Below are positions 1 to 64,000 of a stretch of 64,000 nt of DNA, piece by piece (the first letter of the stretch is position 1; every line of letters begins with the position of its first letter). Location: positions 5,900,536 to 5,964,535 of the forward strand of contig NZ_CP083582.1 in assembly GCF_020091585.1 (NCBI RefSeq). The letters run 5' to 3'. The position numbers and the translations under genes were made by a program. Below the pieces are notes generated by a model that had not been told where the DNA came from, ran no database searches, and was given only the letters and a program-made list of their open reading frames with translations. This stretch comes from Kovacikia minuta CCNUW1 (GTDB lineage Bacteria > Cyanobacteriota > Cyanobacteriia > Leptolyngbyales > Leptolyngbyaceae).

Positions 1-1
1 C

Positions 2-352
2 GGCAATGTTGCTCGTAAACGCCGCAATAAAATTTTGAAGCTGGCAAAAGGGTTCCGGGGTTCCCATTCTCGTCTGTTTCGAACAGCTAACCAGCAAGTA
101 ATGAAGGCATTGCGCAATGCCTACCGAGATCGCCGCAAGCGCAAGCGCGATTTTCGTCGCCTCTGGATTACCCGCATCAATGCTGCCACTCGGCAACATG
201 GGATTAGCTATAGCCAGTTTATGGGTGGGCTTAAGAAAGCAAACATCCAAATTAACCGCAAGATGCTGGCCCAGATGGCAATTCTTGATCCCGCTGGGTT
301 CGAGAAGGTGTTGAGTCTGGTCAGTCAATCTGTTCAGAAGAAATCTGCTTAG
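2..352 (+). CDS. rplT: 50S ribosomal protein L20, 5'-truncated by window edge
   Basis: Ribosomal protein L20, a 23S rRNA-binding assembly protein of the large subunit. The frame is open from base 2 and reads [20 protein letters not shown], then the L20 signature around [20 protein letters not shown] and the C-terminal [11 protein letters not shown]. Only the first few residues (about MTRVKR) are missing upstream of the window, so the TTG at 35 is an internal codon and not the start. In bacteria rplT normally follows rpmI, which would lie just off the left edge. The protein is very basic, as expected. Confidence 0.97.
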
Positions 353-490
353 GCAGGGAACTGAACGACGGTTTGATTGGGTGAATCAAGCAATCTCCTC
401 CTAAGAGAGGGTGAGGCATTCATGCTATGGGTTTGCAAGAGCTGTCAAACTTGGCATGGGTGCTTTGTTTTTGGAAATGGGTAATGGGCG

Positions 491-1321
491 ATGGGTAATG
501 GGTTGAGTCCATTAAAAATTCCAATCCTGGCAGAACCTCATCGGGTTCCTTGCTGGTTCCTTCCAATTCTGAGTTTTGGTTTAGTTGGGCTGACAGGGTG
601 GGTCCCTGCGATCGCCCATGCGGAGGAACTCAAAACTATTCAAGATCGCGGACAATTGGTTATTGCGGTTAAGGACAATCTGCCCCCACTGGGATTTAGG
701 TCAGCAGATGGGGCGTTGCAGGGGTTAGAAATTGATATCGCCAAACGGTTGGCTCAGGATCTGGTAGGGAAATCGAATGCCTTTGTCTTGAAGCCCGTGC
801 TGAATCAGGATCGGCTTCAAGTCGTTTTAAGTGGGCAGGCGGATATCGTGATTGCCAGGGTGACTATGACCGTTGCCCGATCGCGCGTTGTTAGCTTCAG
901 TACTCCCTATTATGTGGATGGGACTGCTCTTGTCACAAAAGATCCAACGATTCGAAGTCCGTTTGATCTCACAAACCAGACGATTGCCGTACTGGATCGC
1001 TCCAGCACGGTAGATACGGTTCGCAATCGTTTGCCAGGGGCTAAACTTGTTGGCGTAGCCTCCTACGAAGCAGCGCGATCGCTTCTGGAGAAAGGGGAGG
1101 CAACGGCCTTTGCCGCTGATGCCAGCCTATTAAGTGGTTGGGTACAGGAGTTTCCTCAATATCGCCTGCTAACCCCGACCCTTTCGGTTGAACCCCTGTG
1201 CATCGTAATTCCCAAAGGGCTTCAGTATGAGGAATTGCGGCAAAAAATCAATGAAGCCCTGGCTCGCTGGCAAAGGGAGGGGTGGTTGCAGGAGCGGGTG
1301 GCTTTTTGGAAGCTACCGTGA
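491..1321 (+). CDS. Family 3 extracellular solute-binding protein (amino-acid ABC type)
   Basis: Periplasmic substrate-binding protein of the polar amino-acid family (SBP_bac_3). An N-terminal hydrophobic segment (about residues 22-44) ending in AIAHAEE looks like a signal peptide. The mature part starts LKTIQDRGQLVIAVKDNLPP, the usual first strand of the family, followed by GLEIDIAKRLAQDL and the lobe-crossing ADIVIARVTMTVARSRVVSFSTPYY. The C-terminal YEELRQKINEALARWQREG is also typical. No permease or ATPase is adjacent, so it is an orphan binding protein here, and the substrate cannot be read from sequence. The ATG lies in GGGTAATGG-like repeat DNA, so the exact start is uncertain. Confidence 0.85.
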   Translation: MGNGLSPLKIPILAEPHRVPCWFLPILSFGLVGLTGWVPAIAHAEELKTIQDRGQLVIAVKDNLPPLGFRSADGALQGLEIDIAKRLAQDLVGKSNAFVLKPVLNQDRLQVVLSGQADIVIARVTMTVARSRVVSFSTPYYVDGTALVTKDPTIRSPFDLTNQTIAVLDRSSTVDTVRNRLPGAKLVGVASYEAARSLLEKGEATAFAADASLLSGWVQEFPQYRLLTPTLSVEPLCIVIPKGLQYEELRQKINEALARWQREGWLQERVAFWKLP

Positions 1322-1410
1322 GGATTATAAATCCTATTCCCACCCCAAATGGTGTAGTTTGAGTGTAGAGCCAGTTTCGGTGCCTGTCTTCAATTGTTAA
1401 TGTGCAGAGT

Positions 1411-1938
1411 ATGGACACGTCATTTCCAGTTATTTACGTTTCCCTGTTGCTTGGATTGCTTTCAATTTCGGCTGTATTTTTGTTTCGTCAGATTCTGAAA
1501 ACGCGTCGGGTAGAAAAAGCGCTCAATAAGCTGCAATCCAAGTTGAATAAGGAAAAAGGAACGCCCGTAGAATATTATGAGCTAGGTAGCATTTACCTGA
1601 ATAAAAAATTGTATAGTCAGGCGATTTCTCTTTTTCAGAAAGCATTGAAATTAGAGGATTTGCCTGAGGAAGAGAGTCCGCCCATTTATAATGCGCTTGG
1701 CTATGCTTACTTTGCCCAAGAACAGTATGATCTGGCAATTCGGCAGTATAAGGAAGCCTTAAAAATTGACCCAACCTATGTTACAGCCCTGAATAATATT
1801 GGGCATGCCTACGAGCGTAAACAGCTGACAACTCAGGCGTTAGAGGCTTATGAACAAGCTTTAGCGCTTGATTCCAACAACACAACCGCAAAGCGCCGAT
1901 CGGATTCATTACGGAAGCGACTGGTGCCCTCAGCGTAG
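1411..1938 (+). CDS. Membrane-anchored TPR protein, Ycf37-like
   Basis: About 175 residues with one N-terminal membrane helix (about 6-26), a basic linker (KTRRVEKALNKLQSKL) and three tandem TPR units: YYELGSIYLNKKLYSQAISL, then YNALGYAYFAQEQYDLAIRQ, then ALNNIGHAYERKQLTTQALE. This size and architecture match Ycf37, a cyanobacterial and red-plastid protein linked to photosystem I assembly or stability. The assignment rests on architecture and not on a search, so another small TPR protein is possible. A GTG nine bases upstream could also start it. I chose the ATG at 1411 because it directly precedes the hydrophobic helix. Confidence 0.7.
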   Translation: MDTSFPVIYVSLLLGLLSISAVFLFRQILKTRRVEKALNKLQSKLNKEKGTPVEYYELGSIYLNKKLYSQAISLFQKALKLEDLPEEESPPIYNALGYAYFAQEQYDLAIRQYKEALKIDPTYVTALNNIGHAYERKQLTTQALEAYEQALALDSNNTTAKRRSDSLRKRLVPSA

Positions 1939-2290
1939 GTTTCTGATCCAGGTATTTGGTGTCAGGGGGCAGGGATCAATTGCCGATAACGGGGGTTAGT
2001 TTTCGGTAGTCCTACTTCAGGAAAGGATAGAGCATAAGAGCGTGATGGTAGGAAGGTGAGAGCGTGGTCATTTCGTACTGTTCCACCATTACACCCTCCT
2101 TCCCTGTGGGGGGAACTACCCGGTTCTCCAGGAATAATCTCATTATTGGAGTGATGACAATCGTGCAAGGGGTGTAAGTCTACCGATTCATCCTACAGCC
2201 CAATAAAAATTTGTATGTTTGAGAGCATGTTTCCGGGATTGGTGGGGTATGCTCTGCATATCGATCTCATGGGAGAGTAAGTAACCACTC
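1939..2290. other. Gene-free spacer, no feature recognised
   Basis: 352 bases between the TPR gene and the cyclase gene. I see no tRNA, no hairpin with a T-run and no convincing coding frame. A 68-codon minus-strand frame at 1962-2168 lacks any recognisable pattern. Confidence 0.5.
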
Positions 2291-3604
2291 ATGGGACTTG
2301 AGTCAGACCAGATACCGCTTCAAGGGCATCGAACGCTTGCCGCGATCGTCTTCTCTGACGTGGTAAATTTTGGCGGCATTATGTCTGCTGATGAGGAACA
2401 TGCGCTAAAGCTGGTGCAGCGAGATGTGGAACTGATGACTCGCGTTTGTGAGCAACATGAGGGGCGAGTCCTCAAATTTACAGGTGATGGGTTACTCATG
2501 TATTTTCACAGTGCTGTACAGGCAGTTGCCTGTGCCCTGGAAACGCAGAAGGCGATCGCGGCGGCAGCAGCGGATTTGCCCTCTGAAGACATCCTCCAGC
2601 ATCGAATTGGAATTCATTTGGGGGATGTGTTTGTCAGTGATGATGATGTGATGGGCGATGGCGTTAACATTGCTGCCCGTTTGCAATCGGAAGCAGAACC
2701 TGGAGGAATTTGCCTGTCCCAGATTGTGTATGACGTGGTGAAGAAGCGCATTGCATTACAGGCAACCTATTTAGGACCGCGTGAACTCAAACATATTCAG
2801 GAAGCGGTTCCAATCTACCAAATTGTCCTGGCTGCCCATACCAAAACCACCTTGCCGGATGAGTCAGCCCGCCTGACAAGGGAAATGGAGCTAGAACCAG
2901 ACCTCATCGAGCCAACCACGATTTCCAGGGAATCATTTTCCAGCCCGCCCACCACCATTTCTGGACAACCATTTTCCAGCCCACCCACCACCATTTCTGG
3001 ACAACCATTTTCCAGCCCACCCACCACCATTTCCAGGGAACCGTTTTCCAGCCCACCCACCACCATTTCTGGGCAACCATTTTCCAGCCCAGTCAAGCCT
3101 GAACCGTTGAGGCTTGCAGAGGAAACCAGGAAAGAACTGGAGCGGATTCTGACCAGGAGGATTGGTCCGATCGCCGCAGTCATTCTGCAACAAACCTTAA
3201 ACCAGGTCGTTAATTATCAAGAACTGGTGAATCGCCTGGTTACTCACCTACCTGAAGCTGAGCAATTCCCCTTCCGGGAGAGTGCCCATCGTTTGTTGCA
3301 GCGTGAACTTGCGGATTCTCAAGACAGGTTCTGTCAGCATTCGGTTGGGGCTGAAATTCCCTACCAGACGACAACGGCACCCCAGCCCAACTCAGAATGG
3401 GGAGGGGTTGCTGCCATCGATCGGGAGTTTGTCAAACGCTGCGAACGGGAATTAGCGAAAGCCATTGGACCGATCGCCATTGTTATTGTTCAACGAACTC
3501 TTGCTCAACAGCCCAACCTTTCGCGTCCCCAATTGGTTGCCTCTCTCGCAAAACACCTGACTAATCCCCAAGCCATTCAAGCCTTCCATCACCAACTACT
3601 TTAA
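2291..3604 (+). CDS. Class III adenylate/guanylate cyclase with repeat linker and two IGPIA-type C-terminal modules
   Basis: Soluble class III nucleotide cyclase. The catalytic domain (about 14-180) keeps all expected residues: metal Asp23 (VFSDVVNFG), Lys62 and metal Asp66 (LKFTGDGLLMYF), then Asp123, Asn126 and Arg130 (GDGVNIAARL). The Lys/Asp pair favours ATP, so cAMP is the likely product (inference). Residues 209-268 are five 12-residue repeats of TTISGQPFSSPP type. They are followed by two copies of a roughly 55-residue module centred on RIGPIAAVIL (about 280-335) and AIGPIAIVIV (about 377-437). The same module ends the Ser/Thr kinase at 11453-13780. I do not know a proven function for it. 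The protein has no membrane segment. Confidence 0.9.
   Translation: MGLESDQIPLQGHRTLAAIVFSDVVNFGGIMSADEEHALKLVQRDVELMTRVCEQHEGRVLKFTGDGLLMYFHSAVQAVACALETQKAIAAAAADLPSEDILQHRIGIHLGDVFVSDDDVMGDGVNIAARLQSEAEPGGICLSQIVYDVVKKRIALQATYLGPRELKHIQEAVPIYQIVLAAHTKTTLPDESARLTREMELEPDLIEPTTISRESFSSPPTTISGQPFSSPPTTISGQPFSSPPTTISREPFSSPPTTISGQPFSSPVKPEPLRLAEETRKELERILTRRIGPIAAVILQQTLNQVVNYQELVNRLVTHLPEAEQFPFRESAHRLLQRELADSQDRFCQHSVGAEIPYQTTTAPQPNSEWGGVAAIDREFVKRCERELAKAIGPIAIVIVQRTLAQQPNLSRPQLVASLAKHLTNPQAIQAFHHQLL
2915..3094 (+). repeat. 36-bp tandem repeat, five units, in the cyclase gene
   Basis: Five head-to-tail 36-bp units encode 12 residues each (TTIS-GQ/RE-PFSSPP), giving a Ser/Pro/Thr-rich linker between the cyclase and the C-terminal modules. 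Units 2 and 3 are nearly identical at the DNA level, pointing to recent unit gain or gene conversion. Copy number could vary between strains. Confidence 0.95.
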
Positions 3605-3684
3605 AGCGGGCAGTGAGCAAGATAGCAATTCTCGTTTAGGTGCAGTACAAGGAGCTTTCTAAGAAAGAAGATACCCAATCGTAG

Positions 3685-3742
3685 GGGCAGGTTTAACCCG
3701 GGGTTTCGCGCTACGGCGAATGAACTCACGCGAAACCTGCCC
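3685..3742. repeat. Nested inverted repeat (long hairpin)
   Basis: Outer arms GGGCAGGTTT (3685-3694) and AAACCTGCCC (3733-3742) pair perfectly. An inner pair GGTTTCGCG (3702-3710) and CGCGAAACC (3729-3737) offers an alternative stem. There is no T-run, so this looks like a dispersed cyanobacterial hairpin repeat and not a terminator. Confidence 0.7.
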
Positions 3743-3803
3743 TTAATTCGCCTTCTACCCTCTGCCCACTGCCTTCCGCAATCAGCATTTCCTCCTCCTG
3801 CCC

Positions 3804-3909
3804 CTAGAACGCCGGTACAGAAACCGGGTTTCTTCTGTGAGATGCTCAAGTTTCGTTGCATATCCTCACCAGAAACCCGGTTTCTCGAAATACTGTACCG
3901 ATGCTCTAG
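3804..3909 (+). mobile_element. MITE-like element, copy A (106 bp, CTAG-flanked)
   Basis: A 98-bp core flanked on both sides by CTAG, nearly identical to the segments at 29844-29949 (inverted orientation) and 57367-57472. The ends form imperfect terminal inverted repeats (AACGCCGGTACAG versus AGCATCGGTACAG in inverse), and an internal pair AAACCGGGTTTCT / AGAAACCCGGTTT makes a large hairpin. It has no coding capacity. The 4-bp CTAG flank fits the YTAR target duplication of IS5-type transposases (inference). Confidence 0.85.
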
Positions 3910-3940
3910 CTCCTAGCTCCTAGCTCCTAGCTCCTAGCCC
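3907..3940. repeat. 7-bp tandem array (CTCCTAG)n
   Basis: Four to five consecutive CTCCTAG units directly abut MITE copy A. This is one of many 7-bp-period arrays between genes in this window, resembling the short tandemly repeated repetitive (STRR) sequences of cyanobacteria. Confidence 0.85.
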
Positions 3941-3941
3941 C

Positions 3942-4841
3942 TTACTCTCCCCGCCCTAGCATATTCATCGCCATCACAAGACTGGTTTTCATTCGGTTAA
4001 AAGCTTCTGCCAAATTGCCAATTTCATCCTTTGAAGTTTGTTCAAAATTGGCATCCATGTCGCCCATACTTACTTCATTTGCGACTTTTGCCATCCGATT
4101 CAAGGGACGAACAACCGTCTGTTTCAACAACCAGTTAATAACCAGCATTGCCAGGGCAAAAGCAGCGACAACAATGCCCATGAACAACAGCGTTGCCTTG
4201 CGCGCATTATCAATGATTCCACTAGCAGGAACCGAGATAACCTGGGCACCGACAATTTCATTCAACTTCCAGCCAAAGCCGTTGTTGCTGCCATAGGTAG
4301 CAAGCTGGCTTTTGGGAGCAGCTTCGGGTGTACTGTGACACCGTAAACAGGTTTCCTTTTTAATTGTGATTGGACGAGCAATATAAAACAAATCTCCCGC
4401 CGGAGAGCTGCGGTAGCCCGTCAGTTCCTTGAGGTTACTGTCGTTGCGGAATTGGTTAACCAGTCCTTCCTCAAAGGGGTCGGTTTTGTCTCGCAGATTA
4501 GTAGGATTTAATGTTGCTTCTTTGTAAAAGAAGTCTGTGTATTGGGGGTTTTTACGAATATCTTCCATCACTTGCCGCGCCGAATAGCCAGGAACCGTTT
4601 GGGGAAGAAATTCCTTCTCTGTCTCTAATCGGGGCGCTAATTGAGGATTCACCTCGGTTTGAGTATATTGACGCACCGAGAGCATTGTTTGTAGCAATAG
4701 ATTGGCTTTGGCAGTGACTTCTTTTTCTGCGTTGCGATTCAAAATTGCTGAGAATGCGATTCCGCTTAGAAGCACTGCACCCAAAAAGATTGAGAGTAGT
4801 AAAATATTGAACTTCCTGCTGAGTTTAAAGTTCTTGAGCAT
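3942..4841 (-). CDS. Haem-c (Tll0287/DUF3365-like) periplasmic sensor with HAMP, no output domain
   Basis: 299-residue membrane sensor. TM1 spans about 11-33, a periplasmic domain about 34-216, TM2 about 217-238 and a HAMP domain about 239-292 (VVRPLNRMAKVANEVSMGDM). The periplasmic domain contains CLRCH (Cys165-His169), a CxxCH site for covalent haem c, in the setting typical of the DUF3365/Tll0287-like family. It ends right after HAMP (NMLGRGE) with no kinase, GGDEF or methyl-accepting domain, so a partner must carry the output. It is divergent from a PhnD-like lipoprotein gene at 4947. Family members are thought to sense redox or ligands through the haem; the ligand here is unknown. Confidence 0.85.
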   Translation of the reverse strand: MLKNFKLSRKFNILLLSIFLGAVLLSGIAFSAILNRNAEKEVTAKANLLLQTMLSVRQYTQTEVNPQLAPRLETEKEFLPQTVPGYSARQVMEDIRKNPQYTDFFYKEATLNPTNLRDKTDPFEEGLVNQFRNDSNLKELTGYRSSPAGDLFYIARPITIKKETCLRCHSTPEAAPKSQLATYGSNNGFGWKLNEIVGAQVISVPASGIIDNARKATLLFMGIVVAAFALAMLVINWLLKQTVVRPLNRMAKVANEVSMGDMDANFEQTSKDEIGNLAEAFNRMKTSLVMAMNMLGRGE

Positions 4842-4946
4842 TCCCGTCTCCAGTGTTCCCTTCGTGGATAATACAGATCACTATATCCGCCCCGTCGCTC
4901 GTTATATCTGCGACAAAAATAAATTAACCGATATTCCCCAACACCT

Positions 4947-5828
4947 ATGATGATTTCGCGCCGTCTGCTGTTGACTCAGACTTTTTTGCTCGTTGCAGGT
5001 TGTGCTGCTTCTCAAACTAACCAGCCTCAATCCTTAGGAAAGTTAGTGATCGGAGCAGTTGCCTATGGTGAAGGGGCGCGTTCTGTAGATCAATACCAGC
5101 GCTTTATTTCTTATCTGGAAACCCGAATCAAAACTTTGATTGAACTGGAACCTGCCTACAATGAGGTAAAAGCAGCAGACCAGATTCAACGACAAGCCTG
5201 GTCGATCGTATTTGCACCACCTGGCTTAGCTGCGATCGCCGTCTCTAAGGCGAACTACCTTCCCATCTTCCCCCTGGAAGGAGTGGATAATCTCAGTTCA
5301 GTTCTGGTTGTACAAAAAAATAGCCCGATCCAGAAATTAAATGATGTGACAGGACAGGTTGTTGCCCTGGGACAGCCCGGCTCTGCTACAGGCTATTATG
5401 TGCCGCTCTACAACCTGTACGGCACCAGTCCGGCTGAAGTGCGCATTGCCCCCACGCCTAAAACAACTCTGGAGTGGCTGGCCAAGGGAGAAGTTGCCGT
5501 GGGTGCCCTGGCGAAGGATGAGTTTGAACGGTTTCGCGCTGAATTCAGTCCGGTAGAGTTTCGCATTCTTTATAACAGTCGCCGAATTCCCTCAGGTTCT
5601 GTGCTGATTAGCCCAGAGGTAGACCGCAACCAGCAACGGTTGATTCAGCAGGCAATGAATGAGGCAGTTCCTGCGGTCGCGCAGGAAGTGGGTTATATTC
5701 CCAACACACCTCCACCGGATTACAAAACACTTATTTCCTTCATAGAGAAAGTTAAACCGATCGAAGCCCGGATTGAGGAGAAACCTGCACCTCTATACAA
5801 GGCTGGAGAACAGAAAGTACCAACATGA
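4947..5828 (+). CDS. PhnD/SsuA-type phosphate/phosphonate-like substrate-binding lipoprotein
   Basis: Periplasmic binding protein with a lipoprotein signal: basic n-region (MMISRRLLL), hydrophobic core and lipobox LVAGC with Cys19 as the lipidation site. The mature part has the family-12 pattern: LVIGAVAYGEGARSVDQYQR, WSIVFAPPGLAAIAVSKANY, LNDVTGQVVALGQPGSATGY. The C-terminal EKPAPLYKAG is free. Such proteins bind phosphite, phosphonate or phosphate for ABC import, but no permease or ATPase is near, so a sensing role with the divergent haem-HAMP protein is possible (inference). ATG at 4947 or 4950 could be the start. Confidence 0.8.
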   Translation: MMISRRLLLTQTFLLVAGCAASQTNQPQSLGKLVIGAVAYGEGARSVDQYQRFISYLETRIKTLIELEPAYNEVKAADQIQRQAWSIVFAPPGLAAIAVSKANYLPIFPLEGVDNLSSVLVVQKNSPIQKLNDVTGQVVALGQPGSATGYYVPLYNLYGTSPAEVRIAPTPKTTLEWLAKGEVAVGALAKDEFERFRAEFSPVEFRILYNSRRIPSGSVLISPEVDRNQQRLIQQAMNEAVPAVAQEVGYIPNTPPPDYKTLISFIEKVKPIEARIEEKPAPLYKAGEQKVPT

Positions 5829-6004
5829 GGCGGAAAAATCCATGCCACCCTTTTCTGTATTCTGCTTCCCAATGAGATGGGATATGGAATTCGTTTCCCT
5901 CAAGAAACGCTCTTTTTGTATGGGCTTTTGCCCCTGGGTGTAGCGTCTGTCAAATAAAAAGTGGGACTTCAGTTCAGAATTGTGCCTCAAAAACCCATAT
6001 AAAA

Positions 6005-6026
6005 AGTCCCTCTTGGTAGAGGGACT
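6005..6026. repeat. Short perfect hairpin in spacer
   Basis: AGTCCCTC (6005-6012) and GAGGGACT (6019-6026) pair perfectly around a 6-base loop. An A-run lies upstream, so on the minus strand the hairpin is followed by T residues. It may act as a weak terminator, but the plus strand lacks a T-run. The rest of the 5829-6222 spacer shows no gene. Confidence 0.5.
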
Positions 6027-6164
6027 GATAAGGATACTTAACGTAGTGAAAAAATTTCACTTTATAAACTTTTATACCCTGTACGAGGTTTAGCTAGGTG
6101 AAGATACCGCTTTTTCTTCAAAGCATTGCAAACACGATAGAAATCTTTACCTTGCTTTTACATG

Positions 6165-6210
6165 TAAGACTGACGCAACCCTCGAAGTTTTGCCCGGTGG
6201 GTCAGTCTTA
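6165..6210 (-). terminator. Inverted repeat just downstream of the histidine kinase gene
   Basis: TAAGACTGAC (6165-6174) and GTCAGTCTTA (6201-6210) are perfect 10-bp arms located 13 bases past the kinase stop codon. The loop is long (26 nt), so the terminator role is inferred mainly from position. Confidence 0.45.
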
Positions 6211-6222
6211 ATGGTGAGGTGG

Positions 6223-8778
6223 TCAGGTCGATTCGATCGTCTTACCATCGCTGGGTTGGCACCCATTGATCAGGGGTAGCCTCACCGTAAAAGTTGCACC
6301 GAGTCCTGCTCCCAGGCTCTCAGCCCAAATGGTACCACCGTGGAGTTCTACCAGGTGGCGGGCGATCGCTAAGCCCAACCCTAACCCCCCATCGGCGCGG
6401 GTGGTCGTGGAATCTGCCTGGCGAAACCGATCAAAAACGTAGGGCAGAAATTCAGGATTAATCCCCTTGCCCGTATCAGTGACGGCAATCTCAGCGTAGG
6501 AAATTTTGGCAGCTGGGGTAAAGAAAATTGGGGGATCAATGGAGACATAGGATCTCTCTCCACCATTGGAAGATCGTTCCTTTTCCCCATATTCCCGCGT
6601 CCAGATGCCTGTTTGCTCTTTGATTGCAGATAACCGGATGGTCACCTGCCCCCCCTCAGGGGTGAACTTAATCGCATTTGACAGGAGATTCCAAAAAACC
6701 TGCTGCAAGCGGTCTGAATCGCCGGAAACCTGAAATTTTTGATAGTCGATTTCAGGTGGCAGATTGGAAGTCTGGACAGAGGTTGGGGAGACTTCTGAGC
6801 GTGAGTTATGCTCCTCTAATCTGCAATCATCAATCTGTAAGCTTAAATGGATTGCTTTCGCTGCGGCGGCTGGACGCATAGCATCAATGGCTGCTTCAAT
6901 CACAGGTGGCAAACTAACGGATTGAGGTTGCAAGCGCAGTTTTCCCCGAATCATTTTGGAAACATCCAGAATATCCTCAATCAGTTGGGTTTGCAGGCGG
7001 GCATTGCGCTCGATCGTTTCAAGAGCGCGGGCAGTTGTTTCGGCATCCAGCTGACGCGATCGCAACAGGCGAGACCATCCCAACATCGAGTTAAGCGGGG
7101 TGCGTAATTCGTGGGAAAGCACCGCCAAAAACTCATCTTTCATCCGGTTCGCTTCTGCGAGTTCCTCTGCTTGCTGGCGCAGGGTTTGCTCTAGCTGCTT
7201 GCGCTCAGTCAGATCAAGGACAAAGGCAACTGCTTCCTGACGCTCCTCCCCAATCAGAGTAAAGCCCACCAGCACAGGAACACGAATTCCATCCGGGCGA
7301 ATATATTCCTTCTCATAGGGCGTACTGGCTCCCCGTGCCTTTGCCTCAGCAATGTGTTGTTCGTCTAAGGGAAGATATTCGGGTGGTGTAATGTCAACCC
7401 AACTGAGGTGACCTTTATCCAGGTCGGTTTGAGCGTAACCAACCATGCGTAGGAAGGCATCATTTGCCTGCTCGATCGGTCCATCAATATCGGCAAAGAC
7501 AATGCCAATCACATTGGCTTCCACAAACCGGGTCAACCGCTCTTGGCTGAGCTTTAGTGCCACTTCTGCCTGTTTGTTTTGACTCAAATCTGCCATCAGA
7601 GAAAGGATGCTGTCGTCTTCAGCCTGACTGCCTCGCAGCACTGCTGTCCACAGCCCAATATGAATGGCTGAACCGTCTTTACGCTGGCGAACCGTTTCCA
7701 TTGCATTGATCAGGTCACCGCGTAAAGTGGAGGCAACATTTGCCTGAAATTCGGACATTTTATGGTCGGGTACGGTTGGCAAAAACCGCCCCAACACTTC
7801 CTCCTGCGACCAGCCAAACAACTTCTCGGCGGCTGGATTCCATAGTTTGACCCGCCCCAGACGATCGAGCACGGTAATTGCCAGAGGAGACGCCTGAATC
7901 AGTGCCTGGAGGGTTTGATTGGTTTCCTGGAGGGTTTCTTCCGCGTGCTTGCGATCGGTGATATCGATGCCCGTTCCAATGACATATTTCACTGCGCCCA
8001 GATCGTCCTGTAGGACTGTGTTTGACCAGACAATCAAGCGGCGATCGCCCCTGTGCGTGATCCAAACCCCCTCATATTCATTCGGAAACAACCAGGTCCC
8101 AAACTTGTAAAACATCTCTCTGGTTGGTTCTATCTCTTCGGGTGGCAAAAGCAGATCCCACAAATGCTTGCCCCGCACTGCTTCAAAGGAATACCCTGTG
8201 GTCTTCTCACAGGTTCGATTAAATTCAACAATTCTCCCCTGCCGATCCATAACAACAATCAGACTTCCTGCCGTACTAACAACGGCTGAGATTAGATCGC
8301 GTTCCTGGCGCAGTTCTTTCACCAATTGCCGCCGAGTTCCACTGAGCAGACAAATCATGAGCGAGATCAGGAGAAATATTCCTAACCGAACCATATCTGC
8401 TGGAGCTGCGATTCTAAAGTTTTGGAAGGGGGGTAAAAAAAAGTAGCTCGCAGCCAAACTAGCCAGGATGGTAGCCAGGAAACCCGGTCCAAAACCGCCA
8501 TACCAGGCACTCACCATGACAGCGGCAAAAAACAGCAAAAATGGTGATGCCCCCATCGGTACCCACGGATTCAATAGGAGCATTAGCAACAATGCCACCA
8601 GCATGGCGATGACTGCCACACCATACCGTTGGAGCAAGGAGTTTTCAGGCTTTGCTGCTGTCCGAAGCGCTGACTGATAAGACAAGCGTGGAAAGCGCCC
8701 ATTGATCCAGGCTGGCACCGATAAAAACTCCTCTTGGCGTATCGACTCAATCTCTATTTGGGCATACTTTTGGAGCAA
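6223..8778 (-). CDS. Membrane sensor histidine kinase, DUF4118-PAS-PAS-PAS-HisKA-HATPase
   Basis: About 850 residues. Four hydrophobic helices (about 52-147) resemble the KdpD-type DUF4118 sensor. Three PAS domains follow: around IVVMDRQGRIVEFNRTCEKT (about 165-280), ITVLDRLGRVKLWNPAAEKL (about 290-405) and IVFADIDGPIEQANDAFLRM (about 415-530). HisKA has the phospho-acceptor motif SHELRTPLNSMLGW. The ATPase domain has the N box NLLSNAIKFTPEGG, G1 VTDTGKGI and G2 GLGLGLAIARHLVELHGG. All catalytic motifs are intact and no receiver domain is present, so its response regulator lies elsewhere (orphan kinase). The first possible start is TTG at 8778; GTG at 8718 is an alternative. It is divergent from comF with a 22-bp gap. 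Confidence 0.92.
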   Translation of the reverse strand: MLQKYAQIEIESIRQEEFLSVPAWINGRFPRLSYQSALRTAAKPENSLLQRYGVAVIAMLVALLLMLLLNPWVPMGASPFLLFFAAVMVSAWYGGFGPGFLATILASLAASYFFLPPFQNFRIAAPADMVRLGIFLLISLMICLLSGTRRQLVKELRQERDLISAVVSTAGSLIVVMDRQGRIVEFNRTCEKTTGYSFEAVRGKHLWDLLLPPEEIEPTREMFYKFGTWLFPNEYEGVWITHRGDRRLIVWSNTVLQDDLGAVKYVIGTGIDITDRKHAEETLQETNQTLQALIQASPLAITVLDRLGRVKLWNPAAEKLFGWSQEEVLGRFLPTVPDHKMSEFQANVASTLRGDLINAMETVRQRKDGSAIHIGLWTAVLRGSQAEDDSILSLMADLSQNKQAEVALKLSQERLTRFVEANVIGIVFADIDGPIEQANDAFLRMVGYAQTDLDKGHLSWVDITPPEYLPLDEQHIAEAKARGASTPYEKEYIRPDGIRVPVLVGFTLIGEERQEAVAFVLDLTERKQLEQTLRQQAEELAEANRMKDEFLAVLSHELRTPLNSMLGWSRLLRSRQLDAETTARALETIERNARLQTQLIEDILDVSKMIRGKLRLQPQSVSLPPVIEAAIDAMRPAAAAKAIHLSLQIDDCRLEEHNSRSEVSPTSVQTSNLPPEIDYQKFQVSGDSDRLQQVFWNLLSNAIKFTPEGGQVTIRLSAIKEQTGIWTREYGEKERSSNGGERSYVSIDPPIFFTPAAKISYAEIAVTDTGKGINPEFLPYVFDRFRQADSTTTRADGGLGLGLAIARHLVELHGGTIWAESLGAGLGATFTVRLPLINGCQPSDGKTIEST

Positions 8779-8800
8779 ACAGCTATATCGCTAGGAATAA

Positions 8801-9464
8801 ATGGTGTTGCGGGGTTTGCTAAATCTAGTTGTGGAAGGGAAATGTTCCCTCTGTGGGCGATCGACCGCCGAGGAATTTTGCCTGGATTGCCAGCGTCAGG
8901 TACAGCGGTGTCAACTGCATCATACTCATGAGGCTGAATTGGAGCAACCCTCTGTGTTTGCCTGGGGGCATTATAGCGGGGGCTTAAAGCGGGCGATCGC
9001 TGCCCTGAAATACGAAAATCAGCCCCAACTGGCACGTCCACTAGGACATTGGTTGGCGCATACCTGGTTGAGCGGCGAATCCTTCTCTCAAGCATTTAAC
9101 CGTTGTGCCCATTCCCTTGCATGCCAGCAGGCAGAAACAACGGGGATTTAACCAGGCGGATCTATTGGCAAAGCATTTCTGTGAACTGACTCGATTACCC
9201 TTAGAAAATAGAGGTCTGGAGCGATCGCAGGAAACGATCGCCCAATTCAAACTGTCTGCCACGGAACGCGAACAAAACCTGGCAGACGCTTTTCAAATCG
9301 GCAGAGCCTTCCTCCAAAAAGCTCCCTCCACCCCAGTTCTGCTCCTGGATGACATTTACACCACTGGCGCAACCGTCAAATCAGCGACTCAAATCCTACG
9401 ACGACGAGGTATCCGCGTTTATGGCGTGATTGTAGTTGCAAGAACGGTGAGGAGTGAGGAGTGA
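8801..9464 (+). pseudogene. comF: ComF-family phosphoribosyltransferase, frame broken by a 1-base insertion
   Basis: ComF-like amidophosphoribosyltransferase, a family linked to competence and DNA uptake. The first part has the paired-cysteine zinc motif (CSLCGRS, FCLDCQR) and ALKYENQPQLARPLGHWLA. The second part has VPIPLHASRQKQRGFNQA and the PRPP-binding loop VLLLDDIYTTGATV. The two halves lie in different frames. Deleting one C of the CC at 9100-9101 joins them as AFN-VVPIPLH, exactly as in intact homologues. Nothing else is decayed, so a sequencing insertion is more likely than a dead gene. Confidence 0.85.
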
Positions 9465-9491
9465 GGAGTGGGGAGTTTTGAATCCTAGCCC

Positions 9492-10451
9492 CTAATAAAC
9501 CTGGGGCACAAAAAACTGTTCATTCTTCGGCGGGCGGATATATCCAAGGGCGGCTTTCCGGGGCAGCAGGTCGAAGGGTTCGGGGGTGATGTCCTCGTAG
9601 GGAATCTTGCTTAGAAAATGATGAATGCAATTGAGGCGAGCACGTTTCTTGTCATCTGCTTCAACCGTAAACCAGGGAGCCTCTGGAATGTTGGTATGGG
9701 CGAACATTTCATCTTTGGCTTTGGAGTATTCTTCCCAGCGATCGCGGGATTCCAGATCCATCGGGCTAAGCTTCCAGCGGCGGGAGGGATCCATCATGCG
9801 AGACTGGAACCGCCGTTCTTGCTCCTCATCGCTGACTGAAAACCAATACTTGAGCAGAATGATGCCCGATCTCACGATCATTCGTTCAAACTCCGGGCAA
9901 GACTGCAAAAACTCCCTGTATTGTTCCTCAGTGCAAAAGCCCATGACGTGTTCAACCCCTGCCCGGTTATACCAACTGCGATCAAACAGGACGATTTCGC
10001 CTGCGCCGGGTAGATGTGGAACGTAGCGTTGAAAGTACCACTGGGTCTTCTCATGATCGGAGGGCGCTCCCAGTGCCACAACCCGGCAACCACGGGGATT
10101 CATGGGTTCGGTAATTCGCTTGATCGTGCTTCCTTTGCCAGCCGCATCCCGACCTTCAAAAATAATCACCACCCGCAAACCCACATGCTTGACCCAATAC
10201 TGAAGTTTCACCAATTCAAGGTGGAGTTGGACAAGCGCTTGCTCATAGAACTCGGTTTTCAACTTTTTGAGCTTCTCGCCACCGACTGGAATTTTTTTAG
10301 ACTTTTTGGACCCCGCCCCACTGTCAGCCTGAGATTTTTTAGGCTTTTTGGGTGCTTCGTCTGAATCGTGCGCCTTTTTCTTCAACTTCTTCGGTTTCTC
10401 GGGGGCGATGATTTTCGAAGCCTCGGAGTTATTGTTTTGCACTACTTCCAT
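9492..10451 (-). CDS. ppk2: Polyphosphate kinase 2 (PPK2) with lysine-rich N-terminal tail
   Basis: Class PPK2 enzyme that transfers phosphate between polyphosphate and nucleotides in the cytoplasm. The core (about 70-300) has Walker A FEGRDAAGKGSTIKRI, the Walker B-type LFDRSWYNRAGVEHVMGFC, the lid region SVSDEEQERRFQSRMMDPSR and the C-terminal PWFTVEADDKKRARLN. The direction (ADP or GDP) cannot be decided from sequence. Unusual is a roughly 65-residue N-terminal tail rich in Lys/Pro/Ser with repeated KKPKK, SKKSKK and KLKKLK blocks, reminiscent of histone H1-like tails and suited to binding polyphosphate or nucleic acid (inference). Confidence 0.93.
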   Translation of the reverse strand: MEVVQNNNSEASKIIAPEKPKKLKKKAHDSDEAPKKPKKSQADSGAGSKKSKKIPVGGEKLKKLKTEFYEQALVQLHLELVKLQYWVKHVGLRVVIIFEGRDAAGKGSTIKRITEPMNPRGCRVVALGAPSDHEKTQWYFQRYVPHLPGAGEIVLFDRSWYNRAGVEHVMGFCTEEQYREFLQSCPEFERMIVRSGIILLKYWFSVSDEEQERRFQSRMMDPSRRWKLSPMDLESRDRWEEYSKAKDEMFAHTNIPEAPWFTVEADDKKRARLNCIHHFLSKIPYEDITPEPFDLLPRKAALGYIRPPKNEQFFVPQVY

Positions 10452-10632
10452 GAATTTTCCTCGGGTTCATTGGTCAACTTCCAGGCGCTTGATTAGTAGG
10501 TGGCTGTAAAAGAATAATGTCATTTCTTGTAGCCGTCAGCAATCAGAGAAAAGCTGATAGCCACCTGTTGATAGCTTCTCCATAAGTGTGCAGTTATTTT
10601 TTAACAAGCCCTAAGCGAACGATTGCGAGAGA

Positions 10633-11328
10633 TCAAACACTGCCATAGACAGGAACTGCTGCGCCTCGAATATCCTGAGCGGCTGCCGATGCCAGGAAAC
10701 AAATGACCTGTGCCACGGATTCGGGCTTTACCCATTGGGAAGCATTTTCTGCGCCCATTGCTGCCCGATTGGCGGGAGTATCGATAACGCTGGGGAGGAC
10801 AACATTTGCGGTGATGTTGGTGCCTTTGGTTTCATCGGCGATCGCCTTTGTCAACGCCACCACACCTGCTTTTGCGGCACAGTAGGCTGCCAGTTGTCCG
10901 CCTGGTTCCACCGCTCCCCGCGAGCCAGTCGTCACAATGCGCCCATAGCCATGCTCCAGCATCTTCCTCAGGCTGTGCTTACAGACCAAAAAAGTGGTGG
11001 TCAGGTTCAGTTCAAAATCGTGATGCCACTGTTCCAGGTTGTAGGTATGGGTCGGCCCCATGGAAAACCCACCCACCAGATGGATCAGGACGTCTACCCG
11101 TCCCATATCATCCGTTAGGTGTTGAACGGCGGATTCATTGGTTAAATCCACCGCCACAAATCGAATGCGGGAGAAGTCAGTCGGGGCTAAAAAGCCTTTT
11201 AAGCGTTCCACTTCTCTTGGACTGTGATATGGAATGGTCACCTCTCCTCCCTGGGCTAATACAGCAGGAGTTACCCCCAATCCTAAACCCCCTGTTCCGC
11301 CCGTTAGTAGAACCTTTTTGCCTTTCAT
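10633..11328 (-). CDS. Short-chain dehydrogenase/reductase
   Basis: Classical SDR of 231 residues. The Rossmann glycine motif TGGTGGLGLG sits at the N terminus (KVLLTGGTGGLGLGVTPAVL). The catalytic Ser is in VTTGSRGAVEP and the Tyr-x3-Lys motif is YCAAKAGVVALTKAIADET. The tail DIRGAAVPVYGSV is family-typical. The substrate is not predictable. It is separate from PPK2, with about 180 bases of spacer between. Confidence 0.88.
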   Translation of the reverse strand: MKGKKVLLTGGTGGLGLGVTPAVLAQGGEVTIPYHSPREVERLKGFLAPTDFSRIRFVAVDLTNESAVQHLTDDMGRVDVLIHLVGGFSMGPTHTYNLEQWHHDFELNLTTTFLVCKHSLRKMLEHGYGRIVTTGSRGAVEPGGQLAAYCAAKAGVVALTKAIADETKGTNITANVVLPSVIDTPANRAAMGAENASQWVKPESVAQVICFLASAAAQDIRGAAVPVYGSV

Positions 11329-11367
11329 AAAGTAATTCTCTTTACAAGTAAAAGCAGATGAATCAAT

Positions 11368-11438
11368 GAAGATCCCCGGTTTCTTGCTGAGTTTGACTGG
11401 GTGCGTTGATAACTTTGCAGAAACCGAAGATCTGGGAG
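11368..11438. repeat. Degenerate copy of the 101-bp dispersed element
   Basis: GATCCCCGGTTTCT and a diverged AGAAACCGAAGATC partner flank about 40 bases, resembling the core of the elements at 37115-37215 and 39039-39139. The outer GTGC/GCAC ends are not recognisable here. Confidence 0.55.
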
Positions 11439-11452
11439 GAGGTGAACATTCC

Positions 11453-13780
11453 TCATATCAGCTTGGAAAGTTGTCGTTTGAAGGCATCTGCCTGCTGAAG
11501 GGTGGGAATCGTTGTACTCAATGTATCAATCAGTTGTTGGGCTGTAATTTGAGGTTGCCGTTTCACCATATCCTGAACCATAAAATTTGCGATCGGTCCA
11601 ATATGACGTGCCAATTCTTGTCTACACGTGTCCAGGAAAGCGGGAGTGAGTTGGGTCGATCCAGGACTAGAGGCGGCTGGGGAATTTGCGATCGTGCCCG
11701 CATTGTCTCGACTTTCGGATATCTGCCGCTTTGTGACTTGCCCACTTGCCCCAGATTCGGGTCGTCCACTTCCCCCCGATTCAGGTTGCCCACTTGCCCC
11801 TGAGGTTGTCTGCTCCCCAGGAATCCGCACACGGCTTCTAAACATCTGTGCTTGAGGAGAGCCAGGAATTTTTGCAGCCAGTGCCTCTACGAGTTGTTGG
11901 GGATTGCTTGGCGCTTGCTCAGCCAACACATTTTTGAGAATTAACCCTGCCATTGGTCCAATGAAGCCTGCCAGTTCTTGCCGACAGTGTTCCAGAAATG
12001 CTGAATCGAAGGGAATGGCAGGTTGTGGCTGACCGCTGGCAGCTGGCGCAATCACCGTTGGCGGTTCAGGGGAGTCCGTTTGGCGAGGAACCAGCATCGT
12101 TGGTTGAGGCTCAAAAGCCCCTTCTTCCCGCAAGCCACTGATTTCAAAGAAGTCATCCTGGAAGTCGTCTGCCTGCTCCTGAAAGGTGCTGAGGTCAAAG
12201 AAGTCATCGCGGAGATCGTCTGCCTGCTCCATTAACTCTTGAAAGAAGCCGCCTTCCATAATTTCGGCAACCTGGCGGCGGCGCTTTTCTTGATCAATTT
12301 GAATACTGATATCAACCAGCGGTTGCCGGTCTACCTCGCGGTCAGGGGCAATCTTTTGTAACTCAGCCAAAACTTCAGACGCCGACTGGTAGCGCTCCCT
12401 GGGCTTTTCTGCCAGCATCCGATTCAACAGTTGCAACAGGCGATCGCTAATGTTGACGTAGGAATGCCACTTCCACTCTAACGAGCCGTAATCCATCAGC
12501 AAACTCAGTTCGCACCCAGTCAGCAAAACAATCGCACTGACTGCCAGGGCATACAAATCGCTACAGGGAAAACACCGTCCCATCCGAATTTGCTCTGGTG
12601 GAGAATACCCAAACTTCCCTACTACTGAAGCCTGACTGGCATAACCCGAATTCGTATGGCTTGCCAGAATTTGGCTGACCGTCTGTTTCACCAAACCAAA
12701 GTCAATCAGCACAGGTTTGGCTTGCCCATCCGGCAGCATCACATTTTCCGGTGAGATATCCCGATGCAAAATATTCAGCGAGTGCAGGTAATCCAAAACA
12801 GGCAGCAAATCCTTCATCCACTGAATCACTTCCGCCTCAGAAAAGGCAGATTGTCCCTGATTGTGCCGCTCCTGAATCAGGGCTGCGTAGGTTTTGCCAT
12901 CAATGTACTCTTGCACCAGAAAAAGCCGTCCACGATCGCCCAACCAGGCAAGGAAGCGGGGAATTTGCGGGTGGTTAATCTGGTACAGAACCCTGGCTTC
13001 CCGCTCAAATAGCTCACGGGATTTTTGAACAACGTAGTCCGATCGACTCGACGGAACGAATTCTTTGAGAACACAGAAATCTCCAAAACAATGGGTATCG
13101 GAAGCCAGATAGGTTCTACCAAAGCCCCCATGCCCCAGCACCCTCTCCACGCGATAGCGGTTATTGACCAGGGTGCCCAGCGTCAGTTCATCCTCAGGCG
13201 CTTCTGATGCCGACAGCCCTCCCGATAGGTGAGATGCGGGAAAAATCTGGTAAGCCTGCACCGGTTCCTGAATGTTCCTGAACGATAGCGAGCCAACATG
13301 GGTTGCTTCCAGCGACAATCGTCCTTTGACCGCATCATAAACGGTTTGCGACAGACAAACACCCCTGGAAGTCGTTTCCTCCTGCAACCGAATTGCGATC
13401 TTCACCCCATTTCCTGTGATGTTTTCCTGGTCAAAAAACACCTCTCCGAAGTGGATACCAATCCGGTGCGCCAGAACGTCTACATCGGGCAAACTGGCAG
13501 CAACATAGGCAAGGGCTTTCTGAATTTCGATCGCACAAGCAACCGCCTGTAGCGCGTTGCCAAAGTACACCATCAAGCCATCCTCACCCATCAGCCTCAA
13601 CACCTGCCCCTCAAAGCGCTGGCAGATGTCTTGCATTAATTGCAGGTCTCGCCGAATCAAACTCAGGGTGTGTTCAGGATCATCAGCCATGCGGGCATTA
13701 CAGCCCACCCCATCCGTAACCATAATGACAGCCATAACCCGCTGCCCTTGGACCAGCGGCGACGATACTCCAGGTTCCAT
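11453..13780 (-). CDS. Ser/Thr protein kinase with decayed N-terminal cyclase domain and two C-terminal IGPIA modules
   Basis: 775 residues. Residues 10-180 align with the class III cyclase at 2291-3604, but key positions have changed: Lys62 is Arg, the GD motif is GED with an inserted residue (GEDGLMVYF), Asp is Asn124 and the transition-state Asn is Lys127. It is therefore probably catalytically dead. Residues 205-475 are a Hanks kinase with intact motifs: glycine loop GHGGFGRTYLA, Lys239 (VLKEF), HRDISPENV and DFG. Acidic repeats (QADDLRDDFFDL, QADDFQDDFFEI) occupy 519-547, and Gly/Ser repeats about 659-681. Two IGPIA modules (594-650, 714-775) end the protein. No membrane segment is seen, so it is probably soluble. 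Confidence 0.92.
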   Translation of the reverse strand: MEPGVSSPLVQGQRVMAVIMVTDGVGCNARMADDPEHTLSLIRRDLQLMQDICQRFEGQVLRLMGEDGLMVYFGNALQAVACAIEIQKALAYVAASLPDVDVLAHRIGIHFGEVFFDQENITGNGVKIAIRLQEETTSRGVCLSQTVYDAVKGRLSLEATHVGSLSFRNIQEPVQAYQIFPASHLSGGLSASEAPEDELTLGTLVNNRYRVERVLGHGGFGRTYLASDTHCFGDFCVLKEFVPSSRSDYVVQKSRELFEREARVLYQINHPQIPRFLAWLGDRGRLFLVQEYIDGKTYAALIQERHNQGQSAFSEAEVIQWMKDLLPVLDYLHSLNILHRDISPENVMLPDGQAKPVLIDFGLVKQTVSQILASHTNSGYASQASVVGKFGYSPPEQIRMGRCFPCSDLYALAVSAIVLLTGCELSLLMDYGSLEWKWHSYVNISDRLLQLLNRMLAEKPRERYQSASEVLAELQKIAPDREVDRQPLVDISIQIDQEKRRRQVAEIMEGGFFQELMEQADDLRDDFFDLSTFQEQADDFQDDFFEISGLREEGAFEPQPTMLVPRQTDSPEPPTVIAPAASGQPQPAIPFDSAFLEHCRQELAGFIGPMAGLILKNVLAEQAPSNPQQLVEALAAKIPGSPQAQMFRSRVRIPGEQTTSGASGQPESGGSGRPESGASGQVTKRQISESRDNAGTIANSPAASSPGSTQLTPAFLDTCRQELARHIGPIANFMVQDMVKRQPQITAQQLIDTLSTTIPTLQQADAFKRQLSKLI

Positions 13781-14011
13781 GTTTGAGACACGTCGAAAGT
13801 GCTAAAACCAGGGAAAGATCCACTGGTAAAAGTTTACAGGTGGATAATAAAAATTACGATAGGGAAACCGTAACCCAAACGGGGGAGATTTTCGAGAACA
13901 TTTGTTAAACAGTAGCAGAAGCCTGGGACCTAGTCCCCAGTCCCCAGTCCTTATTCCTCAGTCCTCAGTCCTTAGTTGTTGGTTACACCCCCACACCCCA
14001 CACCCCACACC

Positions 14012-14872
14012 CTACTCCCTTTTTCTCGCAAGCTGTCGCATGAGCAGTGCCAGGATGCAGAGAAAGAGGATACCTGCCAAACCCGCAAGGGGATTGCGAT
14101 CGATCCCTGTAACCCAGACCGGAGCATGGTTGGGATATTGCACCCATTGCCCGACGTTGATGATGTAGTAACCCCAGACAAGCCCAGCATGAAGCCCCAT
14201 CGGCAGAGCGAGGCGACTGCGGCGTATTTTTTCAAGATTTAAAACTTCCCAACTGGTGCGCGATCGCTTTGCCCAGACCAGTGTGGCACCGAATAGCAGC
14301 AGCGCTGGAAATTGGGGCTTGATGCCGTGGACAGCAGCAAAAATGAGGGCACTCACCCATAGGGCAATTTTGGGATCGTAATCTCGCTGTAATTCATCCA
14401 GCAGCCAACCCCGAAATAACAGTTCCTCAGCGAACCCAATGGCTAGAGCCACTACAAACCCTTCCAGAACAAGGTGGACTAGGGTAACAGGGGGCGGTTG
14501 CCAAATTAGCCAGCCTGCGGCTCCCTGGAAAATAAACAGGGCAAACAGGCTCAGGAACCCAATGGTTAGCCCCAGCAGTAACTCCCTTCCACTCCGGCGT
14601 GAGAACTCTAACCCGTAGCGCCAGAGCAAGTTTGGCTGCTGGTAAACCCTGCGTCCCCAAAACCGAACCAGCAGGATAAATTCGATATAAAGCAAGGGCA
14701 ACGTCAGAAGGGTAGCGGTGTTGCTACTTTCTGCTGGAGAGGCGGCATGAAGACTGACAAACCATTGAATTGGAAGGGCGATCGGTATCCACACCAGCCC
14801 CAAAATCAGGACAAAAACAGTGAGCCTGATGGGCGCTGGATAACGAGATAACTTTGACAGGTCAATCCCCAT
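14012..14872 (-). CDS. CPBP-family intramembrane metalloprotease (CAAX/Abi)
   Basis: Polytopic membrane protein of 286 residues with about eight hydrophobic segments. The active-site motif EExxxR is in GFAEELLFRGWLLDEL, and a second conserved motif with His is ALIFAAVHGIKPQF. Family members cleave prenylated or other substrates within the membrane; the substrate here is unknown. The start codon directly follows the clpS stop (ATG at 14872, stop at 14873-14875), so the two genes are an operon and may both serve proteolysis. Confidence 0.9.
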   Translation of the reverse strand: MGIDLSKLSRYPAPIRLTVFVLILGLVWIPIALPIQWFVSLHAASPAESSNTATLLTLPLLYIEFILLVRFWGRRVYQQPNLLWRYGLEFSRRSGRELLLGLTIGFLSLFALFIFQGAAGWLIWQPPPVTLVHLVLEGFVVALAIGFAEELLFRGWLLDELQRDYDPKIALWVSALIFAAVHGIKPQFPALLLFGATLVWAKRSRTSWEVLNLEKIRRSRLALPMGLHAGLVWGYYIINVGQWVQYPNHAPVWVTGIDRNPLAGLAGILFLCILALLMRQLARKRE

Positions 14873-15154
14873 CTACTCATCCGGCTCGATCGTGCTGCTC
14901 AAGCCGTGTCCTTTTAGCGTTTCACAGTAGAACTCCGCGTGTTCCTGGGCACAGGTGATTACCAGTGCCAGCCCATTGGTATGCGCTTCCATCATAATGT
15001 CAACGGCTTGGGGTTGGGTCAAACTGGGAACCGTTTGCAGCAAAACCTGAACGACATATTCCATCGGGTTGTAGTCATCGTTATGCAGCAAAACCCGATA
15101 CCGGGGCGCAATTTTTCTGACCGTTGAACGCTGTTCAAGGGTTTCGACAGACAT
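14873..15154 (-). CDS. clpS: ATP-dependent Clp protease adaptor ClpS
   Basis: Adaptor that delivers N-degron substrates to ClpAP/ClpC. The 93 residues contain the core RYRVLLHNDDYNPMEYVVQV, in which the NDD and Met residues shape the N-degron pocket, followed by the second half MMEAHTNGLALVITCAQEHA that contacts the Clp N-domain. Length is normal. It is the first gene of a two-gene unit with the CPBP protease. About 500 bases of 5' spacer lie upstream. Confidence 0.95.
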   Translation of the reverse strand: MSVETLEQRSTVRKIAPRYRVLLHNDDYNPMEYVVQVLLQTVPSLTQPQAVDIMMEAHTNGLALVITCAQEHAEFYCETLKGHGLSSTIEPDE

Positions 15155-15649
15155 CGCTCTAACCTCTCCGTGAGCTATCTACAGGTATTTACAAGGCTGG
15201 TAGCCCTCCGTCCGGGGGCGTTAGAACCGAAATAACTCCCCAAAAAAGCATCGGATTAACTCTCAAAACCGCAGTTGATCCACCACTTTGGCTAAATTTT
15301 GGGTTTTATGCTGGAAATCGAGTTAAGGAGGGGCGATTGCCAGACAGCATTTACATTGCTTAACTTCCTTTATACCACTCAATCTAGAATCCGACTAATC
15401 CCTGGAAGATTTTTAGTGAGGAATAGGCGGAATGGGGAGTAGGGGGTCAGAGGTCAAACCCCAATCCCTGATGACCGATTATCAATCACGACTGACCACC
15501 GACCGAATTCATCATTCCCAACTCATAACTTACTAACTCATCATTCATCACTCATAATTCCCCTCCTCCCTCTGTGCCCTGTCCCCTCTATGGCACAATG
15601 GGAGGCAGTGAGTATTGATGTTTATCCCTAATCCTTTCAGAGAAGCCCT
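15155..15649. other. Spacer between clpS and chlI with 7-bp-period repeat tracts
   Basis: This divergent-promoter region must hold both clpS and chlI promoters, but I cannot assign clear -35/-10 boxes. From about 15430 to 15590 it is low-complexity (AACTCAT, CATTCAT, CCTCCCTC-type units). No RNA gene is recognised. Confidence 0.5.
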
Positions 15650-16822
15650 GTGAATCTTTCTGTGAATCCTGCTGTTGCTGAGAACGATCAGTCTGTGTCG
15701 CCCAAGAAATCTCACCATCTAACTGCTCAAACCCCGATCGAGAATGGTCAGTCTATTCCTCCCACTGCTGCCATTCATCGCCGTCCCGTTTTTCCGTTTA
15801 CGGCGATCGTGGGTCAGGAGGAAATGAAATTAGCCCTATTGCTGAATGTCATCGACCCTAAGATCGGTGGTGTCATGATTATGGGCGATCGCGGCACGGG
15901 CAAAACCACAACCATTCGTGCCCTGGCAGATCTCCTGCCTGAAATTGAAATTGTTGCTGATGATCCCTTTAGCAGTAGCCCAAGCGATCCCGAGTTGATG
16001 GGTGAAGCAGTGCGAAACCAGATTGAACAGGGGATTGAAGTTCCTGTTTCAAGAAGAAAAGTCATCATGGTAGACCTGCCCCTTGGTGCCACCGAGGATC
16101 GCGTCTGCGGCACGATCGACATTGAAAAAGCTCTTTCTGAAGGGGTAAAAGCCTTTGAACCGGGATTATTGGCAAAGGCAAACCGGGGCATTCTTTATGT
16201 GGATGAGGTCAATCTGCTGGATGACCATCTGGTAGACGTACTGCTGGACTCGGCAGCTTCCGGCTGGAACACGGTAGAGCGGGAAGGCATTTCCGTGCGG
16301 CACCCTGCCCGATTTGTGCTGGTGGGTTCTGGCAACCCGGAGGAAGGCGAACTGCGTCCCCAACTGCTCGATCGCTTTGGGATGCACGCTGAAATTCGCA
16401 CCGTCAAAGAACCCGCCCTGCGTGTACAGATTGTAGAGCAGCGGACGGAATTTGATCAGAACCCTCAAGTGTTTTTGGAAAAGTATCAAGCTCAACAGGA
16501 CGACCTGCAACAACAGTTGGTCAATGCTCAGAACCTTTTGAAGGATGTAACGATCGACTACGACCTGCGCGTCAAAATTTCCCAGGTTTGCTCTGAATTG
16601 AATGTGGATGGGCTGCGGGGTGATATTGTAACCAACCGTGCCGCGAAAGCCTTAACTGCCTTTGAAGGTCGCATTGAAGTTACCCTCCAGGACATCCGGA
16701 GTGTGATCACCCTCTGCCTCCGTCACCGCTTGCGGAAAGACCCACTGGAATCGATCGATTCTGGCTACAAAGTGCAGAAGGTGTTCAATCAGGTGTTTGG
16801 AATCCAGGAAGAGGAAGGATAA
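15650..16822 (+). CDS. chlI: Magnesium chelatase ATPase subunit I
   Basis: ChlI, the AAA+ subunit that powers Mg insertion into protoporphyrin IX, the first committed step of chlorophyll synthesis. Motifs: Walker [15 protein letters not shown], Walker [18 protein letters not shown], sensor 1 [20 protein letters not shown] with the arginine finger, and sensor 2 in [20 protein letters not shown] variable roughly 45-residue N terminus precedes [19 protein letters not shown]. The start is taken as GTG at 15650; homologues differ in this part. It converges on ruvC with a shared hairpin terminator. Confidence 0.97.
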
Positions 16823-16849
16823 AGAGGCTTTTTTAGCCTTTAGCCTCTC
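16822..16849. terminator. Bidirectional terminator between chlI and ruvC
   Basis: AGAGGCT (16823-16829) and AGCCTCT (16842-16848) form a 7-bp stem in the 30-base gap between the two convergent genes, with a T-run inside the loop side. Position and symmetry suggest it serves both strands. Confidence 0.6.
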
Positions 16850-16851
16850 TG

Positions 16852-17350
16852 CTAAGCTACATTCGCCCGTGCGCCACACTGGGCGGCGTAGGCAATTGCC
16901 AATCCATCGGCGCTGTCATCCGGTGAGGGGGGTTGGGGTAGCCCAAAAATATGCATGACAGCCTGTTTCATTTCAAACTTGTTGGCCCCATATTGGGCAA
17001 CGGCAGATTTCACCTGAGATTGGTGCAAAAAAACCAGGTCGGTCAGCCCCCAATCCCCCAACGCCAGTTCAATTACCCCTAGTGCCCGCAAAACGTTTGC
17101 TGGCATTTGTGTTCTCCCTGCCAAAAAAAGGCATCTCCAAGGCAGCCAGGTCTGGTTTCACCATTTCACACAGGGTTTGAATATCAGCGCGGATTTGATT
17201 TAAACGCTCATACATGGGTGCGTTTGCGGGTGTAGTAATCACTCCGTATTCCAACGCCTGATTCCCCTGAATCACCCCAAAACCAATGCTGGCGATCGCA
17301 GGGTCAATCCCAAGAATAATCGCCTCATTCAAGTCATGCCGTGCGTTCAT
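16852..17350 (-). pseudogene. ruvC: RuvC Holliday-junction resolvase, frame broken by a 1-base insertion
   Basis: Endonuclease that resolves Holliday junctions with RuvAB. The N-terminal frame reads AIILGIDPAIASIGFGVIQ (first catalytic Asp) through LAALEMPFFGRENTNAS (catalytic Glu). The continuation NVLRALGVIELALGDWG to PDDSADGLAIAYAA (final catalytic Asp) is in another frame. Removing one base from the TTT at 17096-17098 restores NTNASNVLRALG. The start is placed at the ATG at 17350 because the longer upstream frame has no RuvC similarity. The usual GIDPG is GIDPA here. The break is probably a sequence error. Confidence 0.88.
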
Positions 17351-17354
17351 AGCG

Positions 17355-17694
17355 TATGAAACCAGGTGAAATTGCATGGAGAGCAGAGGGACTACGCCAG
17401 ATTGGCTGGTTCGCCCATTTCTATAGAGCGATCGTACTACCAGTCCGATGAAATCGCTAAAGTAATTGAGCGCTATAACCACAAAGTCCCTTGACTCTTT
17501 TCTTAGAAATGATGGGCGCAAAGCGTTATTCACCCCTGAAACCGGGCACACTAAGCAAGTCACTGATGGGCATCTCCTTGAATTCACATCACCCCGGTCT
17601 TTGAATCGGGGGTTTTTATTAGGTGATGCTACTTGAGTTACTGATTCTGTTAGTTCTTGTGCTGAAGAGGGTACTTTAAGGAAGTCATAAAGTA
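17355..17694 (+). pseudogene. Unrecognised coding remnant, readable only after single-base corrections
   Basis: The plus strand becomes coherent if one G is dropped at 17388-17390 and one C at 17488-17490. It then reads MKPGEIAWRAEDYARL, then ISIERSYYQSDEIAKVIERY, then VTDGHLLEFTSPRSLNRG. A good intrinsic terminator follows at 17713. I recognise no family. The ATG lies 5 bases from the ruvC start in the opposite direction, so the true 5' end is doubtful. The C-terminal end after GDAT is also uncertain. Confidence 0.28.
17591..17617 (+). terminator. Hairpin plus T-run (possible terminator)
   Basis: CCCCG (17592-17596) pairs with CGGGG, followed by five T. It lies inside the coding remnant described at 17355-17694, so it is either a terminator or a chance structure in that frame. 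Confidence 0.4.
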
Positions 17695-17712
17695 GATGCA
17701 CCTCCAAAGGGT

Positions 17713-17738
17713 AACCCGTCTTAATCGGCGGGTTTTTT
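17713..17738 (+). terminator. Intrinsic terminator
   Basis: AACCCG (17713-17718) pairs with CGGGTT (17729-17734), merging into a six-T run on the plus strand. This is the clearest terminator in this gene-poor stretch and implies a transcript arriving from the left on the plus strand. Confidence 0.7.
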
Positions 17739-17867
17739 ATGGCTTCAACTTCACCCAAAAGTCTAGTTTTGGCTGCTTTCTCTCACCCGTCTGGATGACC
17801 TAAAAGAGGGTAGTGGTATCCTGCCGATTTCGTTAATCTATCGATCAGAACGATAGAGGAATGACAG

Positions 17868-18053
17868 ATGGAAATCGCATTGGTATCAATCGCCCTTATT
17901 TTGAGTGGGACGCTAGTTTCCGACGATGTTTTGAACAATCGGTTGAAATTAGGAGAAAAATTGGCCAATCGCTTTTCAGCACCGCCGACTTTTCCACCTG
18001 CAAGTGCGGTCGCGAAGAGGCAATCCGATGAAACCAAGGTGATCTTGCGATAG
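17868..18053 (+). CDS. Possible small membrane-anchored protein (61 aa)
   Basis: The ATG at 17868 is preceded by AGAGGAATGACAG, with the AGAGGA Shine-Dalgarno-like core about 8 bases before the start. The product begins with a hydrophobic stretch (MEIALVSIALILSGTLV), then an amphipathic LNNRLKLGEKLANRF and a Pro-rich tail. No family is recognised. A competing frame starts 6 bases upstream at 17862 but is spaced too close to the ribosome site. Confidence 0.3.
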   Translation: MEIALVSIALILSGTLVSDDVLNNRLKLGEKLANRFSAPPTFPPASAVAKRQSDETKVILR

Positions 18054-18124
18054 TCTGCCTCAACCAGTTTTGAAAAATCAGGTTTATATGGAACAAGCAC
18101 AAAATAAAATTAGGAACCTGTAAG

Positions 18125-18166
18125 GGCTTGCGGCTAGGGTAAAGGTTGTTGCCCTAGCCGCAAGCC
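18125..18166. repeat. Perfect 15-bp hairpin
   Basis: GGCTTGCGGCTAGGG (18125-18139) and its exact complement CCCTAGCCGCAAGCC (18152-18166) surround a 12-base loop. No T-run follows, so this looks like an intergenic hairpin repeat. Confidence 0.85.
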
Positions 18167-18330
18167 TATTTGCCGAATGCCAGCCCCTTTCGCCTGGAAT
18201 TGATGGATTGTGAGAAAGGATTCCAATGGAATCATTTCTTACAAAGCCTCTCAATCTCACAACTGATTGAGGACTGCGATTAACCCGGCAGCTTTTGTTC
18301 CTACATATTTTGGAATTGCGCCATGATTGC

Positions 18331-18410
18331 GTAGGGTGCTGTTAGCGACAGCGTAACGCACCGAGGCGTGGGTTAGCGGTGCGTTACGGGGATGCCTAAC
18401 AGCACCCTAC
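18331..18410. repeat. 80-bp nested hairpin repeat (GTAGGGTGCTGTTAG family)
   Basis: The outer arms GTAGGGTGCTGTTAG and CTAACAGCACCCTAC are perfect 15-bp complements. Inner arms CGTAACGCACCG and CGGTGCGTTACG are perfect 12-bp complements. Together they can fold almost end to end. Repeats starting GTAGGGTGCGTTA are widespread in cyanobacterial spacers. The rest of 18101-18673 shows no gene. Confidence 0.85.
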
Positions 18411-18673
18411 AGCTCATGCTAGATCAAATATTGCCAGGTTAATATATAGGTCCTGGGGCGCAAGTCGTGGGTTAAAACTGCCGGAGATTGCGGAAGCCCG
18501 TAATCACGGGATGGGATCAATCGGGGCAGGTATCGATCGTAGGTCCAGTTGAAGTCGTATTAAATCTATCGTCTAAACTTCAGCAAAACTGAAACCGTCT
18601 CACTACCGGGTTGAAAAATGATCAGGACACCGATAATAGAGGACGGAAACCACAGTAGCTGGATGGAACGGTC

Positions 18674-19615
18674 ATGTTTTTCCACAAGGATGGGCAACTG
18701 GAAGCGCTGGGCGATCGCGTTCTGGAAGCAACCTGGGCAGAATTTCCAGGTTTAGCCCGTAATCAAATTGCCCTCACCTGGCTGATTTATGACTCCCCTG
18801 CACCCGTTAATACGGGGGGTGCAATTAGTCCGGCGGAGTTTTGGAAGTACTCTCCACGGGGCTATAGCTATCGAGGTGTAGAACGAATTTATCCTGCCAG
18901 TGTGGTCAAGCTATTTTACCTGGTTGCCGTCCATGAATGGCTAGAACGCCGCATGATTCAGCCATCGGCAGAGTTAGAACGGGCCGTGCAAGATATGATT
19001 GTGGACTCCAGCAATGATGCCACCAGTCTGGTTGTAGATGTATTGACGGGAACCACGAGTGGACCAGAATTGCCAGCGGGACCGTTTGAAACCTGGAAAC
19101 AACAACGTAATATCGTCAATCGCTACTTTCGATCACTCAACTGGGCTGAACTAGAAACCATCAACGTGAACCAAAAGACCTGGTGCGACGGTCCCTACGG
19201 ACGGGAGCGGGCATTTTTGGGAACACTGATGGAAAATCGTAATATGCTGACCGTGATTGCCACTGCTCGGCTTCTGCATAGCATTGTGGGAGGAGTTGCG
19301 GTATCAGCCAAGCGATCGCAGGAAATGATGGCACTGATGCGGCGATCGCTAAACCCAACTGAACTGGCAGCGAATCCAGAAAATCAAGTCACTGGCTTTT
19401 TAGGGGCAGGGCTACCCCAGGATACTCGCATCTGGTCTAAGGCAGGTTTAACTAGTCAGGTTCGTCATGATGCGGCTTATATTGAGTTGACGAGCCATAC
19501 CAGCCCGTATTTGTTAGTAGTTTTTACGGAAGGAAAAGCCCAAAGTAAAAATGAAGCGATTTTACCTTTCGTTTCCCAATGTGTTGCAGAAGCGCTGCTC
19601 ACCCTAGAAACATAA
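18674..19615 (+). CDS. Serine hydrolase, class A beta-lactamase-like fold
   Basis: 313 residues. The SxxK nucleophile motif is in YPASVVKLFYL, the SxN-like motif is VDSSNDATSLVVD, and a KTG-like motif is IWSKAGLTSQV. These three match the active site of penicillin-binding proteins and class A beta-lactamases. Unlike those enzymes it has no signal peptide or membrane segment (MFFHKDGQLEALGDRVLEA), so it appears cytoplasmic and is unlikely to be an antibiotic-resistance enzyme. The substrate is unknown. It stands alone with about 550-base spacers on both sides. Confidence 0.82.
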   Translation: MFFHKDGQLEALGDRVLEATWAEFPGLARNQIALTWLIYDSPAPVNTGGAISPAEFWKYSPRGYSYRGVERIYPASVVKLFYLVAVHEWLERRMIQPSAELERAVQDMIVDSSNDATSLVVDVLTGTTSGPELPAGPFETWKQQRNIVNRYFRSLNWAELETINVNQKTWCDGPYGRERAFLGTLMENRNMLTVIATARLLHSIVGGVAVSAKRSQEMMALMRRSLNPTELAANPENQVTGFLGAGLPQDTRIWSKAGLTSQVRHDAAYIELTSHTSPYLLVVFTEGKAQSKNEAILPFVSQCVAEALLTLET

Positions 19616-20164
19616 TTCCTTCCAGCCGCACAAATTTTTACTAAACAGTTCTCCTGTTTGAATGGGGCTTAGATAGGGGCTGTAGATAGAGAGTTGAAAG
19701 ATTAATTACACAGAGAGGATGGGTTGATAGGAAGTAACAGGCAGTTGATCCCAACTACCGGGGAATTAACTATCGGTAGCTAAGGGGTTTAGCCTGAGCT
19801 TTTTGACAAAAATATTTTTTACACACGATCTATCTTTAGATACTTGGAAAAGAAACACATGCTGAATTAGATAGATGAAGTGAGTTCTAGCGTATCAGTC
19901 ATCAAATCCAATTCTAAAAATCGAGTTTCTTTAAGTTGAGTTGACAAGATTTCACTAACCGATTTCTTGTTCAACGGTTTAGTCGCTCTTGTATAATTCT
20001 CTCATAAAGGAGAGTGGCGATTGTGCTGTTTTGAGGGCGCAATGTGCTGTCACTATTAACCTTTTGATTGAGTTGGTTTTGATTAAGTTACTACTGATGC
20101 AAAAGATCTGGTTGTTCTTGATTCGAACGACCGATATCAATTCAATACGTGTGGAGGAGTTACT
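19616..20164 (+). promoter_or_regulatory. AT-rich 549-bp upstream region of the envelope protein gene, with a TATAAT box
   Basis: TGTATAAT near 19990-19997 matches an extended -10, with a weak TTGTTC about 19 bases upstream as a possible -35. This would give a 5' leader of about 160 bases before the GTG at 20165. No coding frame is convincing. A Shine-Dalgarno GTGGAGGAG precedes the gene. Confidence 0.4.
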
Positions 20165-21448
20165 GTGAAACGGTTTCTTGTGCTCAAACAAACTGTTTTG
20201 TCATTCAGTCTTGCCCTCTCGACGATCGCTTGCGGTCAACTGGTGGCAAAGGCGGAATCTATGCCGGTATTTGATGATATACCGAGCGATCTATCGAACC
20301 CAGTTGCCCTGGAACCCCAGTCTGCACCAGCCCCAACTCAAATCCGCGATCGTCGTGATTTAGAGCCTGCTTATCCGAAATTTCCAGAGGAAGAACTCAT
20401 TGAGGAAGCAGAAACCGCAAATGCAAACCGTTCTGAGCGCGAAGAACCAATTCAGGCAGCCGCCGCCCCTACCAGTTCTGTCAGCACTCCAGTTCCAGGA
20501 ACCGTAGATACTTCTACGATGGGACTGCAAGCTCAAGTACCCACCCCATCGGAACTGGTACCCCCTGGAACCACGGTAATTCCAGCAGCGACCCGCTATC
20601 AGTTTGACTATATCGGAATTGGCGCGAATTTTGGGACAGGCAGCGATTCAGCCCTGGGATCAATTAGCTTTGCAGCGTTTAGCAAATTTACGTTGGGGTC
20701 CTATTTCTCGTTTCGCCCCGCTGTTTTAGTGGAGGATGATGTTTCGTTTTTACTCCCCTTTACCTATGACTTTCCCAATAGAGGACCGGGAACCGTTTCC
20801 CCCTATGTGGGAATTGGGGCAACATTCTCTACTGCAAAGGACCATGCAGATCTACTGCTAACAGCTGGTTTAGACTATCCCCTCAATCCCCAACTCGCCC
20901 TAACTGGCAGTGTGAATATCGCTCCAATTAACCGATTTGAAATTGGGTTCATTTTGGGGTTAGCTTACACCTTCTCGACTCGAACCATTACAACCCCCGC
21001 TGTTACGGTTGGCGAAGTGATTCCGCCCCGTCCGCCCCGTCCTAACCCCAGCTATTTTGGGGTTGGGGTCAATTTAGGAGCCGGGGGTGACAGCGCCCTG
21101 GGAGACATCAGTGCTGCCATCTACAGCAAAATTGCTCTAGGGTCCTATATTTCCTTCCGTCCAGCGGTTCTCATTTCAAGCGACGCCACATTCCTGCTAC
21201 CCGTCACCTATGACTTCCCGGTGATCTCGCTCTCTGAGTACATCAGGTTGGCTCCCTATGCGGGGATTGGTGCGGCATTCTCAACCGGGGAAGATAGCAA
21301 TGCAGACCTGCTGCTAACAGCGGGAGTCGATATCCCGCTGTCTCCTCAATTTGCGGCAACGATCGGGGTCAACATCGGACCCTTCGATAAATTTGACATT
21401 GGTTTTCTCCTAGGCGTTGCCTATACATTTGGGGAGTTTAGTCGATAG
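20165..21448 (+). CDS. Secreted envelope protein with two tandem beta-barrel-like repeats
   Basis: 427 residues starting at GTG, preceded by GGAGGAG. The signal sequence is about 1-29 (VLSFSLALSTIACGQLVAKA). A low-complexity acidic and Pro/Ala-rich linker reaches about 135. Two similar halves then follow, about 137-275 and 297-425. Each starts YIGIGANFGTGSDSALGSIS or YFGVGVNLGAGGDSALGDIS, continues with SFRPAVL and FLLPVTYDFP, and ends FEIGFILGLAYTF or FDIGFLLGVAYTF. Alternating hydrophobic strands and terminal aromatic residues suggest an outer-membrane barrel built by internal duplication. The function is unknown. Confidence 0.75.
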   Translation: MKRFLVLKQTVLSFSLALSTIACGQLVAKAESMPVFDDIPSDLSNPVALEPQSAPAPTQIRDRRDLEPAYPKFPEEELIEEAETANANRSEREEPIQAAAAPTSSVSTPVPGTVDTSTMGLQAQVPTPSELVPPGTTVIPAATRYQFDYIGIGANFGTGSDSALGSISFAAFSKFTLGSYFSFRPAVLVEDDVSFLLPFTYDFPNRGPGTVSPYVGIGATFSTAKDHADLLLTAGLDYPLNPQLALTGSVNIAPINRFEIGFILGLAYTFSTRTITTPAVTVGEVIPPRPPRPNPSYFGVGVNLGAGGDSALGDISAAIYSKIALGSYISFRPAVLISSDATFLLPVTYDFPVISLSEYIRLAPYAGIGAAFSTGEDSNADLLLTAGVDIPLSPQFAATIGVNIGPFDKFDIGFLLGVAYTFGEFSR

Positions 21449-21575
21449 GTGATAAGTAGTAGGTGGTAAGTGTCAGGGGGTAGAGAGTTTTGAGTTCTAA
21501 GTTTTAAGTTTTGGGTTCTCTCTCCCCCATATCCTGTCCCCTACCACCTGACACCTACCCCCTACCCCCTACTTG
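21440..21575. repeat. 7-bp-period low-complexity array
   Basis: Units such as GTGGTAA, TTTTAAG/TTTTGAG and CCCCCTA occur in short runs between the envelope protein gene and the binding-protein gene. Confidence 0.6.
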
Positions 21576-22911
21576 GGACTCACCTTACCCACCACCTTCA
21601 GTTTGCCGTCCGGCTCAACCTGCCAAACATCATAGCTACCGACGACATCACCATTGGCATCAATGTCTACATTGCCGCTGGCTCCTTGGTAGTTAATTTG
21701 TTTACCTTCGCGGAGGAGTTTTAATCCTTCGCAGACATCGGTTACTTCGATTCCCGGTGGGTTGGATACTTCTCGAATTTTGCTTTTAATTCCTTCACCC
21801 GTATTTGCTTTGGCTGCTTCTGCTGCCAGTACCAGCAATGCTGCTGCATCCCAGGAGTGGGGAACATAGGCACTAATCGGTTTCCCCTTCTTCTCCTGCC
21901 AAAGCTTACTCATTGCTTCCAGACCTTTACCGTTGGCACCGGGAACCGTGCCCATTGCCCCTGCCAGAATAAACTTACCATCGGCGGTTTTGCCAACCTG
22001 TCCAGGGAAATCGGGGGAATAGACCCCATCCGTTAATAGGATTTGAACCCCTTTGCTAAGCCCCTGCTCGAAGGCTGACTTGAGCAACAAACTGCCCGTT
22101 TCAGCATAGAGGACAGCGGCGATCGCATCCGGTTTACTGCCAAATGCTGCCTGAACTTCTGTATCAAAGGTGGTTGCTTTGGGGTCATAGCGGGTTGGTT
22201 TCGCCGCATTGGTAAGGGTTCCCCCCTGCTTCTTAAATGCGCCAACAAACTCTTTTTCAAAACCAACCCCGTAGTCGTTATGTAATTACCAGGGTCGCGG
22301 CTCGTTTCGCGCCCTTTTCGGACGCGAGTCTAGCGAGTGCCTGTGCCTGATAGGTATCTGGCGGAGCGGTGCGTGCCCAGTAGCCCTGAAACTCTCCTTT
22401 CTTTGCCGCATCGGTAAATACGGGGCTGGTGCTACCTGGGGAAATTAGCATCACCTTATTGCGAACGGCAATGGGAAGGGCGGCTGTGGAAACACTACTG
22501 GCAAAAGAACCCACAACCCCGGCTACTTTCTCCACTTCAGCCAATCGCGTCATTGCTTCCAACCCCGCTTCAGGATTGGTCTGGTCGTCGGCATTTGGAA
22601 TCAAAGTCACGGGAGCACCATTCACGCCACCGCAACTATTGACCTTTTCAACTAGCAGGGGGAACCGCATCCAACATGGGTTGCCCAATTGAGGCGAGAT
22701 CCCCAGTTGCAGGGAGAAGCGAACTAATTTTGAGACCTTTGGCATCCCCTGCGGTGGGAGAAGTGGGGGCGGGAGAAGTACCCGACTGAGTATTAGAGGG
22801 GGGGGCAGATTCCTGACAAGCAGCCGTTAGAATTCCTGTTGTCAGGGTAATGACTCCAAGAATTACTGCCTTACTCAGCCCAAAGCGATTGACCGAAGCA
22901 AATGTTTTCAT
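21569..22911 (-). pseudogene. Branched-chain amino-acid-type ABC binding lipoprotein, two 1-base insertions
   Basis: LivJ/LivK-type (Peripla_BP_6) periplasmic protein. The start is ATG at 22911 with lipobox LTAAC and a Pro/Ser/Thr linker. The first frame ends at PMLDAV. The middle frame carries LVEKVNSCGGVNGAPVTLIP and LISPGSTSPVFTDAAKKGEF. The last frame runs from NDYGVGFEKEFVGAFKKQGG to the C terminus DVWQVEPDGKLKVVGKVSPK. Deleting one G of GGGGG at 22658-22662 and the T at 22283 restores one continuous protein of about 447 codons. No permease genes are nearby, so it is an orphan binding protein. Confidence 0.85.
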
Positions 22912-23057
22912 TTGGACGCTAAATTCCTCAACTTTCCACAAGCGATCGCACAAGTATCAAGCACAAACAACAATAGGGCTATTTCGGATAAACCGAAATC
23001 TGAGCCTAACCCTGCGATCTGAATAATCTATAGTCTACTGTTTAGCGTCTATTTAAA

Positions 23058-23092
23058 CGGAGAGGGAGGATTCAAACCCCAGGTTAGGGCGT
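23058..23092 (-). repeat. Partial 3' copy of tRNA-Ser
   Basis: The segment beginning ACGGAGAGGGAGG resembles the 3' end (T arm, acceptor and the flanking bases) of the tRNA-Ser gene at 24508-24599, and continues as a near match through TAGGGCG. The rest of the tRNA is absent. Partial tRNA ends often mark integration boundaries. No integrase is present, so this is only suggestive. Confidence 0.5.
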
Positions 23093-23209
23093 CGGAGTGA
23101 CAGGAAAGTTAGCCTTTTGTCCACCAGCGCTTGTCATCAACAGACATTCCTAAACCGCTTAACAGCTTAGGGATGGGGGGATGGGGAGATGGGATTTCCA
23201 GCGAGTTCC

Positions 23210-23797
23210 TCAGGTAACTGCGCCGTGGGCAATCGCTGCTGCACCAGAGGTGACTGTTTCCTGGGATGGACTCAAGGCGTACACGCCAATCCGCACGTCT
23301 TCAATCAGCCCATCTGTGCTACGAGCAATTACCCCATGCACCTCAGCCATGACTGGTTCGCCACTACGAGAACACAAAGTTGTTTGCCAGATTCGAATGC
23401 CAGAACCTTGAGACAGTTGACTGAGATAGGTCAGAAAGGCAGACCGATCGCCCTCTGCCACAAACATAGCCAAAGGTTCACCAATAAGGTAGTTCGGGGA
23501 TACGTTCAGCAGTTGGGCGATCACCTGATTCGCCTCCAGGATCATTCCATTGGTGTCGATGATTAAGGAAGCGATCGGGGAGAACCGAAATAGATCTTGA
23601 TAATACAGCCTCTCCTGAATCAGTTCCTCTTGGATAATCTCCGTCGCCTCTAAATTCATTTGCATCTGCTCGTAGGTTACTTGCAGATCTTCAAGTGCTG
23701 CATCAAATGCCTCCCAGTCTACGGCGCTTTCTCCGCGCAGGGAGGCAATCTGTCGTTTGATGAAGTGAAAGTGCTGTTCAACCTGTTCGTCACGCAT
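23210..23797 (-). CDS. PAS-domain protein with N-terminal coiled coil
   Basis: 195 residues. The N-terminal half (about 1-65) is a predicted helix or coiled coil (ALEDLQVTYEQMQMNLEATE). A single PAS domain follows (about 70-180: FRFSPIASLIIDTNGMILEA, then VSPNYLIGEPLAMF). No output domain exists, so it probably acts as a small sensor or adaptor that binds a partner through the coiled coil. There are no obvious operon neighbours. Confidence 0.8.
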   Translation of the reverse strand: MRDEQVEQHFHFIKRQIASLRGESAVDWEAFDAALEDLQVTYEQMQMNLEATEIIQEELIQERLYYQDLFRFSPIASLIIDTNGMILEANQVIAQLLNVSPNYLIGEPLAMFVAEGDRSAFLTYLSQLSQGSGIRIWQTTLCSRSGEPVMAEVHGVIARSTDGLIEDVRIGVYALSPSQETVTSGAAAIAHGAVT

Positions 23798-24507
23798 AAA
23801 TGATGCCTAGCCATAGTACAGATCTGCTGGCAACTCTCAGGCATCTGTTCTAAGAGTTTTCACTCTTGAAAGCAGCGTAGAAAACCTTCAGCAGAATAGC
23901 CGTTGTCTACCGTAATCATAAAGACACTATAGTTACTATAGTCGTCAGAGTAACTGGTAGGAATCGGTTTTAAGTCCGATTTAAGTAAGGCGAATCCTGT
24001 ATAAAAGTAACAATTGCTGGTTAAGCAAGTCACATCCACCCCAGGAACTCAGGAAAAAGGGATTCTCCGCCACCGATATAGCCTTCAAGAGCCGGACAAA
24101 GCTCTAGTACATATCCCCCTGGTTCAGGTAGAAAAGCTCCCCATGCAGGACTTATCCAAACTCAGAGGGTTTAACCTCAAAGTTAAGCCTCGCCACCAGT
24201 GGAAAAGCTTAAGGATCGTGAATTAAATAACATCGGCAATTCCAATCGTAAGCGCTTAGCATTCAGGCGAAAACCTTTGCGCCGACAATTTCGATCGTAA
24301 GGGCTTAGCATTCGGGCAAAAACCTTTGCGATGACCGAAAACATACCTGCCACATACTAAGCCCCTACAACTTACCGATTTTATTTTGTTCTCGTTCCTG
24401 AGCCTCTGAGGTTTTGCTGACAATATGTAAGCCCAGCCAAATTAAAAGGTTTTCTGTGATCGAGAAGCTAGAGTTGTTTGAGGTTAGAAACCCAGTTAGA
24501 AATTCAA
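23798..24507. other. Gene-free region with a tandem duplicate at its right end
   Basis: About 700 bases with no recognised gene. A 70-codon plus-strand frame (24014-24226, TTG start) has no known pattern and no clear ribosome site. The notable structure is the duplicated segment at 24241-24340. Confidence 0.4.
24241..24340. repeat. Two tandem copies of a roughly 50-bp unit
   Basis: Two adjacent units share AATCGTAAG-type starts, GCTTAGCATTC and AAAACCTTTGCG. The GGGCTTAGCATTCGG core recurs near 40801 and, in related hairpins, near 31924, so the unit belongs to a dispersed intergenic family. Confidence 0.7.
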
Positions 24508-24599
24508 CGGAGAGGGAGGGATTCGAACCCTCGGTAGGGCGTTACCGTTCCTACAACAGATTAGCAATCTGCCGCTTTCGACCACTCAGCCACCTCTCC
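24508..24599 (-). tRNA. tRNA-Ser (anticodon GCU)
   Basis: Read on the minus strand, the gene has acceptor arms GGAGAGG and CCTCTCC with discriminator G. The D arm starts GGCTGAGTGG, the anticodon stem-loop is GCAGA-TTGCTAA-TCTGT giving anticodon GCU, a long variable arm is typical of tRNA-Ser, and the T arm contains GGTTCGAATCC. It reads AGC and AGU codons. CCA is not encoded. Confidence 0.97.
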
Positions 24600-24629
24600 A
24601 GGTGACGAAAAACCATGATAACAGAAAGA

Positions 24630-24790
24630 GGTGTCAGGTGCCAGGTGTCAGGGAAAGGATAAAAGATAAAGGATAAAGGATAAAACTTTGAAGTCGGTCA
24701 TTGGGCATTGGTTTGGCTTCCCCAACTCCCCCAACTTCCCTATCCCCCTCTTCACCTCATCACCTCCCCCACTCCCCATTCCCTACTCCC
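24630..24790. repeat. 7-bp tandem arrays (GTGTCAG, GGATAAA, CACCTCA types)
   Basis: Several short runs with period 7 sit between the tRNA gene and the end of mraY, including three to four GGATAAA units. Confidence 0.8.
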
Positions 24791-24799
24791 CGCTCTCTG

Positions 24800-25891
24800 T
24801 TAACAAATTGCCAGGGTCAGGAATGCTAGCAAGCCACCAACCAGATAGAAAAGGGCAACAATGCGGGTTTCTGACCAGCCTGAGAGTTCCAGATGGTTGT
24901 GGTAGGGAGACATTTTGAAGAAGCGTTTGCCAATCCCATCGGGACCTTTGGTTGCTTTGTAGTAGCCAACCTGAACAATCACCGAGATTGTTTCAACCAG
25001 GAACAAGCCACTCAAAATTAGTAAACCAAACAAGCTGTTCGTGATGATGGCGACGGCAGCGAGGGCACCGCCTAAAGCCAGCGAACCCGTATCTCCCATG
25101 AACACGCGAGCCGGATTGCGGTTATGAACCAGAAAGCCTAAGCAACTACCACTGAGACAGGCGCAAAACAGCATCAGTTCCGGTGAAGTGGGTGCAATCA
25201 GGGCACCCAGACCTAACAGGGCGATCGCCGCTGTCCCCGCTGCCAACCCATCCAACCCATCGGTCAGGTTAGTGGCATTACTTTCTGCTACCAACACAAA
25301 CCCGGCAAGCAGCCAGAATAGGAATCCCAAAGGCAGGGTCAGCCCCAGGGGCAGAGCTAGGTTTGTAATGCTGATCGGCTGAGTTGCCATCAGCCACAGG
25401 CAAAATAGAGCGGCAAACCCAATTTGCAAAACCAGCTTCATGCGGGGGGAAATGCCCTTATTCGATTTGTGTCGAATAATTTGCCAGTCATCTAGCCAGC
25501 CGATCGCTGCATATCCCAGGGTCAGGGCAGAAACGGCAACCACCTGAGAAGAGAATCCAGACCACAGGAGTGCCACTGCCACTGCCACCGGCACAAAGAA
25601 AATGCCACCCATTGTGGGGGTGCCTGCTTTCTTCAGGTGTGCCTGGGGACCATCTTCCCGAATGATTTGCCCAGCCTTGAGCGATCGTAACAGGGGAACG
25701 ACCCAAAACCCAAGCCCTGCACTGGCAAGGGCACAACTCCACAACGGTAAGGCAAGGGATAGGGTTTGCCCGACTCGACCCGCTGCCAGGTCCAAAAATA
25801 GGGCAACGGCACTCAGTCCAGTAGCAAGGAGGGCAAACAACAGTACCCCTGAAAGGCTTAATGGCCGACTAGAGAATAATTTGGCGTCCAC
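24800..25891 (-). CDS. mraY: Phospho-N-acetylmuramoyl-pentapeptide transferase
   Basis: MraY makes lipid I by moving phospho-MurNAc-pentapeptide to undecaprenyl phosphate in the inner membrane. Ten or so membrane segments are visible. Signature motifs: KKAGTPTMGGIFFVPVAVAV, the aspartate motif AIGWLDDWQIIRHKSNKG, NLTDGLDGLAAG, VHNRNPARVFMGDTGSLALG and the C-terminal SPYHNHLELSGWSETRIV. Length (363) is normal. The DUF3134 gene lies upstream on the same strand, 85 bases away. It is not in a dcw cluster, as is usual for cyanobacteria. Confidence 0.96.
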   Translation of the reverse strand: MDAKLFSSRPLSLSGVLLFALLATGLSAVALFLDLAAGRVGQTLSLALPLWSCALASAGLGFWVVPLLRSLKAGQIIREDGPQAHLKKAGTPTMGGIFFVPVAVAVALLWSGFSSQVVAVSALTLGYAAIGWLDDWQIIRHKSNKGISPRMKLVLQIGFAALFCLWLMATQPISITNLALPLGLTLPLGFLFWLLAGFVLVAESNATNLTDGLDGLAAGTAAIALLGLGALIAPTSPELMLFCACLSGSCLGFLVHNRNPARVFMGDTGSLALGGALAAVAIITNSLFGLLILSGLFLVETISVIVQVGYYKATKGPDGIGKRFFKMSPYHNHLELSGWSETRIVALFYLVGGLLAFLTLAIC

Positions 25892-25976
25892 AGAAACTCC
25901 GTCTCACTCCACACACTACACAAGCGTTTCCTGTCAAAATTCGGAAAAATCGGACAATTCTTATCAGATGCTCACA

Positions 25977-26216
25977 CTAATCGTCTAATTCCAGATCATC
26001 ATCATCGTCATCTAAATCAAAACTGCCGTCATCGCCTGCCATTAAATCGCTCAGCTCCTCCCCTTCATCATCGAGATAATCTGTTTCAGCATTATCTCGT
26101 GCCAGCAATCGTCCTGTATTTTCTAACCAATCTAGAATTGAAGACTCTTGCTTAAGAGGGATTACAGCCGCCCGTTGCTCACGGGGTTCTTCACGCAAAG
26201 AAGGATTATAGGTCAT
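25977..26216 (-). CDS. DUF3134-family small acidic protein
   Basis: 79 residues. The conserved part YNPSLREEPREQRAAVIPLK, then SSILDWLENTGRLLARD, is the hallmark of the cyanobacterial DUF3134 family of unknown function. The C terminus is a run of Asp/Glu (FDLDDDDDDLELDD), making the protein strongly acidic. It precedes mraY on the same strand, a neighbour pairing that suggests co-expression. Confidence 0.85.
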   Translation of the reverse strand: MTYNPSLREEPREQRAAVIPLKQESSILDWLENTGRLLARDNAETDYLDDEGEELSDLMAGDDGSFDLDDDDDDLELDD

Positions 26217-26557
26217 AGATTCAGTTTCGGATAGAAAATTGGGTCGGGTCTACATCTATAGAATAACTAGATATAGAGATCTTTAGACGTTTTGAACCTG
26301 ACTTCCGGGCTTCTCCTGATGAAACACCCAGAGTGTATCACTATAAAAATAAATTGCAAGATTTTTTTCCGGTTCAGGATTTCAAACCGCTTGGTAGCGA
26401 TTCTCAGTCAAGTGGAGTAGAGTCACAGCAACAAGTTAGAGGGAAAGAGGATCACGGTTTTCCTTCTGCCTTCTGCCCTCTGCCGCAAAATCGGTAAACT
26501 TGACCTCATTTAAGTAAAAACGGTTATGTCTCTCAACTATCACAGGAATGAATTGTA
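26217..26557. other. Divergent spacer between DUF3134 and fibrillin genes
   Basis: 341 bases that must carry both promoters. An AT-rich stretch near 26260-26280 and 26340-26360 could hold -10 boxes, but no convincing pair can be named. A CTTCTGCC-type 7-bp tract lies near 26460-26485. Confidence 0.4.
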
Positions 26558-27143
26558 ATGATTGGCAAAACGGCTTTATTAGAGATGATTGCAGGCAAAA
26601 ATCGGGGGTTACTGACGACAGATAGCGAAAAGCAGGCGATTTTGTCTGCCATCTCGCTACTGGAAGACCGCAATCCCAATCCCCGACCGCTGGAATCTAC
26701 GAATCTACTAGAGGGTGATTGGCGGTTGCTGTACACAACCAGTCGTGGCATTTTGGGAATTGATCAGTTCCCTTTCTTAAATCTGGGGCAGGTGTACCAG
26801 TCGATTCGGGTGGCAGAGTTCCAAGCTCTACAACATTGCCGAAGTCTACGGGTTGCCTTTTCTGGAGGGGTTGGTTAGTGTAGCAGCGCGGTTTAAGCCT
26901 GTCTCAGAACGGCGGGTGGAGGTCAAATTTGAGCGATCGCTCCTGGGACTCAAGCGACTGATTAATTACCAATCTCCTCGCAGTTTCATTCAGCAATTGG
27001 AATCGAATCAACCATTACCTGCGATCGACTTCAATATTGAGAACCGCGACCAGCAAGGATGGCTGGACATCACCTACCTGGATGAAGACCTGCGAATTGG
27101 TCGAGGGAACGAGGGAAGTGTGTTTGTGCTGACCAAGGGATGA
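26558..27143 (+). pseudogene. PAP/fibrillin-family protein, frame broken by a 1-base insertion
   Basis: Plastid-lipid-associated protein (fibrillin) family, soluble lipocalin-like proteins tied to thylakoids. The first frame has LEGDWRLLYTTSRGILGIDQ, the family's core block, then VYQSIRVAEF. The second frame has YNIAEVYGLPFLEGLVSVAA and the C-terminal GWLDITYLDEDLRIGRGNEG, the family's end block. Deleting one C at 26821-26822 joins them as VAEFKLYNIAEV. The gene is otherwise intact, so a sequence error is likely. Confidence 0.85.
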
Positions 27144-27144
27144 G

Positions 27145-27246
27145 GGATGAGGGATGAAGGATACAAGGGAAAGGGAAAAGGGAAAAGAGAAAGGGGAAAA
27201 GGGGGAAGGGGAAGTTTTATCCTTTATCCTTTATCCTTTATCCTTT
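27145..27246. repeat. 7-bp tandem arrays at the nuclease gene 5' end
   Basis: GGGATGA, GGGAAAA and then TATCCTT units run in succession, the last being four near-perfect copies. They overlap the annotated beginning of the nuclease gene. Confidence 0.85.
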
Positions 27247-28065
27247 CCCCTGCGTTTGTCCCAGGGGAATCTGAACTTACTTGCCACCTGTCCCCGCAAA
27301 TTTCAACATACCTATTTAGAGCAGCTCGCTGCCCCCAACCCCCCAGAGCAGCAGGAAAAACAGAATCAGGGCAATCGGTTTCACCTATTGATGCAGCAGT
27401 GGCAGCTTGGATTGCCGATCGCCCCCTTTATTCAAGCGGATGGGCAACTTCAACAGTGGTTCAAGGCGTTTACCAATGCCGCCCCCAAAATCTTGACCTT
27501 GGGGTCAGGGGAGGAAGTCGTCCTGAGCCAAAGTGAACATACTCGAACGTTGGAATTTCAGGGCTATCTATTCACCGTTGTCTATGATTTGCTGCTTTCT
27601 GGGCAGCAATCAGCCAAAATCCTTGACTGGAAGACCTATCCCCGGCCCCAAAATTCCCGCTGGTTGCTGGAGAACTGGCAAACCCGTCTTTATCCCTTTG
27701 TTCTGGCTGAAACCAGCACCTATTTACCCGAACAGATTTCGATGACCTATTGGTTTTTCCAGGCAACAGGGGAGCAGGCAACCGCTGCCGCTGCCCAAAG
27801 TTTTGCGATCGCCTACAATGCCGCCAAACATGAGCAGACCCGTCAAGACCTTTCCCAACTGTTGACCCAATTGACTCACTGGTTAGACCAATACCAGGCG
27901 GGCGAACCCTTTCCCCACCTCGCCTTTGGCTCAAAGCCCTGCGAAACCTGCACCTTTCCCCGGCGGTGCTTTGGCCCAGAAGTAAGGCAGGATGATCTTG
28001 CTGCTTTGCCCGATCGCCCTGGGAGCTTGCCGAGTTTCGAAGAGATTGAGGAAGTTCCTTTGTGA
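27154..28065 (+). CDS. PD-(D/E)XK nuclease with probable 4Fe-4S cluster (RecB/AddB/Cas4-like)
   Basis: About 270 recognisable residues. LLATCPRKFQHTYLEQL gives the first Cys and GNRFHLLMQ the helix with His. The catalytic core is VVYDLLLSGQQSAKILDWKT (Asp plus DxK). Three C-terminal cysteines (CETCTFPRRC) complete a set of four that in AddB/Cas4-type nucleases binds an iron-sulfur cluster. The annotated ATG at 27154 lies in 7-bp repeat DNA and adds a junk-like KGKEKGEKGEGE leader. A real start near TTG 27256 is plausible. There is no cas or add partner nearby, so the role is unknown. Confidence 0.8.
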   Translation: MKDTREREKGKEKGEKGEGEVLSFILYPLSFPLRLSQGNLNLLATCPRKFQHTYLEQLAAPNPPEQQEKQNQGNRFHLLMQQWQLGLPIAPFIQADGQLQQWFKAFTNAAPKILTLGSGEEVVLSQSEHTRTLEFQGYLFTVVYDLLLSGQQSAKILDWKTYPRPQNSRWLLENWQTRLYPFVLAETSTYLPEQISMTYWFFQATGEQATAAAAQSFAIAYNAAKHEQTRQDLSQLLTQLTHWLDQYQAGEPFPHLAFGSKPCETCTFPRRCFGPEVRQDDLAALPDRPGSLPSFEEIEEVPL

Positions 28066-28169
28066 GGGGAGAGGGGGGAAAGAATTTAGAATTTTGACAG
28101 GGGGGGAAGGTTTTCAGTTACCAGGCTCTAGCCACCAATGACGAAGGACGAACAACCAATGACCAGTGG

Positions 28170-28418
28170 CTACATCAGAACGTCCTGATTCTGTTCTTGT
28201 AACGATCGCCACCCGGCCTGCCATAGCGATCGTTCCTTGAGGAGGCGAGCGTTAATCCAGAGTCGGACACTTGGATCGCAGGCAGAAACCAGTTCTGCAA
28301 ATACCCAAGGACCCTGATTTTTTCGATTCACAACCTGGAAGTGTCTCCAGCCTTCAATCTTTTGCTGGGCGGTCCACTTAGAACCGACCAGATGGGGAAA
28401 CTTTAGTTTTCGTTGCAT
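28170..28418 (-). CDS. Trp-rich small conserved protein (TIGR02450-type)
   Basis: 82 residues with six tryptophans. VGSKWTAQQKIEGWRHFQVV is the family's defining block, followed by WVFAELVSACDPSVRLWINA. Members are found in cyanobacteria and some proteobacteria, and the function is not established. It lies 7 bases downstream of the MAPEG gene on the same strand, so they are probably co-transcribed. Confidence 0.85.
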   Translation of the reverse strand: MQRKLKFPHLVGSKWTAQQKIEGWRHFQVVNRKNQGPWVFAELVSACDPSVRLWINARLLKERSLWQAGWRSLQEQNQDVLM

Positions 28419-28425
28419 CTGCCCA

Positions 28426-28821
28426 TTAAGTAAAAGTAGCCAGGTTCAGCCCAGCCCCTATCAAAGCGCCAATCAGCAGGATGAGATTGGTCAACGAGGA
28501 AATGCCGAAGCCAATAAACCGCTTTTCCGCCGCCTGATAGTAGCCCCAGGCATATAAAATTCGTCCAATTATCCAAATTACACCAAGACCTGTCCCCCAA
28601 ATCGGGCTAACAAATTTGCAGAACAACCAGAGGGCAGGCAAAAACACCACGATTTGCTCCAGAGTATTCTGCTGCACCCGTATCACTCGTTCAAAATCGG
28701 GGTCTCCTGACATCTGAGGTGGCTTTATACCGAATTTCAACCTGGCTCTACTCACATTAATCGTCAGGATGAGATAGAGGATGAGGGTCAGCAGTGTAAT
28801 TAGTGCAGGTAAAGGGGACAT
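28426..28821 (-). CDS. MAPEG-family membrane protein
   Basis: 131 residues with four membrane helices. The family core ERVIRVQQNTLEQIVVFLPA is the MAPEG signature (microsomal glutathione transferase/leukotriene C4 synthase superfamily), followed by GRILYAWGYYQAAEKRFIGF. The start is set at the Met of MSPLPALITLLTL (28821), directly before helix 1; a longer frame to 28854 adds 11 residues without support. Glutathione-dependent detoxification is the family role; the substrate is unknown. Confidence 0.88.
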   Translation of the reverse strand: MSPLPALITLLTLILYLILTINVSRARLKFGIKPPQMSGDPDFERVIRVQQNTLEQIVVFLPALWLFCKFVSPIWGTGLGVIWIIGRILYAWGYYQAAEKRFIGFGISSLTNLILLIGALIGAGLNLATFT

Positions 28822-28977
28822 TTTTGAGATTCTTTCGTTTGCTACAAAAAGCACTCTAAAGGTTCAATCAACCCTTGGCAAGTACAACAAATTATGCCGT
28901 AAGCCTAAACTTGAGGTTAAATGGGGAGACTTAATGTTGATTCTGCTGAGTCGTGTTCATCGACCTAGGGATGGCTT

Positions 28978-29775
28978 ATGAAACTAAGAGTTTTGGCAAT
29001 TCATACTGTGGTTCCTGCTGGACTTGCAACGCTACTAACGACGATCGGCATTGCGATTCCATTGCGGGCAGAGAACCTGAGCCATACCCAGCAACTTTTA
29101 TCGACTCGAAAATGTTCGCGCTGTGATTTGAGCAGCGCTGGGTTGACCTTTGCAAACCTGTCCAATGCAGACTTGACCCAGGCAAATCTGAGTGGGGCGA
29201 ATCTCAGTCGAGCCAATCTTCAAGGGGCAGATTTACGGGGGGCAAATTTAATCGGGGCAAGTTTATTTGGCGCAAATTTAACCGGGGCAAAATTGGATGG
29301 CGCAAATCTGGGTGCTGCCGATTTGCGGGGGGCTTATCTGACAGGAGCCAGTATCACAGGGGTGGTCTGGGAGAGTACGTTACTGGAAGAGGCGGTTGGG
29401 CTTCCAAATTCCGTTGGGAAGGTGGAAGATTTCTACAATTGGGCAATGGAGGATATGCGCCGGAAGAATTTTCCGGGGGCGATCGACAATTTTAATCAGG
29501 TGTTGAATCGGAAACCTGACTTTGCCCAGGCCTATATGGGACGAGGCGTCGCCCGTTTGCAAACCGACGATCGCGAAGGTGGGATTGAGGACGTGAGGCG
29601 GGCAGAAACCCTTTTCACCGCTCAGGGCAACCAGGAAGGAACAAAAGTTGCCCAGCAGATGGTGAAGGATTTAACCACCCCACCGCCTGAGCAAAAAACC
29701 GGGGGTGGCTTGGGACAAGCGCTGATTGGCGTCCTAGGATTCGCGTTGCAATTCCTCCCCTTTTCACTCTTCTAA
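28978..29775 (+). CDS. Exported pentapeptide-repeat and TPR protein
   Basis: 265 residues. The N-terminal signal segment (about 8-30, ending LRAENLS) is followed by CSRCDLSS and about 14 pentapeptide repeats of A(N/D)LxG type (about 50-130), which build a quadrilateral beta-helix. A short TPR pair follows (about 145-205: NFPGAIDNFNQVLNRKPDFA, AYMGRGVARL). The C terminus is hydrophobic (LIGVLGFALQFLPFSLF). The combination suggests a scaffold in the periplasm or lumen. No partner gene is visible. Confidence 0.82.
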   Translation: MKLRVLAIHTVVPAGLATLLTTIGIAIPLRAENLSHTQQLLSTRKCSRCDLSSAGLTFANLSNADLTQANLSGANLSRANLQGADLRGANLIGASLFGANLTGAKLDGANLGAADLRGAYLTGASITGVVWESTLLEEAVGLPNSVGKVEDFYNWAMEDMRRKNFPGAIDNFNQVLNRKPDFAQAYMGRGVARLQTDDREGGIEDVRRAETLFTAQGNQEGTKVAQQMVKDLTTPPPEQKTGGGLGQALIGVLGFALQFLPFSLF

Positions 29776-29843
29776 ATTCCCCATGCGGGTACTTTAAGCA
29801 ATTTAGCCCTCTTTCCACAATAAGGAGAATCAATGGTTGACAT

Positions 29844-29949
29844 CTAGAGCATCGGTACAGTATTTCGAGAAACCGGGTTTCTGGTGAGGATATGCAACGA
29901 AACTTGAGCATCTCACAGAAGAAACCCGGTTTCTGTACCGGCGTTCTAG
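29844..29949 (-). mobile_element. MITE-like element, copy B (106 bp, CTAG-flanked)
   Basis: This is the reverse complement of copy A at 3804-3909, with essentially the same sequence and the same CTAG flanks. It sits between the pentapeptide gene and a small secreted protein gene. See copy A for structure. Confidence 0.85.
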
Positions 29950-29990
29950 GCATCTAGACAACCAATTCACCGATGTTTGTGGAGATACAC

Positions 29991-30383
29991 ATGAGACATT
30001 TACCCATCTGGAGCCTTGCTTTAGCCTCAATCTGCCTGGGGTTTACCTGGGGATATTCAGAATCGGCCCAATCTGCCCAACCCGGACGCACCACGGAACA
30101 ACGGAATCAAACCCCTGGCAGAGTACATCAAATCCCTCAAGGTCCTTCTGATTTTGTTAATCCAACGAAAAAACCATCAAAAGCGACCTTAGACGTTAAA
30201 TGTGGCGGCAACACATTTACCATTTCTACAGGAAATGATCAGGGAACTTGTACGGCTACACCGCCTGGAAGTGGCGGCGGCGGCGGCGGTGCTTGTAGTG
30301 ATGGCAGCGGCAATACTGCAAGCGTAAGTTGCGACACGGGTTGCAGCGGTGCCACAGGTTCAGGATCTTGCTCAGGTCCGTAA
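29991..30383 (+). CDS. Small secreted Gly/Ser/Cys-rich protein, unrecognised
   Basis: 130 residues from the ATG at 29991, which directly precedes a signal peptide (MRHLPIWSLALASICLGFTW, cleavage near SAQSAQ). The mature part has LDVKCGGNTFTISTGNDQGTC, then a poly-Gly stretch (GSGGGGGGAC) and a Cys-rich tail with SVSCDTGCSGATGSGSCSGP. Six cysteines could form disulfides outside the cytoplasm. I recognise no family. A start at 29973 would add six residues. Confidence 0.6.
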   Translation: MRHLPIWSLALASICLGFTWGYSESAQSAQPGRTTEQRNQTPGRVHQIPQGPSDFVNPTKKPSKATLDVKCGGNTFTISTGNDQGTCTATPPGSGGGGGGACSDGSGNTASVSCDTGCSGATGSGSCSGP

Positions 30384-30425
30384 ATATTTAGATCTCTTCT
30401 GGTATAGATTCAGGTAAACGAATCC

Positions 30426-30457
30426 CTGTAGAGATGGAATTAATTCCATCTCTACAG
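30426..30457. terminator. 32-bp perfect palindrome between convergent genes
   Basis: The palindrome from CTGTAGAGATGGAATT to AATTCCATCTCTACAG is perfect and lies between the secreted-protein gene and the convergent M56 peptidase gene. It may terminate both, though no T-run follows. The GTAGAGA motif recurs in the hairpin at 33388. Confidence 0.55.
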
Positions 30458-30469
30458 AGATTTTTGAAT

Positions 30470-31313
30470 TCAATAGTGAAAAGGAACACTCGCTAGAGGC
30501 AGCAGTACCAGTAACAGCCATGCCCATGTCCAGACGGGCGATCGCTGCGCCGATTCGGGTTCAGATAGCAGCGCTTCGATTCGTTCCTCCAATCGGGTCT
30601 GGGGAGCTGCACTACTAAATGCGGCACAGAAATTGTCAGAATAAAGTTCCGGAGCGCTCACCATTTGCAGCAGGGATTCTGCTAACAGTAAGCTATCGAC
30701 CTGTTGAGCCGCCCAACGATCTGCCCGATGCTCTCTCAATAGCAACAGTTCTTGCCACAGGACTTCGGTCTGGGGTAGCCAAACTGTCATCCGCCGCAGC
30801 CAGCCCAGCCAGAAAAACCAGAAGGTATCTCGATAGTGGCGGTGGGCTTGTTCGTGGGTCAAGACGGCTTCCAAGTGAGCGGCATCAAACGTGTTCAAAA
30901 GCCCCTGGCTAACGACCAATTCGGGTTGCCAGAAACCAATCTGGGCAACGAAGGGAACCGTAGTAGGCAGTAACCGGGCAGGTTTAGACTGTAAATCGAA
31001 CCGAGCATAGGAGCGTACCTGGTGCAAAGAATGCCAGCCGTCCGCAACCAGCTTGATTGCCAGAATGCTGGCAACTGCCAGAAAACTAACCGCCAGTAGG
31101 TAGCTGAGCCAGCCTTCCCACCAACGCACCATTTGCCCTTTTGGACCCATACAGAGTAGGGCGATCGCGGTCATTAACAACAGCAGGGGCGCAAACAGAA
31201 ATTGCCCCAACGCTCGCCGCCAGCGTTTTTGCCAGGTTCCCCCCATTTGAACTGGCTGTAACCTCAATAGCAGCCGCGAGGGTGAGCGCTAACAACAGGA
31301 TGACGAGATGCAT
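30470..31313 (-). pseudogene. M56/BlaR1-type membrane metalloprotease (PetP candidate), 1-base insertion near the N terminus
   Basis: Membrane zinc protease with HExxH in VLTHEQAHRHYRDTFWF and the third ligand region LLLREHRADRWAAQQVD. Several N-terminal helices are present. The ATG at 31313 overlaps the stop of the BlaI-type gene (TAATG), so translation is coupled. The N terminus (MHLVILLLALTLA) is in another frame from the rest (LLLRLQPVQMGGTWQKRW). Dropping one base of CC at 31274-31275 joins them. In Synechocystis a BlaI/M56 pair, PetR/PetP, controls petJ and petE by copper, and petJ lies 1.6 kb away here. Confidence 0.8.
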
Positions 31314-31732
31314 TACTGTTCCTCCCTGGCTTGGCGAATGGCGCGCAGCCGTTGGGCGATCGCATCCAACTGCTCCACACTTGCCTGATCTAAACTATCG
31401 GCAAAGGCAGCTACCACGTCTGGATTGCCCACTGCCAAAAATTGATTCAACTGTTCATAGGCTCGCAGGGCTTGCGCCTGTTCCCGCGAGATCAGCGGTT
31501 TCCAAAAGTAGGTTCTGCCCTGCTTGTCACAGGTTAGCCAACCCTTTTGAGTTAACCGTTGCAACACAGTTGTGACTGAGGTGTATGCCAACTCCCGCTC
31601 CGGATCGGACAGAATGCGCTCATGCACATCTTTCACCGTTGCAGATTGCAATTCCCAAACAATATGCAGGATCTCCGTTTCCAGCGGTCCCAGAGAAAGC
31701 TGCTTGGGACGATAATTCGGCAGAAAAGCCAT
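31313..31732 (-). CDS. BlaI/MecI-family repressor (PetR candidate)
   Basis: 139 residues with the BlaI winged helix: LGPLETEILHIVWELQSATV, DVHERILSDPERELAYTSVT, TVLQRLTQKGWLTCDKQGRT. A C-terminal dimerisation tail follows. Such repressors are cleaved by a partner M56 protease, here the overlapping gene. Given a cytochrome c6 gene 1.2 kb upstream on the other strand, it is a good PetR candidate: PetR represses petJ and is removed when copper is present. The assignment is by synteny and family, not by search. Confidence 0.88.
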   Translation of the reverse strand: MAFLPNYRPKQLSLGPLETEILHIVWELQSATVKDVHERILSDPERELAYTSVTTVLQRLTQKGWLTCDKQGRTYFWKPLISREQAQALRAYEQLNQFLAVGNPDVVAAFADSLDQASVEQLDAIAQRLRAIRQAREEQ

Positions 31733-32119
31733 TGGGTGTTATTTCGCCAAGTAGAAATCTTTTGTATAGCTTACTGCAATCGTGCGTTCAGGGGGAAAGC
31801 CTCTCCCTTCTGCCTCCAGCCAACGCATTCCCAATCCCCTGCCCTGTCAGTTATCACCGACTTTCGACTCCTAAGCATTTCCCTTTAAGGATCGCGGATT
31901 GATTAAAGTGTCATTCTGTGGGGGGGCGTGGCATTCGGTAGAAAGTCATCGCGATTGCCGCAAAAACCGCTACCGAATGCCACGCCCGTACAAATAAGGG
32001 GTGTTCAAGTTATTTGAATTCACGATCCTAAGTTGATGCTTAAGTTATCCATCTTCACCCCATCCCAGATTCAAAAACGAGAAGCTTAGATCATCAAATG
32101 AATCGGGAGATTAAAGGTT
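31733..32119. other. Spacer upstream of the BlaI-type gene
   Basis: Holds the repressor promoter (not resolved) and the strong hairpin at 31924-31987. No gene is recognised. Confidence 0.4.
31924..31987. repeat. Perfect 18-bp hairpin (GGGCGTGGCATTCGGTAG)
   Basis: The two 18-base arms are exact complements (31924-31941 and 31970-31987) around a 28-base loop. The GCATTCGG core is shared with the elements near 24241 and 40801. Confidence 0.9.
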
Positions 32120-32614
32120 ATGGTTACTCTACTAAAAAAAGGTTTAGCAAGCACATTGGTGATCGCCACCGCAATCCTGGGAAGTACGATCGCCAATCCC
32201 AAACCCGCTGAAGCTCAAGTATTGATTGGCGGCGGCGGAACCTGTGCCCCCCATCAAGCCTTCTATCAACAGTATGTTTCAGGCTACTACAACTCCTTTG
32301 GCACCTGGGTTCCTAGCCACTACGAAACCCGCTCTAGAATGTCAACGGAATGCAACCAGCCAAATACGCCTTTCCCTTCTGGTTTGGCAGGAGCCTGGTA
32401 CACAGATGCAAATAATAGCGGTGCAACGACCCACATCGTTCAGACCGATCCCTTTAACAACTACCGCTTTATTAATGAACAGGGAAGTACGTCCTGGGGG
32501 TACGTCCTGGGCAATCAGGTTTTTGCTCCTGAATGGGGGGTGACAGGCACTCTGCAAAATAATGGAAATCGGATTGCCTGGTCGAATGGAACCGATTGGA
32601 CTCGTTACGGTTGA
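32120..32614 (+). CDS. Secreted hypothetical protein
   Basis: 164 residues with a signal peptide (about 1-32, LASTLVIATAILGSTIANPK, cleavage near AEAQ). The mature domain is rich in Gly, Asn and aromatic residues (YQQYVSGYYNSFGTWVPSHY; SGLAGAWYTDANNSG; IAWSNGTDWTRYG). The repeated 'GAW..' and 'W' strands resemble a small beta-sandwich or lipocalin-like binding fold, but no family is recognised. It lies between the putative petR promoter and petJ; a link to copper control is only positional. Confidence 0.65.
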   Translation: MVTLLKKGLASTLVIATAILGSTIANPKPAEAQVLIGGGGTCAPHQAFYQQYVSGYYNSFGTWVPSHYETRSRMSTECNQPNTPFPSGLAGAWYTDANNSGATTHIVQTDPFNNYRFINEQGSTSWGYVLGNQVFAPEWGVTGTLQNNGNRIAWSNGTDWTRYG

Positions 32615-32629
32615 AGTGAAGTCAGGAGG

Positions 32630-32830
32630 CAGAAGGCAGGAGCTAGGAGACAGAAGAGGAAAGCCATTCTAGATTCTGGCTCCTGGATTCTATTTTCTAG
32701 TCAGCCTCCCATAACTTCCCCTCGTCCGCGATTATGAAAAGCCCTTTCCTTCTGCTCTCTGACCGTCCAGTTTAATTCATCCTTTATCCTTCATCCTTCA
32801 TCCCTTCCCTCCTCCCCTCCTCCCCTATCA
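32630..32830. repeat. 7-bp tandem arrays upstream of petJ
   Basis: Runs of AGGAGGC/AGAAGGC, CATCCTT and CCTCCCCT type units with period 7 fill most of this spacer. Confidence 0.7.
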
Positions 32831-32838
32831 CCTAGTTT

Positions 32839-32857
32839 GACAGCCTGTCTTTTGACT
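32839..32857 (+). promoter_or_regulatory. Candidate operator and -35 element of petJ
   Basis: GACAGCCTGTC (32839-32849) is an 11-bp palindrome with one central base, directly before TTGACT (32852-32857). A weak -10, GAGAAT, lies 18 bases further. The location fits a repressor site, but I found no matching copy upstream of the BlaI-type gene, so PetR binding is untested. Confidence 0.35.
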
Positions 32858-32921
32858 CAGAAAAACTGCTCGATCGAGAATAGGGGCGTTATTTCAGTTT
32901 CATTTGGGTAAAAGATCCTTC

Positions 32922-33257
32922 ATGAGAACAATTCTGTCTATCGTGGCGATCGCGATCGCTGTCTTTACCTTCACCTTCAGCCCAACCGCACTGGCGGCTG
33001 ATCTGGCTGTGGGAGCAAAGGTTTTCAACGCAAATTGTGCGGCTTGCCATGCCGGAGGGGGAAATGTGGTGCAAGCCAATAAGACCCTCAAACAAGACAC
33101 GCTGAAACAGTTTGGCATGGCTTCTACCGATGCCATCATCACTCAAGTCAAAAACGGCAAAAACGCGATGCCCTCCTTTAAGGCACGGCTGACGGATGAT
33201 CAAATCGAGTCGGTTGCGGCTTACGTTTTGGCTCAATCCGAAAAAGGGTGGAAATAG
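32922..33257 (+). CDS. petJ: Cytochrome c6
   Basis: Soluble thylakoid-lumen cytochrome that carries electrons from cytochrome b6f to photosystem I, replacing plastocyanin when copper is scarce. The start is ATG at 32922, not the upstream in-frame TTG at 32904. A Sec signal peptide ends [17 protein letters not shown]. The haem site is CAACH and the axial Met lies in [11 protein letters not shown]. The C-terminal helix [16 protein letters not shown] is typical. Mature length, about 86 residues, is normal. Confidence 0.97.
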
Positions 33258-33387
33258 CCCTCAAGGTTTATCCCGTTACTGATAGGGGCAAAACTTTGGG
33301 CAACGGTTTTTCACTACTTTCGAAAAACTATTTGCCGGATGCTTTGCCCTTACACGCAGGGTCGTGTTTCAGATTTATGGGTGATAT

Positions 33388-33420
33388 CCGTAGAGACGTT
33401 CCGCCGGAACGTCTCTACGG
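33388..33420. repeat. Perfect 15-bp hairpin downstream of petJ
   Basis: CCGTAGAGACGTTCC (33388-33402) and GGAACGTCTCTACGG (33406-33420) are exact complements with a 3-base loop. The tight stem could act as a transcription barrier for petJ, but no T-run follows. GTAGAGACG hairpins are a common cyanobacterial spacer repeat. Confidence 0.85.
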
Positions 33421-33500
33421 CGTATGAACAACCTATCTAGAACACCACCCACGCAGGATGATCGCGATGGCAAAAGGCAGAAGGCACAGGGCAGAAGCGA

Positions 33501-34015
33501 GGGCAAGATGCCCACACTACGGCTAGAAACCTGTTCAGCCTTCTTACAAATCTGCCTCAGGGGGGAATCGTTTCGTTTGAATCAGGAACGTTCTCACTTG
33601 GAACGGCATCATTCTCATTTGAAACCGGAACGTTCTCACTTGGAACAGCAGCATCCTCGTTTGAACCAGGAACATCCTCAACTGGGAGCGAAAGGGGTTT
33701 GTTTAAAGCAGGTGTAGCCCCTCAGGAAAGTCAAGCCGTCCCAGAGAATTTTGGTCAGTTCTCCGATCTGCGTGGGAATAGCAGAAATTTTTCCCGACGA
33801 TCGTTTTCCTGGTTCCAAAGGCTCTATTTCTAATGGCATTCATTTGACGACTCAGCGAATAGATTACGAATCATTCTGAAGAGGCAGAAATTCTTGTGGA
33901 TGTTGCTCGGTTTGCAGCAGGTCTGGTGATTCAAGAAGAAGCATGGAACACCAGTAGCCTTACAACCAAACTAAAGCAATGGGTTCAATCCCTCGCAGAA
34001 ATACAGGTGAGATGA
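33501..34015 (+). pseudogene. Decayed or miscalled gene, function unknown
   Basis: No long frame exists, yet coherent protein emerges if one G is removed at 33774-33776 and one T at 33874-33875. It then reads ARNLFSLLTNLPQGG, a 7-residue repeat zone, SQAVPENFGQFSDLRGIAEI, SISNGIHLTTQRIDYESSEE, ILVDVARFAAGLVIQEEAWN and a stop at 34015. No start codon is evident, because the 5' end runs into AAGGCAG repeats. No family is recognised. An alternative 97-codon frame (33424-33717) covers only the repeats. Confidence 0.35.
33577..33681 (+). repeat. 21-bp tandem repeat, five units
   Basis: Five consecutive 21-bp units start TTGAA/TTGGAAC and contain GGAACGTTCTCA or variants. Odd and even units differ, so a 42-bp higher-order period is also visible. 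The unit length keeps all reading frames open. Confidence 0.9.
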
Positions 34016-34079
34016 AATCCGATTGATTGACTATCGCGATGAGTTCAAAACCCCTTTTAGAGCCAAATTCATTGCGTCT

Positions 34080-35714
34080 CTATGGAGTATGTTGCTGCTC
34101 TCGCCGCAGACTTTCAAGATTTTCCCGGACAGTGATTGTTTGGGGATGATCCACGCCTAACCGCTGCTGACTAATTGACCATGCTTTGAGGAAGAGGGAT
34201 TCTGCTTCCGCATCGCGTCCCTGGGATTTGTAGAGGAGTGCCAGATTGTTAAGATCGATTGCTATGTCAGGATGATCAGTTCCCAACTGCTGCTCGTCAA
34301 TTTCTAGCGCTCTGAGGAAGAGGGGTTCTGCCTCCGCATAGCGTCCTTGAGATCGGTAGAGGTATGCCAGATTGTTAAGACAGGTTGCGATGGTGGGATG
34401 ATTGGCTCCCAACTGCTGTTCATCGATTTCCACCGATCTAAGGAAGAGGGGTTCTGCCTCCCCATAACGTCCCTGGGATTGGTAGAGATTTGCTAAGTTA
34501 TTGAGATCGATTGCCACAGCGGGATGGTTGGCTCCCAAGTGCTGTTCATCAATTTCCAGCGCTCTAAGGAAGAGGGTTTCTGCCTTCCCATAGCGTCCCT
34601 GGGATTGGTAGAGATTTGCCAGGTTATTGAGATCGATCGCCACATCGGAATGATTGGGTCCCAACTGCTGTTCACTAATTTCCAGTGCTCTGAGGAAGAG
34701 GGGTTCTGCATCCCCATAGCGTCCCTGGGATTTGTAGAGATTTGCCAGATTGTTGAGATGGATTGCCACAGTGGGATGGTTCACTCCCAACTGCTGTTCA
34801 TCGATTTCCAGCGCTCTGAGGAAGAGGGGTTCTGCATCCCCATAGCGTCCCTGGGATTGATAGAGGAGTGCCAGTTCGTTGAGACTGGTTGCGAGTTTGG
34901 TCTGGAGGTCTTGCGTTTCCTGGAGGGCGATCGCCTTCTGATAAGCCTGGATCGCTAAATCTTGCTCCTGAGCATAGTCTGCAAAAGTTCCGGCTTTTAA
35001 GCGATCGCCATAAAGTTTCCCCAACTGAACGTATAGACTGGCTAACAGGGGCGATTCTGCATCCTCTACCTCCAGCGCTGCAATTTGTTTCTGCAACTCT
35101 TTTGCCTGGTTCTGCGACTCCAGGCTGGAAACCAGGTGTCTGGTATGCTGAATCTCCCGATCGGGAATCGGGTTGGACTGTTCTATAGGTTGGACGGTCA
35201 ACGGACGTTCAAACTCAAATACGCCACCGCGCCAGCTCCAGAAGTCGGGCGCTTGCAGGGTTAACTCGGCGGCAATTTTTTCGGTCAACCAGAGGACGAT
35301 CGGAACCTGAAACTCTCGCAGGGCTTCGCGCGTCCATTGCAGGGAGAAGAAAAACCGTTCCCGATCGGATTGGGCATCCTGTAACCGGACTGCCAGCAAT
35401 CGATCGGCTCCCAGCACTGTAACGATAGCGGGTTGTCCCAATTGCAAGGGGGTTTCCCGGTTGACCAGTTCCGCCATTGCCTGTCGCAGGCTAATTTGCT
35501 CCCGTGTTAACTCCAGCCGATAGCAGGCAACCCCCTGGGTAGAAAATTCGGTTTCGTATGCCTGAATTAACTCATCCCGCAAACCCAGATTGTCGCAGAT
35601 GCCAATCAACAGATTTAACTGGTTCAGGCTGGCTTGCAGTGCCAGCACCAGGCGGCGCAGGTTGCGTCGGTTGTCTGCTTCAAATACGTCTGGTTGAGGA
35701 TCGATTGCCGTCAT
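34080..35714 (-). CDS. TPR protein with N-terminal degenerate NTPase-like domain, partner of upstream ATPase
   Basis: 544 residues. The N-terminal domain (about 15-175) has an NTPase-like outline without a P-loop: LNLLIGICDNLGLRDELIQA in the Walker A position, AIVTVLGADRLLAVRL as a Walker B-like strand, and REFQVPIVLWLTEKIAAELT. After a helical linker, six kinesin-light-chain-type TPRs of exactly 42 residues follow (LNNLANLYKSQGRYGDAEPL type), plus a half unit. The very similar units imply recent amplification. The start lies 1 base after the stop of the ATPase gene, so the two are translationally coupled. Confidence 0.85.
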   Translation of the reverse strand: MTAIDPQPDVFEADNRRNLRRLVLALQASLNQLNLLIGICDNLGLRDELIQAYETEFSTQGVACYRLELTREQISLRQAMAELVNRETPLQLGQPAIVTVLGADRLLAVRLQDAQSDRERFFFSLQWTREALREFQVPIVLWLTEKIAAELTLQAPDFWSWRGGVFEFERPLTVQPIEQSNPIPDREIQHTRHLVSSLESQNQAKELQKQIAALEVEDAESPLLASLYVQLGKLYGDRLKAGTFADYAQEQDLAIQAYQKAIALQETQDLQTKLATSLNELALLYQSQGRYGDAEPLFLRALEIDEQQLGVNHPTVAIHLNNLANLYKSQGRYGDAEPLFLRALEISEQQLGPNHSDVAIDLNNLANLYQSQGRYGKAETLFLRALEIDEQHLGANHPAVAIDLNNLANLYQSQGRYGEAEPLFLRSVEIDEQQLGANHPTIATCLNNLAYLYRSQGRYAEAEPLFLRALEIDEQQLGTDHPDIAIDLNNLALLYKSQGRDAEAESLFLKAWSISQQRLGVDHPQTITVRENLESLRREQQHTP

Positions 35715-35715
35715 G

Positions 35716-37005
35716 CTACTGAATCAAATGCTTACGCTTCAGCAAATCCGCCACGATCGGATGCACGTCGTACCAGAGATCATCGTTCAGATACTCCAGC
35801 ACATACAACCCATGCAATAGATCGAGAAATTCCTTGCTCTCCGTATCGGCTGTTGCCTGGGTTTGATACACCTCCACCAGCATGGAATAGAACTTGGTGC
35901 CCAGGGGACGGGCAAAATCGTTGCGTAAATTGCGCAGGGCCAGGGTCAGAATCCCATCGTCAATCTTGATCGATTGCCGTTCTGGTTCACTCTCTAGCAA
36001 CACCATCGATTCCGTACAGCATTCCCGTGCCATGCGCACCAACTCTCGCATCACCCCCCCACTTTTGAGCACAATTTGTTGTGCCGTTTCGGGTTCAATC
36101 AGGTCAGATGGCACGCGTTTCTTCAGCACTTCCAAAAAAACATTGACGGTTTTTTCAATCGGTGGGGCGTTGTCTGTGCGGCAGTCCTCCTTCGAGAAAA
36201 ATTTTGCCACGGGAAACTGCTGCACCCGCACCACTCCTTCCGAATTCAACACCCCAATCAACGCAGGTTCACGAATCGCCGAAATAGGGATGGTGAAAAC
36301 GATCCGAAAACCGGGGGCAAACAACGATTTGATGTTCTTTAGGTAAATGGATTCCACCAGTGCCAGATCGAGTTTGTCCAGATCATCAATGATCACCAGA
36401 ACGGGCTTTTTCACCGCCGTCTGGATCAGTGCAGCAATCTGATTAATCTTGTCTACCAGTTCGGAAATACGGTACTGGTAGGTGGTTTTAATTTCTTCCC
36501 GAAAGGTTTCTTCCTGCTTGAGCTTGGCAGTCAATACCTGAAAGAAATTTCCCCCAGCGGCAAGTTCAGATTTCAAATCCTTACTGGCAGTGGTACTTTT
36601 GGTTGTCGTAAACCACTCCAACAGCGACTTCTGAGTTGCCGGAGGAATTTCGACCTGCGCCTGGGTTGCCTTGCTTAAGAGCATGAGGGCGATCGCATAC
36701 AGAATATTGACATGATTCACATCCGACATCTCAATCATGTCTGAGATCGAAAAGAACACGGTGAAATGATGCGGCTGCATCTCGATCGAGAATCGTTTCA
36801 GCAGTGTCGATTTGCCGCACCCTCGATGTCCGGCAAAGACCAGCTTGCCATCTTTGGTCGCAGCTTCGGTTTCCCGCTTGAGCCGAATCAATACCTCAGT
36901 CCCATATTCCACACGGAATTTGTCGATTTCTTCGGCTGTAATCAGCGGAAACAAATCAAGGTCACGGTAAGCCTGTTGAAGTCTGGACAGCAGTGCTTGA
37001 TCCAT
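35716..37005 (-). CDS. P-loop AAA-type ATPase of a coupled ATPase/TPR pair
   Basis: 429 residues. Walker A is FAGHRGCGKSTLLKRFS, Walker B is VLVIIDDLDKLDLALVE, and a sensor-like FRIVFTIPISAIREPAL follows. The C-terminal part (about 300-429) looks like a winged-helix region (LVEVYQTQ, LHGLYVLEYLNDDLWYDVHP). This layout resembles the NTPase core of STAND proteins or KAP-type ATPases. Instead of a fused sensor it has a separate TPR protein encoded next to it with a 1-base gap. No methylase, nuclease or toxin is adjacent. The role is unknown; a split signalling or defence NTPase is an inference. Confidence 0.82.
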   Translation of the reverse strand: MDQALLSRLQQAYRDLDLFPLITAEEIDKFRVEYGTEVLIRLKRETEAATKDGKLVFAGHRGCGKSTLLKRFSIEMQPHHFTVFFSISDMIEMSDVNHVNILYAIALMLLSKATQAQVEIPPATQKSLLEWFTTTKSTTASKDLKSELAAGGNFFQVLTAKLKQEETFREEIKTTYQYRISELVDKINQIAALIQTAVKKPVLVIIDDLDKLDLALVESIYLKNIKSLFAPGFRIVFTIPISAIREPALIGVLNSEGVVRVQQFPVAKFFSKEDCRTDNAPPIEKTVNVFLEVLKKRVPSDLIEPETAQQIVLKSGGVMRELVRMARECCTESMVLLESEPERQSIKIDDGILTLALRNLRNDFARPLGTKFYSMLVEVYQTQATADTESKEFLDLLHGLYVLEYLNDDLWYDVHPIVADLLKRKHLIQ

Positions 37006-37069
37006 GCAAGGGGTAGGAGATGAAGAGACTGATCACTCTCATGGTACAGAAGTCTATGCAATTGTTGTA

Positions 37070-37099
37070 GGTGTCAGGTGTCAGGTGTCAGGTGTCAGG
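37070..37099. repeat. 7-bp tandem array (GTGTCAG)4
   Basis: Four GTGTCAG units directly upstream of the 101-bp element. Confidence 0.9.
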
Positions 37100-37114
37100 G
37101 AATTAAGTAACGCT

Positions 37115-37215
37115 ATGTGCAGCTTGAAAGCTGAGATCCTCGGTTTCTCGTTGAAATTGATTCGATTCACCGGATGGCTTTGACAGAAACCGGGGATCTG
37201 AGAATAGGCGCACAT
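37115..37215. mobile_element. 101-bp dispersed element with inverted ends, copy 1
   Basis: Ends ATGTGC and GCACAT with nested near-perfect arms (GATCCTCGGTTTCT and AGAAACCGGGGATC). It is the same length and about 80% identical by eye to 39039-39139, with a shared centre ATTCACCGGATG. No coding capacity; MITE-like. Confidence 0.75.
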
Positions 37216-37234
37216 CGGATTAAGCTCTAAACCT

Positions 37235-37651
37235 CTAATCCTGAATTCTTCTTTGCAGGGCTTTGAGTTTGCCCGATCGACCAGAAATGGTCGCTGAGTT
37301 TGGCTCAATTTCCACAAACAGCTTGCCAGAGAAGGTATTGCTCCAACCGGGACGCTCGTAAATGGTGGTTTCCGCCAGTTTGGCTTTCTCCTCATAGCCG
37401 AGCTGGGACAGGGCATCCTTTAGCTTTTGGATAAACGCCCGTTTATTTGTGAACGGGACTGAAATGGTTGTGTGGCGATTAAAATAAGCGCCGCTCAGTC
37501 CTGCCAGTAACCCCGCTAAAATACTCGCCTGGTAGGGATCGCCCGTTGCCAAACTGGCTCCAGTTTGCTGCGAGATGACGATCGCGCCAATCAGCGTCGT
37601 TCCCACAAAGTAGTAGAGAAACGTTGGCAGAAAACCCGGTCCCTTTTGCAT
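37235..37651 (-). CDS. Small two-helix membrane protein, conserved-looking hypothetical
   Basis: 138 residues from the ATG at 37651 (MQKGPGFLPTFLYYFVGTTL). A longer frame upstream has no protein character and would overlap coaBC. Two hydrophobic helices (about 10-27 and 38-56, with SILAGLLAGLSGAYFNRHTT) are followed by a soluble domain (FIQKLKDALSQLGYEEKAKL; ERPGWSNTFSGKLFVEIEPN). No named family is recognised. It follows coaBC on the same strand by 73 bases. Confidence 0.65.
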   Translation of the reverse strand: MQKGPGFLPTFLYYFVGTTLIGAIVISQQTGASLATGDPYQASILAGLLAGLSGAYFNRHTTISVPFTNKRAFIQKLKDALSQLGYEEKAKLAETTIYERPGWSNTFSGKLFVEIEPNSATISGRSGKLKALQRRIQD

Positions 37652-37724
37652 AACCTTTTCCTGAAAGGATGTTTTAACTGTTTCCGCTCCACAGTTTATA
37701 ACCCCACAGTCTATCGTCAACTGG

Positions 37725-38975
37725 TTAAAGTCCAAGCACAAAGTCAAACAACTGATGAGCCATTTGGAGCTTACTGCATGGCTCGATCGCCTGCTTGCGT
37801 CCATTGCGATCCAGCAAAATCGCCTGGTTCAGATCACTTCCAAAGCCGCTGTTGGGTTGATCAATCGGGTTGGCAGCGATCGCATCCAGCTTTTTCCGTT
37901 GCAACTTTTCCAACGCTGGGGTCTCGATATCCCCATCCTGGGCGGCAAACCCAATTAACTTTTGGTGGGGTTGTTTCAGGGTTGCCAGTTTTGCCGCAAT
38001 ATCGGGCACAGGTTCCAGAGGCAGCGTTTCAGGTAGTGCCGATTTGGGCAGTTTCTCTGCGTGGTAGCTGGCTGGTTTCACATCTGCAACGGCTGCCGCC
38101 ATCACCGTCCAATCCGCATGGGGAAAAAAATCGAGTAGAGCCTGCTGCATCTCGTTTGCACTGGTAACTGCAATTGCCCGTACCCCCTGTAGCTCCGCAA
38201 TTAATCGCGGCTCTAGGGGAGCATGCACCAGAGTGACACCTGCCCCGCGATGGGTAGCTGCCTCCGCCAGCGCAATTCCCATTTTCCCGGTAGAAGGATT
38301 TCCGATGAAACGTACCGGATCAAGGTATTCCCGTGTTCCACCTGCACTAATCAGCACCTGCTTTCCTGCCAGGTCACGCTGTCCCTGGGTATGGAGCAAG
38401 GAAAGAATGTGGGGCAGAATGCTTGCGGGTTCTGCCATACGTCCCATCCCCACCCGATCGCACGCCAAAATTCCTGCCCCCGGACCAACGGCATGAAAGC
38501 GCGGGTCAGTTTGAATTTGCTGCCAGTTGCGCTGAACCGATCGCTGTTCCCACATATCTGTATTCATTGCAGGTGCCAGCAGCACCGGACAGGTCGAAGC
38601 CAGAACCGTATTCGTCAGCAAGTTATCTGCCATGCCGTAGACCAGCTTTGCCAGGGTGTTAGCGGTCAGTGGTGCAATCACCAACACCTCTGCCCATTCA
38701 CCCAACTCAATGTGAAGCGGACGGGCATGAATTGGCTGCCAGAAGGACTGGTCGGTATAGACCGGATGACGGCACAGGGTCGATATAGTTAGCGGGGTAA
38801 TAAATTCCTGGGCAGAATCGGTTAGAATCGCTCGCACTTCCGCCCCAACCTTTGCCAGGGAGGAAATTACTTCACAAACTTTATAGGCAGCAATGCCACC
38901 GCCAATGCCAATTAGAATTCGTTTGCCTGAGAAAAAGGGTGGGGGGTGGGGGGTGGGGGGTGGGGAGAATGCCAT
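37725..38975 (-). CDS. coaBC: Bifunctional phosphopantothenoylcysteine decarboxylase/phosphopantothenate-cysteine ligase
   Basis: Two steps of coenzyme A synthesis. The N-terminal flavodoxin-like CoaC domain has [20 protein letters not shown], the catalytic His region ([20 protein letters not shown]), [17 protein letters not shown] and the substrate loop [16 protein letters not shown]. The C-terminal CoaB domain has [49 protein letters not shown] and FAAQDGD. The first 15 residues (PPPTPHPPP) are encoded by a 7-bp GGGGGTG-type array, so the real start may be slightly different. Confidence 0.95.
38937..38966. repeat. 7-bp array (GGGGGTG) inside the coaBC 5' end
   Basis: Four units with period 7 encode the Pro/His-rich N terminus of CoaBC. 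Confidence 0.85.
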
Positions 38976-39038
38976 AGAAATAGAAAAAAGGCAGAATCAG
39001 AAGCGTTTTCTCTTAATTCTGCGTTCTCAATTCATGCC

Positions 39039-39139
39039 CTGTGCAACCTGGGAGCTGAGATCCCCGGTTTCTCGTTGAATCTGATTCAATTCACCGGATG
39101 ACTCTGCCAGAAACCGGGGATCTGAGAATAACCGCACAG
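39039..39139. mobile_element. 101-bp dispersed element, copy 2
   Basis: Ends CTGTGC and GCACAG, inner arms GATCCCCGGTTTCT and AGAAACCGGGGATC (perfect). It is the same length as copy 1 at 37115-37215. Confidence 0.75.
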
Positions 39140-39159
39140 TGCGTTAATTCTCAATTTCT

Positions 39160-39373
39160 TCAGGCTTCGTCAAAGGGTTCCATATCCAGCAGATAGAAGT
39201 AGGGTTCTGCCAGTTCGGGACGCTGGAACGCGATCGCCCGCAATAGGTGCCAGTCTCTCAGTTCGGCAAAGGTGTCCGGTCTATTCGTCCGCTTCCAGGC
39301 GCGCGGCGATCGCTGCCACATCCGCTTCCGTCAAGGTTGAGAAGTTTAGATCAATCAAACTTGCAGTTGTCAT
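39160..39373 (-). pseudogene. Small conserved cyanobacterial protein, frame broken by a 1-base insertion
   Basis: From the ATG at 39373 the frame reads MTTASLIDLNFSTLTEADVA then RLEAD. After removing one base at 39286 it continues NRPDTFAELRDWHLLRAIAF, then QRPELAEPYFYLLDMEPFDE and a stop at 39160. The total of 214 bases is one more than 71 codons. It resembles a small family often seen in cyanobacteria, of unknown function; I cannot name a domain. Confidence 0.65.
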
Positions 39374-39487
39374 AATTCCCGCCCCCTTGACCTGATTTGC
39401 AACAGAACTGATGGATTTCCCTGCTCATTCGGTGAATCCACCCCTATTCTATCCTGCTCAGCTGCGCTGGAGGCTGTATTCCCTCAC

Positions 39488-40165
39488 TCATTCCTTCCCA
39501 GACAATCCTTCTTTAACAAAAATTTGCATTTGTTCCAGCACAATCGGTTGAATTTCGTGCCCCATGTTGTACTCGTGATACTCAGGTTCCACCCCCAGGG
39601 ATTGCAAACTTGCTCTTGCCTGGTGAGCGGATACCAAAGGGACAACTTGATCCTGCCTGCCATGCACCATTAACACGGGTGGAAAACTCGAAGTCTGCGG
39701 TTGGAGGGGTGCGTGTAAATATCCACTCAACACCATCAACCCTGCCAGTGGAAAATTTAACCCCACATCCAGGGTCATCGCTCCACCCTGGGAAAAGCCC
39801 CCCAAAACCGTGTGGGCAAGGGGAACGCCCGTTTGCTCTGGTAAAGATTTCAGGAAATCGATCAACAAATTGCGACTGGTAGAGAGATCGGGGCGATCGC
39901 GAAACTCTGGCTTACCTAGAAAGCGATACTCCTCTGGAAATTCGTACCACATCCTTCCCACCGGATTGAACGGGTGGGGAAAGGGGGCATCGGGAAACAC
40001 AAACTGATACGTGGGCAAATCCAGATAGGGCGCTAACCCCAACAAGTCTTGATAGTTCGCTCCCCAACCATGCAGCAGCACAATTACTCCTGTGGCTGGC
40101 TGACCAGAAGCAGGCGGCACCGAAATAGCTTGTAATGTCAACAGCGTTCTCCCAACCGATTTCAC
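39488..40165 (-). CDS. Alpha/beta hydrolase, phospholipase/carboxylesterase type
   Basis: 225 residues with GTG start. The oxyanion region is VIVLLHGWGANYQDLLGLAP, the nucleophile elbow is VLGGFSQGGAMTLDVGL, the acid is in VHGRQDQVVP and the His in NMGHEIQP. The layout is that of YpfH/acyl-protein-thioesterase-like carboxylesterases, cytoplasmic, with broad ester substrates. It stands alone. Confidence 0.9.
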   Translation of the reverse strand: MKSVGRTLLTLQAISVPPASGQPATGVIVLLHGWGANYQDLLGLAPYLDLPTYQFVFPDAPFPHPFNPVGRMWYEFPEEYRFLGKPEFRDRPDLSTSRNLLIDFLKSLPEQTGVPLAHTVLGGFSQGGAMTLDVGLNFPLAGLMVLSGYLHAPLQPQTSSFPPVLMVHGRQDQVVPLVSAHQARASLQSLGVEPEYHEYNMGHEIQPIVLEQMQIFVKEGLSGKE

Positions 40166-40412
40166 TGATACTGATAATAAGGCAGGACTTGGGCGAAGGA
40201 AGTTTGCTGTTTAAAAAGGGCAAAAGGCAGAGGGCAAAGATAGGGAAGATGAGGGAGGCGGGAAGAGAAACGAGCTTTTATCCTTTATCCCTTCTTTACA
40301 CCCTGTTCCCTACAGGAGATTGCAAATTGGAGAAACTTTTGTTGGGGAAAAGTAGTCTAGCTAGAATGCCGGTGGTCGGTGACTCAACATTTAGCCAATC
40401 GGGATTGAGATC

Positions 40413-40790
40413 ATGTGCCTGAAATTTGTGCTACTTCTGTCGGGGGCGATCGCGCTTAGCTTTTCTGTCGCTCCGATGTCTACCCTTGCCCAGTCCGATG
40501 CTTTCCCTGGCGATGCATCTGCCAATCCAGGCGTTAACTTCAAACTGAATCAGAAACAGCGCGGAGCCATTCAACAATTCAGTAAATTTGCCTTTGACCA
40601 GTTCGAAGACCTGCTCACGGGTGGACTTGAATCTGGCAAAGTCACGCCACCCCAACCTTCCCCCCAAACTGAGCAAATGCTGCGCGATTTCGCCAGTGAC
40701 CTGCGCCCCGATCAGGAACAAATTGCAGAACTTCGCAACCTTCTCGAAACCGCCCGTCAACAATTAGACCAGCAGTTTGAGCAAAAGTAA
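40413..40790 (+). CDS. Small secreted helical protein, hypothetical
   Basis: 125 residues. The signal peptide is FVLLLSGAIALSFSVAPMST with cleavage near LAQ-SDA. The mature part is mostly helical and charged (LNQKQRGAIQQFSKFAFDQF; ELRNLLETARQQLDQQFEQK) with a Pro-rich middle (KVTPPQPSPQ). No family is recognised. Confidence 0.65.
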   Translation: MCLKFVLLLSGAIALSFSVAPMSTLAQSDAFPGDASANPGVNFKLNQKQRGAIQQFSKFAFDQFEDLLTGGLESGKVTPPQPSPQTEQMLRDFASDLRPDQEQIAELRNLLETARQQLDQQFEQK

Positions 40791-40800
40791 GGAACTATAT

Positions 40801-40867
40801 GGGCTTAGCATTCGGCAGCGATGCTTTCGACTCCGGCAAAAGTCTCTGCCCGAATGCCAAGCTCTTA
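40801..40867. repeat. Imperfect hairpin of the GCTTAGCATTCGG family
   Basis: GGGCTTAGCATTCGGCAG and CTGCCCGAATGCCAAGCTC pair with one or two mismatches. It sits just downstream of the small secreted protein gene and could aid termination. Confidence 0.65.
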
Positions 40868-41009
40868 CGCCTGGAACTGTCGGTACTATTTAATTCGCAA
40901 TCCTACAGCCGTTTTCATTTGCATTCACCACACCCTACAGCCTACACCCTACGCCCCAATTCACGAGTTGTGGCTGATTGATTTGAGAATCGCTGTAAGA
41001 GTTCCAGAG

Positions 41010-42356
41010 CTACTCTCCCGCGGCAACGGGTTCTGGTAAATAAAGCCGATCTTCACTGGCGTCAAATTCAAACAGTTCAGCGTAGCGTCCCCAGTCTACG
41101 GCAGTCGCAAACTGCCGAACTGCCACTTCGCGGGGAAAATGTTCATCCAGCAGATCCAGGAAAAAATCTTCTCGCATGGAGCCATCTTGCTTCTCCTGCA
41201 AAGTTTTCACCATGCTGACAATCATCGGGACATGCTCCAGCACTTGCTGACGAAACAGGTCTTTACTACGCAGAATAGTGGTGGTGGCAAAGTCACGCCC
41301 GATTTCAGTCAAATGCACATCTCCCTGAAACACTTCAGCAAAACCCAACATGACTGCTGCGTCCAAAATTGGCAACAGGTCATCCACTTCAAGCTGAAGT
41401 CGCTCCGCCAGGCGGGGAATATCGTCGGTGCCTTCGGGCTGATCCACAATTAACTCCAGTAAACCGCTGATTCCACCAGAGCGGGCATGGGGCAGCACCT
41501 GGGCATAGGGAGAACGGGGAACTGAAGGCGCAACTTTGGGAGAAGCAACTGCCCCGGATGTAACTTCGACATCGGGGTTGGTCATAACGGTGTAAATGTA
41601 GTCCACCAGGGTTTTGAAGCGATCGCTGTTGCGATCGTGCGATCGGGGGAGGTCGATCATTAACTCCCCCCGAATCCGTCCTGGATTTGCGCCCAGGATA
41701 ATCACCCGATCGGCAAGAAATACGGCTTCTTCAATGTTGTGGGTAACAATCACAATACTTCTTGAGGGGAAGGTGCCTGCATTCCACAAATCGTCAATTT
41801 CTCCCCGCAGGTTTTCGGAAGTCAGCACATCCAAGGCACTAAAGGGTTCATCCATAAATAGCACCTTGGGTTCCATCACAAATGCTCTGGCAAATCCGAC
41901 CCGTTGCCGCATTCCTCCCGACAATTCCTTGGGATAGGCACTCTCAAAGCCGTCTAAGCCTACCAGGTCGATCGCCTTCAGTGCCCGTTGGCGACGCTCT
42001 TTGCGTTCCACTCCCTGGGCTTCCAAACCCACTTCCACATTTTCTTGAACGGTCAACCAGGGTAACAACGCAAAACTCTGAAACACCATCGAAACGTCTT
42101 TGTTGGAGCCATTTAGCCGCTTGCCGTTACTGACCACCTGCCCTTTGCTGGGGGGAATTAAGCCCGCCATAATCCGCAGGAGGGTGCTTTTTCCACTGCC
42201 ACTCCGTCCCAGCAGGGCTAACACTTCGCCTGATTTAACACTCAGATTAATGTCTTGCAGGACGGTGAACTCTCCCTTTCCTTCTGGCAAGGGAAAACTT
42301 TTACAGACCTGCTCGGTCATGATCAATCGATCGGTTGCGGTAGATGTTGCCGTCAT
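41010..42356 (-). CDS. ABC transporter ATPase with AAA-associated C-terminal domain (nitrate/sulfonate-like)
   Basis: NrtD/SsuB-type ATPase. Walker A is LLGRSGSGKSTLLRIMAG, the Q-loop SMVFQSFALLPWL, the signature LSGGMRQRVGFARAFV, Walker B VLFMDEPFSALDVLT and the H-loop IVTHNIEEA. Residues beyond about 290 form an extra domain (IPRLAERLQLEVDDLLPILD, VHLTEIGRDFATTTILRSKD) seen in 'AAA-associated' ABC proteins. The start is set at ATG 42356 because GAGGAG lies 7-12 bases upstream; an earlier in-frame start at 42416 would overlap the permease gene. Operon with the permease. Confidence 0.9.
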   Translation of the reverse strand: MTATSTATDRLIMTEQVCKSFPLPEGKGEFTVLQDINLSVKSGEVLALLGRSGSGKSTLLRIMAGLIPPSKGQVVSNGKRLNGSNKDVSMVFQSFALLPWLTVQENVEVGLEAQGVERKERRQRALKAIDLVGLDGFESAYPKELSGGMRQRVGFARAFVMEPKVLFMDEPFSALDVLTSENLRGEIDDLWNAGTFPSRSIVIVTHNIEEAVFLADRVIILGANPGRIRGELMIDLPRSHDRNSDRFKTLVDYIYTVMTNPDVEVTSGAVASPKVAPSVPRSPYAQVLPHARSGGISGLLELIVDQPEGTDDIPRLAERLQLEVDDLLPILDAAVMLGFAEVFQGDVHLTEIGRDFATTTILRSKDLFRQQVLEHVPMIVSMVKTLQEKQDGSMREDFFLDLLDEHFPREVAVRQFATAVDWGRYAELFEFDASEDRLYLPEPVAAGE

Positions 42357-42370
42357 GATCGCATCGCTCC

Positions 42371-44104
42371 TCACAGATGGTACTTGGTTTCCGCCAGGTG
42401 ATACAGTCGCCGCCAAAACAGACGATTAATCCCCACAACAAACAGGCTCATCATGCCAATTCCCAGGGTGATGCGGGGCCAATCGCCTTTTTCCGTTGCC
42501 TCTGCAATGTAAGCCCCCAGTCCACTGGCAATCAGGGTTGTTTGTCCCCAGGAGACCACTTCTGACACGATGCTGGCGTTCCAGGCTCCACCGCTGGCAG
42601 TAATGCCACCTGTCACCCAGGCAGAGAAGATGCCAGGAATAATCAACTTTTGCCAGAGTTTCCACCCCCGCAATCCAACGTCGGTTGCCATTTCGCGCAA
42701 ATCTGTGGGAATGCTCATGGCTCCAGCGATCGAGTTAAACAAAATGTACCATTGGGCACCCAGTGCCATCAGCAAAATGCTGCCCCAATTGATACTGATG
42801 TGGGAGTTGATGAAAAAGAGGGTGGCAAAGGGGAAGATAAAGTTTGCCGGGAAGGAGGCAAGAAATTGGGCAACAGGTTGAAACAGGCGGGCGATTTTGG
42901 GATTAAATCCGATCGCCACCCCAATGGGAGTCCAAATCAGGGTGGCAAACACCAGCAGAACAATCACGCGCAACAGGGTCAACGCTCCCAGCCCAAAGGT
43001 TTTGAACACCTCCTCCAGCCCAACCGTTGTCAGAATGAAGTGAACTCCAACCAGCAGGAGTGCCCCAATGATTCCCAGCATCACGAAGGTGTAGAGGCGA
43101 TCGCTCACTGCCTGGGAGGGGGTAGCAGATCCACTGGGGGAAGGTGGTGGCATCAGGCGAGACAGCCAAAGATTCACCTGTTCTCCGACAGGCGTTAGCA
43201 GGCGTCCCACCAGGCGGGGCAACCGGGCTGCTTTCAATAAATCGTAGACCCAGGATTCGGGAGCATCTGCGGCAGCGCTCTGCTCCAGGCGAAACTTGTC
43301 AGACCAGGCAATCAGGGGTCGCCAAAAAAGCTGATCCACCAGCAGGATGACGATCGCCATCGCCAAAATTGCCCATCCCAGAGCAGGCAGGTTTTTTTGC
43401 CCGACCGCTTCTGCCACATAGGAGCCAATTCCGGGCAGGGTGTACTGTTTGTTCAACACACTGATGGCTTCGCTGGCAGCAACAAAAAACCAGCCTCCCC
43501 CAAAGCTCATCATCGCGTTCCAGACCAAACCAATCATTGCCGAGGGAACTTCCAGTTTGGTGAATCGCTGCCAGCGCGATAGTCGGTACAGCGTTGCTGC
43601 CTCATCCAACTCATGCGGCACCATCTTGAGCGACTGGTAAAACGAGAAGGTCATGTTCCATACCTGACTGGTAAAAATCGCAAAAATGGATGCGGCTTCC
43701 AATCCCAGCAGGCTTCCGGGAAACAGGGCAATAAAGCCCGTCACCGTAATTGACAAAAACCCCAATACGGGAACCGATTGCAAAATGTCGAGCAACGGCA
43801 CCAAAACTTTTTCGGCGCGCCGACTGTAGGCGGCAACATAGCCATAAACCAGGGTGAACACCGTTGAGAAAAATAGCCCGATAAACATCCGCAGGGTCGA
43901 TCGCCCCGCGTAATAGGGCAAATTCCACGGATCAAGCGTGACACCCGGAACATCCTCAGGGGGTCTAAAGCTGACCAGTGTTCCCGCCCCAACCTGGGCA
44001 ACCAGCGCGATTAGCAGCAGTGTGCCCAGAATTACCGCCACATCAGCCAGACCAAAGGGAAACCGTTGCAGCGCTTCACGGGAAGGAAAGGTTTGCTTCA
44101 GCAT
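42371..44104 (-). CDS. ABC transporter permease, two fused BPD_transp_1 halves
   Basis: 577 residues from the ATG at 44104 (MLKQTFPSREALQRFPFGLA). The longer upstream frame is repeat-derived. It has about twelve helices in two homologous halves, each with an EAA-type loop: ELDEAATLYRLSRWQRFTKL in the first and DLREMATDVGLRGWKLWQKL in the second. The linker is PPPSPSGSATPSQ. Fused permeases of this kind pair with the ATPase gene 14 bases downstream. No binding protein is adjacent, so the substrate (nitrate, sulfonate or other) is unknown. Confidence 0.9.
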   Translation of the reverse strand: MLKQTFPSREALQRFPFGLADVAVILGTLLLIALVAQVGAGTLVSFRPPEDVPGVTLDPWNLPYYAGRSTLRMFIGLFFSTVFTLVYGYVAAYSRRAEKVLVPLLDILQSVPVLGFLSITVTGFIALFPGSLLGLEAASIFAIFTSQVWNMTFSFYQSLKMVPHELDEAATLYRLSRWQRFTKLEVPSAMIGLVWNAMMSFGGGWFFVAASEAISVLNKQYTLPGIGSYVAEAVGQKNLPALGWAILAMAIVILLVDQLFWRPLIAWSDKFRLEQSAAADAPESWVYDLLKAARLPRLVGRLLTPVGEQVNLWLSRLMPPPSPSGSATPSQAVSDRLYTFVMLGIIGALLLVGVHFILTTVGLEEVFKTFGLGALTLLRVIVLLVFATLIWTPIGVAIGFNPKIARLFQPVAQFLASFPANFIFPFATLFFINSHISINWGSILLMALGAQWYILFNSIAGAMSIPTDLREMATDVGLRGWKLWQKLIIPGIFSAWVTGGITASGGAWNASIVSEVVSWGQTTLIASGLGAYIAEATEKGDWPRITLGIGMMSLFVVGINRLFWRRLYHLAETKYHL

Positions 44105-44219
44105 CGATAGCAATCTTGGATTTTGAAATTTATAGCGAAAGGCAGAAGGCAGGAAAGCAGGGCAATGGTTGAACCCTAAACGCTGAAGGTTAAGGCTAAG
44201 TAAACAGGGGATGGAGAAG

Positions 44220-44292
44220 GGTTGGGGGCTAAGGGCGTTTATTCTTATATCTTTTATCCTTTTTCTACCACCTACCACCTACCACCTAGCAC
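44220..44292. repeat. 7-bp arrays between mgtE and the permease gene
   Basis: CACCTAC/CACCTAG units with period 7 precede the mgtE stop codon. Confidence 0.75.
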
Positions 44293-45651
44293 CTACGAAG
44301 CTGGCAGCCGTAAAACATTCAGGCTAAACGTAATCAAGGAGAGGAACAGAATAAACCCGATCGAATCCAGCAGGGTAGTCACTAAAGGGCCGCTGACCAG
44401 GGCAGGATCGAGCTTCAGACGTTTAAGTGCCATGGGTAGGAGGGTTCCCAGGGTAACTGCAACAACCGTATTGGTTGCCATCACCAAACCTGCAACGATC
44501 GCCACCCAGCGCGTGCTTGCCGGAGTCCAGATCAATGACAGGAGAATCATTGTGCTGCCCAATGCCAGGGCTGTCACCACACCCGCCAGAAGTTCCTTGC
44601 GCAGAATTCTGAGGGTATCGAGCGGAGTGACTTCGCCAACACCGAGGGAACGGATGGTTACGGTGAGTGCCTGAATCCCCACCGTACCCCCCGTATTTGA
44701 AAACAGCGGCATAATTACAGCGAGCACAGGCACAAGCGAAATCGTTTTCTGAAAGGGAGCGATCGCGCTGGAGGCTCCGATATATAGAGCCATGATCCCG
44801 ACCAGCCAGGGCAGGCGATTTTGAATCTTTTGCAAGGGATGGGAGAGGGACGACTCATCCCCACCGCCAACCCCGGCAATCCTTTGAATGTCCTCTGTGG
44901 CTTCTTCTTCCAGGATGTCTACCACATCATCAATGGTGACAATTCCCACCAGACGGTCTTCCCGGTCTACTACGGGTAACGCCAGCAGATCGTAGCGCTT
45001 CATCAATTGGGCGACTTCTTCCTGGGGGGTATCGGTGCGAACCTTAAGGACGCGATCGCTGGCAATATCTCGAATCAGAGCATCGGGCAGCGAAAAAAGG
45101 AGTTGCCGCAAAGACACAACCTGTACCAGTTTCCGGTTATCGTCTGTGACGTAGGCATAATAGACCGTTTCCTTATCCCGGTCATTCATGCGAATTTTGC
45201 TTAATGCCTGGGAAACCGTCAAACCTTGCCGCAACCGGACATACTCGGTTGTCATCACCCGTCCAGCAGTGCCCTCCGGGTAACCCAAAATGGTTGCTGT
45301 TGCCCGTCGTTCTCCTGGGCTGAGTTGCTGGATCAGCCGTCTGACTACGCCCGCAGGCAATTCATCAAACAGCTCTGCCCGGTCATCCGGTCGCATGGCT
45401 TCCACAATCTGACAGAGTTGCGCATCATGCAGGGCACCAATCAGTTCTTCTCTGACATCCGGGTCTAGATATTCAAATACGTCCGTTGCCTGGTCTTTGC
45501 TTAGTAACCGAAATGCGATCGCCCGCCGCTCTGGGGGTAAGTCGGCGACATAATCGCACACATCAACCGCAGGCATCTGGTTCAGTTCAAGCTTGAGCCG
45601 ATTCAAGTCGGAAATCACCGACAGCGAAGCACGACCTTCCTGGGTAAGCAT
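44293..45651 (-). CDS. mgtE: Magnesium transporter MgtE
   Basis: MgtE-type Mg channel. The N-terminal helical domain (EYLDPDVREELIGALHDAQL; ELFDELPAGVVRRLIQQLSP) is followed by two CBS domains (about 140-260, including LALPVVDREDRLVGIVTIDD) and five C-terminal membrane helices with MPLFSNTGGTVGIQALTVTI and NTVVAVTLGTLLPMALKRLK. The start is ATG at 45651; a longer frame to 45687 adds an unlikely leader. The CBS domains sense cytoplasmic Mg. No Mg riboswitch was recognised upstream. Confidence 0.95.
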   Translation of the reverse strand: MLTQEGRASLSVISDLNRLKLELNQMPAVDVCDYVADLPPERRAIAFRLLSKDQATDVFEYLDPDVREELIGALHDAQLCQIVEAMRPDDRAELFDELPAGVVRRLIQQLSPGERRATATILGYPEGTAGRVMTTEYVRLRQGLTVSQALSKIRMNDRDKETVYYAYVTDDNRKLVQVVSLRQLLFSLPDALIRDIASDRVLKVRTDTPQEEVAQLMKRYDLLALPVVDREDRLVGIVTIDDVVDILEEEATEDIQRIAGVGGGDESSLSHPLQKIQNRLPWLVGIMALYIGASSAIAPFQKTISLVPVLAVIMPLFSNTGGTVGIQALTVTIRSLGVGEVTPLDTLRILRKELLAGVVTALALGSTMILLSLIWTPASTRWVAIVAGLVMATNTVVAVTLGTLLPMALKRLKLDPALVSGPLVTTLLDSIGFILFLSLITFSLNVLRLPAS

Positions 45652-46239
45652 AGTGTCTCCTCGATCTCCCCCGCGCTGGAAGACCAAGGTTCACCAGGTT
45701 AGGGGAGGCTATTACTGTAAGGGGATGGACCAGTGTCCATGGAATTTATAGAATTCAACATCGCCACCTGAAGGCAGGTATCGCTGTGTTTATGCTACCC
45801 CCAAGCGGCTCGATTATTCAATGTATAGAACGGCACTTGACTAAAAAATCATCCGTAATGCATAGGGAATTGGTGAGAGAAATTAAACTACTCCAGGATT
45901 TGCGCATCCTAGTAGGGGAAGGAAATTAAACCAGTTTTCAAAGATTTAGGAATGGAAATGAGGAGTTTTCCTGTAGGGCTTAACCGCTTTGGACCGATCG
46001 CCTTTTTCCCTGACACTGACTTACTTGATCTGGCTTTGAATGTATCTAAGGATACAACCATAAAATCAAATAAAGTTGATTGAATTGAGGAAGCAAAGTT
46101 CTTAAAATATCGAATTAAATGCTTTTAAGTATTTTTTAATGAACAATTTTTATTGAAGTATTTTTTCTGTTTCAAGCCATGCTGTTCAAATGCCGTATTT
46201 CTTAATAGACTGCTTGCATTGATTAGGACCATTGCGAGC
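45652..46239. other. Divergent spacer between mgtE and a membrane protein gene
   Basis: 588 bases, AT-rich toward the right end. No RNA gene or conserved leader is recognised. Plus-strand frames here are short and featureless. Confidence 0.45.
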
Positions 46240-46842
46240 ATGAACACACCCAGCCATGCCGTTGTCAACCTTTCGCTGCTTGCTAGTTGGCAACCCCAAG
46301 CAATTTTGCCGATCGTCATTGGGGCAGTCCTGCCCGACGTGCCCATGTTTGTCATGTATTTCTGGGCAAAGCAGGTTCGTCACCAGTCCGATCGCCAGAT
46401 TTGGACTGAGACCTACTGGACTCCCTTCTGGCAGAACATGACCCATACGTTTCATTCCATTCCGTTGAAGTTGTTGGGCATCGCGATCGCCCATTTGCTG
46501 GGCTGGCAACTACTTGAAATCCTCTTTTTAAGTGCGCTGTTGCATTCTCTGGGTGATTTTCCAATCCACAATCACGATGCCCACCGCCACTTTCTGCCGT
46601 TCAGCAACTATCGTTTCATCAGTCCCCTTTCCTATTGGGACCCCCGCCACCATAGCCGCATCGTCTCTCTGGTCGAAAAGTTGTTAGTCCTGGTAGCCAG
46701 CTTCTACCTATTTCCAATTTTAGATTCCTGGATAGCCAGAACCGCCCTGGTTGCGGTCAACGTCGCCTACTTGAGCGGTTACTTCTCTCGCTCCATTACG
46801 CGCAAATGTGTTCAGGCAAAAATTCAACATGAGATAGGGTGA
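46240..46842 (+). CDS. Polytopic membrane protein, possible DUF457/YdjM-like
   Basis: 200 residues from the ATG at 46240 (MNTPSHAVVNLSLLASWQPQ). The preceding 29 codons lack protein character. There are five or so helices, with His/Asp-rich motifs (SHAV; GAVLPDVPMFVMYFWAK; LLHSLGDFPIHNHDAHRHFL; SPLSYWDPRHHS) arranged as in membrane-bound YdjM-type proteins that may bind metal. The family label is tentative. It ends 66 bases before purL. Confidence 0.6.
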   Translation: MNTPSHAVVNLSLLASWQPQAILPIVIGAVLPDVPMFVMYFWAKQVRHQSDRQIWTETYWTPFWQNMTHTFHSIPLKLLGIAIAHLLGWQLLEILFLSALLHSLGDFPIHNHDAHRHFLPFSNYRFISPLSYWDPRHHSRIVSLVEKLLVLVASFYLFPILDSWIARTALVAVNVAYLSGYFSRSITRKCVQAKIQHEIG

Positions 46843-48312
46843 GAAGTATACAATGGAGCCTGTTTCTCTAACCGTCTGGCTCAAGTCAGAATCTACCCAC
46901 CATCTCCTATGACTGCTCTCCCATCTGCTCCCTTTTCGCCTGAAGAAATTGCCGCAGAGGGCATCAAACCTGAGGAGTATGAGGAAATTTTTCGCCGTCT
47001 GGGTCGCCACCCCAACAGAGCAGAGCTGGGTATGTTTGGGGTCATGTGGTCTGAACACTGCTGCTACAAGAATTCGCGTCCGCTACTGAAGCAATTTCCG
47101 ACTGAGGGAGCCAGGGTTTTAGTTGGACCAGGAGAGAATGCTGGCGTCGTGGACCTGGGCAATGGACAACGGCTGGCATTTAAAATTGAGTCCCACAATC
47201 ATCCTTCAGCGGTTGAACCGTTCCAAGGTGCGGCAACGGGGGTAGGGGGCATTTTGCGGGATATCTTTACGATGGGGGCGCGTCCGATCGCCCTGCTCAA
47301 TTCCCTCCGCTTTGGTTCCCTGGAAGACGCGCGCACCCGCCGTTTGTTTAGTGGTGTTGTCGCGGGAATTGCCCACTACGGGAATTGTGTTGGGGTACCC
47401 ACCGTGGGCGGTGAAATTTACTTTGACCCCGCCTACTCCGGCAATCCCCTGGTGAACGTGATGGCGTTGGGCTTGATGGAAACCCCCGACATCGTTAAAT
47501 CAGGGGCAAAAGGACTCGGCAATCCAGTTCTATATGTGGGTTCCACGACTGGACGGGATGGCATGGGGGGAGCCAGCTTCGCCAGTGCTGAGTTGAGTGA
47601 TGAATCGGAGGCAGACCGTCCCGCTGTTCAAGTCGGTGACCCATTTTTGGAAAAATCTCTGATTGAAGCCTGCCTGGCAGCTTTCAAAACTGGGGCTGTC
47701 GTTGCAGCCCAGGATATGGGAGCCGCCGGAATCACCTGTTCCACCTCAGAAATGGCAGCCAAGGGGGGAGTTGGCATTGAACTGGATCTGGACCTGATAC
47801 CCGTGCGGGAATCGGGCATGGTGCCCTACGAGTATCTGCTATCCGAGTCCCAGGAACGGATGCTATTTGTAGCCCACAAAGGACAAGAGCAGGAACTCAT
47901 TGACATTTTTGAGCGCTGGGGGCTGCATGCCGTTGTTGCTGGGACGGTCATTGAAGAACCGATCGTTCGCATTCTGTTCAAAGGCGAAGTCGCCGCAGAA
48001 ATCCCTGCAACAGCCCTATCTGACAACACCCCTATTTACTACCGGGAACTCCTTTCGGAACCACCTGAGTATGCTCGTCAAGCCTGGGCCTGGTCAGAAA
48101 AAACCCTTCCTGCCTGTACACCCGATGGCATTGAAGTTCAGGGGCGTATCCAATCCTGGAATGGAGGTACTGCTGCAATTGCTGGCGACTCCGACGATCG
48201 CCTCTAAGAATTGGGTCTACCGCCAGTACGACCACCAGGTGCAAAACAACACAGTTCTGCTTCCCGGTGGTGCAGATGCCGCGATCGTGCGCATTCGTCC
48301 AGTAGAAGTAAC

Positions 48313-48447
48313 GAATGGGAAGGCAGAAGGCAGAAGGCAGAAGGCAGAAGGCAGAAGGCAGAAGGAGTCAGAATCAACTCAAAACTTAGAACTTAGAACT
48401 GAAAACTCTGCTCACCCCTCACCCCTTACCCCTCACCTCTCACCTCC
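48313..48447 (+). repeat. STRR-like insertion inside purL (first)
   Basis: Six or so AAGGCAG units, then ACTTAGA/CTCACCC-type units, lie between the codons for VRIRP and [12 protein letters not shown]. They add about 45 low-complexity residues ([15 protein letters not shown]) while keeping the frame. It sits in a loop that is short in other PurL proteins as I know them. Confidence 0.85.
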
Positions 48448-49121
48448 AAAAGGTGTTGCCGCAACCGTTGACTGCAACCCTCGCTATGTCTATCTCAACC
48501 CCTTTGAGGGTGCGAAAGCAGCGGGTTGCTGAAGCTGCTCGTAACCTGAGTTGTGTGGGAGCCGACCCTCTGGCAATTACTGATAATCTCAACTTTGGTA
48601 GTCCCGAAAAACCCATCGGTTACTGGCAACTGGCAGAAGCCTGCCGGGGTTTAGCAAAAGCGTGTCGAGAGTTCGAAACACCCGTCACCGGGGGCAATGT
48701 CTCCCTCTACAACGAGACCCTAGATGCCAACGGTACGCCCCAGCCAATTTACCCAACGCCTGTGGTGGGAATGGTCGGACTCATTCCCGATTTAACTAAA
48801 ATTTGTGGGCAGGGATGGCAGGCAGAGGGCGATCTGATTTATCTGCTGGGTTCCCGCCTGGAAGCACACAAGGAACACGCGATCGATCGGGTTGTCACCT
48901 TGGGCGGCTCGGAATACCTCTCAACCGTGCATGGGCTGGTTACAGGTCAACCTCCAGTTACTGACTTTGATTTAGAACGACGAGTCCAGGAAGCCTGCCG
49001 TACCGGCATCCGTCAGGGTTGGATACATTCTGCCCATGATTGTGCCGAAGGGGGGGTGGCAGTTGCTCTCGCAGAATGCTGCCTCAGTGGAGGTTTAGGC
49101 GCAGAAATTCAGATGCCAGTG

Positions 49122-49178
49122 AAGAGAGGGCAGAAGGCAGGCACCCCACACCTCTCACCCCCTCATCCCCTCACCCGT
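49122..49178 (+). repeat. STRR-like insertion inside purL (second)
   Basis: GGGCAGAAGGCAG followed by CACCCC/CTCACC units codes for [17 protein letters not shown] between GAEIQMP and [14 protein letters not shown]. It is again in frame and at a loop. Confidence 0.75.
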
Positions 49179-49427
49179 TGGGACTATCTCCTTTTTGCTG
49201 AGGGTGGAGCACGAATTTTAGTTTCAGTTGCGCGAGTCCGGCAGGAGATCTGGGAAGACTACCTGAAACAACATTTGGGGCACGACTGGCAAAGGTTAGG
49301 AAGCGTTTCCAGCCAGGATTCGGTGCTGCGAATCCAAACCGCTGATAACCATTCCTTAATCAACGTTAGGATGACAGAGATGGACGATCGCTGGCACCAC
49401 TCAATTGCAAAGTATCTAGCGGGCTAA

Positions 49428-49715
49428 TGCTGAATCCAGCTAATTCAGATCTCATCAAACCTGACGCACTTTCCGATGCTTCAAGCTGCTACCATGTAAC
49501 AGTTAGTTAATGGAAAGATTAAAAGAATCTTAAAATTCAGGTTATTCTCTGAATTCTAACCAGCGGATAGGCAAGTCTTGATGACGATCGCCCCATCTCA
49601 GCTGGTACCGATTCTTTCTTAATTCTCGTCCCCGCCCCAAGTCTTTAATTCCTATCCCCCGATCTCCTTCGATCGCTTTCAATCCCCTCATCCTTCACCA
49701 GGAGATGACTGAAGC
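49428..49715. other. purL-purF spacer
   Basis: 288 bases with no gene. A CACCAGGAGATGA Shine-Dalgarno-like tract precedes the purF ATG by about 10 bases. Confidence 0.4.
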
Positions 49716-51249
49716 ATGATTCCCGACCATTCTTTCCCTGTTGATCCCGTTTCCGCTCAGTCCAGCCCTTCAGCAATGGAGCCAACTTCTCTCCTTGATC
49801 GACCCGATAAACCAGAAGAAGCCTGTGGGGTTTTTGGGGTATATGCACCAGGGGAAGATGTGGCGAAGCTGACCTACTTTGGGCTATTTGCCCTTCAGCA
49901 CCGGGGGCAGGAATCGGCAGGGATTGCCACTTTTGAAGGCGATCGAGTCCGTTTGCACAAGGAAATGGGATTGGTATCCCAGGTTTTTAGTGAATCAATT
50001 TTGAAGGAACTGCCGGGAGACCTGGCGATCGGTCACACCCGCTATTCCACCACAGGGTCCAGTCGGGTTGTGAATGCCCAACCCGCTGTAGTTGAAACCC
50101 GCTTAGGCCCTCTGGCACTGGCTCACAACGGAAATCTGGTTAACACCGTAGAGTTAAGAGAAGAACTGCTCCAGCGCAACTACAACTTGGTGACAACGAC
50201 CGATTCTGAGATGATTGCATTGGCAATGTCAGAAGAAATTAACAATGGTAAAGGTTGGTTAGAAGGAGCCATTAGTGCGTTTCATCGGTGTCAGGGCGCG
50301 TTTAGCTTAGCGATCGCCACCCCAACCGGCATCATGGGTAGCCGCGACCCGAATGGCATTCGCCCCCTTGTGATTGGCACCCTACCCCAGGTCGATTCCA
50401 ATACCCCCCTACGCTATGTTCTGTCCTCCGAAACCTGTGGTTTAGACATTATCGGAGCGGATTACCTGCGGGACGTGGAACCAGGGGAATTGGTTTGGAT
50501 TACAGAAGAGGGGTTAGCCTCCTTCCACTGGTCTAAGAAATCCCAGCCCAAGCTGTGCATCTTCGAAATGATTTATTTTGCCCGTCCCGACAGTGTGATG
50601 GATGATGAGAGCCTTTATAGCTATCGGATGCGAATTGGGCGCAGATTAGCCGCAGAATCCCCTATAGAAGCAGATTTGGTGATTGCTGTACCCGACTCCG
50701 GCATTCCAGCCGCGATCGGCTACTCCCAGGCATCCGGCATCCCCTATGCAGAGGGGTTGATTAAAAACCGCTACGTCGGACGGACGTTTATTCAGCCGAC
50801 TCAAACCATGCGTGAGTCAGGTATCCGAATGAAACTGAACCCCCTCAAGGATGTGTTAACCGGAAAGCGCATCATCATCGTAGATGACTCAATTGTGCGA
50901 GGGACTACCAGCCACAAAATTGTCAAAACCTTACGGGATGCGGGGGCGATCGAAGTTCATATGCGAATTTCTTCCCCACCGGGTTACCCATCCTTGCTTC
51001 TATGGAATTGATACAGACAGCCAGGATCAACTAATTGCAGCGACTAAATCCGTTGCAGACATCGCCGCTCAAATTGGTGTCGATTCCCTCAGTTACTTGA
51101 GTTGGCAGGGGATGCTGGAAGAAACCCGCAACGATCCCTCCCACTTCTGTTCGGCTTGCTTCACAGGCGATTACCCTGTGCCTGTACCAGAAATGGTGAG
51201 ACGATCTAAGTTGAAGTTAGAAAAGCTGACAGCCCTGGAGAAGGTTTAG
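49716..51249 (+). pseudogene. purF: Amidophosphoribosyltransferase PurF, 1-base insertion near the 3' end
   Basis: First step of purine synthesis, PRPP to phosphoribosylamine. The glutaminase nucleophile Cys is in EEACGVFGVYAPGEDV, which implies a short propeptide that is removed. Then come FGLFALQHRGQESAGIATFE, GHTRYSTTGSS, and the PRPP loop IIIVDDSIVRGTTSHKIVKT. The frame breaks after VHMRISSPP; deleting one G at 50981-50983 restores VTHPCFYGIDTDSQDQLIAA through SHFCSACFTGDYPVPV. The product is otherwise complete and follows purL, as is usual in cyanobacteria. Confidence 0.93.
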
Positions 51250-51254
51250 GGTGT

Positions 51255-51400
51255 GAGGGAAAGGATGAAGGATAAGAAGGACCAGATATTCAGTTATCAG
51301 TTTCCAGTGATCAACCAGTGGCTGTTCTCTGCTCTCTGACTAATAACTTAAAACTGATAACTTAAAACTGACAACTTAAAACCCAGAACTCCTTCCATGC
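51255..51400. repeat. 7-bp arrays downstream of purF
   Basis: AACTTAAAACTGATAACTTAAAACTGACAACTT and similar runs show a period of 7 and 14 bases. Confidence 0.7.
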
Positions 51401-51401
51401 C

Positions 51402-51599
51402 TCATTCAATATTGGCGACCCGAAAACCCATCGCGCATTCGTATTGATCGAATTGCTGTTCAGCGGATTTGCGAATCGCCTGCCCGCAACAAAGCTGCCC
51501 AGAACGCCAACGGGGCTGTCCGCTTTGATCGGCTAACAAACAGCCTTGACAAACCGTAATTGGGGAGATCAATTGATTGTCCGTGAGGATGACAAGCAT
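51402..51599 (-). CDS. Small Cys-containing conserved-looking protein, unknown
   Basis: 65 residues from the ATG at 51599, preceded by GGAGG five bases upstream, which favours this start over the GTG at 51605. The sequence has ISPITVCQGCLLADQSGQPR, GQLCCGQAIRKSAEQQFDQY and ECAMGFRVANIE. The CxxC and CC pairs could bind metal. I cannot name a family. Confidence 0.6.
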   Translation of the reverse strand: MLVILTDNQLISPITVCQGCLLADQSGQPRWRSGQLCCGQAIRKSAEQQFDQYECAMGFRVANIE

Positions 51600-51996
51600 G
51601 CGCACCTCCAGTGAACGCCCAATTCCCTGAATTCATTCTAAATCAGGAGCCTTGAAAGCATGATTGCTTGTACCACAGCTTAATATGTCCCCGCATTTGC
51701 CCGTAGTATTCGTTGAATCATTCGTTGCATCATTTTTAGGGAGAACCCCTTGAAGGAAAGGATAATCAGGGAGGGGAAGAGTGCAAAGTGCCCCCGTTTG
51801 TACCTTCTCGCTATCGATCCCTGCATCCCTACCCTTTTTTAGATAGGACTATCCATTTCTAGACTTTGCCTGAAGTTCATCAACGATCGCAGGAAGTTTA
51901 TTCATCCCCCCTTCAAGCACTCTGAAACCAGAGTATGATCGTTGGTCTGGGTAAAAACCGTTGTCTGATATTGCGCTTTCTGAGGGGTTTACTGTT
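51600..51996. other. Divergent spacer before glyA
   Basis: 397 bases between the small protein and glyA. I see no riboswitch. GAGGGG before the GTG start is the glyA ribosome site. Confidence 0.4.
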
Positions 51997-53280
51997 GTGA
52001 CTCGAACAAACTTAGACTTTCTTGCCGAAACTGATCCCACGATCGCCGAAATCATCCAGCAGGAACTCCAGCGCCAGCGGGACCACCTGGAATTGATTGC
52101 CAGCGAAAATTTTACCTCCGCAGCCGTTTTGGCAGCCCAGGGGTCTGTTCTCACCAATAAATACGCGGAAGGACTACCTGGCAAGCGCTATTACGGTGGT
52201 TGTGAGTTTATTGACCGGGCAGAGCAACTGGCAATTGACCGAGCGAAGGAACTGTTTGGGGCAGCCCACGCAAACGTTCAGCCCCACTCTGGTGCCCAGG
52301 CAAACTTTGCCGTGTTCCTGGCATTGCTGAAGCCAGGCGACACGTTTATGGGCATGGATCTCTCCCACGGCGGGCACCTGACCCACGGTTCTCCAGTCAA
52401 TGTCTCTGGTCTCTGGTTCAACAAGCAACACTACGGTGTGAGCCAGGAAACTGAGCAATTGGATTATGACCAGATCCGGGATCTGGTGTTACAACATCGC
52501 CCCAAATTGATTATTTGTGGCTACTCCGCCTACTCTCGAATTATTGAATTCGACAAGTTCCGGGCGATCGCCGATGAAGTCGGAGCCTATTTAATGGCAG
52601 ACATTGCCCACATTGCCGGACTGGTTGCCAGTGGGCACCATCCGAATCCCATTCCCTATTGTGATGTGGTGACCACCACCACCCACAAAACCCTGCGGGG
52701 TCCCAGAGGGGGATTGATCTTGACCCGTGACCCTGAACTGGGTAAGAAATTTGACAAAGCAGTTTTTCCTGGCAGCCAGGGCGGCCCTCTGGAACATGTG
52801 ATTACAGCAAAAGCGGTGGCCTTTGGGGAAGCGCTAAAGCCAGAGTTTAAAACCTACTCCGGTCAAGTGATCGAAAATGCCCGCGCTCTGGCAAATCAAC
52901 TCCAGAAGCGGAACTTCAAAATTGTCTCGAATGGAACAGATAACCACCTGCTGCTGGTTGACTTGCGCTCGATCGGCATGACTGGAAAGCAGGCAGACCA
53001 ACTCGTCAGCGGCGTCAATATTACGGCTAACAAAAACACCGTTCCCTTCGACCCGGAGTCACCTTTTGTGACCAGTGGTCTGCGATTAGGCTCCCCTGCC
53101 ATGACGACCCGTGGCATGGGTACTGCCGAGTTTACCGAAATTGGCAACATTCTTGCTGATCGCCTGCTAAATCCTGATAACGAAGCGATCGCCCAAGAAT
53201 GTAAACGTCGCGTTGCAGAGTTATGTACGCGCTTTCCCCTCTACTCCCATCTAACGATTCCTGTTCCAGCGATGGCATGA
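51997..53280 (+). CDS. glyA: Serine hydroxymethyltransferase
   Basis: PLP enzyme that interconverts serine and glycine with tetrahydrofolate; important in photorespiration and C1 metabolism. The start is GTG at 51997 with GAGGGG upstream, so the product begins [14 protein letters not shown]. Motifs: [60 protein letters not shown], and the Schiff-base lysine in [17 protein letters not shown]. Length and C terminus are normal. A strong terminator follows. Confidence 0.97.
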
Positions 53281-53910
53281 AGGGTGCCGGAAGTCTGCGC
53301 AAACAAATCTGCGTGAAAGACCGTTAACCGTTAATAGGAGTAATTAACCTGGAAGCCAGGGGGCAAGTATTCATTTGCCTTCTGGCTTTTGCTTACCAAA
53401 CCGGAGAACGGAGTGCTAAGGACTGAAGCCGTGAGTATTCGCTTAGGTGCCTTTTTTAAAAGGTTTGCGAATAATGCGTTCCCGGTCTAGAATCTTGAAT
53501 CTGAAATACTTAGGAACCTTCTGACTCTAAAAATCATCTCCCCCAGGTGTCAACAACCTTTCCTAATGAAGATGCTATAAACGCTACTCATGATTAGGGT
53601 TGAGACTACGGAGGTGGAAACAGCATATTCCTACGGTAAAAATGTTAACTTCATGAAAACATTACACTCAAACCCCCTATTCCTTAATAAAACTATCAGG
53701 ATAGTTCCAATAACCCTGGAAAGAGTGGGTAGCGTTCTACCTCCTTCCTAAAGCAGCTCAAAATTTTCGAGAGCAACAATTTCTATTTTTTTTGCATCAA
53801 TTAGCTCAAAAAAAGGCAGAATTGATTTCGATTAACAATTCTTTGCCGATACTCGCCTGAAATGTAGTACACTCTGCCTGACGTTTGTCCTCTAACCCCG
53901 CCCTGCTCAG
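53281..53910. other. glyA to WecA/TagO-type gene spacer
   Basis: 630 bases holding the glyA terminator. The right part is AT-rich and must contain the promoter of the gene at 53911; no clear boxes or small genes are seen. Confidence 0.45.
53353..53390 (+). terminator. Intrinsic terminator of glyA
   Basis: AAGCCAG (53353-53359) pairs with CTGGCTT (53382-53388), and an inner GGCAA/TTGCC pair extends the stem. It is followed by TTTT. The hairpin lies 73 bases after the stop codon. Confidence 0.8.
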
Positions 53911-54960
53911 ATGATTTACCATCTGTATCACTTCATCGCATTTTTTGTCTCCGCCCTGGTTGTGCTCTGGACAACCCCTATTGTCAAAAAAATTGGACTC
54001 AAAGCTGGACTTGTAGACCCCCCTGGTGGACGTAAGATTCACAAGCGCCCAATGGTGCGTCTGGGAGGTGTTTCCATCTTTGCAGGTACCGTAATCGCCC
54101 TACTTCTGGTCTGGTGGACAGGGGGGTTTGGTACCCTTCCCCCCAGTAAAGAGTATGAGGTTTGGGGTGTCACGATCGGTGGCATCGCCTTTTTCCTAAT
54201 TGGTTTTGCCGACGATCTGTTTACCCTCCCTGCCCTAAGCCGCTTGTTGATGCAAATCTTTGTTGCTGGTATGGCATGGCAAGCAGGCGTACAAATTAAC
54301 TTTCTGACTATCCCCTTCGCTGGCATGGTGCAGTTGCAAGACTGGATCAGCCTGCCAATTACCATCATCTGGTTGGTGGGGATTGCTAATGCGATCAATA
54401 TGATCGATGGGTTAGACGGTCTTGCTGCCGGAGTATCTGGCATCGCAGCAGTGGTGATGATGATTGTCTGTCTGTTTATGAATCAACCCGCTGCTGCCCT
54501 AATCGCCGCTGCCCTGGCGGGAGGAGCGTTAGGATTCTTACGCTACAACTTTAATCCAGCACAGATTTTTATGGGAGACGGGGGAGCCTATTTTATGGGC
54601 TTCACTCTGGCAGGTGTTGGCATTATTGGTCTGGTCAAGGGGGTGACTACCGTTGCCGTGTTGTTGCCCTACCTGATTCTGGCAGTCCCAATCCTAGATA
54701 TTTCTTCCGTTGTAATCGATCGCCTGCGGCGGGGCAAATCACCTTTTGCTGCTGACAAACGGCATCTACACCACCGTCTGTTGCAGGCAGGTCTTTCCCA
54801 ACGGCTGATTGTTATATTTATCTACTCCCTCACCCTGTGGGTTGGTAGTTTGGCTCTGGCAATTTCAAACATGCCCAGCGGTTGGGGTTATGCGATCGGT
54901 GCTACGCTACTGCTCAGTATTACCAGTTGGCAGGTCTGGAAAACCGCAAAGCAAGCTTAG
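53911..54960 (+). CDS. UDP-sugar:undecaprenyl-phosphate 1-phosphate transferase, WecA/TagO/MraY family
   Basis: 349 residues, about ten helices. The family motifs are VDPPGGRKIHKRPMVRLGGV, the catalytic Asp pair GFADDLFTLPALSRLLMQI, NAINMIDGLDGLAAG, the NFNPAQIFMGDGGAYFMG loop and the cytoplasmic HLHHRLLQAGLSQR. The HIHH-like end loop and DD motif place it in the WecA/TagO branch and not with MraY, so it likely starts envelope polysaccharide or glycan synthesis on a lipid carrier. The exact sugar is unknown. cinA follows on the same strand. Confidence 0.9.
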   Translation: MIYHLYHFIAFFVSALVVLWTTPIVKKIGLKAGLVDPPGGRKIHKRPMVRLGGVSIFAGTVIALLLVWWTGGFGTLPPSKEYEVWGVTIGGIAFFLIGFADDLFTLPALSRLLMQIFVAGMAWQAGVQINFLTIPFAGMVQLQDWISLPITIIWLVGIANAINMIDGLDGLAAGVSGIAAVVMMIVCLFMNQPAAALIAAALAGGALGFLRYNFNPAQIFMGDGGAYFMGFTLAGVGIIGLVKGVTTVAVLLPYLILAVPILDISSVVIDRLRRGKSPFAADKRHLHHRLLQAGLSQRLIVIFIYSLTLWVGSLALAISNMPSGWGYAIGATLLLSITSWQVWKTAKQA

Positions 54961-54961
54961 A

Positions 54962-55092
54962 AAGAAAAGGATCAGGGATGGGGGATGGGGGATGAAAGGG
55001 AAAGGATGAAGGATAAAGGATAAAGGATGAAAGAATAAAAAGGTAATTTTTATCTCCTCACTCCTCCCCTCACTCCTCACTCCCCCCCTTTT
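54962..55092. repeat. 7-bp arrays (GGGGGAT, GGATAAA, CTCCTCA types)
   Basis: Several period-7 runs fill the short gap between the transferase gene and cinA. Confidence 0.8.
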
Positions 55093-55094
55093 CT

Positions 55095-56369
55095 ATGACC
55101 GCAAACGCTGAAATCATCTGTGTTGGAACTGAATTGTTGTTGGGCGATATTCTCAATACCAATGCCCAGTTTCTTGCCCAGGAGTTAGCCAAACTAGGGA
55201 TTGCCCACTATTACCAAACCGTTGTGGGCGACAATCCGGAGCGAATCAAACAGGCGATCGCAATTGCCTGCGATCGTGCCCAACTTCTAATCTTTACAGG
55301 TGGATTAGGTCCCACGCCCGACGACCTGACCCATGCGACCGTGGCTGATTTTTTTGGTGTCCCCTTAATTGAACGGCAAGAAATCCTGGAAGACCTCAAT
55401 CAAAAATTCACTCAGCGCGGGCGAATCCTAACTCCTAATAATCTGAAGCAGGCACTTTTACCAGAAGGTGCAGATATTCTGACCAATGCAACCGGAAGTG
55501 CTCCTGGAATTATTTGGCAACCACGCCCCGACTTGACCTTCCTCACCTTTCCGGGTGTGCCAGCGGAAATGAAGCATATGTGGCAGGAGGTTGCGGTTCC
55601 TTATCTGAAAAGTCTGGGATGGGGGCAGACGACCATTTATAGCCGCACCCTAAAATTTTGGGGAATTGCAGAGTCTACGCTCGCAGAAAAGGTTCATTCC
55701 TTTTTTAATATGAAAAATCCAACCATCGCCCCCTATGCAAATAATGGCGAAGTTAAATTGCGAATTTCTGCCCTGGCTGATGCTGATGCTACCGCTCAGG
55801 AGATGATTGCTCCGATCGAACAGCAGCTTCGTCAAATTGGAGGATTAGACTGCTACGGAGCGGATGAAGACACCCTTGCGTCTGTCGTGGGCAGTCTGTT
55901 GCAAGCCACTGACGCTACCCTGGCAGTGGCGGAATCCTGTACAGGAGGCAGCCTGGGTGGAATGATTACAGCAGTTCCTGGTAGTTCTCGTCATTTTTGG
56001 GGTGGCATCATTTCCTACGACAACTCGGTCAAGGTTGGTTTGCTGGGGGTCAATCCGGAGGATTTAGCCCGACAGGGGGCAGTTAGCCCTGTGGTTGCCG
56101 AGCAAATGGCAGCAGGAGTTCGCGATCGCCTGAATACAACCTGGGGACTCAGTATCACAGGGGTTGCCGGACCAGACGGTGGCACCCCCAGCAAACCAGT
56201 GGGATTGGTCTATATTGGGCTGGCAGGGTTAGAAGGAGTGCAAAGCTTTGAGTATCGGTTTGGGGCAATGCGCGGGCGAGATTGGATTCGTCATTTAAGT
56301 GCCCACACAGCCCTAGATCAGCTTCGCCGCAAACTTCTTTCCAAGGAAAGATTGACAAATCATCCGTAG
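55095..56369 (+). CDS. cinA: CinA-family protein (competence/damage-inducible)
   Basis: Two domains. The N-terminal MoCF-like domain (AEIICVGTELLLGDILNTNA; LLIFTGGLGPTPDDLTHATV) is followed by the C-terminal nicotinamide-nucleotide amidase-type domain (TLAVAESCTGGSLGGMITAV; GLSITGVAGPDGGTPSKPVG). The catalytic Ser in AESCTGG is present. CinA homologues recycle pyridine nucleotides (NMN deamidation), with ADP-ribose pyrophosphatase activity in some. Length (424) is normal. Confidence 0.95.
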   Translation: MTANAEIICVGTELLLGDILNTNAQFLAQELAKLGIAHYYQTVVGDNPERIKQAIAIACDRAQLLIFTGGLGPTPDDLTHATVADFFGVPLIERQEILEDLNQKFTQRGRILTPNNLKQALLPEGADILTNATGSAPGIIWQPRPDLTFLTFPGVPAEMKHMWQEVAVPYLKSLGWGQTTIYSRTLKFWGIAESTLAEKVHSFFNMKNPTIAPYANNGEVKLRISALADADATAQEMIAPIEQQLRQIGGLDCYGADEDTLASVVGSLLQATDATLAVAESCTGGSLGGMITAVPGSSRHFWGGIISYDNSVKVGLLGVNPEDLARQGAVSPVVAEQMAAGVRDRLNTTWGLSITGVAGPDGGTPSKPVGLVYIGLAGLEGVQSFEYRFGAMRGRDWIRHLSAHTALDQLRRKLLSKERLTNHP

Positions 56370-56535
56370 CCAAGAATCACGAATATAAGAACTTTCTTAA
56401 TCTTTTGTTTGCCAACTGTTGCTCTATTGATAAATTGGGTACAATTTGATCAGGAAATCAGGCTATGGCTAGTCTGATCCCCGACAAATCTGCGGGCAGC
56501 ATTAGCCAAGCTGTATTGAAGGAGCTATCTGTTCA

Positions 56536-56670
56536 ATGGACTACCTTGACAAGGTGCTTGAGAAGATTAAGGAATGGGCTCGTAGATTGATTGAAGCGCT
56601 CTTGGGTCCTGAAGCTCAGCCTGAAGCTGAGCCAATCCCAGTTCCAGTTAATGATCCTCAGCGCCGCTAG
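56536..56670 (+). CDS. 44-aa conserved-looking small protein upstream of aroQ
   Basis: The ATG at 56536 reads MDYLDKVLEKIKEWARRLIE, then ALLGPEAQPEAEPIPVPVND, PQRR and stop TAG at 56668. GGAGCT lies about 10 bases upstream. An amphipathic N-terminal helix is followed by a Pro/Glu tail. I recall very similar small proteins before aroQ in other cyanobacteria, but cannot verify this here. The function is unknown. It lies on the same strand, 39 bases before aroQ. Confidence 0.7.
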   Translation: MDYLDKVLEKIKEWARRLIEALLGPEAQPEAEPIPVPVNDPQRR

Positions 56671-56709
56671 TCATCCTATTTCTAGTAGTCGTGTTTTTGG
56701 ATTGGCTGC

Positions 56710-57165
56710 TTGTTTAGTATTTTGGTACTCCACGGACCAAATCTGAATCTCCTGGGCAAACGAGAGCCAGGAATTTATGGTTCGTTAACATTAGATGACA
56801 TTAATCGCTTGCTGGAGAAAGAAGCTGCAACCCTTGGGGTGAACATTTCATTTCTTCAGTCGAATCATGAGGGTGCTTTGGTGGATGCAATCCATGCGGC
56901 GTCAACCCTTCATCAGGGTATTGTGATTAATGCAGGAGCCTACACCCATACCAGTGTGGCAATTCGAGATGCGATCGCAGCGGTTAGCTTACCAGCCGTT
57001 GAAGTTCATCTCAGTAATATTTATCGTCGGGAAGAATTCCGTCACCACTCTCACATTGCCCCTGTTGTGATCGGGCAGATTAGTGGGTTTGGCTCTGATA
57101 GCTATTTATTAGGGTTACGGGCGCTGGTGAATCACCTGACTCAGCTTAAAAGCGTCAATAAATAA
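56710..57165 (+). CDS. aroQ: 3-dehydroquinate dehydratase, type II
   Basis: Third step of the shikimate pathway. The TTG at 56710 is taken as start, giving [20 protein letters not shown]. The catalytic Tyr is in [15 protein letters not shown], then [56 protein letters not shown] and the arginine/His lid. Length (151) is normal for the dodecameric type II enzyme. Confidence 0.95.
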
Positions 57166-57215
57166 TCAGCAACTCTAATCGGAGGTGGCTTAGAATTGCG
57201 AATTAAGTAACCTGC

Positions 57216-57285
57216 GTAGGTTGGGTTGAAGTATGAAACCCAATATCTGCGGGGTGTTGGGTTGAGTTCGCGAAACCCAACCTAC
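57216..57285. repeat. Hairpin repeat (GTAGGTTGGGTT family)
   Basis: GTAGGTTGGGTT and AACCCAACCTAC are perfect end arms, with inner GAAACCCAA / TTGGGTTGAG pairing. This motif is a frequent intergenic repeat in cyanobacteria. Confidence 0.8.
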
Positions 57286-57366
57286 AAAAGTCGATGTTAT
57301 TTAATTCTTGTTCCTTAGCATGCGGGCAGCCACCTTTGCAATCACCGCAGGCAGACCTGCCACATG

Positions 57367-57472
57367 CTAGAACGCCGGTATAGAAACCGGGTTTCTGCTG
57401 TGAGATGCTCAATTTTCGCTGAATATCCTCACCAGAAACCCGGTTTCTCGAAATACTGTACCGATGCTCTAG
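57367..57472 (+). mobile_element. MITE-like element, copy C (106 bp, CTAG-flanked)
   Basis: Same orientation and length as copy A at 3804-3909, differing at only a few positions (for example TAGAAACC for CAGAAACC). CTAG flanks both ends. Confidence 0.85.
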
Positions 57473-57552
57473 GTTCCTACGGATTACCAGTTTTATTTTG
57501 TTCCCGTTCCTTAAACTCAAAACTAAAACTTAAAACTCAAAACTCAAAACTC

Positions 57553-58176
57553 TCACCCTACGGTCTTGATATCCAGGCTGCGCCACAAGTACCAGGAGGC
57601 GATCGTGCGGAAGGGCTTCCACGGCAGTCCAATCATTTCGACGGTCTTTTTGTCAGGAAGTTCTGACAGGTTATAAGCGCGCCGGATGCCTGAGCGGATT
57701 CCCAGGTCATCTACAGGCAAAACATCCCAACGGTGCATCCGAAAGATCAACAGCATCTGGACGGTCCAGCGTCCAATCCCTTTGACTGGAATGAGCGTCT
57801 GGATAACTGCTTCATCGTCCATCTCTTCCAACTCAGCTAAGGTGGGCAATCCATCCAACACTTTCTGAGCCAGGTCTTTTAAGTAAAGAACCTTAGACCG
57901 GGAAACGCCTGCCCCCCGCAACCGCTCATCGGGTGTGTTCAAAATATCCTCTGCGCTGGGGTAAGGTGTGTCTGGATAAAGCTGGAGAAATCGACGATGG
58001 ATAGTGGCGGCAGCTTTGCCCGAGAGTTGCTGGTAAAGGATCGATTCTGATAAGGCAAATAACAGATCTCCGGTTTGTCGATCCTGGTTAAGTGTGCAAG
58101 GACCCACTTGCTCAATCAAACGCGCCAGAATAGGGTCAGCTTGTTTAAGTGTGGAAAGGGCGATCGCGTAATCCAT
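57553..58176 (-). CDS. DNA-3-methyladenine glycosylase, AlkA/HhH type
   Basis: 207 residues from the ATG at 58176 (MDYAIALSTLKQADPILARL); five more codons upstream are possible. The helix-hairpin-helix is IPVKGIGRWTVQMLLIFRMH, with the catalytic Asp in WDVLPVDDLGIRSGIRRAYN. The front part ESILYQQLSGKAAATIHRRF is family-typical. It excises alkylated bases in base-excision repair. No Fe-S cysteines are present, fitting AlkA and not Nth. Confidence 0.9.
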   Translation of the reverse strand: MDYAIALSTLKQADPILARLIEQVGPCTLNQDRQTGDLLFALSESILYQQLSGKAAATIHRRFLQLYPDTPYPSAEDILNTPDERLRGAGVSRSKVLYLKDLAQKVLDGLPTLAELEEMDDEAVIQTLIPVKGIGRWTVQMLLIFRMHRWDVLPVDDLGIRSGIRRAYNLSELPDKKTVEMIGLPWKPFRTIASWYLWRSLDIKTVG

Positions 58177-58292
58177 CAAAATAAAAAGCAATAGCAGGGG
58201 TTAGGGGGCAGGGGTTTGGGGGCAGGAAATCAATCAGCACGAGTAGGGGTTTTACAATTTTTGTAGGCCAATTCGCCAGGCGGATCTCTCCC

Positions 58293-59180
58293 ATGAAGCA
58301 GCTCGGCAAATCTTTTATCAATTACTGGAAACAACAGCCCAGCGTTCTGGTTGTGGGTGTGGGGGCGTTGCTGGTCGTTCTAATTGGAATTATTGACTAT
58401 TTTACGATTACAGATATTTCTCTAGCAATTTTCTATCTCATCCCGATCACGTTTGTAACCTGGTTTGCAAGTCGATGGTTTGGATTCCTGGTCGCACTGG
58501 AAGCCGCGATCGCCTGGTGGTTAGTTGATCTGTTAACCAAATCCGATGCCTACTTCTGGTTAATTTCCTGGAATGCAATGATCAACTTTGGTTTTTTTAG
58601 CATTACGGCTTATCTGCTCTCAAATTTGAAGTTTGCCTATGAGCGGCAAAAATATCTGGCACGCACGGATGCCCTCACCGGGGCAGTCAATCATCGCCAT
58701 TTTCTGGAACTTTTACAGACTGAAATTGACCGCTCCAGGCGATATGGCTATTCCCTGACGCTTGCCTATGTGGATGTGGACAATTTCAAAACGGTGAATG
58801 ATCGGTTGGGGCACAGTGCGGGCGATCGTCTCCTCTACCTGATCAGTCAAACTGCCTACGAACAGATTCGGAGCATTGATATTCTGGCTCGGTTAGGGGG
58901 TGACGAGTTTGCCCTGCTGTTACCCCAAACGAATTATGAACAGGGCGAAACTGTCTTACTGCGGCTTCATGAAAAATGGATGGAGGCAGTTCAGAAAAGT
59001 ACATTCCCCGTTAGCTTTAGCGTCGGTGCGGCGACTTTCAATCGTTTGCCTGAGTCGGCGGATACGGTGCTGGAACAGGTTGATTGCCTAATGTACTCCG
59101 TCAAGAACGGTGGCAAAAACGGTTTGAAACACGTCCTGGTAGACCACCAGATGAGTGGCAACCGTGCCGCTGAAAGCTAA
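58293..59180 (+). CDS. Membrane diguanylate cyclase (GGDEF)
   Basis: 295 residues. Three to four N-terminal helices (about 18-110) form the sensor. The GGDEF domain (about 125-285) has DALTGAVNHRHFLELLQTEI, VDVDNFKTVNDRLGHSAGDR and the intact active site ARLGGDEFALLLP. RSID sits exactly five residues before GGDEF, a complete I-site (RxxD), so product inhibition by c-di-GMP is expected. It makes c-di-GMP from two GTP. No EAL domain. The signal sensed is unknown. Confidence 0.93.
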   Translation: MKQLGKSFINYWKQQPSVLVVGVGALLVVLIGIIDYFTITDISLAIFYLIPITFVTWFASRWFGFLVALEAAIAWWLVDLLTKSDAYFWLISWNAMINFGFFSITAYLLSNLKFAYERQKYLARTDALTGAVNHRHFLELLQTEIDRSRRYGYSLTLAYVDVDNFKTVNDRLGHSAGDRLLYLISQTAYEQIRSIDILARLGGDEFALLLPQTNYEQGETVLLRLHEKWMEAVQKSTFPVSFSVGAATFNRLPESADTVLEQVDCLMYSVKNGGKNGLKHVLVDHQMSGNRAAES

Positions 59181-59263
59181 GGAACAAGAACAAAATAAAG
59201 CCTGTCCCTTGCAGGAGATTAGCATGCGGATTGCCAGTATGATTTAATTCGAGATCCTAAACT

Positions 59264-60166
59264 TCAGCTATTCGGTTGAACTGGCTCCTTAACAATCTGA
59301 GTCGCATGTTTAGAGGGTCGAATGGGAGTTCCCCGATATTTGGAGTAGACCTGGGTAAACTCTGCTCCAAACAGCAGGATTTGAGCGGAATAGAAGACCC
59401 AAATGAGCAGAACGACGATCGAACCTGCGGCTCCGTAGGTTGAGCTGACACTACTACTGCCTAAATACAATCCAATTAAGGCTTTGCCAATCGTAAACAA
59501 TAGGGAAGTTACGCCTGCCCCCACCCAGAGATTTTTCCAGGGAATTTCTACATCCGGTAAAAATTTGTAGAGGGCTGCAAACAGAAGGGTAATGACGGCA
59601 AACGAGATGCCAAAGTTGAGGACGCCCCCCAACATGGAAAAACCAGGAAGCAAATTGTTGAAAAAGGTGCCGATCGCAGCCAGCACCGTGGAAAGCACCA
59701 GCGACACCAACAGCAGAAATCCGATTACCAGCACCATTGCAAACGACAAAAAGCGAGACTGCAAGAAGCTTTTAATACTTCTTCCAGGTTTTGGTTTGAC
59801 TTCCCAGATGGCATTCAGAGCCGTTTGCAATTGCCCAAATACACCAGACGCACCCAAAAACAGCAGCACGATGCCCGCAACCGTTGCCAGTATGCCACCC
59901 GAACCCGGTTTTTGTGTATTTTGAATCATCGTTTGGATGGCTTCTGCCCCTTCTCTGCCAATCAAATCCTGAATTTGACGAACAATTTCACCTCTGGCAG
60001 CTTCTTCACCCAGAAAGAAGCCCGCGATCGCGATCGCAATCAGCAGCAAGGGAGCCAGGGAAAAAATTGTGTAGTATGCCAATGCCGCTGCAAACATCGG
60101 CACGTTATCTTCATTCCATTCGGTAACGGTTTCTTTTAATAATCGAACGATGCGCTTCAACCGCAT
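59264..60166 (-). CDS. YihY/BrkB-family membrane protein
   Basis: 300 residues with six helices. The family blocks are MFAAALAYYTIFSLAPLLLI, GAEAIQTMIQNTQKPGSGGI, LFLGASGVFGQLQTALNAIW, PWKNLWVGAGVTSLLFTIGK and GSIVVLLIWVFYSAQILLFG. The proteins were once called ribonuclease BN by mistake; the real role is unclear. It stands alone here. Confidence 0.92.
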   Translation of the reverse strand: MRLKRIVRLLKETVTEWNEDNVPMFAAALAYYTIFSLAPLLLIAIAIAGFFLGEEAARGEIVRQIQDLIGREGAEAIQTMIQNTQKPGSGGILATVAGIVLLFLGASGVFGQLQTALNAIWEVKPKPGRSIKSFLQSRFLSFAMVLVIGFLLLVSLVLSTVLAAIGTFFNNLLPGFSMLGGVLNFGISFAVITLLFAALYKFLPDVEIPWKNLWVGAGVTSLLFTIGKALIGLYLGSSSVSSTYGAAGSIVVLLIWVFYSAQILLFGAEFTQVYSKYRGTPIRPSKHATQIVKEPVQPNS

Positions 60167-60291
60167 AGGAAAGTCCTTTTTAAAACCCTATCTAGACTTT
60201 CAGTGTGTCTGATGAAACCAGGGTGCTGCATCTCCCTAAGGATTTATAGAAAGGGGAAGGAGGAAGGGGAAAGGGGGAAGATATGAGGGGA

Positions 60292-61366
60292 TCAGGTCAT
60301 TGGCAAGGTGGTTTTATCAATATCTTCTAACAGAAGGTGCAAGGCGGTTTTCATCTCGGTTGGGGTGGTGGTGGTGGTGCCAAATTGACGCACCACAATG
60401 CTGGCAGCAAGGTTGCCTAAAATGGCTGCTTCCCAGGGGGTTGCTCCAGCGATAAGCGCCAGCGTTAGGGCTGCTGCAACGGTGTCGCCTGCGCCAGTGA
60501 CATCAAAAACATCGGTGCGGTTAAAGGCGGGGATGTGCAGGTCAGTGCCGTTGCGATCGAACAAACTCATCCCCTCTTCGCCACGGGTAATCAGAATTTG
60601 TTGCGCCTGGGTAAGTTCTAACCAGATCATTTCCCGCACGGTGAATTAGGGCTGCATCGACAGCCTCACCTGATAAATTACCCAGAGAATAACGAACGGC
60701 ATGTTCGGCTTCGGGCAAGTTGGGGGTGAAGATGGTTGCCCCGGTGTAGCGATCGAGTCCTTTCTGGGCATCCACGATCGTTCGAGGATGGGACAGAGCG
60801 GCGCTAATCACAAGGTCAGTCAGCGTACCATCCCCATAATCGGAACAAACGATCGCATCTACTTCGCAAACTTGCTGCCGGATATAGTCTGCCAGTTGCC
60901 TCTGAAGTTCCAGGCTAGGCTGGTCATCTGACTTGCGATCGACGCGCACGATTTGTTGAGTTACGGATTGACGGGCATGACCGGAAATTCGGGTTTTGGT
61001 AACAGTCGGGCGATCGCCATCTTCCAAAATCCCCCTCGTATCAATTCCCGCTGCCTCAAAAATTCCCCGTAGTGCCCGCCCTTGTTCATCTTTGCCCACC
61101 AACCCTACCGCTCGCACCTGGGCACCTAGTTTTGCCAGATTATAAACGGCATTAGCCCCCCCACCGGGAACCTGGCGCGTTCCCTCATGGCGAATAATCA
61201 ATACGGGCGCTTCGCGGGAAATGCGCTCGACCTGTCCCGTCAGAAACTCATCCAGCCCCAGATCACCAATCACCAAAACGCGCGCTTGATGGAAGCGATC
61301 GAGATAGTCAAATAACCGTTCCGCCGCAGCAATCAGTTGAGCAGCAAAGGAATGAGTAGAAGCCAT
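60292..61366 (-). pseudogene. D-glycero-D-manno-heptose-7-phosphate kinase (RfaE/HldE domain I), 1-base insertion
   Basis: PfkB/ribokinase-family sugar kinase. The first frame has RVLVIGDLGLDEFLTGQVER, PGGGANAVYNLAKLGAQVRA, CSDYGDGTLTDLVISAALSH and FTPNLPEAEHAVRY. The second frame has QQILITRGEEGMSLFDRNGT and the catalytic DVTGAGDTVAAALTLALIAG. Deleting one base of GG at 60640-60641 joins them (ALIH-VREMIWLEL). RfaE1 phosphorylates heptose-7-phosphate for LPS core synthesis. The C-terminal nucleotidyltransferase domain is absent, as in separate HldA-type proteins. Confidence 0.85.
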
Positions 61367-61374
61367 AAATAAGA

Positions 61375-62386
61375 CTACTTCTCAGCTTTGCCATCAACAA
61401 ATTGAATTCGATAGGCATAGACTTTAGGGCTTTCAGCAGCTTTAATCTCAGATTCAACCTGCTTCACCATGTCCTTAACCACTTGATCCAGATCCTTATC
61501 ACCTGTTGAGAACATCAGCGGTGCCCCAATGACTTTTCCTTCTGGATTCAGCAGCCAAAAACAGAGCTGCCACCCGTGCAGCTTTCTCAGGGCATGCTCC
61601 AGTAGGGCAAGGGATTTGGATATCGCGTGGCTTTTGCAGAGAACCCGACAACACATCTACGGGAATGCTTTGAGCCTGTGCGGTTCTACTTAACCATTCT
61701 TGAAACTGTTTGGTCGCTTCCCCTTGCGTGACTGGCCCTGTCGGGGATTGTTCGCGTTCCCGCCGAATTTTTTCCTGCTGCTCCCTCAGGGCAATAATTG
61801 CCTTGTCAGGAATCTTCTCTGGGCGGGTTGAGGGGACAGAGGGAGTTGGAGAAGGCGTTGCTGCCCCAGGCTGACTAGTGGAGGTAGGGGAAGGAGAAGG
61901 ACTGGGCTTCGCGGTAGGGGTTGGGCTTGGATTGGGTAGCTTAACCCCTGTCGTATGCCGGGGGCTGTCAATAATTGGGATATTGATGTCGGGAAAGATT
62001 GGAACTGGAGCCGGGGGGAGCGCTGGGAAGTTATACAGGGAATCATCAAAGATCGATGGCGGAGCCTTCGTTGCAGGTGCCTTAGGGGATTGGCTCGGCA
62101 GCTTAGTTTGATTGGAAATGGGCGGAAAATTTATCTGAGGATTGGCTAACTCTGGAATACGCGCTTGATCAGCCGGACTGAGTTCGACGACTTTTACTGC
62201 CTCTGGCGTTGGTTCCGGTGGCTTTGCCTCAGGCAGTAGGGGCAGAATTGCCCAAAGCAAACCATGCACACCAAGGGAGGCTAAAATTGCCAGGGAAAAA
62301 GGTTGGCGAAGGATTTCTAGCGTTTTGTCTAAATTTTCCTGACGGAAGAAATCGGGAAGGTTTTTGGGCAAGGAGGACTGGGACAT
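61375..62386 (-). pseudogene. TonB-like proline-rich envelope protein, 1-base insertion
   Basis: The N-terminal cytoplasmic tail is followed by a single helix (FSLAILASLGVHGLLWAILP), a long Pro/Thr/Ser-rich periplasmic region (about 45-200: PTPTAKPSPSPSPTSTS) and a charged helix (ALREQQEKIRREREQSPTG). The C-terminal domain (IQIPCPTGACPEKAARVAAL) continues in another frame as WLLNPEGKVIGAPLMFSTGD, then DLDQVVKDMVKQVESEIKAA. Deleting one base of the AAAAA at 61557-61561 joins them. The layout matches TonB-type energy transducers. No ExbB/ExbD genes are nearby. It precedes the heptose kinase by 8 bases. Confidence 0.75.
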
Positions 62387-63038
62387 GGCAAATCAAATTC
62401 AGTCGTTGAGGCTTGAACGATCGCATTTTAGGAAAAACACCCTGCTCAATATTAGCGCTGTCGGTCTAAACATTGGCTGCAATGCTGCCAGTTTAGCGGG
62501 GGAGGAGGAGGTTTGAGAAGGGAGGAGGGAGGAGGGAGGAGGGAGGAGAGTTTTGAGTTTTGAGTTTTAAGTTATTTCTGACTCCTGATTCCTCCCTTCT
62601 GCCCTCTGCCCTCTACCCTTTGCCTTTCTCTCCGTGTCCCCGTGTCCCCCTATCTCCCCTTCTGCCCTCATTCCTCATCCCTCATCCCTTCCCTATTCCT
62701 AATTCCTTTCCCAATTTTTATTAACCTAGCGATAAAGTGTGAGGACGAACAGCTTTAAATCCTGTATGTATAAAAGGATCAGGTTAAAAAAAATTGCATC
62801 TACGCGAGTGGAATTTCTTAGGAGTGGGCATCCTGACAAGGAAAGCCTGCTCAGGATGGCAATGGTAAGCATCAGTACACACAATTTCACATTGCAGTGC
62901 CAAAATCATCCTAGTAGTCTAACGGTCGGACTGGTTGAGCAACGGACTGAATCTACTGGTGCGGCACTAGTAGATAACCCTTTCAGGAATGCATTGCCGA
63001 CAGCACTTGTTAACTCCTAGCCCTATTTTGAGTGTTCT
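62387..63038. other. Spacer before the GAF-sensor gene, with 7-bp arrays and a doubtful 93-codon frame
   Basis: 62513-62715 is an almost continuous set of period-7 arrays (GGAGGGA, TTTTGAG, CCCTCTG, CATCCCT). Further right, a GTG-started frame (62739-63020) encodes 93 residues (for example SISTHNFTLQCQNHPSSLTV) and ends 18 bases before the next gene. It has no recognised family and may be chance. Confidence 0.5.
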
Positions 63039-64000
63039 ATGACAGCCACATCGCCGCATCTGCCTGATCAAAATCGCACTGAGACCACGATCGACGTTTT
63101 GGCTCACAGCAAAGAAGTTGAAAAAGAAGTAGAGGTGCTTCCGACTCAAAGCGAGGCAGTTGCCAGTGAGATTGTGAGCGATATGCGCGCTCGCAAAGAG
63201 AGCTGGATTGAGCCAGAAGTTGTTTCCGCCGAATCCCGTGGCACCGATCGCCCGGGTTCTAAGGGGGGCGCTTTAACCACAACAAGCGGCACCTTTCGGT
63301 CCTTCCTGGCACCCCTGACGCAGGAAAAGTTCAAAGAAGTGGTGACCGAGGTTGAGCAGAAGCTCGAAATTGTGAATCAAACCCTCACCATGCTGGATAT
63401 GCAGGGGTTTGATGCGGTATTGGAGGAAATGCTTAGCTCCATTACGGCAAAAACGGGCGAGTTACTCAATGCGGATCGAACAACCATTTTTCTACTAGAT
63501 GAAGAAAAGAACGAATTATACACAACGGTTGCCAAGGAAGGGGGCGGTACGGTTGAGATTCGGGTGCCCACGGACAAGGGAATTGCGGGTGAAGTAGCAA
63601 CCTTTAAGAAAACCGTCAATATTCCCTTTGATTTCCATGATGATCCCCGATCTGCCCAGGCAAAAATTCAGTTTAAAAATACGGGCTACCGCACTTACAC
63701 CATGCTTGCCCTGCCACTACTGAATGATCAAGATGATCTGGTGGCAGTGATTCAACTGATCAACAAGCTGAAGAAAAACGTAGACCCGGAAACGCCCCTC
63801 GCCGAGCGCATCGATCTCAAGGGGTTCACCTCCCACGACGAAGAAGTTTTCAGGGAATTCGCGCCCTCGATCCGGCTGATTCTAGAGTCCTCGCGATCGT
63901 TCTATGCGGCGACTCAAAAGCAGCGGGCTGCGAATGCGCTCATCCAGGCAACTCAATCGCTCAGTAAAAGCAGTCTGGACTTGGAATCAACGTTGAAAAA
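63039..64000 (+). CDS. GAF-domain signalling protein, 3'-truncated by window edge
   Basis: At least 320 residues, open to the window end. A charged N-terminal region (about 1-105) is followed by a coiled stretch (EKFKEVVTEVEQKLEIVNQT) and a GAF domain (about 125-285): LLNADRTTIFLLDEEKNELY, then IRVPTDKGIAGEVATFKKTV, and INKLKK with FTSHDEEVF, an NKFDE-like motif seen in cyclic-nucleotide-binding GAF domains. A second segment starts QRAANALIQATQSLSKSSLD, the usual lead into another GAF. CyaB-type adenylate cyclases and GAF-histidine kinases both start this way; the output domain is outside the window. Confidence 0.82.
   Translation, partial: MTATSPHLPDQNRTETTIDVLAHSKEVEKEVEVLPTQSEAVASEIVSDMRARKESWIEPEVVSAESRGTDRPGSKGGALTTTSGTFRSFLAPLTQEKFKEVVTEVEQKLEIVNQTLTMLDMQGFDAVLEEMLSSITAKTGELLNADRTTIFLLDEEKNELYTTVAKEGGGTVEIRVPTDKGIAGEVATFKKTVNIPFDFHDDPRSAQAKIQFKNTGYRTYTMLALPLLNDQDDLVAVIQLINKLKKNVDPETPLAERIDLKGFTSHDEEVFREFAPSIRLILESSRSFYAATQKQRAANALIQATQSLSKSSLDLESTLK

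Follow-up and report, generated by a model that had tools for sequence, protein, structure and literature searches.

The gene P0001 of Kovacikia minuta CCNUW1 encodes a complete Ser/Thr protein kinase that is preceded by a class III cyclase domain lacking several of its catalytic residues and followed by a pair of small helical modules. The N-terminal domain is a pseudo-enzyme, in the sense that catalytic residues have been lost within a clade of three species and that the domain is under purifying selection, as seen between the two sister species of that clade (J069 and G057). Judged from its sequence and that of its relatives, P0001 is fairly probably a receptor-coupled, soluble kinase in which the pseudo-cyclase serves dimerisation and regulation.

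Domain architecture of P0001

P0001 occupies positions 11453 to 13780 of the window (the whole stretch of 64,000 nucleotides of DNA analysed here), the same coordinates as in a preliminary description of this DNA, and lies on the minus strand, which that description had left unstated. The gene, its parts and the intact cyclase with which it is compared are as follows.

11453..13780, minus strand: whole gene P0001, encoding 775 aa from an ATG start, with pseudo-cyclase, Ser/Thr kinase and a C-terminal pair of helical modules (34 further genomes have orthologues of the fusion)
13232..13753, minus strand: degenerate class III cyclase domain, residues 10-183 (49% identity to P0002; PDB 3mr7, E=1e-17; AF2 pLDDT about 83-96 over residues 11-180)
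12350..13180, minus strand: Ser/Thr protein kinase domain, residues 201-477, with every catalytic motif located (PF00069, 117.9 bits)
12188..12325, minus strand: post-kinase helical segment, residues 486-531 (found in the three degenerate fusions and some cyclase-less kinases; absent from intact fusions)
11825..12010, minus strand: first IGPxA (STAC-like) four-helix module, residues 591-652
11456..11650, minus strand: second IGPxA (STAC-like) four-helix module, residues 711-775 (AF2 pLDDT 94.7; best fold match AF1502, Z 6.2)
2291..3604, plus strand: P0002, an intact cyclase of class III with two IGPxA modules behind it (comparator for P0001 and possible partner)

The cyclase-like region (residues 10-189) is 49% identical over 180 residues to P0002, which lies 8 kb away, and the two proteins share the paired C-terminal modules as well as the cyclase domain, a similarity absent from the preliminary description. 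The linker of P0002 (window positions 2900-3110) is a run of near-identical repeats of the PPTTISGQPFSS type. Against the Pfam cyclase model P0001 scores 15.1 bits, below the cut-off of 21.9, and its neighbour P0002 scores 48.9. The kinase domain is of the Hanks type and complete, as had been claimed, with a G-loop (216-226), Lys239, Glu261, HRDISPEN (339-346) and DFG (360-362), and the two conserved blocks that were said to be kept in the cyclase domain are indeed found at residues 105-115 and 139-158. The AF2 model is confident for the cyclase domain, and its full-length pTM of 0.46 makes it uninformative on the arrangement of the domains.

Catalytic residues of the cyclase domain

The catalytic positions were compared with those of 61 intact relatives of the same subfamily (32 kinase fusions and 29 other cyclases, one relative being truncated before Asp23), in which the positions corresponding to Lys62, Gly65, Asp120, Asn127 and Arg131 are invariant (61/61), as are both metal-binding Asp residues. 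The residue roles are those of Rv1625c, in which Asp256 and Asp300 are the metal ligands, Lys296 and Asp365 the substrate residues, and Asn372 and Arg376 the transition-state residues (PMC4174876).

13712..13714, minus strand: metal-a Asp23, kept
13595..13597, minus strand: base-specifying Lys replaced by Arg62 (Lys in 61/61 intact relatives)
13580..13588, minus strand: Gly65-Glu66-Asp67, one additional residue at the GD hairpin, metal-b Asp67 kept (sister species ALAD and SLED)
13421..13423, minus strand: base-specifying Asp replaced by Asn120 (Asp in 61/61)
13400..13402, minus strand: transition-state Asn replaced by Lys127, Thr in both sister species (Asn in 61/61)
13388..13390, minus strand: transition-state Arg131, kept

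Measured against these roles, both metal Asp residues (23 and 67) are present in P0001, the base-specifying Lys/Asp pair is absent (Arg62 and Asn120) and the transition-state Asn/Arg pair is incomplete, with Lys127 accompanying the retained Arg131. Relative to a class III adenylyl/guanylyl cyclase domain (PF00211; nearest solved structure 3mr7), the fold, the length, the metal Asp pair and the Arg are thus alike, whereas the base-specifying pair and the transition-state Asn are replaced, the GD hairpin carries an extra residue and the score falls under the Pfam threshold. On this basis the domain is probably catalytically dead.

Much of the preliminary description survives the alignment with class III cyclases: the replacements of Lys62 by Arg and of Asn by Lys127 are borne out, together with the additional residue, the kinase motifs and the flanking blocks. 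Its claim of a catalytic change from Asp to Asn124 does not hold, because this position is non-catalytic and Asn is the family norm there (Asn in 54/61 intact relatives, Asp in 2/61); the true change, which had been overlooked, is Asn120, at the position of D365 in Rv1625c, seven residues before the catalytic Asn. The Glu described as inserted in the GD motif may in fact stand in the place of the lost Gly. The sister species have ALAD and SLED at this site and other relatives STGD, so that the change in P0001 is more plausibly a loss of the conserved Gly combined with one extra residue.

Inheritance of the changes and selection on the domain

A search of 388 genomes of the class (Cyanobacteriia) found the cyclase-kinase-module fusion in 34 cyanobacterial genomes besides that of the window, giving 35 fusions, of which 32 have intact cyclase residues. 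These residues are lost only in P0001 and in the proteins of the sister species J069 (L051/L135) and G057 (L052). All three proteins lack the catalytic Asn and the Gly before the metal-b Asp; J069 and G057 keep the Lys, the Asp, both metal Asp residues and the Arg, and have Thr for the Asn. The three are monophyletic in the cyclase tree (100/99) and in the kinase tree (100/98). As Thr takes the place of the Asn in J069 and G057, and Lys in P0001, loss of this residue was probably ancestral to the trio, and the changes at Lys62 and Asp120 and the extra residue probably came later, in the window lineage. The tree therefore holds a series from intact through half-decayed to fully decayed cyclase domains within one kinase fusion.

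On the branches of the trio the decayed cyclase domain has about twice the evolutionary rate of the kinase (stem and end branches of the window protein 0.37 + 0.45 for the cyclase versus 0.20 + 0.27 for the kinase), as is expected after release of constraint. Between J069 and G057, dN/dS is 0.062 for the decayed cyclase domain and 0.057 for the kinase. This ratio pertains to the sister pair, and constraint in the window lineage is gauged only indirectly, synonymous sites being saturated between the window protein and J069 (pS 0.81, pN 0.25). None of the three cyclase domains contains a stop or frameshift (0/3), and positions that are near-invariant for the fold are mostly kept. The single clade and the low dN/dS in the sister pair indicate that the change is inherited and the domain maintained. 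As a control for divergence, the intact protein L048 (49% mean identity to the others) retains every catalytic residue and 89% of the near-invariant positions, against 69-76% of the positions near-invariant in intact relatives for the trio at 50-51% mean identity; by this control and by the 61/61 invariance, the residue losses in P0001 appear to be more than chance would produce at its divergence.

Related kinases without any cyclase domain also exist, and an expanded kinase tree did not separate a single gain of the cyclase from several losses. No synteny was found between the window gene and those of the sister species, and a plasmid search returned only distant cyclases (<60% identity), from rhizobia and other non-cyanobacteria.

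The C-terminal STAC-like modules

The two C-terminal modules probably say more about the control of the kinase than does the cyclase domain. The predicted fold of the module (AF2, pLDDT 94.7) is a four-helix bundle of about 60 residues (helices 3-17, 20-31, 37-45 and 51-62), with an (L/I)GPx(x)A motif between helices 1 and 2 in which Gly18, Pro19 and Ala21 are invariant in 42 modules. No Pfam model matches it, including those of the effector-associated domains (EADs). Searches with the module profile against PDB sequences and with the model against PDB folds both placed AF1502 of Archaeoglobus first, the former at E 0.74 with its IGPIA aligned to IGPxA, and the latter at a Foldseek E of 0.87 and a VIA Z of 6.2 (rmsd 2.9 over 61 residues). 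The structure of AF1502 is that of a STAC domain, and in the STAC family an LGPx(x)A motif likewise lies between the first two helices (PMC4834066). As neither the sequence nor the fold score is conclusive for a helical bundle, the module is referred to here as STAC-like and not as STAC. Death-effector folds (the DEDs of FADD and caspase-8) were considered and set aside, with Z of 4-4.8, indistinct from unrelated helical bundles.

Four carriers of the module were found in this genome, namely P0001, P0002, a CHAT protease and another kinase. The CHAT-domain (caspase-like) protein (G000:C1:4768513-4768986, L216) ends in two IGPxA modules; the second kinase (G000:C1:3411321-3412806, L217) has paired modules and seems to be interrupted, either by an in-frame TAG or by a change of frame. 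In other cyanobacteria the module also stands at the end of caspase-domain proteins, and caspase-domain genes with the module lie within a few kb of module-bearing kinases at L140:1601-3715, L182:1599-3704, L154, L155, L166 and L188 (the Peptidase_C14 domain having been checked in L140 and L182).

STAC domains are four-helix bundles of about 60-90 residues that are coupled in the genome to a HAMP-only receptor or linked to SLC5. The module resembles STAC of AF1502 and CbrA in its four helices and in the position of its motif, and differs in being fused, in tandem, to kinases, a cyclase, caspases and a CHAT protease, with the modest E-value and Z score given above. It also recalls the EADs and bacterial Death-like domains (PMC8195603), which are likewise small, non-catalytic helical modules on varied effectors (kinase, caspase, cyclase), but in P0001 it is C-terminal and outside the Pfam EAD models.

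Receptor and gene neighbourhood

Two genes beside P0002 recur near kinases that bear the module.

3942..4841, minus strand: Tll0287-like receptor of the heme-Cache kind (CLRCH motif), which has HAMP and transmembrane helices and lacks an output domain (PF11845, 150 bits, plus HAMP; conserved neighbour of module-bearing kinases)
4947..5828, plus strand: phosphonate-type substrate-binding protein, second conserved neighbour (PF12974, 102 bits)

The gene neighbourhood of the module-bearing kinases is non-random. With or without a cyclase domain, these kinases are often flanked by a phosphonate-type binding protein on one side and a HAMP-only Tll0287-like receptor on the other. The receptor occurs in the fetched flanks of 18/54 module-kinase loci versus 0/26 module-less kinase loci (Fisher p = 4e-4), and after the relatives were collapsed to 31 clusters it is near 11/19 module kinases versus 1/12 module-less kinases (p = 0.008). 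Tll0287-like genes number 0-3 per genome checked, and all complete Tll0287-like receptors found carry CxxCH. A 2026 preprint reports nitric oxide sensor behaviour for those members of the family that are linked to HAMP (PMC12889525); the receptor adjoining P0002 is a candidate NO or redox receptor.

STAC (AF1502) is coupled to Af1503-type receptors, in which HAMP is the sole cytosolic part (PMC4834066), and a HAMP-only receptor is likewise found near the cyanobacterial module kinases and, in the window, beside P0002. By this analogy the modules are probably the link between the kinase and an upstream receptor. Against such coupling, the receptor and binding protein of the window adjoin P0002, with P0001 further along and not adjacent, and in neither sister species does the pair lie beside the kinase: the one Tll0287-like gene of G057 is away from it, and none was found in the incomplete genome of J069.

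A proposed mechanism and its alternatives

Class III cyclase domains act as head-to-tail dimers, and the decayed domain, having lost or nearly lost catalysis while keeping its fold, most likely still pairs for this reason, either with itself or with a partner cyclase. Such pairing would hold two kinase domains together, and the paired domain could relay its conformation or its nucleotide occupancy. Through the two STAC-like modules the kinase would probably be coupled to a receptor upstream, for instance a heme-Cache/HAMP protein that itself has no output. The original proposal, that a pseudo-cyclase is kept as a regulatory or dimerisation domain, is therefore supported only in part: the losses common to the three-species clade and the selection on the domain speak for retention, and pairing and regulation are predicted roles.

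A half-site partnership, in which P0001 and intact P0002 form a heterodimer with one working site and so tie the kinase to cAMP synthesis, appears rather unlikely. P0001 would supply the metal-binding Asp residues and P0002 the Lys, Asp, Asn and Arg; the former does keep both metal Asp residues and lack Lys, Asp and Asn, as does the C1 side of the mammalian split cyclase (PMC4174876), and the two proteins, alike in cyclase domain and paired modules, make up two of the four module carriers found in the genome. However, the transition-state Arg lost from C1 is kept in P0001, and a residue has been added beside its metal-b Asp. Moreover, G057 lacks a close standalone counterpart among cyclases of this type, the next best match there being at most 36% identical, and the single module-bearing protein of that genome is the fusion itself, so that a P0001-P0002 heterodimer is not a general explanation. 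It is unlikely, too, that the domain is a still active cyclase with a changed substrate or lower rate. Class III cyclases tolerate non-canonical residues, and weak or altered activity is conceivable because both metal Asp residues and the Arg remain; the transition-state Asn is not absolutely required, since Ma1120 is active with a natural Ala at this position and its activity is drastically reduced when Asn is introduced (PMC4215837), and the sister species have kept the Lys, the Asp, the metal ligands and the Arg. In P0001, by comparison with Ma1120, the base-specifying pair is changed too, the Asn has become a charged Lys and the metal-b hairpin has gained a residue, and the trio has lost near-invariant positions that the equally divergent L048 preserves along with all its catalytic residues.

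That the domain is a functionless relic in slow decay, harmless to the kinase, would agree with its faster evolution in the trio and with related kinases that manage without it, but we regard this as highly improbable given a dN/dS in the sister pair equal to that of the kinase domain, the absence of stops and frameshifts from the trio, and the largely preserved fold positions. Sequencing or assembly error is more improbable still, to the point of being negligible. Within the genus and order of the window a single genome has the gene, so that no close strain is available for comparison; yet the changes are scattered, in frame and partly common to two independently sequenced genomes, and for the shared changes (Asn127 and the Gly before the metal-b Asp) error is refuted. 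The preliminary description had allowed that intact relatives might expose the changes as errors. Intact relatives do exist (32/35 fusions), but the shared losses are inherited within one clade, in the kinase tree as in the cyclase tree, and for this reason are not errors.

Comparison with known systems

Inactive cyclase domains in bacterial signalling proteins are already known (PMC7159879), as are kinase-cyclase fusions (PKN2, PMC1262709). Kaur et al. (2020, PMC7159879) described vWA proteins with catalytically inactive cNMP cyclase domains, for which they proposed nucleotide binding or a dominant-negative role; these too are decayed cyclases within larger signalling proteins. In P0001 the fused partner is instead a Ser/Thr kinase that looks active, and the known intact orthologues of this fusion allow the loss to be placed on a tree. 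Myxococcus PKN2 (PMC1262709) and the TOMM kinase/cyclase fusion TIGR03903 join a kinase and a class III cyclase in one chain, as P0001 does, but in the reverse order, kinase first and cyclase second, and with no known C-terminal modules. P0001 is not a member of TIGR03903, matching it with its kinase part only (75.2 bits, cut-off 705.75). No report of the cyclase-kinase-module architecture, the decay series or a STAC-like tail on these effectors was found in the literature outside subscription journals.

The decay series offers a clean system in which to study the role of a nucleotide cyclase domain after messenger production ends, and the tail module and neighbouring receptor suggest how HAMP-only receptors without an output domain signal. 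A broader reading, which we consider distinctly unlikely, would make the cyanobacterial STAC-like tail a plug that joins exchangeable effectors (kinase, cyclase, kinase-cyclase, caspase) to output-less heme-Cache/HAMP receptors, with P0001 and P0002 forming a one-site heterodimer here, through which one receptor would control phosphorylation and cAMP. Elsewhere in the genome, a dCache-HAMP-PAS sensor ORF (G000:C1:4934500-4939500, L215) terminates, at a stop codon, in a segment with 43% identity to the post-kinase helix of P0001, which suggests that this helix may be a coupling element common to the two proteins.
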